Shown here: positions 1 to 41,354 of the stretch, in pieces | Layout of the letters: the number at the start of each line of letters is the position of its first letter | Position numbering within the stretch: position 1 is the stretch's first letter | Notes under the pieces: generated by a model | What the model was told of the DNA's origin: nothing | What the model saw: only the letters and a program-made list of their open reading frames with translations | The model's database searches: none | Translations under genes and position numbers: made by a program | NCBI GenBank assembly: GCA_016930775.1 | Contig: JAFGGB010000159.1 | Coordinates: 1-41,354 of the forward strand | Reading direction: 5' to 3' | Length of the DNA: 41,354 nucleotides | Source: Deltaproteobacteria bacterium | GTDB lineage: Bacteria > Desulfobacterota > Syntrophia > Syntrophales > UBA2210

Positions 1-2
1 TA

Positions 3-164
3 TATCCCGACACCCTGAGACAGTACGCCGGAATCCCTGAAACGAAACGCCCGGTCGTTTCCATTGCCCTGGGGCATCCCGACTGGAGCTGCCCTGCGAA
101 CAAGCTCGAAACTCTGCGAGATCCTCTGGACGAAGTGGCGACATGGATCGGCTTCGACCGGTAA
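3..164 (+). CDS. C-terminal fragment of a nitroreductase-like protein (5' end outside window)
   Basis: Frame open from base 3 to TAA at 162-164: YPDTLRQYAGIPETKRPVVSIALGHPDWSCPANKLETLRDPLDEVATWIGFDR; the VSIALGHPD...R...LDEVATW pattern resembles nitroreductase C-termini. Confidence 0.6.
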   Translation, partial: YPDTLRQYAGIPETKRPVVSIALGHPDWSCPANKLETLRDPLDEVATWIGFDR

Positions 165-178
165 GATGCACCATTTAG

Positions 179-210
179 TGTAACCTGCGGGTCTGTTATT
201 CGTTATAAGG
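179..210 (+). promoter_or_regulatory. Candidate ECF-sigma promoter P1, TGTAACC-N15-CGTTATAAGG
   Basis: TGTAACC 179-185, 15-nt spacer, CGTT 201-204; same motif and spacing recurs at 2635-2660. Confidence 0.6.
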
Positions 211-216
211 GTATCG

Positions 217-687
217 ATGGACGCTTTCGGGACCTTCTACCAGAGTCATCGGGAACGATTGTACGGTTATCTTGTCCGTCTGTCCGGCGATCCCGAACTT
301 GCCCGCGATCTCGTTCAGGACAGCTTCATCCGCTACATGAGCGCCTACGACAAGGAGGTTCCCGCCGCGCCGCTGCTGTATACAATAGCCCGGAACGCCT
401 TTATCGATCATGTGCGAAAGAAGCGAATGGACCATCGGGAAATCGACCAGGAGACTGCGGCAGGCCCCGAACGGTCTCTTCTCGTCCGGGAAGAATATCG
501 GCTGGTTATCAAGGCGTTGCAGCGCCTCGATTCCGACGAGAGGGATATTTTAAGCCTCGCCGTGAGCAGCGGATTGTCCTACCGGGAGATCGCCTCGGTA
601 ACCGGCCTGTCCGAGATGAACGTTAAGGTCAAGGTTCACCGGGCGCGGCAGAAACTTAGGCAGCTTTTAGGGGAGATGCACCAATGA
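217..687 (+). CDS. RNA polymerase sigma factor, sigma-70 family, ECF type
   Basis: Region 2 (FYQSHRERLYGYLVRLSGDPELARDLVQDSFIRYM) and region 4 HTH (LDSDERDILSLAVSSGLSYREIASVTGLSEMNVKVKVHRARQKLRQLL). Confidence 0.93.
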   Translation: MDAFGTFYQSHRERLYGYLVRLSGDPELARDLVQDSFIRYMSAYDKEVPAAPLLYTIARNAFIDHVRKKRMDHREIDQETAAGPERSLLVREEYRLVIKALQRLDSDERDILSLAVSSGLSYREIASVTGLSEMNVKVKVHRARQKLRQLLGEMHQ

Positions 688-1253
688 AGAATGGTCTTAT
701 CAGTCTCTATATTGACGACGAAATGGATCTCGAAGAGAAGGTTCGTTTTGTTGAAACCATAAGGGCCGACGGAGACTTTGCCGGAGAATGCCTGGCCCTT
801 CTGCATCAGGAACAGCTTCTCGGGGGGACCGTAACGGAGGCGCCTGTTTTCATGCCGCTGCCGGAACCGAAGAAGCGATGGAATCGTTTCTTCCCGGCAC
901 GGGCAATCGGCTGGGCTTCGGCGGCGACCCTGGCTGCGGTTCTTATTGTCGTTCTTCTTCCCTTTCGTCAACCCGTTACGACGGCGGCGGTTGAGCATCG
1001 CTTTATTGTGTATCAACCGGAGGCAAAGAACGTTGAGATCATGGGAACTTTTACCGGATGGAAACGGATTTCTCTCGCTAAAAGCGGCTCGGGCGGCTAC
1101 TGGGAAATAACGCTCCCCCTTTCTCCGGCGGAGCATCGATTCTCTTATGTTGCGGACGGAACGGAACGTTTTGCCGATCCGACTGTCCAAGCGAGGGAAC
1201 GCGACGACTACGGCAGCGTCAACTCCGTCATAACGGTGGAGCACAGGGCGTGA
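684..1253 (+). CDS. Anti-sigma-factor-like membrane protein with C-terminal glycogen-binding (CBM48/AMPK1-type) domain
   Basis: ATGA overlap with sigma gene; N-terminal short helical region, one TM segment (AIGWASAATLAAVLIVVLLPF), then VEIMGTFTGWKRISLAKSGSGGYWEITLPLSPAEHRFSYVADGTERFADP. Confidence 0.8.
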   Translation: MKNGLISLYIDDEMDLEEKVRFVETIRADGDFAGECLALLHQEQLLGGTVTEAPVFMPLPEPKKRWNRFFPARAIGWASAATLAAVLIVVLLPFRQPVTTAAVEHRFIVYQPEAKNVEIMGTFTGWKRISLAKSGSGGYWEITLPLSPAEHRFSYVADGTERFADPTVQARERDDYGSVNSVITVEHRA

Positions 1254-1576
1254 AGCGTTCGCCTGCACTGTGGATCATTGTCATTATTGCGTTTGCGGCC
1301 GCGGGTTGCGCATCTCATTACCATCGCGAGAGGGAGGGTCGGCTGATGCTGTACCTTAAGATGCCGGAGGCCAAAAGCGTTCTTTTCGCCTGTTCACTGG
1401 ACAGGTTCACGCCGCGGAAAGCCGCTTTGAGGGACTCATTCTGGGAAGTTGACGTTCCGGCCGGTCGATCCTTTTCCTATTTCTACATTGTAGATGGCGA
1501 GATCTATACGCCGCCATGCTCGCAGAAGGAACGGGACGATTTCGGCTCTCTCAACTGCTTGTACACGGGGCAATAA
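1250..1576 (+). CDS. Lipoprotein with degenerate CBM48-like domain
   Basis: GTGA overlap with previous gene; lipobox AAGC; SFWEVDVPAGRSFSYFYIVDGEIYTPPCSQKERDDFGSLNCLY parallels the C-terminus of the preceding protein. Confidence 0.75.
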   Translation: MKRSPALWIIVIIAFAAAGCASHYHREREGRLMLYLKMPEAKSVLFACSLDRFTPRKAALRDSFWEVDVPAGRSFSYFYIVDGEIYTPPCSQKERDDFGSLNCLYTGQ

Positions 1577-1631
1577 GCTCCGGCAGAACATGCCGATGTC
1601 TTTATTATAGAAGGTTTCGGGGGAAAAAGAG

Positions 1632-2570
1632 ATGAAACGCTTCGCAATCATTATGGCCTTTGTCCTACTGACTGCCGCTCTTGCGCAGGCCGGCGACTCC
1701 GGCACACAGCCGGGCGGTCTCTCGCCGGAGACAGAGGAGGGAATGCAAACCCTGACAGCCGCCGGAATTTCCGCAGATGAAGCTGCGGCGGTTACGAAAG
1801 CCATGAACTCGGCGGGTTTTGCCGTCGGTACGACAAAAAACATACAGCGGGCATTATCGTCGGCATCGCGAACCGGATTCCCCTCGGCGCCGTTCATCGA
1901 TAAAGTCTTCGAAGGCATTGCCAAGGGCGTGACGGGAGAACAGGTTCTCGCCGCCGTCGAGCGCGTCCATAACCGTTTCGAAATCAGCCTTCGGGAAGCG
2001 AAACGGCTCAGTCCCGAGAAGAATCAGGTAAAATCTTATGGAACGATTATCGCCGAATCCCTCCAGGCCGGAATCATCGAGAAAGACCTCGTGTCCGTCA
2101 TGGACGAACTGGTGGAACAGGCATCGAAACAAAAACGGGGAGAAATGACGGCGCTCGCAACAGAGACGCTTCAAACGCTTCGGGACACGGCGCGGCTGCA
2201 GGTTGATTCTTTCGAGGCCGCCGCCATCGTGAAGAGCGCACTGCAACATTCCTTTACATCGGTCGAGATGAAGGAACTGCGGCACAGCATACTTTCCCAG
2301 GCGCGATTCGGCGATCCCCCGTCGATTGCACGACAGTACCGCGACGACATCAAAGAGGGCCGGCAACCCGGGGGCAGAGGATCCCGGGGTCTCTCCGGAG
2401 GGGCGCCCGGCAGTCCCGGCGGGCCTGGCGGGGGGAGCTCCGGCGGAGATTCGGGTAGCGGCTCGGGCGGTGGGAGCTCCGGCGGAAATTCGGGTAGCGG
2501 CTCGGGCGGCGGAAACGCCGGGGGCGGTTCGGGAAACGGTTCGGGCGGCGGAGGGGGAGGCCGCAAGTAG
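1632..2570 (+). CDS. Secreted helical protein with Gly/Ser-rich low-complexity C-terminal tail
   Basis: Signal peptide MKRFAIIMAFVLLTAALAQAG; tail GGAPGSPGGPGGGSSGGDSGSGSGGG... Confidence 0.85.
   Translation: MKRFAIIMAFVLLTAALAQAGDSGTQPGGLSPETEEGMQTLTAAGISADEAAAVTKAMNSAGFAVGTTKNIQRALSSASRTGFPSAPFIDKVFEGIAKGVTGEQVLAAVERVHNRFEISLREAKRLSPEKNQVKSYGTIIAESLQAGIIEKDLVSVMDELVEQASKQKRGEMTALATETLQTLRDTARLQVDSFEAAAIVKSALQHSFTSVEMKELRHSILSQARFGDPPSIARQYRDDIKEGRQPGGRGSRGLSGGAPGSPGGPGGGSSGGDSGSGSGGGSSGGNSGSGSGGGNAGGGSGNGSGGGGGGRK
2433..2510 (+). repeat. Two tandem 39-bp units inside the Gly-rich coding tail
   Basis: gggagctccggcggagattcgggtagcggctcgggcggt (2433-2471) and gggagctccggcggaaattcgggtagcggctcgggcggc (2472-2510). 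Confidence 0.9.
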
Positions 2571-2594
2571 ACATCCAGGCATATCCAATACAGA

Positions 2595-2626
2595 GGGCGG
2601 ACGTTTTTCAGTTCCGCCCTTTTTTA
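2595..2626 (+). terminator. Rho-independent terminator
   Basis: GGGCGGA-loop-TCCGCCC followed by TTTTTT. Confidence 0.85.
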
Positions 2627-2634
2627 ATTTATTC

Positions 2635-2667
2635 TGTAACCATTGTCATGGCGGCACGTTTATACGG
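2635..2667 (+). promoter_or_regulatory. Candidate ECF-sigma promoter P2, TGTAACC-N15-CGTTTATACGG
   Basis: TGTAACC 2635-2641, 15-nt spacer, CGTT 2657-2660; identical boxes and spacing to P1; just after a terminator and upstream of a start codon. Confidence 0.6.
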
Positions 2668-2712
2668 TTAAGAAGCTGCTGCTTCAAACAATTAATTGAG
2701 AAGGAGTTTTTC

Positions 2713-3207
2713 ATGAAAAAAAAGATGCTTCTTTTAGCAACAGTTCTTTTCGTGAGCCTTACGCCCCTTGCCCTCATGGCGGGAGAAGGCTTCGGCCTCG
2801 GCGACGGCACGGGCCCGCTCCATGAGATCATCGGAGAATTCGAATGGACCGGCACGGTCGTCGAATACCTGAGTTACGGGGGAGGAATGGTCATCGCTGC
2901 AACCGACGGCGATGTCGCCGTCTATGGGCTTGGACCCATTCCCTACTGGAAAACTCAGGGCATAGAACGACCCGATGTTGGGGAAAACGTAACCGTCTGG
3001 GGACTCGCCGTGGAGATAAACGGAGAGACTCGGAATATACTCACATCGATTCTCGTTGAAGGCGAGGATGAAGCGCTCCAACTGAGAGACACAGAAACGG
3101 GAAAACCTCTCTGGCGTCCCTTCAGGCTGCACCAACCTCCTGTCGTCGGACCGCCGGCCACTCCTCCCAGCGGCTTCGGTTCCGGCTTTCAACGCAACGG
3201 CCGATAG
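2713..3207 (+). CDS. Secreted protein of unknown function
   Basis: ATG at 2713 after aaggag RBS; signal peptide MKKKMLLLATVLFVSLTPLALMAGEG; the ORF-track start at 2326 is an upstream extension. Confidence 0.85.
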   Translation: MKKKMLLLATVLFVSLTPLALMAGEGFGLGDGTGPLHEIIGEFEWTGTVVEYLSYGGGMVIAATDGDVAVYGLGPIPYWKTQGIERPDVGENVTVWGLAVEINGETRNILTSILVEGEDEALQLRDTETGKPLWRPFRLHQPPVVGPPATPPSGFGSGFQRNGR

Positions 3208-3226
3208 AGCGCCGCTGCTTTGACAG

Positions 3227-3276
3227 GCCCACAAGCGGAAAACCACTCTCATGAGGGTGGTTTTCCGCTTGTGGGC
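3227..3276. repeat. 50-bp near-perfect palindrome (20-bp perfect arms)
   Basis: GCCCACAAGCGGAAAACCAC TCTCATGAGG GTGGTTTTCCGCTTGTGGGC; the inner bases can extend the stem. Confidence 0.95.
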
Positions 3277-3485
3277 AAGTTCCCCGGAATGAATGGCGAA
3301 GCGTTTCGCTATCTCCCTATCTCCCTCGCACATGCTGAACGCCTGTGCGTGACGCCATAATCCACCGGCAACAGCTCTAAAATCTGACACATGCGAGACT
3401 TCAGCCGCTCATTGCAGGATCAATCCGCTATATTCTCCTTTGTCGCCGACGCGTCGGCATCCAGGGCGCCGCCACGAATTTTCAT

Positions 3486-3532
3486 ATCGTGACACTATTG
3501 CGTTGACACGTTTTTCGAAATCGTGTTACAAA
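3486..3532 (+). promoter_or_regulatory. Candidate promoter with overlapping operator half-sites upstream of cbiM
   Basis: -35 TTGACA 3503-3508 and -10 TACAAA 3527-3532 (18-nt spacer); half-sites GTGACAC 3489-3495, TTGACAC 3503-3509, GTGTTAC 3523-3529. Confidence 0.5.
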
Positions 3533-3576
3533 ATCTCCCTCACGATGCCCGTTGCAACGGAAGGAGCAGTTCAATC

Positions 3577-4629
3577 ATGCACATGGCCGATGCCCTTATC
3601 TCCCCTGCTGTTGGCGGCGCACTATGGACTGCCACCGCAGGACTGACCGCCTGGTCTGCAAAGAAATTAAACGAAGATTTCGATGACCGAAAGGTTCCTC
3701 TCATGGGCGCTCTGGGCGCCTTCGTTTTCGCCGCCCAAATGATCAATTTTACGATTCCTGCAACCGGTTCAAGCGGCCACCTCGGCGGCGGCATGGCATT
3801 GGCCGTCCTCCTGGGACCCTATGCGGCCTTTCTCACCATGGCTTCGATTCTGACAATACAATCACTTTTTTTTGCGGACGGCGGACTGCTGGCATTGGGA
3901 TGCAACATTTTCAATCTCGGATTTTTCCCCTGCTTTATCGCCTATCCCTTGATATATAAAAAAATCGCAGGAGAAAACCCCTCTGCCGGAAAGATATTTG
4001 CGGGGGCAACTCTCGCATCTCTCGCGGGGTTGCAGTTAGGCGCCTTCGGCGTCGTTGTGGAAACGGTCGCCTCGGGCATCAGCGATCTGCCCTTTTCCAC
4101 CTTCCTGCTCCTCATGCAGCCCATTCACGGCGCCATCGGCATCGTAGAAGGGCTGGTTACCGCTGCCGTGATAACTTTTGTCTGGAAAGCTCGTCCCGAG
4201 GTATTGCTGCTGGCGGAAAAAAGCTCCGCCGAAGGATTCTCCATAAAAGCCGTCTTTGTAGGTCTGATCGCGGCCGCCGTCATAACCGGCGGCATATTCT
4301 CATGGTTTGCCTCCGTTCATCCCGACGGGCTCGAATGGGCGCTGTTCCATGCATCCGGCAAAGAGGAATTCAGGAATCCTGAAGAGAGCGCCCATTCACT
4401 GCTGGCAGGCATCCAGGAAAAAACGGCTGTAATGCCCGATTACGGATTCAAAAACAGTCGAACCGTTCAAGAAGACGCAACGGCCTCAGAAGAACAGTGG
4501 CCGGCAGTAAGCATCGGCACATCGACAGCCGGAATCGTCGGAGGCGGATTGACCCTGTTTTTTGCGGGACTTGTCGGTTTTCTCCTGAGGCTCATCGGAC
4601 GGTCGAGGCAGGCCTCGCCTGGGAGATAA
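3577..4629 (+). CDS. cbiM: Energy-coupling-factor cobalt/nickel transporter substrate-binding subunit, CbiM/NikM with fused C-terminal PDGLE (NikN-like) domain
   Basis: MHMADALISPAVGG N-terminus (His2 supports ATG at 3577); multiple TM segments; VHPDGLEWA motif then final TM. Confidence 0.9.
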   Translation: MHMADALISPAVGGALWTATAGLTAWSAKKLNEDFDDRKVPLMGALGAFVFAAQMINFTIPATGSSGHLGGGMALAVLLGPYAAFLTMASILTIQSLFFADGGLLALGCNIFNLGFFPCFIAYPLIYKKIAGENPSAGKIFAGATLASLAGLQLGAFGVVVETVASGISDLPFSTFLLLMQPIHGAIGIVEGLVTAAVITFVWKARPEVLLLAEKSSAEGFSIKAVFVGLIAAAVITGGIFSWFASVHPDGLEWALFHASGKEEFRNPEESAHSLLAGIQEKTAVMPDYGFKNSRTVQEDATASEEQWPAVSIGTSTAGIVGGGLTLFFAGLVGFLLRLIGRSRQASPGR

Positions 4630-4661
4630 CGGCCTTGCCTGTTCTCCTCAAGAGGTGTGGA

Positions 4662-5504
4662 ATGAAGGGGATGCCGCCGGAGACATGCGGAATGTCGCGG
4701 CTTGATTCGGCCGTTGGTTCCATGAAAGATCAAGACCGTCCTGCAGGGCGCGAAAGGACTGTCCGCTGCATTGACCCCCGGGCCATGCTTATCACGACGT
4801 TCATTTATATCGCCGTTGTGACTTCTTTTGAAAAATTCGACCTTCTCGGTCTCCTGCCCCTGGTCATTTACCCCCTGTTCATCATGGAACTGAACAACCT
4901 TTCCCCCGGCGCCATCGGCAGGAAACTCCTCTATGTTTCACCTTGTGCGCTCATGATCGGCATATTCAACCCTCTCTTCGACAACCGGGTCGTTTTACAC
5001 CTCGGATCTCTGGCTGTTTCGGGCGGCTGGATCTCCTTTACGGTTCTCATGGTCAAGTTTGTTCTGACGGCGAGCGCCGCGCTTATCCTGGCAGCAATCT
5101 GCGGATTCGACACTCTCTGCGTCGCTCTCGAGAAACTGAAAATGCCAAAGGTCTTTGTCTCGCAGCTGCTCTTCATGCACCGCTACATTTTCCTCACGGC
5201 CGACGAAGCGTCCCGAATGGTTCGAGCCCATTCCGTGCGATCCTTTCGCCGCAAAGGAATGAAAATCAAGGTATTTGGTTCTCTCTGCGGGCAGCTGCTC
5301 CTTCGAACTCTCGACAGGGCGCTTCGCATACGCCATGCCATGGTTTCCCGGGGCTTCAGAGGGGACGTGCCTCTCATCCGGGAGCTGAAAGCGGGGAAAG
5401 GGGACACGGCCTTTGTCTTCTTATGGACCGCTTTTTTCATTATCGCCCGCTGTTTCAATCTCCCGCAATTGCTCGGCGCATTCGTCATGGACAAATTCGC
5501 ATGA
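4662..5504 (+). CDS. cbiQ: Cobalt/nickel ECF transporter transmembrane subunit CbiQ/NikQ
   Basis: CbiQ-like TM and coupling region (RMVRAHSVRSFRRKGMKIKVFGSLCGQLLLRTLDRALRIRHAMVSRGFRG); exact start uncertain. Confidence 0.88.
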   Translation: MKGMPPETCGMSRLDSAVGSMKDQDRPAGRERTVRCIDPRAMLITTFIYIAVVTSFEKFDLLGLLPLVIYPLFIMELNNLSPGAIGRKLLYVSPCALMIGIFNPLFDNRVVLHLGSLAVSGGWISFTVLMVKFVLTASAALILAAICGFDTLCVALEKLKMPKVFVSQLLFMHRYIFLTADEASRMVRAHSVRSFRRKGMKIKVFGSLCGQLLLRTLDRALRIRHAMVSRGFRGDVPLIRELKAGKGDTAFVFLWTAFFIIARCFNLPQLLGAFVMDKFA

Positions 5505-6247
5505 GTCACCATATCGTTGAGGTCAAAGATCTTGAATATGTTTACCCCGACGGGACTCCGGCATTGAAGGACCTCTCGTTCACGATCCTCCACGGCGAGT
5601 CCGTGGGACTGGTGGGCGCCAACGGCGCCGGGAAGTCCACCCTCCTGCTCCACCTGAACGGATGCCTTTTCCCGCAGAGCGGCACTGTCAGGATCGGTCA
5701 CTTCCCCATTACCAGGAAAAATATCAACGATGTGCGGCGACGGGTAGGCATGGTCTTTCAGGATCCCGACGATCAGCTTTTCATGCCGCGGGTCTTCGAT
5801 GATGTGGCCTTCGGACCCTTGAACCTTGGAATGCCCCGCGAAGAAGTGAAAAGCCGCGTCATCGAGGCGCTGCGCCTCGTGAGCGCAGAACACCTGGCAT
5901 ATCGTCCGCCCTATAAGATCTCCGGCGGAGAAAAGCGCGCCGCTGCCATTGCCACCGTTCTCTCAATGTCGCCCGATCTGCTTGTCCTGGACGAACCGAG
6001 CTCCGGCCTCGATCCCAAGTCGCGGCGGCAGCTCATAGGACTGCTGAAAAACTTCAACCACACAAAGATCATCGCCACCCACGACCTGGACCTCGTTATG
6101 GATCTCTGCGAGCGCACTATTGTCATCAACGCCGGCCGGGTCACGGCCGACGGTCCCACCATGAAAATCTTCCGTAATGAAGCTCTTTTGGAGGCCAATC
6201 GCCTGGAAAAGCCTCTCCGCATGCAAGGCTGCCCGGCAGATCACTAA
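5501..6247 (+). CDS. cbiO: Cobalt/nickel ECF transporter ATP-binding subunit CbiO/NikO
   Basis: Walker A GANGAGKST, signature ISGGEKR, Walker B LLVLDEPSSGLD; ATGA overlap with cbiQ. Confidence 0.95.
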   Translation: MSHHIVEVKDLEYVYPDGTPALKDLSFTILHGESVGLVGANGAGKSTLLLHLNGCLFPQSGTVRIGHFPITRKNINDVRRRVGMVFQDPDDQLFMPRVFDDVAFGPLNLGMPREEVKSRVIEALRLVSAEHLAYRPPYKISGGEKRAAAIATVLSMSPDLLVLDEPSSGLDPKSRRQLIGLLKNFNHTKIIATHDLDLVMDLCERTIVINAGRVTADGPTMKIFRNEALLEANRLEKPLRMQGCPADH

Positions 6248-6433
6248 CGGGCTTTCCATCGCTTTCTCGTCCCTGATCGGCTCAGAGGTTGCACCGTCGG
6301 CGGGCGCCGGGAACCAAAAGCTCTCACAATGAAAGCGATCATTTCAATATGAAACGCTCAGACATAATCCGACTTTCCTGCAAATCTTATATATCTTGCT
6401 GATAACATACAACTATCATGTGCCTTGTTCCTC

Positions 6434-6450
6434 TTGGCATGACCTATGCT
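6434..6450 (+). promoter_or_regulatory. Candidate sigma-54 (-24/-12) promoter
   Basis: TTGGCATGACCTATGCT: GG-N10-GC, 2 mismatches to YTGGCACGN4TTGCW. Confidence 0.5.
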
Positions 6451-6521
6451 TTAATGAAGTCATTAGACAACAACGGCACGAACGAGGCCACAACAAACAT
6501 TATCGAACGGAGGAACGGACA

Positions 6522-6830
6522 ATGAACAAAAAACTGGTTGTCACGGCGGCGGTTACGGCAATGATGCTTTTTTCACTGGCGACAAACGTCATGGCGGGAC
6601 CCCTGAGCAAAATCTATTACAGGCATTTCCCCACAACGGAAACTCAGGCGGTGAATCGCTACGGTCAGCCGCTCATGGTGCAGGATCTGCCTGATGGCGC
6701 GAAGAAACTGGTCTTTTCTAAGATTCAAAACGCCATGGATCTCGGATATCACTACGTAATCGTGAAGGACGGCATGGTAGTCGACAACGGCATTACCACG
6801 CCCCCGAAAAATTTGGACGGCCGGAGCTAA
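6522..6830 (+). CDS. Small secreted/periplasmic protein of unknown function
   Basis: RBS cggagg; signal peptide MNKKLVVTAAVTAMMLFSLATNVMAG. Confidence 0.82.
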   Translation: MNKKLVVTAAVTAMMLFSLATNVMAGPLSKIYYRHFPTTETQAVNRYGQPLMVQDLPDGAKKLVFSKIQNAMDLGYHYVIVKDGMVVDNGITTPPKNLDGRS

Positions 6831-6845
6831 AAAGAACGCGTGCAC

Positions 6846-6897
6846 AAAAAAAAGCGAAGGCCTCTTCCGTAAAGCCGGCAGGGGCCTTCGCTTTTTT
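6846..6897. terminator. Bidirectional intrinsic terminator between convergent genes
   Basis: A-tract, GCGAAGGCC ... GGCCTTCGC, TTTTTT. Confidence 0.92.
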
Positions 6898-6916
6898 AAA
6901 ATAACGCCGCAGACCT

Positions 6917-7327
6917 TCAGAGTTTTGCCTGCTTGCTGCTCTGCTTCAGAGCGCCGCCTGCCTTCCTGGCTTTTTCAACAAGATACGTGCGGTACTCTTC
7001 CTCGACGGCATCGGGGTCGCCGGTGTTGAAAATAACGATGTCTTTAAGAATACTGTAGGAATCAAGAGGGATATCTCGAAACTTAACGGCGAAGCCCCTT
7101 TCTTCCGTCCGGACGACTTCGGCTCGCAGACTGACTGCCATGTCGTCATTGACGCTGCTCAGGGAGAGAAGAACGGCCACCTCATCGCCGACGAACATTT
7201 TTTCTGCAGTTTCTATGAACATGCCGTTGAGACTGAGGTTTTCAACCTCGCCGATAAATTTCCGTTCTTTATGCGCAACATGAGCATCAATTCTGAAATG
7301 CACCCTGGAGAGTTTCCGCTTGGTCAT
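6917..7327 (-). CDS. PilZ-domain protein
   Basis: MTKRKLSRVHFRIDAHVAHKERKFIGEVENLSLNGMFIET...VRTEERGFAVKFRDI. Confidence 0.85.
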   Translation of the reverse strand: MTKRKLSRVHFRIDAHVAHKERKFIGEVENLSLNGMFIETAEKMFVGDEVAVLLSLSSVNDDMAVSLRAEVVRTEERGFAVKFRDIPLDSYSILKDIVIFNTGDPDAVEEEYRTYLVEKARKAGGALKQSSKQAKL

Positions 7328-7449
7328 AGGTCCTTTCCTCCCGTGAGCTTTGGTCTCAATATTATGGATCAGTGCATCAAATTTGGCAATCGGGGAATGG
7401 AGTCGCCGGAATTATATCCGTTCCCTTTCGGCTCATTCCCAGCGCCGAT

Positions 7450-8214
<765 letters not shown>

Positions 8215-8239
8215 CAGTTCTCTCCTTGCCGATAATCCT

Positions 8240-9601
8240 TCATTTCTTCTCATCCTCGCGCGACGGTTTTTCTCTCATTCTGCGCCACTTGTCGAGCCGC
8301 TCTTTCACTGTCCTCTCGTATCCCCGCTCCGTCGGCATATAAAAACGCTCTCCAGCCAGTTCATCGGGAAGATAATCCTGCGGTACGAAGGCTTCTGCAT
8401 AGTTGTGGGCGTATTTATAATCTTTTCCATAACCAAGATCGCGCATCAGTCTCGTAGGGGCGTTCCTGATGTGGAGAGGAACTGGAAGCGTTCCCCGTGT
8501 TTTGATGCTGTTCTTCACTTTTGCAAAACCGCTGTACAGTGCGTTGCTCTTAGGCGCCGTTGCCAGATAAACGGCCGCCTGCGCCAGGGCGAGTTCTCCC
8601 TCGGGAAGGCCGATGAAATGAAAGGCCTGCATTGCCGCAAGCGCCACAGCTAAAGCCTGGGGATCGGCGTTTCCGATGTCTTCCGAAGCGAAGCGGATCA
8701 TCCTGCGGGCGATATAGAGCGGGTCCTCGCCTGCTTCGAGCATCCTCCCGAGCCAGTAAAGAGCGGCATCGGGATCGCTCCCCCGCAGGCTCTTATGAAG
8801 GGCGGAAATCAGATTATAGTGCTCCTCGCCGTCCTTGTCGTAGCGAAGGGATTTCCGCTGTATCGCCTCTTCAACAACAGTGAGGGAAATCTGCGTCGAT
8901 CTGCCGTCTCTCTCACGAATCAATGAAGCTGCAGCTTCCAGGCTGTTGAGAACAGCCCGTGCGTCGCCGTCGGCTGTGCGGACCAGGTGCTCCAGGGCGT
9001 CTTCTTCGATGGAAAGAGCAAGGGCGCCGAGACCCCGTTCCCGATCCTCCAAGGCTCGCCGCAGAATCAGCTTCAGCTCCTCGTCTCCATAAGGGGCGAG
9101 AACAATAACTCTCGTCCGCGAGAGGAGCGGCGCGATGACTTCGAAGGACGGATTCTCCGTGGTGGCGCCGATGAGGGTGATGAGGCCGCTCTCCACATGA
9201 GGCAGAAAGGCGTCCTGCTGGGCCTTGTTGAAGCGATGGATCTCATCGACGAAAAGAATTGTTTTCCTCCGGTGGAGCCGGAGCTGCTCTTTCGCCTCTT
9301 CTACGACGGCTCTGAGTTCCTTCACTCCGGACAGAACGGCCGAGAAGGTTTCAAAATGGGCCTTCGTCTCTCCTGCGATAAGACGGGCGAGGGTAGTTTT
9401 TCCCGAACCGGGAGGCCCCCAGAAAATAACGGAAAAAAGCCGGTCTTCCTCGATGGCCCGCCGGAGCAGGCTGTCTTTCCCGAGAATCTTCTCCTGGCCG
9501 ATGAAATCATCGAGCCGCTCCGGTCGCATCCGGTCTGCCAGCGGCCGGAGAGGGTCGCCTTCTTTTTCGAGGAAATAGGTAAAGAGGTCCATTGCCGCCA
9601 T
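8240..9601 (-). CDS. rarA: Replication-associated recombination protein A (AAA ATPase, RarA/MgsA-like)
   Basis: RMRPERLDDFIGQEKILG, Walker A GPPGSGKTTLAR, C-terminal MgsA region (YWLGRMLEAGEDPLYIARRMIRFASEDIG). Confidence 0.94.
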   Translation of the reverse strand: MAAMDLFTYFLEKEGDPLRPLADRMRPERLDDFIGQEKILGKDSLLRRAIEEDRLFSVIFWGPPGSGKTTLARLIAGETKAHFETFSAVLSGVKELRAVVEEAKEQLRLHRRKTILFVDEIHRFNKAQQDAFLPHVESGLITLIGATTENPSFEVIAPLLSRTRVIVLAPYGDEELKLILRRALEDRERGLGALALSIEEDALEHLVRTADGDARAVLNSLEAAASLIRERDGRSTQISLTVVEEAIQRKSLRYDKDGEEHYNLISALHKSLRGSDPDAALYWLGRMLEAGEDPLYIARRMIRFASEDIGNADPQALAVALAAMQAFHFIGLPEGELALAQAAVYLATAPKSNALYSGFAKVKNSIKTRGTLPVPLHIRNAPTRLMRDLGYGKDYKYAHNYAEAFVPQDYLPDELAGERFYMPTERGYERTVKERLDKWRRMREKPSREDEKK

Positions 9602-9685
9602 GCCTTCTAAGTCAGGCAATCATCATACTCGACCGGCCTAATTATTCAACCAAAAATCGGCACGGAGAAAGAGGACTGCGGGACT

Positions 9686-9946
9686 TCAGCCGTCCGGGTT
9701 GTTTTTCACTCTAGCAACGGTCTCAAAGATGCGGTCGATTTTGCTTTTCGGGGGCTCGCCGAAACAGCGATTCCATTGATCCTCTGTAAGAATGTCCCGG
9801 AGATGGGAGGCCGCATCGAAAAAAGGCTGCCAGCAATTGAGAATGCGAGGGCAGGGTATGTCCCCGCCCTCGATTCGACAGTACCGGAAAGCCGCCGGGT
9901 GACCCAGTTTCAGACAATATATTTCCCGGTTGTCAAGATCCGACAT
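9686..9946 (-). CDS. Small cysteine-containing protein of unknown function
   Basis: 86-aa ORF with 5 Cys; fits between rarA and trpB2 on the same strand. Confidence 0.6.
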   Translation of the reverse strand: MSDLDNREIYCLKLGHPAAFRYCRIEGGDIPCPRILNCWQPFFDAASHLRDILTEDQWNRCFGEPPKSKIDRIFETVARVKNNPDG

Positions 9947-9996
9947 AGACCTCTACTCCGCCATTTCAGGACAAGGGAACTTCGTACAAGACTTCT

Positions 9997-11358
9997 TCAA
10001 GGTTTTGGATACTGTCCCACGGTCTTTTTTGCCCGGTCGATTTCCTCGTCGGGCATGGTGTAGTCGATAAGCCTGCCGGAGAGATAGGCGTCGTAGGACG
10101 CAAGGTCCACGAGACCATGGCCGCTCCAGTTGAAGAGGATTACCTTTTCCTTGCCTTCCTCTTTAGCCTGCATCGCCGCCTCCATGACGGCCGCGATGGC
10201 GTGATTCGTTTCGGGAGCGGGGATAAAACCCTCGCACCGGGCCCATTGGACCCCGGACTTGAATGTTTCCAGCTGATTGTAGGCCCGCCCTCCAACGATG
10301 CCCTCTTTGACGAGATGACTGACGATGGGCGCCATGCCGTGGTACCTGAGACCGCCGGCATGTATCGGCGCCGGCACAAAGTCGTGTCCCAGGGTGTGCA
10401 TGGCAAGCAAGGGCGTCGTCATGGCCAGATCTCCGAAATCGTAAGCAAAGGGACCACGGGTTATGGTTGGACAGGACGTGGGTTCTGCGGCGATTATATC
10501 AATGTTCTTACCGTGAATTTTATCCCTGACAAAGGGAAGAGCGAGACCGGCGAAGTTGCTTCCGCCGCCGGCGCAGCCGATCACCACGTCGGGATAAAGG
10601 CCGAGCATAGCCATCTGTTTCTGAGCCTCCAGTCCTATGATCGTCTGGTGCAGAAGCACGTGGTTCAAAACGCTCCCCAGGGAGTACCGCGCCTCGGAGT
10701 CGCCCATAATATCCTCTATGGCCTCGCTTATGGCAATGCCGAGGCTTCCGGGGGAATCGGGATGTTCCGCCAGAACCTTCCGGCCCGTTTTTGTCCTTTC
10801 GCTGGGGCTGGCTATGCATTCCGCGCCCCAGGTCTGCATCATGAGTCGCCGGTAGGGCTTCTGTTCGTAGCTGACGCGAACCATGAAAACTCGGCATTGA
10901 ATTCCGAACATCTGGCAGGCCATGCTGAGAGCGCTCCCCCACTGTCCGGCGCCGGTTTCCGTGGAAAGACGCTTCACGCCGAATATTTTGTTATAGTAAG
11001 CTTGAGGAACCGCAGTGTTTGGTTTGTGGGAACCGGCCGGACTGACGCCTTCGTTTTTGTAAAATATTTTTACGGGAGCATCGAGAATTTTTTCCAGATT
11101 AACGGCTCTCATGAGCGGCGACGGTCGCCAGAGAATGAGCTTTTCCAGAACTTCGACAGGAATGTCGATCCACCGGTGAGGACTCATTTCCTGCTCCACG
11201 AGGTTCATGGGTAAAATTGCCGCCATGTCTTCCGGTTTGATCGGCTGACCAGTGCCGGGGTGCAGAGGCGGAGTCATCGGCGTCGGCAAATCGGCGAGAA
11301 TATTGTACCACTGGCGCGGCATCTCTTTTTCTTCGAGAAGAACCTTGACTTGATTCAT
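9997..11358 (-). CDS. trpB2: Pyridoxal-phosphate-dependent TrpB-like protein (TrpB2 type tryptophan synthase beta chain)
   Basis: [11 protein letters not shown]-lysine motif, [22 protein letters not shown], long TrpB2-type N-terminus; start at 11358 with aaggaggg RBS. Confidence 0.93.
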
Positions 11359-11415
11359 GCAACAACCCTCCTTTTTGTACTGTACGTCATAGCGACGAGC
11401 CCTCAAAAGGGCATT

Positions 11416-11444
11416 AAAAAAAGGCCCTGGGCATTCCATGGCCT
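11416..11444 (-). terminator. Terminator-like hairpin in the 5' leader of trpB2 (candidate attenuator)
   Basis: Minus strand: AGGCC-ATGGAATGCCCAG-GGCCT followed by a T run (7 A's on + strand). Confidence 0.4.
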
Positions 11445-11561
11445 CGCGTTCGTTATCGACGCCCCTGTCACACACGGGCGGTTCCGAGGGAGGGCCGTTG
11501 TTACTTTAGACGGCAACATTCAAAAAACATGTCTCGACCATCCCTTCATTCCAGCGCTGCC

Positions 11562-11579
11562 GGCGGCGTTCACGCCGCC
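11562..11579. repeat. GC-rich hairpin (8-bp arms)
   Basis: GGCGGCGT TC ACGCCGCC. Confidence 0.7.
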
Positions 11580-11661
11580 ATGTTTCTTTGGATAGAAACA
11601 CAGGGGCTGTTTTCTGTCAAGCAGAAAGGTTTCAAAAAGCTCCTTCGCAAACCTTGTATCG

Positions 11662-11967
11662 CTATGGCTTGCATTCCCTGCCGCTGAAAAATCGTCTCAG
11701 TTCTGCAAGACCTGATCGGTCGATGACGCTGCACAGCGCTTCGACCTCCTCCATGGATCTGACAAAGCGAATCGGCATGCCGTCGAAGGAGCTGACGTCG
11801 GCGCAGGCCGTGGGGCAGCCGGCGATGACAACAACTGCCTCGGCGCCCTCGTCTTCCGGCGAAACGATGTCCGCAAGACTTTTCAGGCGTTCCTGTATCG
11901 AAGAGGCAGCCTCAACCCTGTCGTACCGGGGGTTGCAGCCGCCGCAATATTTCATGGCAATTTTCAC
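11662..11967 (-). CDS. Small conserved-looking Cys-rich protein with CGGCNPRYDR motif
   Basis: MKIAMKYCGGCNPRYDRVEAASSIQERL...VVVIAGCPTACAD; cysteine pattern suggests metal or redox chemistry. Confidence 0.7.
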   Translation of the reverse strand: MKIAMKYCGGCNPRYDRVEAASSIQERLKSLADIVSPEDEGAEAVVVIAGCPTACADVSSFDGMPIRFVRSMEEVEALCSVIDRSGLAELRRFFSGRECKP

Positions 11968-12112
11968 ATTCCCTTAACCTGACTGCCTTCGTGCAAATAA
12001 TTGCCGGGACCTTCTTTTTTTCGCTGTACAGGCATTGCCAGAATAGCATGACAGGCCGAAGAGTCCATAGAGAAAACGGACGGCGGCGCTCTCTGGCCCT
12101 CCGCCTGAAATA

Positions 12113-12141
12113 TTGACCATTGATGACTTTTTCGCTATAGT
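12113..12141 (+). promoter_or_regulatory. Sigma-70 promoter of the purD operon
   Basis: TTGACC-N17-TATAGT about 75 bp upstream of purD. Confidence 0.65.
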
Positions 12142-12214
12142 GCATGATCTTTCCCGTAGGATGATTCCGGCGTAACTACCGGACCCCACTCGTTGATTTT
12201 GGAGGACAGGGACC

Positions 12215-13549
12215 ATGAAGGCACTGGTGATAGGCAACGGCGCCCGCGAGCATGTCATTGCCGAAACATTGAAGAGATCAACCCATAAGCCGGAGATCGT
12301 TTCTTACATGAAGGCCAACAATCCCGGCATAGCCGCTCTTTCAACGGACGTCAGAATAGGCAGTTATGGAGATCTCGCCGCAATCGTCGACTTCGCGCGC
12401 AAGCGGGATGTCCGGTTCGCCATAGTGGGACCGGAAGACCCCCTGGAGCGGGGCGTCGTGGACGCTCTCCTGGCTGCCGGAATTCCTTCAGTAGGTCCGA
12501 TAAAAATCTGCGCCCAACTGGAAACCTCAAAGGTTTTTACCCGGAAATTGCTGGAAAAATACAACATACCGGGCAACCCCCGATTCAGAATCTTTGGTTC
12601 TCTTGATGGGATAGCCGACTTCATGAAAGGCCTTGAGAACGTCGTGATTAAACCCGACGGTCTCACGGGAGGAAAGGGAGTCATGGTCCAGGGAGACCAC
12701 TTCGGCACAAAGAACGAGGCCATGGAGAAATGCCGCGCTATCCTGGCAGAACATGGTTCCGTTATTGTTGAAGAAAAATTCGACGGCGAAGAATTTTCTC
12801 TCCAATGCTTTTGCGACGGGACAACCGTCGCAGCCTCGCCGCCCGTGCAGGACCATAAGAGGCGCTTTGCCGGAGACAAGGGTCCAAATACCGGCGGCAT
12901 GGGGTCCTATTCCATGGAACAACGCCTTCTGCCCTTCATGACGGACAACGACCTGCAGGAGGGCCTTAGAATAACGGAACAGGTTGCCCGGGCGATCCAG
13001 AGAGAAACGGGATCGTCCTTCAAGGGAATTATGTACGGAGGGTTCATCATAACAGCCAAGGGAGTGAAACTCCTCGAATACAACGCCCGTTTCGGCGATC
13101 CGGAGGCCATGAATATCCTGCCCCTTCTTACGACGGATTTTGTAGACCTCTGCATGGCAATTATCGAGGGCACGCTCCACGACTGCCCGGTAAACTTTGA
13201 CAACAAGGCCTCCGTTTGCAAGTATGTCGTGCCGAAAGGCTACGGACTCCCTTCCGATCATCCCGACGCCGCCACGACAGCCGCAAAAATCGAGATATCA
13301 GATGCCAGCGACGTACAGCTTTATTTTGCATCCGTGGACCGGCGCGATGACGGTCTGTATATGTCCTCCTCGCGGGCAGTGGGCGTCGTAGGCATCGCAG
13401 AAAACCTCGCCGAGGCGGAACGTCGCGCCGAAGGGGCGATAGGCGCCATACGAGGCCCCGTGGATCATCGGGCCGACATCGGCACGGCGGAACTGATCGC
13501 ACGGCGGGTGGAACATATGAATCGAATCAGGAATTTGAAGAGATCATAA
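12215..13549 (+). CDS. purD: Phosphoribosylamine-glycine ligase
   Basis: [60 protein letters not shown]. Confidence 0.96.
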
Positions 13550-13592
13550 TCGAATTTCATGCTGCATGGCATACCATAAGGAGCAGACATTA

Positions 13593-15155
13593 ATGGACAA
13601 CAAGATCAAACGCGTTCTCATCAGTGTAACCGATAAAAAAGGCATAGTTGATTTAGCGCGGGAACTGAAATCTTTCGGCGTCGAAATTCTTTCCACCGGA
13701 GGAACGGCAGCTCTGATCAAGGCGGCTGGGGTTGCCGTCACCGATGTTGCCGACTATACGGGCTTTCCCGAAATGATGGACGGGAGACTCAAGACCCTCC
13801 ATCCGAAAATCCACGGTGGACTTCTAGCTCTCAGGGATCATAAAGAACATATGTACGCTTTGGCTCGTCACGGCATAGAGCCGATCGACATGGCGGTCAT
13901 CAACCTTTACCGGTTTGAAGACACCGTAGCCAAGGAAGGATGCACGCTGGAACAGGCCATCGAAAACATCGATATCGGAGGCCCCACGATGCTCAGGGCA
14001 GCGGCAAAAAATTATCGCTTCGTCAGCGTCGTCATGGACCCGGCGGATTACTCCCGGATCATAGAGGAAATGAAGAAGCGAAACGGCGCCGTCTCGGAGG
14101 AGACGAATTTTGCCCTTGCTGTAAAGGTCTTCCAGCTTACGGCCCGCTATGACGGCGCCATTTCAAATTATCTCGGGCGACTCCTGCCCGATGGCGGCAT
14201 GAAGGAATTCCCCGACACTGTAACGATGCAGTTCGATAAGGCGCAGGATCTCCGGTACGGTGAAAATCCTCACCAGCAGGCCGTTTTCTACCGGGAAAAG
14301 ACCGCAGCAGCGTCTCTCCCGAATGCCCGGCAGCTCCAGGGCAAGGAACTCTCCTATAACAACATTATGGACGGCGACGCCGCCTGGTCCATGGTCTGCG
14401 AGTTCGACGAGCCGGCGGTCGTCATCATGAAACACGCAAATCCCTGCGGAGCGGCCACCGCCCGGGCGAGCATCAAAGAGGCGTACCTGAAAGCCCTGGC
14501 TACGGACCCGCTATCTGCTTTCGGCGGAATCGTGAGTTTCAACCGGAACGTCGATAAGGAAACGGCCGAAGAAATGGCAAAAATTTTCCTGGAGGTCATC
14601 ATCGCTCCGGGTTTCGATGAAGCGGCAAAAAAAATTCTTGCCGAGAAGAAAAACGTCCGTCTTCTCGAGATGCCGTCCCTCCTGAAGACGAGTCCGCGGG
14701 ATTACGATTTCAGACGGGTGGTCGGCGGTCTGCTCGTCCAGGAACGGGATGCGGAAATCGACGATATTCGAAGCGCTGCAGCGGTGACCAAGCGGAAGCC
14801 CACCGAGGAGGAATACCAGGCCCTGAGCTTCGCCTGGAAAGTTGTGAAAAACGTCAAATCAAATGCCATTGTCCTGGCCTCAAAGGACCAGCTCGTGGCT
14901 GTCGGCGCCGGCCAGATGAGCCGCATTGATTCGGTGAAAATATCGAAGATGAAGGCGAACATGCCGACAGAGGGCACTGTTCTTGCCTCGGATGCTTTCT
15001 TTCCCTTCCGGGACAGCGTCGACCTTGCGGCGCAGGCGGGCGTAACGGCAATCATCCAGCCGGGCGGTTCCATTCGCGACGAAGAATCGATCCAGGCAGC
15101 CGACGAACATAACATCGCCATGATCTTTACAGGCAGGAGACACTTCAAACATTAA
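13593..15155 (+). CDS. purH: Bifunctional AICAR formyltransferase / IMP cyclohydrolase
   Basis: [60 protein letters not shown]-terminal FTGRRHFKH. Confidence 0.97.
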
Positions 15156-15230
15156 AAGAGCGACGGCGTCGCATCGCACAGAACAGACCGAAGGATAAAC
15201 CTCGGCGCAAAGACTATCAAAGGAGCCTCT

Positions 15231-15740
15231 ATGACCGGTATAAAGGATCCCATCGTCAGTGTCGTCATGGGCAGCGACTCCGATTTCGATATCATGCAAG
15301 AGGCCGCAAAAATTCTGAAGGAATTTGACGTTCCCTGCGAGCTATTCCTTACATCGGCCCACAGGACGCCCGAGCGAACGATTTCCTTCGCCCGGGAAGC
15401 CCGGGAGAGAGGCGTCAAGGTCATCATCGTAGGGGCCGGCATGGCGGCGCATCTTGCCGGCGTTATTGCGGCCATTTCTCCCCTTCCGGTTATCGGCGTG
15501 CCTATCGATGCTTCGTCGCTCAAGGGAATCGACGCGTTGCTCTCCACGGTTCAGATGCCGGGAGGCGTTCCTGTCGCCACAATGGCCATCGGAAAGGCCG
15601 GCGCGAAGAACGCAGGACTCTTGGCAATCAGGATTCTGGCCCTGGAATCGCCTGTTCTCGCCACCAGGATCGATGAATATTCCCGAATGATGGCCTCGTC
15701 CGTGGTTGAAAAACACAAGAATTTCGATGAAAAATTATGA
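15231..15740 (+). CDS. purE: N5-carboxyaminoimidazole ribonucleotide mutase
   Basis: VSVVMGSDSDFDIM; SAHRTPER; GAGMAAHLAGVIA; VQMPGGVPVATMAIGKAGAKNAG. Confidence 0.97.
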   Translation: MTGIKDPIVSVVMGSDSDFDIMQEAAKILKEFDVPCELFLTSAHRTPERTISFAREARERGVKVIIVGAGMAAHLAGVIAAISPLPVIGVPIDASSLKGIDALLSTVQMPGGVPVATMAIGKAGAKNAGLLAIRILALESPVLATRIDEYSRMMASSVVEKHKNFDEKL

Positions 15741-15797
15741 TCAGATCATACGATCGGCCGCGATGCCGGCGGGAAGTTCTCTCCCGAGAGCACTTGC

Positions 15798-16439
15798 ATG
15801 CCCGCGATAATCATCATCGACTCCGCAGCGCCCGATGAGGCGGCTGTCGCCCGCGCAGCGGCTATTATAAAGAGGGGCGGGGTTATTGCCTACCCGACGG
15901 AAACCTTCTACGGACTTGGCGCCGATCCTTTCAATGAACGAGCAGTCGAGCGCCTCTTCGCCATCAAGGGCCGGAACTTCGACAAACCAATACCGCTCAT
16001 CATCGGGAAGAGAGAAAACCTCGATGGCCTTGTGACGGATATCACTCGCGAGGCAGAATTGCTGATCAAACATTTTTGGCCGGGACCGCTTACCCTTGTT
16101 TTTCATGCAGCTTCGCACATTCATCGGGCAATTACAGCCGACACGGGCAAAGTAGGCATCCGGCTGTCTTCCCATCGCATAGCTCGAAATCTGGCAACAG
16201 CCCTGCCGTCGGGAGTCCTGACGGCTACAAGCGCAAATTTTTCGGGTTCAGAGGCCATGAATGCGGCCCAGGATGTCCTGGCTGCTATGGGTCGCCTTGT
16301 GGACGCCGTTATCGAAGGCGGCGCTACGCCGGGAGGGCCCGGATCATCGGTGATCGACGTTACTGCAATACCCCCTGTAATTATTCGGAATGGTGAAATT
16401 CCGAAGGAGATTATATCTGACAAACTGAGGCGAATCTGA
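15798..16439 (+). CDS. tsaC: Sua5/YciO/YrdC-family L-threonylcarbamoyladenylate synthase
   Basis: GGVIAYPTETFYGLGADPFNERAVERLFAIKGRNFDKPIPLII. Confidence 0.93.
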   Translation: MPAIIIIDSAAPDEAAVARAAAIIKRGGVIAYPTETFYGLGADPFNERAVERLFAIKGRNFDKPIPLIIGKRENLDGLVTDITREAELLIKHFWPGPLTLVFHAASHIHRAITADTGKVGIRLSSHRIARNLATALPSGVLTATSANFSGSEAMNAAQDVLAAMGRLVDAVIEGGATPGGPGSSVIDVTAIPPVIIRNGEIPKEIISDKLRRI

Positions 16440-17412
16440 CCAAATTTTTTTCCTCTCCCAAGGCAATAAGGTTGTCGCCTGTCTCGATTACATAGGTTGC
16501 TTCCGGGTTGAAGATCATGCGCCCCGATTCTTTTTTAACGGCAATTGCTATGATGCCGTAATCCCTCCGAAGCCCCGATTCTTCCAGGGACTTGCCGGCA
16601 ATTGGCGAATCGGGACAAATATTCACTTCCTCCATTCTGAGCTCGATGCTCTGCCGTCTGGTCGTAATCTCGATGAAATCCAGCATGGCCGGCTTCAGGA
16701 CCGCCAGCGCCATTTTGACGCCGCCCTCCCGGTAGGGCGACATGACCCGGTTTGCGCCGGCCTTCAGAAGTCGTTTCTCCGAGGCCTCCTCCTCGGCATA
16801 CCGCGATATGATGTAGAGATTCGGATTCAGTTCTTTCGCTGTGAGGACGACATAGAGATTTTCGGCATCGGTCGGCAGGACGCTTATGAGAGCCTTGGCT
16901 CTTTCCAGTCCCGCTTCCTTGAGCACCCTGTCCTCCGTGGCATTCCCTTTCACTACCAGATAACCTTCGTCCAGTATCGTTTGAATCCGCTCGGGATCAT
17001 TATCGATAACGATAAAGTTAGCCTTTTCCTGAAAAAGTTCCCGGCTGACATGCCGTCCTATCTTGCCGAAACCGCAGATTATATAATGCTCCTTCATGGA
17101 ACTGATTTTCTTTTCCACTTTGCCCCTCCCGAGAATAGTCCGCAACCTCACATCCACAAGATTATCGATGACGAGGGTAACAAAATAAGCAAGGGCGCCG
17201 ACGCCGAATATTATAAGAACAACCGCAAAAACCCTTCCCTCGACACTGGCGGGATGAAAATCGCCGTACCCCACGGTTGCAAGAGTGACAATCGTTGTGT
17301 AGAAGGAATCGAAGAAGCTCCATCCCTCAATGAAATGGAATCCGACCGTTCCAACGATGAACAGAGCGAGAATCATTGCGAAAACGGTCAGGATCTTTGC
17401 TGCGGATCTCAA
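16411..17412 (-). CDS. Potassium channel protein with TrkA-N/TrkA-C (RCK) domains
   Basis: TLATVGYGDFHP selectivity filter; YIICGFGKIGRHVSREL Rossmann motif; C-terminal TrkA-C-like region. Confidence 0.93.
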   Translation of the reverse strand: MRSAAKILTVFAMILALFIVGTVGFHFIEGWSFFDSFYTTIVTLATVGYGDFHPASVEGRVFAVVLIIFGVGALAYFVTLVIDNLVDVRLRTILGRGKVEKKISSMKEHYIICGFGKIGRHVSRELFQEKANFIVIDNDPERIQTILDEGYLVVKGNATEDRVLKEAGLERAKALISVLPTDAENLYVVLTAKELNPNLYIISRYAEEEASEKRLLKAGANRVMSPYREGGVKMALAVLKPAMLDFIEITTRRQSIELRMEEVNICPDSPIAGKSLEESGLRRDYGIIAIAVKKESGRMIFNPEATYVIETGDNLIALGEEKNLVRFASVCQI

Positions 17413-17492
17413 TGACGACCCCTTAGTCCTTCGTCAGGCAAAGAGCCGAGCCTATGCGCCTCAAAAAGGCGAACCCGCCATGGGCCGGCTTG

Positions 17493-18524
17493 CTACTTCG
17501 ATGAAGCCTTCTGGACCTCCGCGAGGTCCAGTGTAAAAGCGCTCGCTTCCTTTGGCGGATCTATAAAGATAATCATAAAGGGAATCGTACCCTGGGGAGC
17601 TATATTTTTGTTCGCCTGAACCTTGCCGGCGGGGTTCAACAATTCCTTCAGCAGTTCGTCTGCGGCAAGACCGCCCAGATCCTTCTCTCCCAGGACATTT
17701 CCGCAGTAGACTTCCTGGCTGCCGAGCGTCTCGCCTCCCTGGTTCAGAATCTTTCCCCGGATCTTCAGCGCCGAGATGGCGAAAGAGTTCTTATTCAATA
17801 CCTGCCCTTCAATGACAAGAATATTGCCGACGACCCAATTTTTTTTGAAATATTCCCGGACGCTCGTAAATTCCACGGCCCTTCCCGCCGATTGTTCGGC
17901 CGTGCTCGACGTTCCTCCGCCGGTTATCGCCGCCAAGGGCTTTAAAAAAGGCGCCCTGTCGGCAATTTTCCTGACGGCATCGGGAAAGATCCAGAGCGAG
18001 GCGACGCCCGCCAGAATCGCCAACAGAACGATGAGCAGAAGAACCCTGGAAAGAGAGAATCTCTTTGCCGGCCGTTCAGGGGTTTCAATGCTTTCCTCCG
18101 GCGCCGGTTCTTCTACAGCAGCTTCTTTGAAAAACGTCTCCGGTTCGGGGGCAAAAGCGCCTTCCCGGGAACTGTCGGAAACGAAAAGATCGTCAACCCG
18201 CTCGGTTCTCAGGTCCGCTTCATGATCGGCCTGAAGATGTATTTCGGGCGGCTCTTCTTCAGGAACGGCTTCCGCTTCCGACAGGGCGTCCCGTTCTGTG
18301 GACTCCTCAGCAACCGGGGAAATTTCAGGCGCCGGAGGCGTTTCGGGTGGCAACGGCATTTCAGGCGCCGGGAGCGTTTCAGGCGCCGGCTGCACATAAC
18401 TGGGATTCTCCATGAAAAAGATCCTCTCGCAACTCATACAGCGGACCCAAAGACCTTCCCCTGTCAGGAGAGAATCATCGAAGCGATACCTAGCTTTGCA
18501 TTTGACACAGTCTATAATTATCAC
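17493..18524 (-). CDS. Zinc-ribbon (MJ0042-type) membrane protein with DUF3426-like C-terminal domain
   Basis: N-terminal CVKCKARYRFDDSLLTGEGLWVRCMSCERIF; Pro/Glu-rich linker; TM; C-terminal domain. Confidence 0.85.
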   Translation of the reverse strand: MIIIDCVKCKARYRFDDSLLTGEGLWVRCMSCERIFFMENPSYVQPAPETLPAPEMPLPPETPPAPEISPVAEESTERDALSEAEAVPEEEPPEIHLQADHEADLRTERVDDLFVSDSSREGAFAPEPETFFKEAAVEEPAPEESIETPERPAKRFSLSRVLLLIVLLAILAGVASLWIFPDAVRKIADRAPFLKPLAAITGGGTSSTAEQSAGRAVEFTSVREYFKKNWVVGNILVIEGQVLNKNSFAISALKIRGKILNQGGETLGSQEVYCGNVLGEKDLGGLAADELLKELLNPAGKVQANKNIAPQGTIPFMIIFIDPPKEASAFTLDLAEVQKASSK

Positions 18525-18564
18525 GGCATATCCTCCGCGGCTTTAGCATAGCGCTCTCGGCACT

Positions 18565-19101
18565 TTATGACGGCTCGGACTCTTTCCCCTCATCAACCAC
18601 GCAGATCTCCGGAAGTTCCCGGAACCGTTCATTCATATCAAGACCGTACCCCACTACAAAACCGTCGTCAATTGTAAAGCCAACATAATCGACTTCAAGC
18701 TCCACCTGCCGTCTGGTGCGCTTGTCTATGAAAACGCAAAGAGAAAGCGATTTCGGACGCCGTTTCACCAGGATGTCCTTCAACAGCGCGAGGCTGAGGC
18801 CCGAATCAACGATGTCGTCGACGACTATCACATGTTTGCCCTCGATCGATGTTTCGATATCCTTCGTTATGGTTACGGCGCCCGAACTCACCGTCTGGGC
18901 GCCGTAACTGGCAAGTCGCACAAAATCAATGGCCGCCGGAACCGTAAGAGCCCTGATCAGGTCGGAGCAAAAGATGAAAGATCCCTTGAGGACGCCCACG
19001 AGCAGCAGTTCCTTTCCCTCAAAGTCCCGTGAGATTCTCTCGCCCAGTTCGGCGACGCGCCGTTCTATTTCCTGCCGTGTAAAAAGAATTTTCTTGTCCA
19101 C
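18565..19101 (-). CDS. hpt: Hypoxanthine phosphoribosyltransferase
   Basis: LLVGVLKGSFIFCSDLIRAL; VIVVDDIVDSGLSL PRPP motif; VDYVGFTIDDGFVVGYGLD. Confidence 0.95.
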   Translation of the reverse strand: MDKKILFTRQEIERRVAELGERISRDFEGKELLLVGVLKGSFIFCSDLIRALTVPAAIDFVRLASYGAQTVSSGAVTITKDIETSIEGKHVIVVDDIVDSGLSLALLKDILVKRRPKSLSLCVFIDKRTRRQVELEVDYVGFTIDDGFVVGYGLDMNERFRELPEICVVDEGKESEPS

Positions 19102-19171
19102 CGACTCTTGCCTCTAACACCGGATGGCTCATAGTATCCAACCGTCCTGACAGTGTCAATAAACTTAAGGA

Positions 19172-19340
19172 TAACGAACTCGTAAAAAGTCGAACAATGT
19201 GTAAAAAACGACGGTTTCGTAACAAGAAACTCCGCAGGCACGGCGCATAAATTCCGAGGAACGAGGCGTACTTTGCCGTATGTCGCAGTGACGAGGGATG
19301 CAGCGCAACGCAGCATCCGGGTTTTTTTACGAAAGCATCA
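19172..19340. repeat. Copy 1 of a short terminal-inverted-repeat element (~169 bp)
   Basis: Left end TAACGAACTCGTAAAAAGTC; right end (reverse complement) TGATGCTTTCGTAAAAAAAC; shares termini and internal blocks with 25436-25526. Confidence 0.75.
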
Positions 19341-20141
19341 AGGATAATCAGCGGCGAATCTGCTGATATTATTTTCTATAATGGATTCGGCATGTTTTAG
19401 TTCCGCAATAGTTTGAAAGCGCGATGCCAGGCTCACAAGAATTCGATCGTAGGGCGATCGGCGGCAGCCCAGCGATTCGTAATCGATACGGTCTATATCG
19501 TATCCGGCGTCGGCAAAACAATATTTGCCGAAGCGGTTTCCTTCGGGCGCCCGGTAGGGCCAGTCTATTCGGAATGCAATGAAGTCTCCGATGGCCGACA
19601 GCAGTTGTTTGTTTTCAAGAACTCGAGACAGACGGGGCGTCTCTCCGATGCGATCCGATACCTGACGAATATATTCCTTTATGAGGTCGATATCCGTAAT
19701 GGCAATGCCGTAGAGATACCAGTCGCTGATGCTGTGGATCACGGACTGTTGTTCCAGACTGGTGAGTTGGCTGTAACTGGGACAATAATGTCCGTCGCAA
19801 AGATCTTTGCCGTAGAAGGCCGAATCCCGCAAATCAACTCCTTCGTTCCTGCCGGGATGGAGCAGACATCCCACCCGCCGTTCATAAGCGTCCACGAAAC
19901 CGAGAAACTCGCAGCAGTAAATGTCCTCGAACAATTTTTCCTGCGGCTCTGTCTCCCCTATGCGGCGCGAGAACCTTTCAAGGCCTTTGACGGTTCTCGA
20001 AGTTTGACGAAAAAGTTCCGTGCGTCTTCTCAGGCGTTCCGCAAGGGCTTGCCGGGAATTGTCCCGGTAATTGTAAAGACCGCAGCAGGCGCCGCAGGAC
20101 TTGCCCTCGTCGGGCTGGCATAAATTATGTTCGTGGATCAT
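19338..20141 (-). CDS. Cys-rich protein of unknown function, possibly metal-binding
   Basis: CGACCG near N-terminus, YCCEFLGFVD, GCLLHP, CDGHYCP; start taken at MIHEHN (20141). Confidence 0.72.
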   Translation of the reverse strand: MIHEHNLCQPDEGKSCGACCGLYNYRDNSRQALAERLRRRTELFRQTSRTVKGLERFSRRIGETEPQEKLFEDIYCCEFLGFVDAYERRVGCLLHPGRNEGVDLRDSAFYGKDLCDGHYCPSYSQLTSLEQQSVIHSISDWYLYGIAITDIDLIKEYIRQVSDRIGETPRLSRVLENKQLLSAIGDFIAFRIDWPYRAPEGNRFGKYCFADAGYDIDRIDYESLGCRRSPYDRILVSLASRFQTIAELKHAESIIENNISRFAADYP

Positions 20142-20293
20142 GACGATCTTGCACAAGTCGAAAAATGAGCCAACAGGCGACAAACCTCCCGAAACTTTTA
20201 TCCTGTACGATTGTTATAAGGCTCCGTTGCAACGGTCCTGAAGACCTTTGGTGCGAAAAGGACGCCGCAACGGGATCGGTGCGGCAGCATTTC

Positions 20294-21094
20294 CTATGGC
20301 GCCTGGATCGCCGACGCGATAAACGCCTCCATGGCGGCAAGAACTTCATTCCTGGCCTGGCGGTGCGGAGCGTGCCCGCATCGGGGAACGAAGAAGATCT
20401 CCGCCCGTCCCGAACAACCGGCAGCGATTGATTCGACCTGGCGCGCAGTGCCGTATTCGTCTTCGGCGCCCTGGATGACGAGAACCGGCGATGCAATGCG
20501 AGGAAGCCGGCTTTGCATATTCCACAAACGAAAATCCGCTCCCCGCCACCGGTCTGCCCATCGGTAAAAGAGCGCCCCTGTCTTTTCCCCGTGATACCGG
20601 GCGAGGCGATTCGGGAGATCGGTTGTTTCATAGACTTCAACGGTCTCCTCGATGCCTCGAAGGGTCGTGTCCTCCACGAAGACGTGCGCCGCCTCTGTAA
20701 TGACGGCGGCCACACGATCGGAGAATCGGGCCGCAAAAAGAAGGGCGATGGAGCCGCCGTCGCTATGGCCGACGAGAAGGGCGCGGCCGATGCCCGCCTG
20801 GTCAAGGACTGACGGCAGAACATAATGGGCCTCGCGCTCAAGATAATCGGGCGGCCAGGAACCCTCGTAATCGTCCGAGCGGCCGTGACCGAGCCGGTCA
20901 AAGGAAAGGCCAGCCAAAGCCGTTCTCTCGCAAAGAACGAAGGGAAAATCCTTCCATTGTCCAACGCTTCCAAGGGCTTCATGCAGAAAAACAAGCACAG
21001 GAACGTCGGGGGCGGGATTTTTCTTCGCCGGCTCATACCTTACGCCGCGGAGGGTTTTGCCTTCGATCGAAAAAAAATGCGCCTCTTCTCTCAT
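20294..21094 (-). CDS. Alpha/beta-fold hydrolase
   Basis: VLVFLHEALGSVGQW; nucleophile elbow GHSDGGS; C-terminal CGHAPH. Confidence 0.92.
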   Translation of the reverse strand: MREEAHFFSIEGKTLRGVRYEPAKKNPAPDVPVLVFLHEALGSVGQWKDFPFVLCERTALAGLSFDRLGHGRSDDYEGSWPPDYLEREAHYVLPSVLDQAGIGRALLVGHSDGGSIALLFAARFSDRVAAVITEAAHVFVEDTTLRGIEETVEVYETTDLPNRLARYHGEKTGALFYRWADRWRGADFRLWNMQSRLPRIASPVLVIQGAEDEYGTARQVESIAAGCSGRAEIFFVPRCGHAPHRQARNEVLAAMEAFIASAIQAP

Positions 21095-21232
21095 CGCCTG
21101 CCATCCTTAGATATCGCATTTTTCCGTTCCCTTATACGTGAGCCGGCAACTTTCTTCAACGGGAAGTGTATGGAGGGCTTGCAACGGCGCCATCGAGTAG
21201 TTACATTAGAAGAAAATGAGAGGCTCTGAACT

Positions 21233-21721
21233 GTGGTCGGCGAAGAAGGGATTGTACTGCGAAGAGACGGGACATCAGCCTGGGTGCGGGTCATGAGGTC
21301 GAAGGCCTGTCAAGGCTGCAGGCAGAGCGATTGCTGCGGCGCGAGCCTTCTCGAACAGGATCGCTTCATCGAAATTCTCGCCGACAACGCAGCCGGGGCT
21401 GAAGAAGGAGAACGTGTTTCCCTGGAATGCTCGCCGGCCGTCATTGCGAAAACTTCTCTGCTCCTGTACTTCCTTCCGATCTTCGTCATGGTGCTGGCCG
21501 CCCTGGCGGGCTTCGATATTGGAACGAGAACCAGCCTGGACCCCGTTCTTGTTTCGGCGCTGAGTGGATTTTCAGGACTGGCCGTCGCATTGCTGGCAGC
21601 GCGGACGCTTGGAAAGCGGATTGTCCTGAAAGGCGATTTCAGGCCGCGCATCCAATCGATCAAGGATGCATCATCGCATCGGAACCCCTGGGATTCCAAC
21701 CCGGAAAACCCTTCAATGTAA
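21233..21721 (+). CDS. SoxR-reducing / RseC family protein
   Basis: GIVLRRDGTSAWVRVMRSKACQGCRQSDCCG, two TM segments; GTG start. Confidence 0.85.
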   Translation: MVGEEGIVLRRDGTSAWVRVMRSKACQGCRQSDCCGASLLEQDRFIEILADNAAGAEEGERVSLECSPAVIAKTSLLLYFLPIFVMVLAALAGFDIGTRTSLDPVLVSALSGFSGLAVALLAARTLGKRIVLKGDFRPRIQSIKDASSHRNPWDSNPENPSM

Positions 21722-21869
21722 TTGCATTATTGCCCTGAATGTGCAATGAGGAAATGCTCGGCGGAGCAAAGAGCGTCCATCGGGGAGAAGCACACGGAAG
21801 CGTTCGAATCCCGGCGGCTCTTAACCGTCCTTGAGGAAGCAGAATCCAAGTGAGGCAGAGAGAATCCAG

Positions 21870-22625
21870 ATGCTTATTATAGAAGATCTTCAGGTAAAAC
21901 TGGCAGACAAGGTTATATTGAAACACATCGATCTTGAAATTCGTCCGGGAGAAACCCACATTCTTTTCGGCCCCAACGGCTCCGGCAAGACATCTCTCCT
22001 GATGACAATCATGGGATATCCTCAGTACCGTGTGACGGCGGGGAAGATCTGTTTCAAGGGCGAAGACATTACAAATAGAAGTATTAACGATCGCGCCGCA
22101 ATGGGCATCGGCATGTCCTACCAGAGACCGCCGAGCATCCACGGACTGAAAACCAGCCAGATGATCCGCCTCTGCGGAAAGAACGGCATGAATGTCGAGG
22201 AACTGGCCGAAAAGGTCAATTTTACGAGCTTCCTGGAGAGAGACATCAATGTGGGATTCTCGGGCGGCGAGATCAAGCGGTCCGAACTCCTGCAGCTCAT
22301 GGCCCAGGACCCCGATCTTCTCCTCTTCGACGAGCCCGAGTCCGGCGTTGATCTGGAAAACATCGTCCTCATCGGCAACACGATAAGCGAACTTCTCCAA
22401 CGGCACATGAAGCCGACGGGAGACCAGACAGTGAAGGAGGTCAACAAATCGAGGACAAGAATGGGGCTCATCATAACCCATACGGGCTTCATCCTTGATT
22501 ACGTCTCCGCAGACAGGGGTCAGGTTCTCTACGACGGCATCCTGGCCTGCAAGGCAAATCCCGTGGAAATTTTCAAGCAGATCAAACAACAAGGGTATGA
22601 AGAGTGTGTGCGATGCGCGAACTAG
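21870..22625 (+). CDS. sufC: Fe-S cluster assembly ATPase, SufC-like
   Basis: FGPNGSGKTSLLMTIMGYP; FSGGEIKRSELLQLMAQDPDLLLFDEPESGVDLEN. Confidence 0.93.
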   Translation: MLIIEDLQVKLADKVILKHIDLEIRPGETHILFGPNGSGKTSLLMTIMGYPQYRVTAGKICFKGEDITNRSINDRAAMGIGMSYQRPPSIHGLKTSQMIRLCGKNGMNVEELAEKVNFTSFLERDINVGFSGGEIKRSELLQLMAQDPDLLLFDEPESGVDLENIVLIGNTISELLQRHMKPTGDQTVKEVNKSRTRMGLIITHTGFILDYVSADRGQVLYDGILACKANPVEIFKQIKQQGYEECVRCAN

Positions 22626-23824
22626 AGAAAAAGGCTGTAGAAGCGAAGGATAAAAAGGCCTCCCTGGGACCGGATATCGATCTGAGGGAATTCATCGTCG
22701 ACGCGCCGGGGCACGGGTCCATTGAGAGTCCGGAACAACTGCCGGAGGCCGACAAGAAACGAATGATGCTCGCCGGCGTAGACGCCGGCGAAAAAGATCG
22801 ATCAGGCACCTTCATCCAGAAGGATGCCACGGCGATCTTCTCTCGGTCCTATGTCCCCGGACTGGAAGTTCTCCCCATAAAAGAAGCCCTCGATAATGTC
22901 GAGTGGGTCAAGGATTACTACTGGAAGCTCCTGGCGGTGGACACGGACAAGTACACGTCGCAGGCCTACAAAGAACTCCACAACGGTTACGTTATCAGGG
23001 CGCTGCCGGGCAGTTCCGTCACCTTTCCGATCCAGGCATGCATGTACCTGGAACATGAAGGGCTAAGCCAGAATGTCCATAACATCATCATCGCAGAGGA
23101 GGGCTCGGAACTTCACATCATCACCGGCTGCGCGACGGCTTCCCATGTCACGAAAGGCCTCCATGTGGGCATATCGGAATTCTATGTCAAGGAAAATGCG
23201 AAACTGAGCTTCACCATGATTCACAATTGGGCAGAGAATGTGCTGGTTCGGCCCCGGTCGGCGGGCATCGTCGAGAAGGGCGGTCTTTTCCTTAACAATT
23301 ACATTTGCATGAAGCCGGTGAAATCCCTCCAGATGTACCCGACGACGCGATTGGTCGGTAAAGGCGCCGTTGCCCGGTTTTACAGCCTTCTCGTGGGCAA
23401 TCCCGGGTCGGAGCTTGACGTGGGCGGAAGGGCTTGTCTTGATGCGGAAGAAACGCGCGCCGAAATTATCTCCCGGGCCATCACCAACGGAGGCAATCTT
23501 ATCGCCCGGGGGGAGTTGATAGGGAGGAAACCGGGCGTTCGCGGACACCTGGAATGCCGAGGGCTCATCCTGAACGGGGGGACTATCCATGCCATCCCTG
23601 AGCTGATCGGCAAAGAAGAGGGCGTTGAACTGTCCCATGAGGCTGCGGTGGGCAAGATAGCCCAGGAAGAGATTCTCTATCTCATGTCCCGGGGGTTGAC
23701 GGAAGAGGAAGCGGCGGCAACCATTGTCCGGGGATTTCTGAGCGTCGACATCCCGGGACTTCCGGCCGTTCTGAAAGCAGAAATCGATCGCGCCGTCGAA
23801 CTGAGCCAGAAGGACATGATGTAA
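22613..23824 (+). CDS. SufB/SufD-family Fe-S cluster assembly scaffold protein
   Basis: SufBD core pattern (IIAEEGSELHIITGCA...HVGISEFYVKENAKLSFTMIHNW...SHEAAVGKIAQEEILYLMSRGLTEEEAAATIVRGFL). Confidence 0.93.
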   Translation: MRELEKKAVEAKDKKASLGPDIDLREFIVDAPGHGSIESPEQLPEADKKRMMLAGVDAGEKDRSGTFIQKDATAIFSRSYVPGLEVLPIKEALDNVEWVKDYYWKLLAVDTDKYTSQAYKELHNGYVIRALPGSSVTFPIQACMYLEHEGLSQNVHNIIIAEEGSELHIITGCATASHVTKGLHVGISEFYVKENAKLSFTMIHNWAENVLVRPRSAGIVEKGGLFLNNYICMKPVKSLQMYPTTRLVGKGAVARFYSLLVGNPGSELDVGGRACLDAEETRAEIISRAITNGGNLIARGELIGRKPGVRGHLECRGLILNGGTIHAIPELIGKEEGVELSHEAAVGKIAQEEILYLMSRGLTEEEAAATIVRGFLSVDIPGLPAVLKAEIDRAVELSQKDMM

Positions 23825-23854
23825 GGGCGCCACAACCTGGAAGAAAAGATTCGG

Positions 23855-24214
23855 TTAACCGGATTTCACGACGCAGTGAATGAGGCCGGCAAGTTCCCCG
23901 TCGATCTCCAGAGGAACGACGGCAACATGGAGCGGGGCGGCATAATGGCTCGCCGTATAGACAACGGGATCATGTTTGCCGGCCTTGAATCCGGCTATGA
24001 TTTCATCGATCCGCCTCCTGCTGGAGGCAAGCTTGTGACAATCCCGTATATCCCTGCCGAGGTATTCGGGTTTCCGGTCAACGAGCCGCGAGCTTCCTTC
24101 GTTGAAGTAGAGAATCCTCCCCTCCAGGTCGGTAACGGTAACGCCCACGGGAATCTTCTCTAGAACCGTCGGAAGATCGTCCACTGAAAAGGGGTGCATG
24201 AGATGATGTTTCAT
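23855..24214 (-). CDS. Stand-alone PAS-domain protein
   Basis: IPVGVTVTDLEGRILYFNEGSSRLVDRKPEYLGRDIRDCH...; resembles PAS domains linked to DUF438 proteins. Confidence 0.8.
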   Translation of the reverse strand: MKHHLMHPFSVDDLPTVLEKIPVGVTVTDLEGRILYFNEGSSRLVDRKPEYLGRDIRDCHKLASSRRRIDEIIAGFKAGKHDPVVYTASHYAAPLHVAVVPLEIDGELAGLIHCVVKSG

Positions 24215-24273
24215 TGTCGGATTCCTTGGTAATTATTTTTCAGGCAGGCAGAGCCCGAGCCTTCGATGCCGCA

Positions 24274-25131
24274 TCAATCAAAGATGATCGTCTTCGAACG
24301 GCAGATCAGGATTCTCCGTTCCAGGTGAAGCCGCACCGCCCGGGCAAGGACAACCCGCTCAATGTCCGCCCCCTTCATCTTCATATGTTCCACCGAATCC
24401 TTATGGGAGACCTTGATCACATCTTGAGCGATGATGGGACCCTCGTCGAGTTGATCCGTCACGTAGTGGCTCGTTGCGCCGATAACTTTCACTCCCCGTT
24501 CATAGGCCTGGCGGTACGGACTCCCGCCCGCGAAAGCGGGAAGGAAGGAATGGTGAATGTTGATGATTCGGTGGGGGTATTTGTGTACGAGCGAAGGGCT
24601 CAGTATCTGCATGTATCTCGCAAGAACGATGAGATCGACGCGGCGTTCTTCCAGGTCGAGAAGCTCCTTTTCTTCCTGCAGTTCCTTTGTATCTGCCGTT
24701 ATGGGGTAATATTTAAAGGGAATATTAAATTGCTCGGCTGTCGGTTTCAGATCGAGGTGATTGCTTATTGCCAGGACGATATCCCCATTCAGCTCCCCCA
24801 TCTGGCGTCTCATGAGGAGGTCGTGGAAACAATGGAGATGCTGCGAGGCAAAGATGGCCATGCGATGAACATGGTCCGAAAAATGGAGACTCCACTTCAT
24901 GGTAAACCGCTCGGCCAGCGGACGGAAGACTTCTTCGATGTCCTCCCTGGAAATCGAGAAGCCGTCGAGGTCCCATTCGACTCTCATGAACAGGATATTG
25001 TCCGGCTGAACGGCATATTGATCGAGTGAAAGAATATTACCGTTGTATTTGAAGATGAAGTTCGATATAGAGGCGACGATTCCCTTTTGGTCGGGACAGG
25101 ATAGCAGCAATATGACCGTCGGTTGTTTCAT
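24274..25131 (-). CDS. purU: Formyltetrahydrofolate deformylase
   Basis: LLSCPDQKGIVASISNFIFKYNGNI ACT domain; HHSFLPAFAGGSPYRQAYERGVKVIGATSHYVTDQLDEGPII. Confidence 0.95.
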   Translation of the reverse strand: MKQPTVILLLSCPDQKGIVASISNFIFKYNGNILSLDQYAVQPDNILFMRVEWDLDGFSISREDIEEVFRPLAERFTMKWSLHFSDHVHRMAIFASQHLHCFHDLLMRRQMGELNGDIVLAISNHLDLKPTAEQFNIPFKYYPITADTKELQEEKELLDLEERRVDLIVLARYMQILSPSLVHKYPHRIINIHHSFLPAFAGGSPYRQAYERGVKVIGATSHYVTDQLDEGPIIAQDVIKVSHKDSVEHMKMKGADIERVVLARAVRLHLERRILICRSKTIIFD

Positions 25132-25435
25132 GACCAACTCCTTTTGCGTGCATGTATAGGTCGGTGGTTATCATATAAAAACGTCAGGCCGTCAAGCCCG
25201 ATGAGAGAAGAGGCTGTCATCGACGACAGGAAAGCGGCAGCCGTGACTGCACGGATCGCTGAAAGGATGCTCTCGCCCAACGGTCTCGAACTGATATTTC
25301 TGAATCGATCCCGCCGCATAGCCGAAGGGGCCGTCCAGGTCGGTTAGCGGCGACGGCTTCGGTTTAATATGCTTCGTCGAGCCAACGTCGCCCGGAAGCT
25401 GATTGTTTACAATCCATCGACTGAATGACGGACTC

Positions 25436-25526
25436 GTAAAAAGTCGAAAACTGGGCCGAACCCGATGGTTTCGTACAAAAACTCGGCAGGCGCGCCGCCG
25501 CATCCGGACTTTTTACGAAGGCGTCA
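25436..25526. repeat. Copy 2 of the short terminal-inverted-repeat element (91 bp)
   Basis: Left TGACGGACTCGTAAAAAGTC; right (reverse complement) TGACGCCTTCGTAAAAAGTC, 17/20 identical. Confidence 0.85.
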
Positions 25527-25550
25527 TCGAATAGAACGGATTCTTGAAGA

Positions 25551-28046
25551 ATGCACGATGCCTATTCTGTGAATATAGATAAACTCCTCCCTTTCGTTGA
25601 GAAACCGAGCCGTTATATCGGCGGAGAAGCCAATGCCGCCCAGAAGGACTGGAACAGCTGCGATGTCACTGTCGCGCTGGCCTTCCCCGATGTCTATGAA
25701 GTCGGCATGTCCCATCTGGGCCTGAAGATTCTCTATGCCCTCCTGCAAGAGGAGAAAGGTATCGCCGTCGAACGATGCTTCGCACCCTGGCCCGACATGG
25801 AGCGCCTCCTGAAGGAACGCCGCATCCCTCTCGCATCTCTGGAATCTCAACGGCCTCTTGCCGATTTCGATATTGTGGGCTTATCCCTGCAGTACGAGCT
25901 TTCCTTTACAAACGTTCTTGCCATGATCGATCTCGGCCGCATTCCCCTTCTAGCCGAAAAGAGATCCCAAGGAGACCCCCTTGTCATTGCCGGCGGGCCC
26001 TGCGCCTTCAATCCCGAGCCTCTCTCCGATTTCATCGATGCCTTCGTTATCGGCGAAGGAGAGGAACCCTTGGTGAAGCTCGTCGGAAAAACGGCTGAAG
26101 CAAAAAAAGGAAAGGCAACCCGGAAAGAACTTCTGACGGATCTGGCAGAGATTCCGGGTGTCTACGTACCATCCGTTCATGAAGCCGGTGCAAGAATCAT
26201 GAAAAGCGCCGTGGCCGACCTGAACGAATGGCGTCTGCCGCGGCGCCCCATAATCCCACTGCCCTTGGCTGTTCATGACCGGATTACACTGGAAATCTGC
26301 CGCGGTTGCACAAGCGGCTGTCGCTTCTGCCAGGCGGGCATGATCTGGAGACCCGTCAGGGAACGGTCGCCTTCTGTGCTCCGGGAAATGGCTGCGGCAA
26401 TGCTTGCTTCCACAGGCTATGACGAACTTTCTCTTCTCGCCCTCAGCGCCGGCGACTATACTCTCATAGAGAGCCTCATGACCTCTCTCATGGACAGTTA
26501 CAGCAGCCAGAGAGTAGCCCTGGCCCTCCCGTCTCTCAGGGTCGAGACGCTGACGGCGCGGCTCATCGCGGAAATCAAGCGCGTCAGGAAAACGAGCTTC
26601 ACTCTCGCTCCGGAAGCGGGCACTCAAAGGCTCCGTAATGTAATAAACAAAGGCAACTCCCAGGAAGACCTCATGGCCACGGCGGAGAGCGTCTTCACTG
26701 CGGGATGGCGATCAATTAAACTCTATTTTATGATCGGCCTCCCCACAGAACAGGAAGAAGACCTTGCCGGCATTATCGATCTGGCCTACAAGGTTCTCAA
26801 AATAGGGGGCTTTCGCCGGCAGGTGACCGTCAGTCTCTCCACCTTTGTGCCTAAACCTCACACACCCTTTCAGTGGGAGGGCCAGGCCGGCCTGGCGGAT
26901 ATCCGGGAACGGCAGGATTTTTTCAAGCGCAACCTGAAACACCGGAATATTAATCTGAAGTGGCACGACGGCAGAATGAGTTTCCTGGAAGGGCTCATCT
27001 CCCGGGGGGACAGATCTATCGGAAAATTACTTCAAGAAGCTTTCGGCAGGGGATGCCGGTTCGATGGATGGAGCGAGCAACTGGATTTTGCGGCCTGGCA
27101 GGCGTCGCTTGCTGCCGCGGACATTGACGTTGACCGCTGCCTGGGAAAACGCCCTCTCGACGATCCGCTGCCCTGGGATTACATAGACACGGGCGTTGCA
27201 AAAGATTTTCTGAAAGAGGAATGCCGAAGAGCGCTTACGGAAGAAAAAACCAACGACTGCCGGTACGACGTCTGTACAGGCTGCGGCGTCTGCCGGGACG
27301 GGAGGGGTCCAGTCATGGCCTCGGAAAGTGAAGGGACGAAAGAAATCGTGTCCGGATCGCTCGACTTCTCCCCCCGGCCGAAGTCTCTCCGTCTTCGATT
27401 GACTTTCTCCAAGGAAGACAGGATGCGCTTTCTCTCTCACCTGGAATCTTCGGCTGCTCTCACCCGGGCCATGGCAAGAAGCGGTCTTCGTTTCATCTTT
27501 TCAGAAGGATTTCATCCCCATCCGAAGATTTCTTTTCCTTACGCCCTTCCCGTAGGAATCGAAAGCCGCGAAGAGTACCTCGATATTACAGTCGAATCGT
27601 TTGAAGACCCTCTCGAAACTGCAATTAAAGGCATTAACGAGGGCCTGCCCAGGGGACTTGCAATCACGGGCGGGCGGATACTCCCGGAAGGAGCGCCCTC
27701 ACTGGCCGAAACGATCAGGTCGTTCCGCTACCGTTTCATCCTCGGTCCTCTGCCGGAGGCGTCGGCTCTTCTCCTGGAACAGAGGATCGCCGCCTTCATC
27801 GCAGCTTCGGAATGGCCGGTCCGCCGGGAGCGTAAAGGAAGAGAGACGCTGAAAGACCTCCGTCCCTCCGTGGAAGCCTTGTCTTTCGAACCGGCAGAAG
27901 GTATCATACATGCATCGCTCGTCTTCGCTCCTTCGGGAGGCGTACGGCCCATGGAAATCCTTACTGAAATCGCAGGACTGGACGAGAAGGCGGCTAAAGA
28001 GGTCCTGATCGTAAAAGACGCAACGATATGTCCACCGAGGGAATAG
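25551..28046 (+). CDS. B12-binding-type radical SAM protein fused to DUF2344/TIGR03936-like domain (TIGR03960-like)
   Basis: CRGCTSGCRFCQAGMIWRPVRERS radical SAM Cys motif; C-terminal LRLTFSKEDRMRFLSHLESSAALTRAMARSGLRFIFSEGFHPHPKISFPYALPVGIES. Confidence 0.92.
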   Translation: MHDAYSVNIDKLLPFVEKPSRYIGGEANAAQKDWNSCDVTVALAFPDVYEVGMSHLGLKILYALLQEEKGIAVERCFAPWPDMERLLKERRIPLASLESQRPLADFDIVGLSLQYELSFTNVLAMIDLGRIPLLAEKRSQGDPLVIAGGPCAFNPEPLSDFIDAFVIGEGEEPLVKLVGKTAEAKKGKATRKELLTDLAEIPGVYVPSVHEAGARIMKSAVADLNEWRLPRRPIIPLPLAVHDRITLEICRGCTSGCRFCQAGMIWRPVRERSPSVLREMAAAMLASTGYDELSLLALSAGDYTLIESLMTSLMDSYSSQRVALALPSLRVETLTARLIAEIKRVRKTSFTLAPEAGTQRLRNVINKGNSQEDLMATAESVFTAGWRSIKLYFMIGLPTEQEEDLAGIIDLAYKVLKIGGFRRQVTVSLSTFVPKPHTPFQWEGQAGLADIRERQDFFKRNLKHRNINLKWHDGRMSFLEGLISRGDRSIGKLLQEAFGRGCRFDGWSEQLDFAAWQASLAAADIDVDRCLGKRPLDDPLPWDYIDTGVAKDFLKEECRRALTEEKTNDCRYDVCTGCGVCRDGRGPVMASESEGTKEIVSGSLDFSPRPKSLRLRLTFSKEDRMRFLSHLESSAALTRAMARSGLRFIFSEGFHPHPKISFPYALPVGIESREEYLDITVESFEDPLETAIKGINEGLPRGLAITGGRILPEGAPSLAETIRSFRYRFILGPLPEASALLLEQRIAAFIAASEWPVRRERKGRETLKDLRPSVEALSFEPAEGIIHASLVFAPSGGVRPMEILTEIAGLDEKAAKEVLIVKDATICPPRE

Positions 28047-28050
28047 CGCT

Positions 28051-29568
28051 ATGGCGAAGGAAATGATCATTAACTGCAACGAACAGGAGCACCGCGTAGC
28101 GGTCCTGACGAATTCCACTCTCTCGAACCTTTTTATCGAGCGGGCCGACGAGCGATCGCCCGCAGGAAACATCTATCTTGGAAAAGTCGTTCGAGTGCTG
28201 CCGGGAATGCAGGCGGCCTTTGTAGATATCGGCCTCGAACGAACGGCCTTCCTCTACGTGGCGGACGTTTACCACGACTTCTCCGATCTTGAGCTGCTGG
28301 TAGACAATGACACTGAAGAGGAAGTCATGGAATACGAGGAACGCTGGAACCACAGGAACAACATCCACCCCATTGAGGACATCCTCAAGGAGGGGGAAGA
28401 GGTGCTTGCCCAGGTCGCCAAGGAACCTCTGGGAAACAAGGGCGCCCGCATTACAACTCACATCTCGCTTCCCGGTCGGACGCTGGTCCTTATGCCGACC
28501 CTCGAGCATACCGGCATATCCAGAAAGATCAAGAATGAAGAGGAGCGGCGGCGACTGCAGTCGATTATCGAACGTTTCATTCCCGAGGGTTTCGGCGCCA
28601 TAGCCAGAACGGCGAGCGAGGGACGGGAAGAAAAGGATTTGAAAAACGACCTGGAATATCTCGTGCGGCTCTGGGAAAAAATCAGAAAAAAAAGAACGCA
28701 CGTGGGAGCGCCGGCGCTGGTGCATAAGGATTTCGGCATCACCCTCAGAACCTTGCGGGACTTTTATACAAATGATGTTGGAAGGATCGTCGTCGACTGT
28801 CCCGATGAACGGCAAAAAATTGTCGAGTTCATGGAAACCTTTATGCCGGGAGAACGATACCGGCTCGATTTATATGAGGAACGCGAGCCAATCTTCGATC
28901 ATTTCGGCATAGAGTTCGATGTGAAGCGCTCACTCAACAAGAAGGTATGGCTGAAATCGGGAGGATACATCGTCATTGAAGAGACGGAGGCTCTCTGCTC
29001 GGTCGACGTGAACACCGGCAAGTACGTGGGGAAACGCAAACTGGAAGATACGATACTGAAAACGAACCTGGAAGCTGTCAAGGAAATCGCTTACGAGTTG
29101 TCCGTGAGAAACATCGGGGGCATTATCATCATCGATTTCATCGATATGGAAAGCGAGGCCGACAGGGAGAAGGTTTTTGCGGCTCTTAAGGAAGAATTGG
29201 AAAAAGACAAGAACAAAACAAATATCCAGAAAATTTCGGAGCTTGGACTCATCGAGATGACGCGGCAGCGCACCGGCAAGAGCCTCTCGAAAATTCTCTG
29301 CGAAACCTGCCCCTATTGCGAAGGCAGAGGCGCCGTCAAATCGAAAACGACCATTTGTTACGAAATCCTTCGCGACCTGCAGAGAGAAAGCCTGGACCCC
29401 CTGAGCAAGGCGATCTGCGTCCTCGCTCACCCCGACGTGGCCAATATCCTTATTGAAGACGAGACTCACGCCATCGAAAAGCTCGAAAAGAAACTCAACA
29501 AGAAAATTTTCGTCAAAACCGACAACACCTTCCATCAGGAACATTTCGAAATCATACCCGTCAACTGA
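28051..29568 (+). CDS. rng: Ribonuclease E/G family protein (RNase G)
   Basis: S1-like GNIYLGKVVRVLPGMQAAFVDIGLERTAFLYVAD; VDVNTGKYVGK; GGIIIIDFIDM; RQRTGKSLSKILCETCPYCEGRG. Confidence 0.96.
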   Translation: MAKEMIINCNEQEHRVAVLTNSTLSNLFIERADERSPAGNIYLGKVVRVLPGMQAAFVDIGLERTAFLYVADVYHDFSDLELLVDNDTEEEVMEYEERWNHRNNIHPIEDILKEGEEVLAQVAKEPLGNKGARITTHISLPGRTLVLMPTLEHTGISRKIKNEEERRRLQSIIERFIPEGFGAIARTASEGREEKDLKNDLEYLVRLWEKIRKKRTHVGAPALVHKDFGITLRTLRDFYTNDVGRIVVDCPDERQKIVEFMETFMPGERYRLDLYEEREPIFDHFGIEFDVKRSLNKKVWLKSGGYIVIEETEALCSVDVNTGKYVGKRKLEDTILKTNLEAVKEIAYELSVRNIGGIIIIDFIDMESEADREKVFAALKEELEKDKNKTNIQKISELGLIEMTRQRTGKSLSKILCETCPYCEGRGAVKSKTTICYEILRDLQRESLDPLSKAICVLAHPDVANILIEDETHAIEKLEKKLNKKIFVKTDNTFHQEHFEIIPVN

Positions 29569-29702
29569 AAAGCTCCACCGAGGCCAATCGAGCGGATCAG
29601 ACCGTCTCTCCTATGCGCATAGTTGAGAAGCTCGTCGGCGCTCCTGTTATGGGAACAAGCTTCCAAGATCGCTTTATACGCCTGAGCTTTGTATAGATAA
29701 TA

Positions 29703-29724
29703 TGAATTGGACTAATTCAATGAC
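29703..29724 (+). promoter_or_regulatory. Palindromic operator-like site TGAATT-N5-AATTCA upstream of yedE-like gene
   Basis: Perfect 6-bp arms 29703-29708 / 29714-29719, overlapping the first box of a possible TTGGAC-N16-TATAAA promoter. Confidence 0.4.
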
Positions 29725-29779
29725 ATGCTATAAAAATGGCCCGTTTCCGATATATATTACGCCTCAAGGAGCCATATTT

Positions 29780-30865
29780 ATGAAGAATAATTTTTTGGCC
29801 TCGCGATGGGGAATCGTCGCCGTAGGCGCCGTTATCGGCATAGCGGCCGCACTTCTCCAGAAACTGGGCAACCCTGGCAACATGGGCATCTGCGTCGCCT
29901 GCTTCGAGCGTGACATCGCCGGGGCCGTCGGACTTCACCGCGCCGAAGTCGTCCAGTACGTAAGGCCGGAAATCATCGGTTTCGTCCTGGGTTCCTTCGC
30001 AGCCGCTCTTCTTTTTAGAGAATTCAGGTCACGCTCGGGTTCCTCTCCTTTTGTTCGATTTATCCTCGGCATCTTCGCCATGATCGGCGCCCTCGTCTTT
30101 CTCGGGTGCCCCTGGCGGGCGCTCCTGAGACTTGCCGGGGGCGATGGAAACGCTCTCTTCGGCATCATCGGCCTGGTTGCGGGCATCTGGATAGGAACTC
30201 TCTTCCTCCGAGGCGGTTATAATCTGGGCCGCTCTCAAAAAACAGCCGCGGGAGCAGGACTTCTCATGCCGCTCGTCATGGCGGGCCTCCTGACCCTTGT
30301 TCTTGTCTATCCACCCATAGTCGATCAGGCGAAAAGCGGCGTTCTTTTTTACAGCCTTAAGGGACCGGGCGCGATGCATGCCCCTCTCCTGTTATCCCTT
30401 GCAGCAGGCCTGGCTATCGGGTTCATCGCCCAGCGGAGCCGGTTCTGCACCATGGGGGCCTTCAGGGATCTCCTTCTCTTTGGTCAAACGCACCTTTTGG
30501 GCGGCGTCGCGGCGCTTCTCGTTGCCGCCTTCGCAACCAACATGATTCTAGGCCAGTTCAAGGCGGGCTTCGAGGGACAACCGGTAGCCCATACATTGAT
30601 TTTCTGGAATTTTGCCGGAATGCTCCTTGCGGGCCTGGCTTTTGCCCTGGCCGGCGGCTGCCCCGGTCGTCAACTCTTTCTCGCAGGCGAAGGCGACGGC
30701 GATGCAGCCGTCTTCGTTTCGGGCATGATCGTCGGAGCGGCCTTCTCTCACAACTTCGGACTTGCCAGCTCGCCCGCCGGAATAGGACCGCACGGTATGG
30801 CCGCTGTCGTAGTTGGACTTGCTGTTTGTCTTTTTATAGGATTTACCCTACGAAAAAGCGTTTAA
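29780..30865 (+). CDS. yedE: YeeE/YedE family transporter (YedE-type, putative selenium/sulfur metabolism)
   Basis: LGNPGNMGICVACFERDIAGAVGLHRAEVVQYVRPEIIGFVLG; FIAQRSRFCTMGAFRDLLLF; repeated small-residue TM helices. Confidence 0.9.
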   Translation: MKNNFLASRWGIVAVGAVIGIAAALLQKLGNPGNMGICVACFERDIAGAVGLHRAEVVQYVRPEIIGFVLGSFAAALLFREFRSRSGSSPFVRFILGIFAMIGALVFLGCPWRALLRLAGGDGNALFGIIGLVAGIWIGTLFLRGGYNLGRSQKTAAGAGLLMPLVMAGLLTLVLVYPPIVDQAKSGVLFYSLKGPGAMHAPLLLSLAAGLAIGFIAQRSRFCTMGAFRDLLLFGQTHLLGGVAALLVAAFATNMILGQFKAGFEGQPVAHTLIFWNFAGMLLAGLAFALAGGCPGRQLFLAGEGDGDAAVFVSGMIVGAAFSHNFGLASSPAGIGPHGMAAVVVGLAVCLFIGFTLRKSV

Positions 30866-30876
30866 GGAGAAAGAAT

Positions 30877-31107
30877 ATGGCTGCCACGGTTGATGCTCGG
30901 GGGCTTTCCTGTCCCCAACCCGTTTTGTTGACTCTCGATGCCATGAAGACATCGGAAGAACATGAAATTATCGTGCTGGTCGATACTGAGACATCGAAAG
31001 AAAACGTCCTCAGGGCCGCTTCGAGTCACGGCTGGTCTGAAAAAGAAGTCATTGCGGAAAGTGATGGCTTCCGCATAACAATCATGAAGCCGGATCGGAA
31101 AAAATAA
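30877..31107 (+). CDS. TusA-family sulfurtransferase-like protein (SirA/YedF type)
   Basis: VDARGLSCPQPVLLTLDAMKT signature; RBS aaggag. Confidence 0.92.
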   Translation: MAATVDARGLSCPQPVLLTLDAMKTSEEHEIIVLVDTETSKENVLRAASSHGWSEKEVIAESDGFRITIMKPDRKK

Positions 31108-31160
31108 TCGGTGAACAAACCGTGCCGCTCGGCTGCCCGGCAAAGGATGCAGATTCAGTC

Positions 31161-31397
31161 ATGATTCACAGGAAGAAAGAAGAAGGGGCGCTGATTACGG
31201 CCGATATGACGCTTGTCGCCGTCATGGAACAGTTTCCGGCGGCGGAAGCGGTCTTTCGAATGTACGACAGTCAGGCAGGAACCTGCCTCTGCTGTCAGGC
31301 CCTTTTCGACACTATCGATGATATTGTCGAGAGGTACGGGCTCGACGGGGATGCGCTTCTTCGCGAACTGAGGGAAGCCGCCTCGGCGAACGCATAG
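31161..31397 (+). CDS. DUF1858-like / redox disulfide domain protein
   Basis: MTLVAVMEQFPAAEAVFRMYDSQAGTCLCCQALFDTIDDIVERYGLDGDALLREL; alternative GTG start at 31122. Confidence 0.8.
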   Translation: MIHRKKEEGALITADMTLVAVMEQFPAAEAVFRMYDSQAGTCLCCQALFDTIDDIVERYGLDGDALLRELREAASANA

Positions 31398-31402
31398 GTC
31401 AG

Positions 31403-32608
31403 CTACAATACATCGTCGATGCAGCGGGAGAGATCATCGAGGTCGCACTCAGAAACACTGAACCTGTGATGGGCGAAAGCGGCAGTATATTTCAATCCGC
31501 CGCCTGTAACGAGACAGACGATAGAATGATCGGGATGCGCTTCTCCTTCCCGAACGAGTCGTTTTACCGCCGCCAGGGGAACGGCCGCTGCCGGCTGACC
31601 GAAGATTCCCTGCCCGGCCATTTCACGCTGAGCCTCGATAATCTCGTCATCGCCGACGGCCGCCACTATGCCTCCGGTTTCGTAAATCTTCCGCAATGCC
31701 GCATTGCCGCTGGGCGGCGCCGGATTGGCAATGGCGCCGGCGATTGTCCGGGGCTCGTCGATGGGCGTCACTATTTCCTGCCGCTCCCGATAGGCCTTGT
31801 AAATCGGCGCGCAACCGCTTGCTTGGGCAGCCACGAAGCGGGGCAGCCGGTCTATGAGTCCCGCCCGCTTGAATTCCTCGAATCCCTTGACGATGCCCCG
31901 GAAATTCCCTCCTGAACTTGTGGGGACGACTATGAAGTCAGGAACGTTGAATCGGCACTGTTCGCATATTTCGAAGGCTATGGTTTTCGATCCCTCCACT
32001 CGAAAAGGCACATCGGAATTCATGAAATAGATCTCCCGGCTTCTACCGATCTCAAGACTCTTATGGTACATGGACCCATAATCACCCCGGACCCGGATCA
32101 CCCGGGCGCCATAAATGGCGATAGGGTTGATTTTCTCGGAGGCCGTGCCGGCACTGACCAGAACAACGGCATTCAGCCCGGCCCTGGCGCCATAAGCCGC
32201 CACGGAGGCGGCCATGTTTCCCGTCGAAACCGTTCCAATCGTCCCGTATCCCAGCGCCACCGCATGGGCAAGGGCCGTTACGGTGCCCCTGTCCTTGAAA
32301 GACCATGTGGGGTTCCGGCTTTCGTCCTTTAAAAACAGGCGGCCGACATGGAACCGGGCGGCCAGAGGATGGGCTTCCACCAGGGGCGTAAAACCTTCTC
32401 CGAGAGTAAGACCGCGGCCTTCATCGGAGAAAGGTAGAAACTCTCCGTACCTGGCGAAGATTGTGCTTCCGAAGGGTTCGTCTTCGCGGATGCAAGCCGG
32501 AAAGGCTGTCTCCACCTCCAAGGGTTCGCCGCAGATGTCGCAACGGGGAAATGACGTGTCCGGCGGATAGCCGGTTTTACATCCGGTGCAACGAAGCTTG
32601 TAGTCCAT
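31403..32608 (-). CDS. thrC: Threonine synthase-like PLP-dependent enzyme
   Basis: N-terminal Cys motif (CTGCKTGYP...CDICGEPL); DESRNPTWSFKDRG PLP-lysine motif; PTSSGGNFRGI. Confidence 0.9.
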   Translation of the reverse strand: MDYKLRCTGCKTGYPPDTSFPRCDICGEPLEVETAFPACIREDEPFGSTIFARYGEFLPFSDEGRGLTLGEGFTPLVEAHPLAARFHVGRLFLKDESRNPTWSFKDRGTVTALAHAVALGYGTIGTVSTGNMAASVAAYGARAGLNAVVLVSAGTASEKINPIAIYGARVIRVRGDYGSMYHKSLEIGRSREIYFMNSDVPFRVEGSKTIAFEICEQCRFNVPDFIVVPTSSGGNFRGIVKGFEEFKRAGLIDRLPRFVAAQASGCAPIYKAYRERQEIVTPIDEPRTIAGAIANPAPPSGNAALRKIYETGGIVAAVGDDEIIEAQREMAGQGIFGQPAAAVPLAAVKRLVREGEAHPDHSIVCLVTGGGLKYTAAFAHHRFSVSECDLDDLSRCIDDVL

Positions 32609-32732
32609 ATTCGATTCCCCCTCGGCCACTTCTCGTTTATGTAAATCCCACCATTAGATCATCGGTTAATCCGCCAGATAAAGAAGTTTAAAACAGCTTC
32701 CTATAATCGACCTTTACAGGATTGGCCTTTTC

Positions 32733-33464
32733 CTAGTTTTTGTCGCCGAAGGGCAGCTTTAAACCTTTCAGTTTGTCCTTGATGTCCTGCAGCGATGGCA
32801 TGGGCCCCTTATCTCCGCCCTCCTGTTTATTCTCTTCAGGCTCATCCAAGATGGCAAACATGTTTGGCGCAGCCGCATACCCCGCGGGAAGTTCGAAGAG
32901 GGCCTTAGGCTGGGACCCGGTTTTTATCTTTCGAAGCTCCGTCATGCTCCCGTCTTCATGCTTGGTCCGCATGGGCAAATCAAATTCCTTTGCCACCCAG
33001 ATCGTCGATTCGCTTTTTTTCTTGAAGCCCAGAAATTCAACTGTGGCAGCGACGAGTTTCTTCTCGCATTTATAACCGTTTACCGTCTCCGTCCCCAGTT
33101 CTTTCACTACGTTCTGGGTTGCGACATCCTTGAACATCTTTCCCCACTCTGCCTCATCGAAGGGCTTCTCGTAATAGAGCTTTTTGCCGGGGTTGATCAT
33201 CCAGATGATTTTTTTGTCCTTTCTGTAGATCATTGTCATGGTTCCCTTGCCCATCTGGACGGCGCCCTCCATGCGCATCTTGTCGGGCGTTACATAGAAT
33301 TTTTGCAGACCTTCTTCAACGCCTTTCGAATTGATATGAATCTGCTCCGCGGAAAAGCTTGAAATCTTGGCGGCAGAGGCTGTCGACGGTGCGAGAGCAA
33401 ACAACAGACAAAGAACTGTTCCAAGGAAACGGGCCATGCGATGTGCGATTTTGCTGTCAGACAT
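32733..33464 (-). CDS. Periplasmic DUF4412-like protein
   Basis: Signal peptide; YVTPDKMRMEGAVQMGKGTMTMIYRKDKKIIWMINPGKKLYYEKPF. Confidence 0.8.
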   Translation of the reverse strand: MSDSKIAHRMARFLGTVLCLLFALAPSTASAAKISSFSAEQIHINSKGVEEGLQKFYVTPDKMRMEGAVQMGKGTMTMIYRKDKKIIWMINPGKKLYYEKPFDEAEWGKMFKDVATQNVVKELGTETVNGYKCEKKLVAATVEFLGFKKKSESTIWVAKEFDLPMRTKHEDGSMTELRKIKTGSQPKALFELPAGYAAAPNMFAILDEPEENKQEGGDKGPMPSLQDIKDKLKGLKLPFGDKN

Positions 33465-33540
33465 AATTCCTCCTATTGATACCGTGAATTGGGGTTCACT
33501 ATACACGAAAGGAACCCTGATCTGCAAAAGACGCAACCCA

Positions 33541-34557
33541 TCACTGAAAGGCCGCAACCTTTTCGTCACGCACGTTGGCGATTCCGATGGATCGGGAACC
33601 CCTCTCGATTTCTTTGATCATCTCAACAATAGAATCGTTTACCGGCGTGGCAACGCCGCATTCTTTTCCTTTGCTGCCGATATATCCGTTCAGAAAATCT
33701 ATTTCCGTGGGTCTGCCGCGCTCGAGCGATTGAAGCATCGAGGATTTCAGACGGCGGTATTTGAATCCCATAAGGCGGATTACGAGGTGTCGTTTCCAAT
33801 CGGGTCCCTTGAAAAAATTGTAATAATCAAATTTATTTGCATAGGGCGGCACCTTGAGACCCAGGGTATCGGCCACATCCATTGCCTCACGCACAATCCT
33901 GATGAAAATTTTTCTCGCCTGCTTCAGACGGAGCATTTCACCGAGAGTGAGCCCCGAAATGGCGCCGAGAGCGGTAATGCAGGAATTAATAATCAGCTTT
34001 GAGTAGAGAGCCTCCAGAATATCAGCTGTGACCGTCACGGGAAGGATTGTTTCAAGTATTTCCTTGACCTCCCCGAGGCGAGACTCGCTTCTCTTGTCGA
34101 GACAGCCTATTACAAATTCTCCCATGGAAGTCATAACGAGTTCCGCGGGACCCTCCATGGTGGCGCCCCAGCCGACCACACAACCGACAACCCTCTCCCT
34201 GCCCACCACCTCCGATAGCGCCTCTTCGCAGATTCCGTTCTGGAGCGACGCGACGAGAGAATCATCCTTCAGAAACGGGAGGATCTCCCGGGCCGCGCTT
34301 ATCAGATCCGTGGCTTTTGTTGCATGGAAAACGACGTCTTTTGGCCCCGATAGATCGGAAATCCGGGTCACGGCAGGCAGTTTAATGGTGTGATTGCCCC
34401 TGACTCCGGAGATACGGAGCCCTTCTTCACCGATCTTTCGTACAATTTCCGGATGTTTGCAGACTAATTCAATGTCGCAGCCTGCTTTGGCGGCAAAGCC
34501 GGCAACAATGCCCCCGACGGCGCCGGCCCCCACTACAGCTATCCTTGGCTTCGCCAT
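33541..34557 (-). CDS. panE: 2-dehydropantoate 2-reductase family protein
   Basis: RIAVVGAGAVGGIVAGFAAKAGCDIELVCK; C-terminal RGRPTEIDFLNGYI. Confidence 0.9.
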   Translation of the reverse strand: MAKPRIAVVGAGAVGGIVAGFAAKAGCDIELVCKHPEIVRKIGEEGLRISGVRGNHTIKLPAVTRISDLSGPKDVVFHATKATDLISAAREILPFLKDDSLVASLQNGICEEALSEVVGRERVVGCVVGWGATMEGPAELVMTSMGEFVIGCLDKRSESRLGEVKEILETILPVTVTADILEALYSKLIINSCITALGAISGLTLGEMLRLKQARKIFIRIVREAMDVADTLGLKVPPYANKFDYYNFFKGPDWKRHLVIRLMGFKYRRLKSSMLQSLERGRPTEIDFLNGYIGSKGKECGVATPVNDSIVEMIKEIERGSRSIGIANVRDEKVAAFQ

Positions 34558-34878
34558 AACGATTTCTCCCCCAGGAAATCTGGTATTTTACTATGCTTGA
34601 CAATAGTTCTCGCTTCTTTTAGAAGAGTTATACACGCACCTGATTTTCATGTCACTATAACATATAAAGGGCACAGATCGCCTGTGTATCATTGTGCAAC
34701 CGGCGGAGCATCAATAACAAAGTCGGACCGATCTCTCCTGCGACCTCCTCGACACACTCGGCCCGAGAATAATCAAAGGCGACACCAATAACCGGAATAA
34801 CCAGACAGCGGGAACTGTCCAGCAGGCGGTTCAGCAATACAATCGATCATCAGCGAAAAGAAAGGAACAGGGGGCGCT

Positions 34879-36780
34879 ATGTCAAGAGACAAGAACTACG
34901 ACGAGGCTTTTAAAGAATCTATCACAAATCCAGATTCCTTCTGGGCAAAAGCAGCTGAAGATGTTCGCTGGGTAAAGAAATGGGAGAAGGTTCTCGATGA
35001 AAGCGGGAAGCCCTTCTACCGGTGGTTCACCGGAGGACTCCTGAATACCTGCTACAATGCTCTGGATTGCCATGTGGAGCAGGGGCGTGCCGATCAGACG
35101 GCGGTCATCTATGACAGTCCCGTGACCGGCGTCGTCAGAAAAATCACCTACCGTGAAATGCTCGATGACGTATCCCGGTTCGCCGGCGCCTTGAAAGGTC
35201 TCGGCGTATCCAAGGGAGACACCGTGGTAGTCTACATGCCCATGATCCCCCAGGCACTGGTGGCCGTCCTGGCCTGCGCCCGCCTGGGAGCGGTCCATTC
35301 AGTCGTCTTCGGCGGATTCGCCCCCAATGAACTGGCGATCAGGATTGACGACGCAAAACCCAAGGTCATAATTTCCGCATCCTGCGGCATTGAGGGCGCG
35401 AAAGTGATTTCCTACAAGCCCCTCCTCGACGGGGCCGTTAAAATTGCAAAGCACAAACCGGGAAATTGCATCATCTATCAGCGGCCTCAGATGAAGGCCG
35501 ACCTTGTGGAAGGCAGGGATCACGATTGGGAGGAGCTGGCAAAGAAAGCGGAACCGGCCTCCTGTGTGCCCGTGACGGCAACAGACCCTCTCTACATTCT
35601 CTACACTTCGGGAACGACGGGACGGCCAAAAGGCGTTATGCGGGATCACGGAGGCCATGTCGTGGCCCTCAAGTGGTCAATGAAGAATATCTATGACGTG
35701 AAGCCCGGCGACGTTTACTGGGCCGCCTCCGACGTAGGCTGGGTCGTGGGCCATTCCTATATAATCTATGCTCCGCTGTTTATGGGGTGCACCACTGTTC
35801 TCTATGAAGGCAAACCCGTGGGAACTCCCGATCCCGGCGCATTCTGGCGGGTCATCGCTCAGCACGGAGTGAACGTTCTATTTACGGCGCCGACGGCCTT
35901 CAGAGCCATCAAGCGGGAAGATCCGGAAGCGACCTGCCTGAAGAAGTACGACATCAGTTCCCTGAAATATCTCTTCCTCGCAGGCGAGCGCCTGGACCCC
36001 GATACTTATTATTGGGCATCGAAGATCCTCGGACGACCGGTCATAGATCACTGGTGGCAGACGGAAACAGGATGGCCCATCGCCGCAAACTGCCTGGGCA
36101 TCGAGGCGCTGCCTGTCAAGGCAGGCTCTCCCACAAAGCCCGTGCCGGGCTACAATGTTATGATTGTCGATGCCTCTGGCAAGGAATTGCCCAGGGGCGA
36201 GGAGGGTTACGTCGTCATCAAACTTCCCCTCCCCCCGGGCTGTCTTCCCACGCTCTGGAACGACGACAAGCGTTATCTCGAATACGTCGAGGAAATACCC
36301 GGCTATTATATCACCGGCGACGGCGGATACTTCGATAAAGACGGCTATCTCTTCATCATGGGCCGCATCGATGACGTTATCAACGTGGCAGGCCACCGTC
36401 TCTCCACGGGCGCCATGGAGGAAATCGTCTCGAAACACAGAGATGTTGCTGAGTGTGCGGTCCTCGGCGCCAACGATCAACTCAAGGGCGAGGTTCCCAT
36501 CGGCTTTGTTGTTCTCAAGGCCGGGGTAACGAGGACTCACGATGAAATTGTTAAAGAACTGGTGCAGATGGTTCGCGACGAAATAGGCGCCGTTGCATGC
36601 TTCAAACAAGCCGCTGTCGTCGCTGCGCTGCCAAAAACCCGGTCAGGCAAGACCCTCCGCGGCACTATAAAAAAGATCGCCAACGGTGAGAAATTCACCG
36701 TGCCGTCGACAATCGAGGACCCCGCAGTGCTCACTGCCATCGAGGAATCGGCCAGAAAAATCGGCTTCGGCAAGAAATAA
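34879..36780 (+). CDS. prpE: Acyl-CoA synthetase, propionyl-CoA synthetase (PrpE)-like
   Basis: LYILYTSGTTGRPKGVMRDHGGH; WWQTETGWPIA; C-terminal LPKTRSGKTLRGTIKKIANGE; overall PrpE/Acs length. Confidence 0.93.
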   Translation: MSRDKNYDEAFKESITNPDSFWAKAAEDVRWVKKWEKVLDESGKPFYRWFTGGLLNTCYNALDCHVEQGRADQTAVIYDSPVTGVVRKITYREMLDDVSRFAGALKGLGVSKGDTVVVYMPMIPQALVAVLACARLGAVHSVVFGGFAPNELAIRIDDAKPKVIISASCGIEGAKVISYKPLLDGAVKIAKHKPGNCIIYQRPQMKADLVEGRDHDWEELAKKAEPASCVPVTATDPLYILYTSGTTGRPKGVMRDHGGHVVALKWSMKNIYDVKPGDVYWAASDVGWVVGHSYIIYAPLFMGCTTVLYEGKPVGTPDPGAFWRVIAQHGVNVLFTAPTAFRAIKREDPEATCLKKYDISSLKYLFLAGERLDPDTYYWASKILGRPVIDHWWQTETGWPIAANCLGIEALPVKAGSPTKPVPGYNVMIVDASGKELPRGEEGYVVIKLPLPPGCLPTLWNDDKRYLEYVEEIPGYYITGDGGYFDKDGYLFIMGRIDDVINVAGHRLSTGAMEEIVSKHRDVAECAVLGANDQLKGEVPIGFVVLKAGVTRTHDEIVKELVQMVRDEIGAVACFKQAAVVAALPKTRSGKTLRGTIKKIANGEKFTVPSTIEDPAVLTAIEESARKIGFGKK

Positions 36781-36801
36781 CAGGGGCTTTAAGACGACGG
36801 G

Positions 36802-36831
36802 GGGCGCCCCGGCGATATGATCGAGGCGCCC
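36802..36831. terminator. Hairpin between convergent genes (weak terminator candidate)
   Basis: GGGCGCC ... GGCGCCC, 7-bp arms, only a weak T tract. Confidence 0.45.
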
Positions 36832-36856
36832 TTCGTTATTCGAAAAGGATCATACC

Positions 36857-38608
36857 TTACAAATCGGGATCAACGGCGCCGATTCCGGCATAGCACGTCC
36901 CCCCGACAGCTTCAGTGTCGTAGTATAAAGCAAAAGAGGCAATGCCTTGCGCTGCATCTAGCGTGACGCTTCCGCTGCCCCTGTCATTTCCCGGAATAAT
37001 CCTTGACAGCTCATAGGCTTCACTTCCCATAGCGGCTAAGGTTACGCTATCGGCGCCTATGATGCTGCCGTCAGTTCCAAAACAGGTGAGTGACACTGTA
37101 ACCGCCGTAGAATTGGGGTTGCAAAGACAAATCATCGTGTCCCATCCGCCTCCTGCCGGATAACGAATTTGAGCCATATGGGGAACGATAAGCCTGGTGC
37201 ATAAAGCGCCGATCAGCGATATATCGGCCATGATGACAGGATACGCTGCGGCGTCCAGGCGCCCAATCCAGGCGAGTCCAGATAATTTTTGCGTGGAGCT
37301 CACGAGAACCCATCCCTCGTTGATTTTCGGCGACAGCACCGCAGCCCATTGCCCCCGAGCCCCTATTGCAAAGGGCGCCACATCTTGAGCCTTGGAACCG
37401 TCTGGATTGTAAACGGTGATTGTTACCGTGGCCGGGAGGATCTGGCTGGCATTGCGCAGTGCAAGGCTCGAATAATAGTCTCCATCGCTTCGATAATAGG
37501 GCAAATAATAGTCATAGGAACCACGAAGGCTTGTTTCGCTGACTGAGGCGCTGATGCCAGCGTAACAAGTGCCGCTTGCCGCCTCCCTATCTGAATAGAG
37601 TGCAAACGCGGCAACACCAGGCGTAACGGCGATGACGACACTGCCTCCCTCTCGATCGTTCTGAGGGAACATGTCATCGAGTCCGTAGGCGATGCTCCCT
37701 TTCATAGGAATCTCAAGGATAACGGGACTCCCAACGGTTCCTTCCGGACTGACGTAGGTAAGACTCACCGTCGATGCCACTGAATTGGGATTGCATATAC
37801 AGACCGTGGTGTCCCATCCCCCGCCGGCTTGATATCGCTTCTGGGCCACATGCGGCACCGTGAGCGCACTGGAAAGAGTGCCAATAAGTCCTATATCGGC
37901 CATTATAGTCGGCCAGCCTCCCTCAAGCTGCCCCACCCAGGCAAGACCCGTGAGCTTCCTGGTAGAGTTCACATGAACCCATCCTCCCGTGATTTTCGGC
38001 AACAGCACCGCTGCCCACTGGCCAGCTGCTGCAAGAGTGAAAGGACTCACTGTCTGAGCGACTGAGCCGTTTTGGTTATAAACAATGATCGTCACCGTTG
38101 CGGTCTCTGCATCGCTTGAATTCCGGAGGGCAAGGCTGGAATAATATTCTCCGTCGCCTCTATAATAGGGAACATAATAATTGTAAGCTCCAGATAAACT
38201 GGTTCCTCCCTGAAGATTTACGGAAAAGGAGCACGTCGTGCTGCCAAGACTGCAACTGTACGTGTAAGACCCCGCGCCGGAATCGCCGGGAGGGTTCAGC
38301 GTCCATACGTATGTCTCAGATTCCTCGGCATTGCTGTGAGTCGCCGTATAGACGGCGCCGGCTATAGTGCCGCTCACTGATTCCTCACCGTCCATAATCA
38401 TGGTAAAGCTGTCTCCGGACTGAGTAATCTCTACAGTCCCTGAATCGGCAACCCACTCGGGCCGTACGGGAGAGCATCCTCCGGTCGTATAGCTCCACGT
38501 GCCCGTTGCATCATATGTCGCCGCCCCGGCACTTCCCATAGCGATCAATAGGAGAGCCACGAGCGCCACGACAATGGCGAAAGCGTGCATGAAGTCCTCG
38601 CGTTTCAT
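36857..38608 (-). CDS. Secreted protein with two tandem ~220-aa homologous domains
   Basis: Signal peptide, then N-terminal region; AYNYYVPYYRGDGEYYSSLALRNSS... repeated as SYDYYLPYYRSDGDYYSSLALRNAS... Confidence 0.88.
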   Translation of the reverse strand: MKREDFMHAFAIVVALVALLLIAMGSAGAATYDATGTWSYTTGGCSPVRPEWVADSGTVEITQSGDSFTMIMDGEESVSGTIAGAVYTATHSNAEESETYVWTLNPPGDSGAGSYTYSCSLGSTTCSFSVNLQGGTSLSGAYNYYVPYYRGDGEYYSSLALRNSSDAETATVTIIVYNQNGSVAQTVSPFTLAAAGQWAAVLLPKITGGWVHVNSTRKLTGLAWVGQLEGGWPTIMADIGLIGTLSSALTVPHVAQKRYQAGGGWDTTVCICNPNSVASTVSLTYVSPEGTVGSPVILEIPMKGSIAYGLDDMFPQNDREGGSVVIAVTPGVAAFALYSDREAASGTCYAGISASVSETSLRGSYDYYLPYYRSDGDYYSSLALRNASQILPATVTITVYNPDGSKAQDVAPFAIGARGQWAAVLSPKINEGWVLVSSTQKLSGLAWIGRLDAAAYPVIMADISLIGALCTRLIVPHMAQIRYPAGGGWDTMICLCNPNSTAVTVSLTCFGTDGSIIGADSVTLAAMGSEAYELSRIIPGNDRGSGSVTLDAAQGIASFALYYDTEAVGGTCYAGIGAVDPDL

Positions 38609-38614
38609 CTAGCG

Positions 38615-38656
38615 CCTCCCTATAGTAAGGATTGTGTTGTCTTTCCTCCCTATAGT
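38615..38656. repeat. 12-bp direct repeat CCTCCCTATAGT, two copies 30 bp apart, in the divergent intergenic region
   Basis: 38615-38626 and 38645-38656; on the minus strand ACTATAGGGAGG, the proximal copy supplying the RBS of the 36857-38608 gene. Confidence 0.9.
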
Positions 38657-38889
38657 CGGCGTCCGTCGCCGTTTTCTTAAGCAATAGGCGGAAATGTAGC
38701 CCTGAATTGCGCCATTGCGCCGCCGCTCCGTTATTTTTTACGGGCGCTGTTCATTTTTCATTCCCCTCGATAAACAATATATTGTGTAGATGGTTGATTT
38801 TTACCACCACATATAGTATGGTTTCATCAATTCGGCGGTCCGGCAGGCGCCTCTCTTCTCTAATAGAAATATTTTTTCGAAGGGTTCCC

Positions 38890-39675
38890 ATGAATCGGCG
38901 ACGCTTTCTGGCCAGGATGTGCATCTATCTCTCCGGATTCCTTCTGGGCTTCTCGCAGTTTCCGCGATCATCTTTCGCCTCCGGCAATCGTTCCTTTCAG
39001 GAAGCTTCGACGGCCAGAATTGCTCTGATTATCGACGATATCGGCTGGAGCCGACGTGGCGCCTTGGCCTTCCTGGATCTCAACGTACCCATTACGTTTT
39101 CCGTCCTGCCTCAATTACGCTATTCCAATGTTCTGGCTGGAGAACTTCACGAAGCCGGGCAGGAAATCATGCTCCATCAACCTATGGAACCGCAGGCCTC
39201 ATATCTCGATCCCGGTCCGGGCGCTCTTTTCGTGGGAGACCCAGCCGATCGCATCGAACGGACCGTCACAACAAATATCGAGGATATCCCCCACATCCGG
39301 GGCGTTAACAATCACATGGGTTCCCGGCTCACCGAGAGCAACGAAGAAATCACCCTGGCGTTGAAAACAATAGGTTCGCAAGACCTCTTTTTTATCGACA
39401 GCAGGACATCGTCCCGATCGAAAGCCTTTCCAATCGCCCGAAGTCTCAACATGACTGCTTCCTTCAGCAATCTGTGCATAGATTATTGCCGAGACGGCGA
39501 TTACACCCTCCGTCAGCTCGAGAAACTAGGCGCTCTGGCAAAATCGAACGGCACAGCCATAGCCATAGGCCATCCGCACCTCTCAACCCTCAAAGCCCTG
39601 AGAACCTTCCTTCATTCTCCGGCGTCAGAGCGACTGACCTTCGTTCACGTCTCCCAAACATTTTCTGAATCGTAG
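38890..39675 (+). CDS. Divergent polysaccharide deacetylase family protein (YibQ-like) with Tat-like signal
   Basis: MNRRRFLARMCIYLSGFLLG twin-Arg signal; ARIALIIDDIGWSRRGALAFLDLNVPITFSVLPQLRYS; MLHQPMEPQ. Confidence 0.88.
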   Translation: MNRRRFLARMCIYLSGFLLGFSQFPRSSFASGNRSFQEASTARIALIIDDIGWSRRGALAFLDLNVPITFSVLPQLRYSNVLAGELHEAGQEIMLHQPMEPQASYLDPGPGALFVGDPADRIERTVTTNIEDIPHIRGVNNHMGSRLTESNEEITLALKTIGSQDLFFIDSRTSSRSKAFPIARSLNMTASFSNLCIDYCRDGDYTLRQLEKLGALAKSNGTAIAIGHPHLSTLKALRTFLHSPASERLTFVHVSQTFSES

Positions 39676-39815
39676 CATCGGCCCTCTTCCGACAAACAGA
39701 TCTGTCCCTGTTGCTCCGGAGCCGCGGTATGGGCTTGAGCGGGATTGCCGACACCCCCGTTGTCTCTGTTCAGAGGCCGCTTAATGACCTCGTCCGACAT
39801 CCGGACAAGAGTTTT

Positions 39816-39844
39816 TTGACAGGCTGCACTCCTCGTGATAAGAA
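39816..39844 (+). promoter_or_regulatory. Sigma-70 promoter candidate for the small lipoprotein gene
   Basis: TTGACA-N17-TAAGAA. Confidence 0.5.
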
Positions 39845-39874
39845 AATGCAGTAGGATTACCAGGAGAGGTTGCC

Positions 39875-40054
39875 ATGAGAGAATATATAAAGAAGCTAAC
39901 CTGGCTTGTGGTTGTCATCTCAATGGTGTTTGCAATCGCTTCCTGCGGTCCCCAGCGTTGCCGCCCGGGGTACCACTGGGCGGTGGGGCATCAGACCGGC
40001 ACATCCGACAACTTTATTGCCGGTCACTGTGTCCCGAACCGGGCAGACCGTTAG
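39875..40054 (+). CDS. 59-aa predicted lipoprotein (absent from the ORF track)
   Basis: RBS aggagagg; MREYIKKLTWLVVVISMVFAIASCGPQRCRPGYHWAVGHQTGTSDNFIAGHCVPNRADR, stop TAG 40052-40054; lipobox IASC. Confidence 0.75.
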   Translation: MREYIKKLTWLVVVISMVFAIASCGPQRCRPGYHWAVGHQTGTSDNFIAGHCVPNRADR

Positions 40055-40116
40055 TTTTCAGGAAACCGCCAGATCTGCCCAGCCGTTCGGATTAGCGGCT
40101 CTTGCGAACCATCTGT

Positions 40117-40362
40117 TTATTTCGTCTTGATAGTGAAACTCTGCTCCGTAACGAGATCCCTGATTCCAGCCTTCAGAAGAACAGGATCGACGAGAAGCTT
40201 CGCTTTCTTGGGTCCCCGTGCATCCACAACGGTTCGGTCGAGGGACAGGTGAACCTTCTTGAGCAGTTTCACTCCCCCGTCGAGGACGACGATATGATAG
40301 TTCAGAGCTCCGTAAGCGGCAAGGCCCAGACAGACAACCAGGATTAATGTCACCTTTTTCAT
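40117..40362 (-). CDS. Small N-terminally anchored protein of unknown function
   Basis: RBS aaagga; MKKVTLILVVCLGLAAYGALNYHIVVLDGGVKLLKKVHLSL... Confidence 0.75.
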   Translation of the reverse strand: MKKVTLILVVCLGLAAYGALNYHIVVLDGGVKLLKKVHLSLDRTVVDARGPKKAKLLVDPVLLKAGIRDLVTEQSFTIKTK

Positions 40363-40552
40363 AGACTCGTTCCTTTCGAGATAAAGGCTGGGATCGAATC
40401 GCCGGTTCTACCGGGGTCGCTAAACAAGGCCGGCAACTCCTTATTGATGTACTATAGAGAAAGAAGAATCATACTGTCAACAACGAGAATTACAGATAAC
40501 ACATTGGCTTTCATTAGATTTTTATTTTTCACCGGCCACAACGAGAAACTGA

Positions 40553-40580
40553 TTGACAAAAGGCTCAGAATCCTTATAAT
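40553..40580 (+). promoter_or_regulatory. Consensus sigma-70 promoter of rplU-rpmA
   Basis: Exact TTGACA-N16-TATAAT. Confidence 0.85.
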
Positions 40581-40614
40581 GGCGTGTCCTAATTTCTGAC
40601 GAAGGAAATATATT

Positions 40615-40926
40615 ATGTACGCTGTCATTAAAACAGGCGGAAAACAGTACAAGGTAGCTGAAGGCGATATCGTGAACGTTGAGAAACTTGAAGGCGCCAA
40701 AGGCGATGCGGTTTCTCTTGATGAGATATTGCTGATCTCTCAGGACGATCATGTGAAAGTTGGAGCGCCGATCGTCGAAGGGGCCAAGGTCGTAGGAACG
40801 ATTCTCACCCAGATCAAGGGTCCCAAAATCACCATTTTTAAAAAGAAACGGCGGAAGGGCTTCCGCAAGAAGACCGGCCACCGCCAGCAGCTCACCAGTT
40901 TGAAGATAACGGAAATCTCAGCTTAA
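40615..40926 (+). CDS. rplU: 50S ribosomal protein L21
   Basis: [27 protein letters not shown]...[22 protein letters not shown]. Confidence 0.98.
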
Positions 40927-40938
40927 GGGGAAAAGATC

Positions 40939-41193
40939 ATGGCTCATAAGAAAGGCCAGGGAAGCAGCCGCAACGGACGCGACAGCCAGGGGCAGCGACG
41001 AGGGGTCAAGGTGTACGGCGGCGAGCAAGTCAATGCCGGCTCCATCTTGGTCCGCCAGTTGGGCACGAAGATACACCCCGGAATAAATGTAGGTCTGGGC
41101 AAGGATTATACAATTTATGCCAAGATAGACGGCGTCGTCCGTTACGAACGAAAAGACAAGACAAGGAAGAAGGTCAGCGTCTACGCGTCGTAG
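40939..41193 (+). CDS. rpmA: 50S ribosomal protein L27
   Basis: [48 protein letters not shown]. Confidence 0.98.
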
Positions 41194-41249
41194 CGGCTCG
41201 CGCGGCGGAAGCGACATCCACAGTACAGTCCTTACTATAGCGATACGAC

Positions 41250-41293
41250 AAAGAGGTGTTATCCCCGAGCGGCGGGTTAACACCTCTTTCTTT
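41250..41293 (+). terminator. Strong intrinsic terminator after rpmA
   Basis: AAAGAGGTGTTA ... TAACACCTCTTT perfect 12-bp arms, T-rich 3' side. Confidence 0.88.
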
Positions 41294-41354
41294 ATGCAAT
41301 CGGTTTCATCTTCCGAAACCGCCACAAGCTCCCTGCAACCAAGCGGCGGGCGGA

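Follow-up and report, generated by a model that had tools for sequence, protein, structure and literature searches.

The window, i.e., the whole stretch of 41,354 nt analyzed here, carries two copies of the bipartite motif TGTAACC-N15-CGTT which are, very probably, promoters for the stress-type ECF sigma factor whose gene occupies positions 217–687. As judged from the sequence, the first copy would autoregulate the sigma operon, and the second would drive a downstream gene for a secreted protein, in the following named gene 5.

Two Candidate ECF Promoters in the Window

Both copies lie on the forward strand and are exact matches. Promoter 1 (179–204; TGTAACC-tgcgggtctgttatt-CGTT) consists of a -35 box TGTAACC at 179–185, a spacer of 15 nt, and a -10 box CGTT at 201–204. 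In promoter 2 (2635–2660; TGTAACC-attgtcatggcggca-CGTT), the boxes are located at 2635–2641 and 2657–2660, again 15 nt apart. A preliminary description of this DNA had pointed out the identical pair at 179 and 2635, and its coordinates and both spacers are exact. Unpaired TGTAACC copies, which it placed at about 13626 and 37085, do exist, but at 13625–13631 and 37097–37103. When spacers of 14–17 nt are allowed, the whole window contains no TGTAACC/CGTT pair besides these two; under the same setting, the shuffled window contains 0.04 copies on average and never two.

Promoter 2 sits in the short intergenic region between gene 4 and gene 5, just past an intrinsic terminator (about 2594–2627, forward strand) and 52 nt before an ATG led by a Shine-Dalgarno (SD) sequence. 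Both neighbors had been described before: the terminator is borne out by its RNA fold (-17.4 kcal/mol, z -5.1) and by the T run behind it, and the ATG at 2713 is present, with AAGGAG in front of it. An Rfam scan of the window found no RNA family.

Motif Frequency in Whole Genomes

The preliminary description had proposed a genome-wide enrichment check. Run on the window's own 3.12-Mb genome with the N14–17 pattern, it returned five matches versus six for a reversed control, i.e., background only, and relying on it would have misled. As these numbers show, a single-genome count cannot settle the question, and own-genome counting was rejected as an uninformative test. Of the three matches outside the window's pair, two are situated within coding sequence and one, upstream of a glycosyltransferase-like ORF, has a 16-nt spacer; all three were rejected as targets. 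The contigs carrying the other four above-cut-off Sigma70_r4_2 matches of this genome contain no motif. What is notable is the distance of only 2.4 kb between the two copies, not the total count. That exact matches in the rest of the genome stay at background level would reflect a small, mostly local regulon.

Genomes that carry the sigma factor show 16 motif matches versus 4 controls, and 12 of the 16 are located at the sigma operon. In 93 genomes without it, 45 matches versus 69 controls again represent background. By chance, about 0.5 exact matches are expected per genome.

Conservation of Motif, Spacing and Placement

Among 100 related genomes, six others encode a full-length anti-sigma factor, and the operon's gene order is common to all seven genomes; a scan of genome contigs with the sigma factor only gave no match. 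All six relatives possess TGTAAC[C/G]-N15-CGTT before the sigma gene and a second copy downstream. In G059, which belongs to another family, this second copy (L034:6156) precedes an orthologue of gene 5 (L034:6211-6804, E 5e-28), as it does in the window, while the flanks of the promoter region have diverged. It is the only relative in which a promoter-bearing gene 5 orthologue was found. In the other five relatives, the second copy is located at the junction of genes 3 and 4, where it would drive gene 4 and where its -35 box incorporates the stop codon (TAA) of gene 3. G059 retains a remnant at this junction, TGTGACC-N15-CGTT; the window has lost the copy. Regulon membership, as read from the placement of the motif, shifts between lineages, with the second copy before gene 4 in five relatives and before gene 5 in the window and G059.

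For a broader comparison, a search with an anti-sigma alignment provided 114 relatives, 80 of which were kept, all from named Desulfobacterota or Deferribacterota genomes. The window plus three more loci complete a set of 84 loci (0.77 Mb) having the anti-sigma gene in common. Cultured carriers include Desulfosarcina widdelii, D. alkanivorans, and Desulfogranum japonicum. TGTAACn-N15-CGTT occurs on the operon strand in 77 of these loci, adding up to 126 matches on this strand and 13 on the opposite one. Operon-strand matches with spacers of 12, 13, 14, 16, 17, and 18 nt number 0, 0, 0, 0, 0, and 1, respectively. Upstream of the sigma gene, the motif, and with it the AAC-type -35 and CGT-type -10 boxes by which an ECF-type target promoter would be recognized, was found in 72 of the 84 loci, whereas 0.003 matches would be expected by chance in this sigma-proximal placement. 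Where an exact upstream copy is missing, most of the examined loci show, in the same place, a version that deviates at one or two bases. A copy downstream of the start of the anti-sigma gene is present in 50 of the 84 loci. Inter-locus identity is at random level both in the flanks (0.276) and in the spacer core (0.273), and therefore shared descent of the region does not explain the motif. The extended consensus reads TGTAACC-TTT, then CGTT-ATA (TGTAACCTTT ... CGTTATA). With its fixed spacing and placement, the motif appears to mark a genuine regulon that has apparently not been described before.

Proteins of another kind could likewise bind a fixed bipartite sequence whose spacing is conserved, and our comparison demonstrates conservation, not the identity of the reading protein. 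Still, an operator bound by a DNA-binding regulator, or a site used jointly with such a regulator, is in our view an extremely improbable alternative to an ECF promoter. An AAC-type -35 box combined with a CGT-type -10 box is the textbook ECF promoter (PMC8103513). Moreover, the motif is non-palindromic and oriented, precedes the sigma start by 10–12 nt with a Y-A signal 8 nt on, and accompanies this very ECF operon in the 77 loci given above.

Along this line, promoter 1 is supported as the autoregulatory promoter of the sigma operon, as had been claimed, by its recurrence upstream of the sigma gene and the near-matches in most other loci examined. Direct membership of gene 5 in the regulon, through promoter 2, had likewise been claimed and gains support from the promoter–gene 5 pair kept in a different family and from the intervening terminator. 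If promoter 1 were real and promoter 2 a chance look-alike, gene 5 would be transcribed otherwise. The chance rate of exact matches and the absence of gene 5 near the operon in most relatives fit such a coincidence, which we nevertheless consider highly unlikely: the pair recurs in G059 between diverged flanks, promoter 2 lies in intergenic DNA directly behind a terminator at a short distance from an SD-led ATG, and a second local copy is common among the 84 loci.

Sigma Factor Gene and Predicted Transcription Start

The sigma gene (217–687, forward strand) encodes a protein of 156 aa with the Pfam domains Sigma70_r2 (residues 7-70, 1.3e-14) and Sigma70_r4_2 (residues 96-147, 1.5e-14), both above curated cut-offs. 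The NCBIfam model sigma70-ECF (TIGR02937) reaches 95 bits at a cut-off of 42.9; the best NCBIfam model, the SigM subfamily (TIGR02950), scores 112.4 bits, below its curated cut-off of 147.95. The sigma stop overlaps the anti-sigma start at 684–687, and 217–687 together with 684–1253 qualifies as a pair of ECF (group IV) sigma factor and anti-sigma factor under each definition open to testing.

Eight positions behind CGTT, motif copies that do not precede the sigma gene have an A in 84%, and a C or T stands before it in 85%, a signature typical of transcription starts. The eighth base after the CGTT of promoter 1 is A213 (forward strand), the putative transcription start, which leaves a leader of 4 nt to the ATG at 217. 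Of 52 proximal sites, 49 have the sigma start codon 10–12 nt behind CGTT, and SD-like sequences are found at 4 of 49 sigma starts compared to 62 of 76 other targets. Given this spacing and the rarity of SD sequences, the sigma mRNA should be nearly leaderless, with a leader of 2–4 nt, a layout absent from the preliminary description. With a start at A213, an SD sequence would be impossible in the window's sigma mRNA.

Alternatively, the sigma factor might be translated from a longer, SD-bearing transcript of an upstream promoter, the spacing of 11 nt being incidental. A second, basal promoter further upstream is conceivable, as sigE of M. tuberculosis has two kinds of promoter: one is of the housekeeping type, the other depends on SigE and yields a leaderless mRNA (PMC10027907). 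However, the 10–12 nt spacing is kept in 49 of 52 loci in spite of their divergence, and SD-like sequences are as scarce as stated, which makes this alternative unlikely. The sigE case also provides a precedent in principle for the nearly leaderless sigma mRNA that we prefer. Its conservation as a layout across the Desulfobacterota is, as far as we found, new.

Anti-Sigma Factor and Lipoprotein

The membrane anti-sigma factor (684–1253, forward strand; 189 aa) comprises an N-terminal three-helix domain, one TM helix (~72-91), and an outer domain resembling the glycogen-binding domain of AMPK beta (CBM48). The Pfam model AMPK1_CBM matches with 3e-12 and 47 bits (cut-off 26.8). In the AlphaFold2 model (pLDDT 80.5), helices span residues 2-10, 16-26, and 30-47; a further helix at 72-91, assigned as TM by its composition, is followed by a beta-sandwich. 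A Foldseek comparison of the outer domain with the AMPK beta glycogen-binding domain yields E 2e-8 and an rmsd of 1.5 A.

Class I anti-sigma factors such as RseA, RsiW, and RskA consist of a three-helix domain, a TM helix, and a C-terminal sensor, and versions without zinc are known (PMC7406223). The modeled protein displays this layout and is a putative sigma binder. The Hx3Cx2C zinc motif is absent from an alignment of 18 anti-sigma sequences, and the Pfam model zf-HC2 attains only E 0.022.

At the positions which we take to be the sugar-contact residues of AMPK beta, the first Trp (W126) is invariant and the Asn is conserved, while the position of the second stacking Trp is mostly non-aromatic in the same alignment. 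A glycan ligand of the outer domain is plausible from these residues; since the second sugar-stacking Trp is not kept, a glycan signal is uncertain.

Gene 3 (1250–1576, forward strand) encodes a small lipoprotein with an invariant G-C in a lipobox-like site and a divergent CBM48-like domain. This domain resembles that of the anti-sigma factor, which as a query matches 1337–1567 with E 3e-4. No Pfam or NCBIfam family scores above cut-off for genes 3, 4, and 5.

Members of the Putative Regulon

Gene 4 (1632–2570, forward strand) encodes a secreted protein with a Gly/Ser-rich C-terminus. Its position is conserved in related operons, and in other lineages it has its own promoter copy. Gene 5 (2713–3207, forward strand) encodes a secreted protein of 164 aa, composed of a signal peptide, a GEGFGLGDGTG stretch, and an OB-fold-like domain; its leader, counted from the predicted start, would be about 43 nt long and include the AAGGAG. 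AlphaFold2 predicts a beta-beta-beta-alpha-beta-beta core at low overall confidence, and Foldseek returns weak OB-fold matches, E. coli YgiW among them. Gene 5 may belong to the GPGDGTG-type set described below, carrying an OB-like domain in addition.

Distant relatives of gene 5 with an OB-like domain and an LGPxWY motif are present in L031, L032, L033, and L109:8496-8951. No Pfam model matches the members scanned, and viral contigs scanned for gene 5 relatives contained none. No promoter motif occurs near the relatives in L031-L033; the gene 5 family is thus wider than the regulon. Behind gene 5, positions 3523–6247 of the window carry genes that by eye resemble a cobalt/nickel-type energy-coupling ABC transporter (CbiM-, CbiQ-, and CbiO-like), and no Rfam riboswitch was found in the window.

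Extra motif copies occur also on the opposite strand and far away from the operon; they stand before gene 4 homologues, before short secreted proteins rich in GNGxGPGDGTG repeats, and before proteins with Gly/Ala/Pro repeats. Gene 4 and the glycine-rich targets have SD-bearing leaders. Further candidate targets are a cytochrome b561-PepSY protein and genes adjoining CCP_MauG di-haem peroxidases and DUF2202 proteins. Eleven loci (L072, L080, L082, L090, L094, L097, L099, L115, L129, L147, and L149) feature divergent copies facing away from the sigma operon, on the minus strand about 550–690 nt before the anti-sigma gene; in 9 of the 11, a secreted GPGDGTG-type gene comes next.

CCP_MauG di-haem cytochrome c peroxidases are encoded directly behind a promoter copy or beside a promoter-driven GPGDGTG protein in L117, L131, and L133, there upstream of the sigma operon, and in L190. 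They may modify the glycine-rich secreted proteins or act with them. DUF2202 ferritin-like proteins are found near motif-driven genes in some species (L089:2760-3311, L132:7196-7933). A perfect distal copy, TGTAACCTTT...TACGTT, is located in G005:C29:6661 (L201:262-287) ahead of an SD-led gene for a secreted peptide of 56 aa that contains GEGGKNHGEVGTGETSTG and is too short for many gene callers.

Model and Comparison with Known Systems

In the regulatory model that we propose as the most likely one, which follows the classical scheme, the membrane anti-sigma factor would sequester the sigma factor in the resting state. The sigma factor would be set free when the AMPK-beta-like domain, perhaps together with the CBM48-like lipoprotein, senses a signal from outside the inner membrane. 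The freed sigma factor would then transcribe its own operon of sigma, anti-sigma, lipoprotein, and gene 4 in a positive feedback loop, from an mRNA starting 2–4 nt before the sigma start codon and translated without an SD sequence. It would also turn on a limited number of secreted proteins, most of them rich in glycine; in the window, gene 5 would be made from promoter 2, separated from the operon by the terminator.

More tentatively, and as a possibility rather than an expectation, Desulfobacterota and Deferribacterota could share an ECF system that has not been described before. Its outer AMPK-beta-like glycan sensor would control a dedicated GPGDGTG secretome by way of a leaderless, self-amplifying sigma mRNA, and some species would add MauG-type di-haem peroxidases and DUF2202 ferritin-like proteins. 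Nothing in the literature searched combines an AMPK-beta-like sensor, a strictly 15-nt promoter, a nearly leaderless sigma mRNA, and a glycine-rich secretome; the promoter motif may already be tabulated in the main ECF classification.

An observation of two sites is hereby extended to a putative regulon with a sharp, testable promoter code, a 15-nt spacer without tolerance, in lineages whose sigma factors have seldom been studied by experiment. It also gives access to families of uncharacterized secreted glycine-rich proteins and to an anti-sigma factor that has the fold of a eukaryotic-style glycogen sensor. The data suggest an almost leaderless sigma mRNA beside targets with ordinary leaders; if this is true, sigma translation would depend on conditions favoring leaderless initiation.

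SigX, SigM, and SigW of B. subtilis use TGTAAC or TGAAAC -35 boxes and CGT-type -10 boxes with spacers of 16–17 nt, and are autoregulated with a membrane anti-sigma factor. The system described here is alike in its box types, putative autoregulation, and membrane anti-sigma factor; it differs in the strict spacer of 15 nt, the glycine-rich secreted regulon, and a sigma factor scoring below the SigM cut-off.

With the class I anti-sigma factors RseA, RsiW, and RskA (PMC7406223), our anti-sigma factor has the N-terminal three-helix domain, the TM helix, and the C-terminal sensor in common, whereas its outer sensor is a domain of the AMPK-beta/CBM48 type; a literature search for this pairing returned no paper. 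The domain shares the fold of the AMPK beta glycogen-binding domain (PDB 1z0n, 1z0m; rmsd about 1.5–1.8 A) as well as the first Trp and the Asn. In contrast to AMPK beta, the second stacking position is mostly non-aromatic, and the domain resides outside the membrane on an anti-sigma factor.

Promoter P2 of M. tuberculosis sigE (PMC10027907) is a parallel in layout, as both systems have a leaderless or nearly leaderless sigma mRNA whose synthesis depends on the sigma factor itself, here by prediction. However, sigE P2 belongs to an actinobacterium, where it is accompanied by further promoters and requires MprAB, while the layout reported here is conserved across the Desulfobacterota.

Follow-up and report, generated by a model that had tools for sequence, protein, structure and literature searches.

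At positions 217–2570 of the window (the whole stretch of 41,354 nucleotides that was analysed), four genes encode an ECF sigma factor, a predicted membrane anti-sigma factor with an extracytoplasmic CBM48 domain, a CBM48-like lipoprotein and an exported helical solenoid protein that we call P4. The gene set is beyond chance, as it recurs in dozens of genera, and it probably represents a self-contained transmembrane switch, which we regard as the best overall explanation of the sequence data. Both the operon and the family to which it belongs are established at the level of sequence. As far as our literature search reached, the module is apparently undescribed: within its partial coverage, no paper was found that describes an ECF factor controlled by an anti-sigma factor of CBM48 or glycogen-binding type, in line with an earlier note on this DNA whose author knew of no characterised ECF system with such a sensor. 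The sigma factors themselves may already be contained in an unnamed ECF group.

The earlier note had described four genes on the same strand, the first three of them joined by 4-bp overlaps. Coordinates and overlaps were confirmed: all four open reading frames lie on the plus strand, the frames 217–687 and 684–1253 share ATGA at 684–687, and the frames 684–1253 and 1250–1576 share GTGA at 1250–1253. The extent of the cassette has to be widened to 179–3207, because a promoter motif at 179 and its second copy at 2635 add a secreted open reading frame at 2713–3207. The features are as follows:

179–206, plus strand: predicted sigma-dependent promoter, -35 TGTAACC at 179–185, 15-bp spacer, -10 CGTTAT at 201–206 (pattern and matrix)
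217–687, plus strand: ECF sigma factor of 156 aa that has only the sigma2 and sigma4 regions (Pfam; PDB ECF sigma matches)
684–1253, plus strand: predicted membrane anti-sigma factor, 189 aa, with a cytoplasmic helical N-terminus (about 684–833), a TM helix (900–956) and an extracytoplasmic CBM48 domain (990–1241) (Pfam AMPK1_CBM and CBM_48, AlphaFold, Foldseek, charge)
1250–1576, plus strand: lipoprotein with a CBM48-like domain, predicted outer membrane (hhalign, family alignment, lipobox)
1632–2570, plus strand: P4, exported all-helical solenoid (about 1719–2360) with a disordered Gly/Ser tail (about 2370–2567) (AlphaFold)
2635–2660, plus strand: the sigma promoter motif for a second time, TGTAACC at 2635–2641 and CGTT at 2657–2660 (matrix)
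2713–3207, plus strand: predicted target, a secreted 164-aa protein that starts GEGFGLGDGTGP after its signal peptide (position behind the motif)

Further downstream (3523–6247), the translations look by eye like a CbiM/CbiQ/CbiO-type cobalt transporter, which has no evident link to the cassette.

The sigma factor and its membrane partner

The product of the first gene had been called an ECF sigma factor and this holds: Pfam matched Sigma70_r2 (E 1.3e-14) and Sigma70_r4_2 (E 1.5e-14). With sigma2 and sigma4, and with neither sigma1 nor sigma3 by Pfam, the 156-aa protein belongs to the ECF (group IV) factors, and the ECF hallmark of an autoregulated promoter with an AAC-type -35 and a CGT-type -10 is present by sequence across the family.

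For the second protein, a helical N-terminus, one TM helix and an extracytoplasmic beta domain of glycogen-binding type had been proposed, and this anti-sigma-like architecture is borne out by several lines of evidence. AlphaFold predicts a single membrane helix (residues 73–91) and a beta domain (residues 103–186) with a pLDDT mostly >90, and Foldseek superimposes the latter on the glycogen-binding domain of AMPK beta1 (1z0m_B) with a target TM-score of 0.89. Pfam matched AMPK1_CBM (E 3e-12, residues 108–187) and CBM_48 (E 5e-7), both above the curated cut-off. By fold and profile, the domain is thus a member of CBM48/AMPK1_CBM, the match to CBM48/E-set folds on which the earlier note had made its proposal depend; no other AMPK1_CBM match above the cut-off was found in the window's 3.1-Mb draft genome. 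The same note had also suggested an HMM search of this protein for anti-sigma domains: residues 5–22 resemble zf-HC2 weakly (E 0.022), below the Pfam cut-off. When the N-termini of the window's protein family (hereafter type A) were aligned to the zinc anti-sigma domain by hhalign, both ran in register over 50 columns (E 0.03). These two likenesses are only suggestive, and no significant anti-sigma Pfam match was found in type A proteins. Filing the protein as a zinc anti-sigma (ZAS) factor was rejected, since the HxxxCxxC zinc ligands occur in 0/93 type A members. It is not of the RsgI type either, because Pfam did not match the RsgI N-terminal domain and the partner is an ECF sigma factor.

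Nevertheless, the protein has the general features of a membrane anti-sigma factor, namely a gene co-transcribed with sigma, as judged from linkage and overlap, and, by predicted topology, an N-in single TM helix and an extracytoplasmic domain. The charge pattern of the family is positive-inside, so that the conserved N-terminal helices should lie on the cytoplasmic side. Support for an anti-sigma role comes from more distant CBM48 anti-sigma proteins of the phylum, since most of these sister proteins join a TM helix and CBM48 to an anti-sigma domain of the classical HxxxCxxC kind; this domain was found in 12 of the 17, and zf-HC2 reached E 1.4e-6 in one of them (L077). Given linkage, topology and these zinc-domain sister proteins, it is very likely that the N-terminus of 684–1253 sequesters the sigma factor.

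Full-length relatives of the anti-sigma protein with 39–46 percent identity were obtained by genome searches within the phylum. A genome scan with the single sequence matched nothing and an alignment query was required; the family alignment, run against species genomes, produced 160 matches, and among the 80 listed nearly all are from Desulfobacterota by record title. Within the window's own order the distribution is patchy, with a full-length member in 12 of 156 genomes. Counted over the independent loci that could be tested, the sigma gene adjoins the anti-sigma gene in 68/72, the lipoprotein is present in 67/70 and P4 in 60/64. Thus the four genes travel as a unit, and the neighbourhood survey that the earlier note had suggested upholds the pairing of sigma and anti-sigma. 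At some loci (L168, L177, L178, L202), P4, with or without the lipoprotein, lies upstream of the sigma gene instead of downstream. Several apparent losses of lipoprotein or P4 were discarded as gene-calling artefacts or as cassettes with both genes upstream of sigma; P4 is missing from four testable loci (L179, L192, L200, L205). One draft genome holds two sigma/CBM48 anti-sigma pairs (L190 and L205), of which the L205 copy has no lipoprotein and no P4 nearby. The cassette also occurs in records of the named strains Desulfosarcina widdelii, Desulfogranum japonicum and Desulfogranum marinum, so the switch can be tested.

Exported proteins, promoter motif and predicted regulon

The third gene (1250–1576) had been labelled a CBM48 lipoprotein. 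Although it has no Pfam match by itself, a profile of its family aligns with the anti-sigma CBM48 domain (hhalign, probability 98.6, E 1e-15) and consequently the label is right. A lipobox is present in 82 of the 87 family members and Asp at +2 in none, which predicts an outer-membrane location. The family alignment further shows two conserved cysteines besides that of the lipobox and the loss of the equivalent of AMPK W100.

P4, which had been proposed to be a Gly-rich secreted protein, indeed comprises a signal peptide and a Gly/Ser tail, together with an invariant K-x2-EG-x2-K motif. AlphaFold predicts a helical solenoid for residues 30–243 (pLDDT mostly >90) and a disordered Gly tail. No Pfam family matched, and a PDB fold search gave no significant match, the best being designed helical repeats. 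A profile of P4, run against 148 genomes, matched in 18 genomes at 19 places; a CBM48 anti-sigma gene is the neighbour at 19/19 and an ECF sigma gene at 17/19 within the stretch examined. P4 is a novel family of helical solenoids that, across these genomes, occurs nowhere but next to CBM48 anti-sigmas, and since all 19 places adjoin such a protein it behaves like a component of the signalling module. P4 as an output also fits, because it often has a promoter that is predicted to be sigma-dependent. In the window, no separate promoter could be recognised for P4, which would be transcribed together with sigma.

A pattern search places the motif TGTAAC-N16-CGTT at the sigma gene start in the window and in 18 relatives, and the matrix finds it in L066, the last of these 20 loci. 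Most of them have another copy in the interval that separates the lipoprotein gene from P4. The matrix, trained on sigma promoters of related loci, scores the site at 179 with 33.5 in the 41-kb window, followed by 2635–2660 (14.3) and a third-best site (11.0). The motif precedes sigma in all of the first 20 loci and in 49/61 testable independent loci, and P4 in 40/66 independent loci, and sites scoring at least 17 number 121 in independent loci compared with 1.0 in Markov-shuffled sequence. Strict matches in 19 related genomes fall almost all at the cassette locus, with few matches to the control pattern. In the window's genome, the matches judged real are only the two in the window; unlinked matches (C91, C116, C117, C171, C189) were rejected, none of them preceding a secreted Gly-rich gene.

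Among small secreted Gly-rich open reading frames other than P4 in cassette loci, 24 of 31 have the motif within 330 bp, while random positions gave a mean of 1.05 and a maximum of 6 in 500 runs, an enrichment that applies close to the cassette, where it was measured. Since the motif is nearly confined to this locus and precedes small secreted Gly-rich genes, the regulon looks tiny and exported. The sequence evidence for promoter and predicted regulon is strong, and it agrees with the surface or secreted targets that had been anticipated. The predicted target at 2713–3207 belongs to no Pfam or NCBIfam family; it is 43 percent identical (E 1e-31) to a protein of Syntrophaceae UBA6252 (L128), which also lies behind the motif and next to a cassette. 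Gly-rich secreted proteins behind the motif typically carry GPGDGTG...GPKDGTG repeats. DUF5320, which we presumed to be a possible known family for these GDGTG proteins, did not match when they were tested against Pfam/NCBIfam, and neither did any other known family. Small secreted proteins with GHGPGDGTGNGG.GPKDGTGYGPG-type repeats were seen at L134, L138, L146, L151, L153, L180, L187, L189 and others, some with a Cys near the end and without a Pfam or NCBIfam family. Motif-like sites were also seen upstream of predicted secreted cytochrome c/di-haem peroxidase-like proteins (L181:4490, L190:3695) and of predicted cytoplasmic sensory-type, multi-CxxC proteins (L177, minus strand; L194:3895, plus strand).

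The sister group differs in its output. Downstream of the module, its loci encode multihaem cytochromes with 6–21 CXXCH motifs, and its P4 relatives lack the Gly tail and retain the K-x2-EG-x2-K motif. The type A promoter matrix found no comparable site over the sister-group loci, so their promoter differs. Sister loci beside or in cytochrome operons are L073, L074, L076, L077, L078, L079, L082, L083, L084, L086 and L087, where the CBM48 anti-sigmas are mostly of the zinc-domain kind and mostly stand beside a P4 relative. A third type (L080, L081, L085) combines an extra CBM48 protein, a sigma factor, a CBM48 anti-sigma lacking HxxxCxxC and a P4 relative whose Gly-rich tail is long. Sigma, CBM48 anti-sigma and P4 form the shared core, and the output varies.

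What the CBM48 domain may sense

We propose that the short helical N-terminus of the one-TM protein would hold the ECF sigma factor at the inner membrane. Once the extracytoplasmic CBM48-fold domain reads its signal, sigma would be released, probably by stepwise proteolysis, the usual route of release from membrane anti-sigma factors in general. The freed sigma factor would transcribe from TGTAACC-N15-CGTT its own operon (feedback), P4 where this is separately promoted, and one or a few secreted Gly-rich genes; the product would be a Gly-rich material outside the cytoplasm, probably at the surface. As the input, P4 touching the CBM48 domain is most likely, a second contact being made by the CBM48-like lipoprotein, and the switch would thereby report what state the exported material is in. 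Binding of a glycan may tune this contact or may itself be the primary signal. As the exported P4 is linked only to CBM48 anti-sigmas, binding of a protein, which the earlier note had raised besides a glycan, is at least as likely as binding of a glycan, and P4 as co-sensor is a serious candidate, although we would stop short of calling it probable.

One might instead assume that the CBM48 domain binds alpha-glucan or another polysaccharide outside the inner membrane and so releases sigma, with P4 and the Gly-rich proteins as outputs only. Such direct glycan sensing is possible, yet doubtful. It would fit the fold of the domain and the polysaccharide-binding C-terminal CBMs of RsgI (PMC4711584). 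Alignment to AMPK beta1, whose main glycan contacts we take to be W100, K126, W133 and N150, gives evidence in both directions. Every type A protein (93/93) has the W100 and N150 equivalents, which also occur in 17/17 and 16/17 sister proteins, respectively, and an extra Trp (W140) is invariant in both groups. However, the K126 and W133 equivalents are replaced in type A proteins, which thus lack the complete AMPK contact set, and the FxxW motif is common to CBM48-type domains generally and may be structural. With two of four sugar contacts invariant and two lost, glycan sensing is unproven. Moreover, among linked genes with an identified product none was noted to encode a polysaccharide-degrading enzyme, and P4 goes with the sensor and not with any single output.

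Alternatively, the cassette might be an envelope-stress module in which the CBM48 domain and the lipoprotein detect mis-sorted or accumulated exported protein, in the manner of RseA/RseB, with the Gly-rich proteins as protective or sacrificial products. A lipoprotein with conserved cysteines adjoining the anti-sigma gene, an autoregulated sigma factor (by its promoter motif) and P4 as an additional extracytoplasmic partner are all consistent with this, but the tiny predicted regulon contains no chaperones, proteases or assembly factors and the sister group is tied to multihaem cytochromes, which makes it improbable. That the one-TM CBM48 protein is a mere co-transcribed surface protein, with sigma controlled by other means, draws on the lack, in type A, of a zinc motif and of a significant anti-sigma Pfam match, but is very unlikely in view of the 4-bp overlap, the near-universal linkage to sigma, the predicted cytoplasmic N-terminus and the clear zf-HC2 domain of sister proteins with the same CBM48 domain.

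Returning to a switch with P4 at its sensor, a joint reading that is bolder than its parts is possible, though less likely than not: an undescribed module of ECF sigma, CBM48 anti-sigma and obligate P4 might switch on extracellular materials across Desulfobacterota according to the state of the outer matrix. Its outputs would be Gly-rich protein material of no known family in one branch and multihaem cytochromes of the extracellular-electron-transfer kind in the other, and P4, not free sugar, would be the immediate partner of the sensor. For the extracellular proteins of sulfate reducers and syntrophs, in which the signals for surface material are poorly known, the cassette offers a switch that is well delimited and open to testing, with a defined sensor fold, a defined promoter and a very small predicted regulon. 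It also adds three unannotated protein families, namely P4, the CBM48-like lipoprotein and the GDGTG-type secreted proteins. Since the sister group shares sensor and solenoid at cytochrome operons, working out one signal may explain the building of electron-conducting versus matrix material.

Relation to known systems

In its fold, and in two of the four residues that make the main sugar contacts, the sensor agrees with the glycogen-binding domain of AMPK beta (AMPK1_CBM/CBM48), but it is extracytoplasmic, attached to an anti-sigma protein and devoid of the K126 and W133 equivalents. With canonical ZAS (zf-HC2) factors the protein has topology and genetic linkage in common, and most sister proteins fuse HxxxCxxC to CBM48, whereas all 93 members of the window's family are without zinc ligands. 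In the sigma-E system, RseA and RseB, the anti-sigma factor and its exported partner, are encoded in one autoregulated operon. The same arrangement of anti-sigma and exported partner is found here, yet no sequence relation was found and the predicted regulon is small and secreted instead of being an envelope-stress regulon.

The nearest counterparts are Rsi24C and the RsgI proteins, both from Clostridium thermocellum. Sigma-24C/Rsi24C likewise pairs a sigma-24-type factor with a membrane anti-sigma protein that carries a GH5-like domain of the carbohydrate-active-enzyme type (PMC3990059). However, sensor fold, host and targets all differ, and Rsi24C comes without a CBM48 sensor, P4 or Gly-rich targets (PMC3990059). 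The anti-sigma-I factors (RsgI) of Clostridium thermocellum bear external, polysaccharide-binding CBMs at the C-terminus and are thought to bind polysaccharide outside the cell and to release sigma (PMC4711584). SigI lies outside the ECF factors, RsgI has another kind of N-terminus, the host is Gram-positive, the RsgI sensors are CBM3, PA14, GH10, CBM42 and others, not CBM48, and neither the solenoid P4 nor Gly-rich targets are present. Nevertheless, both systems combine a sigma-binding cytoplasmic N-terminus, a membrane segment and an external C-terminal domain of carbohydrate-binding type with an autoregulated sigma operon and extracellular targets (PMC4711584), as is predicted here.
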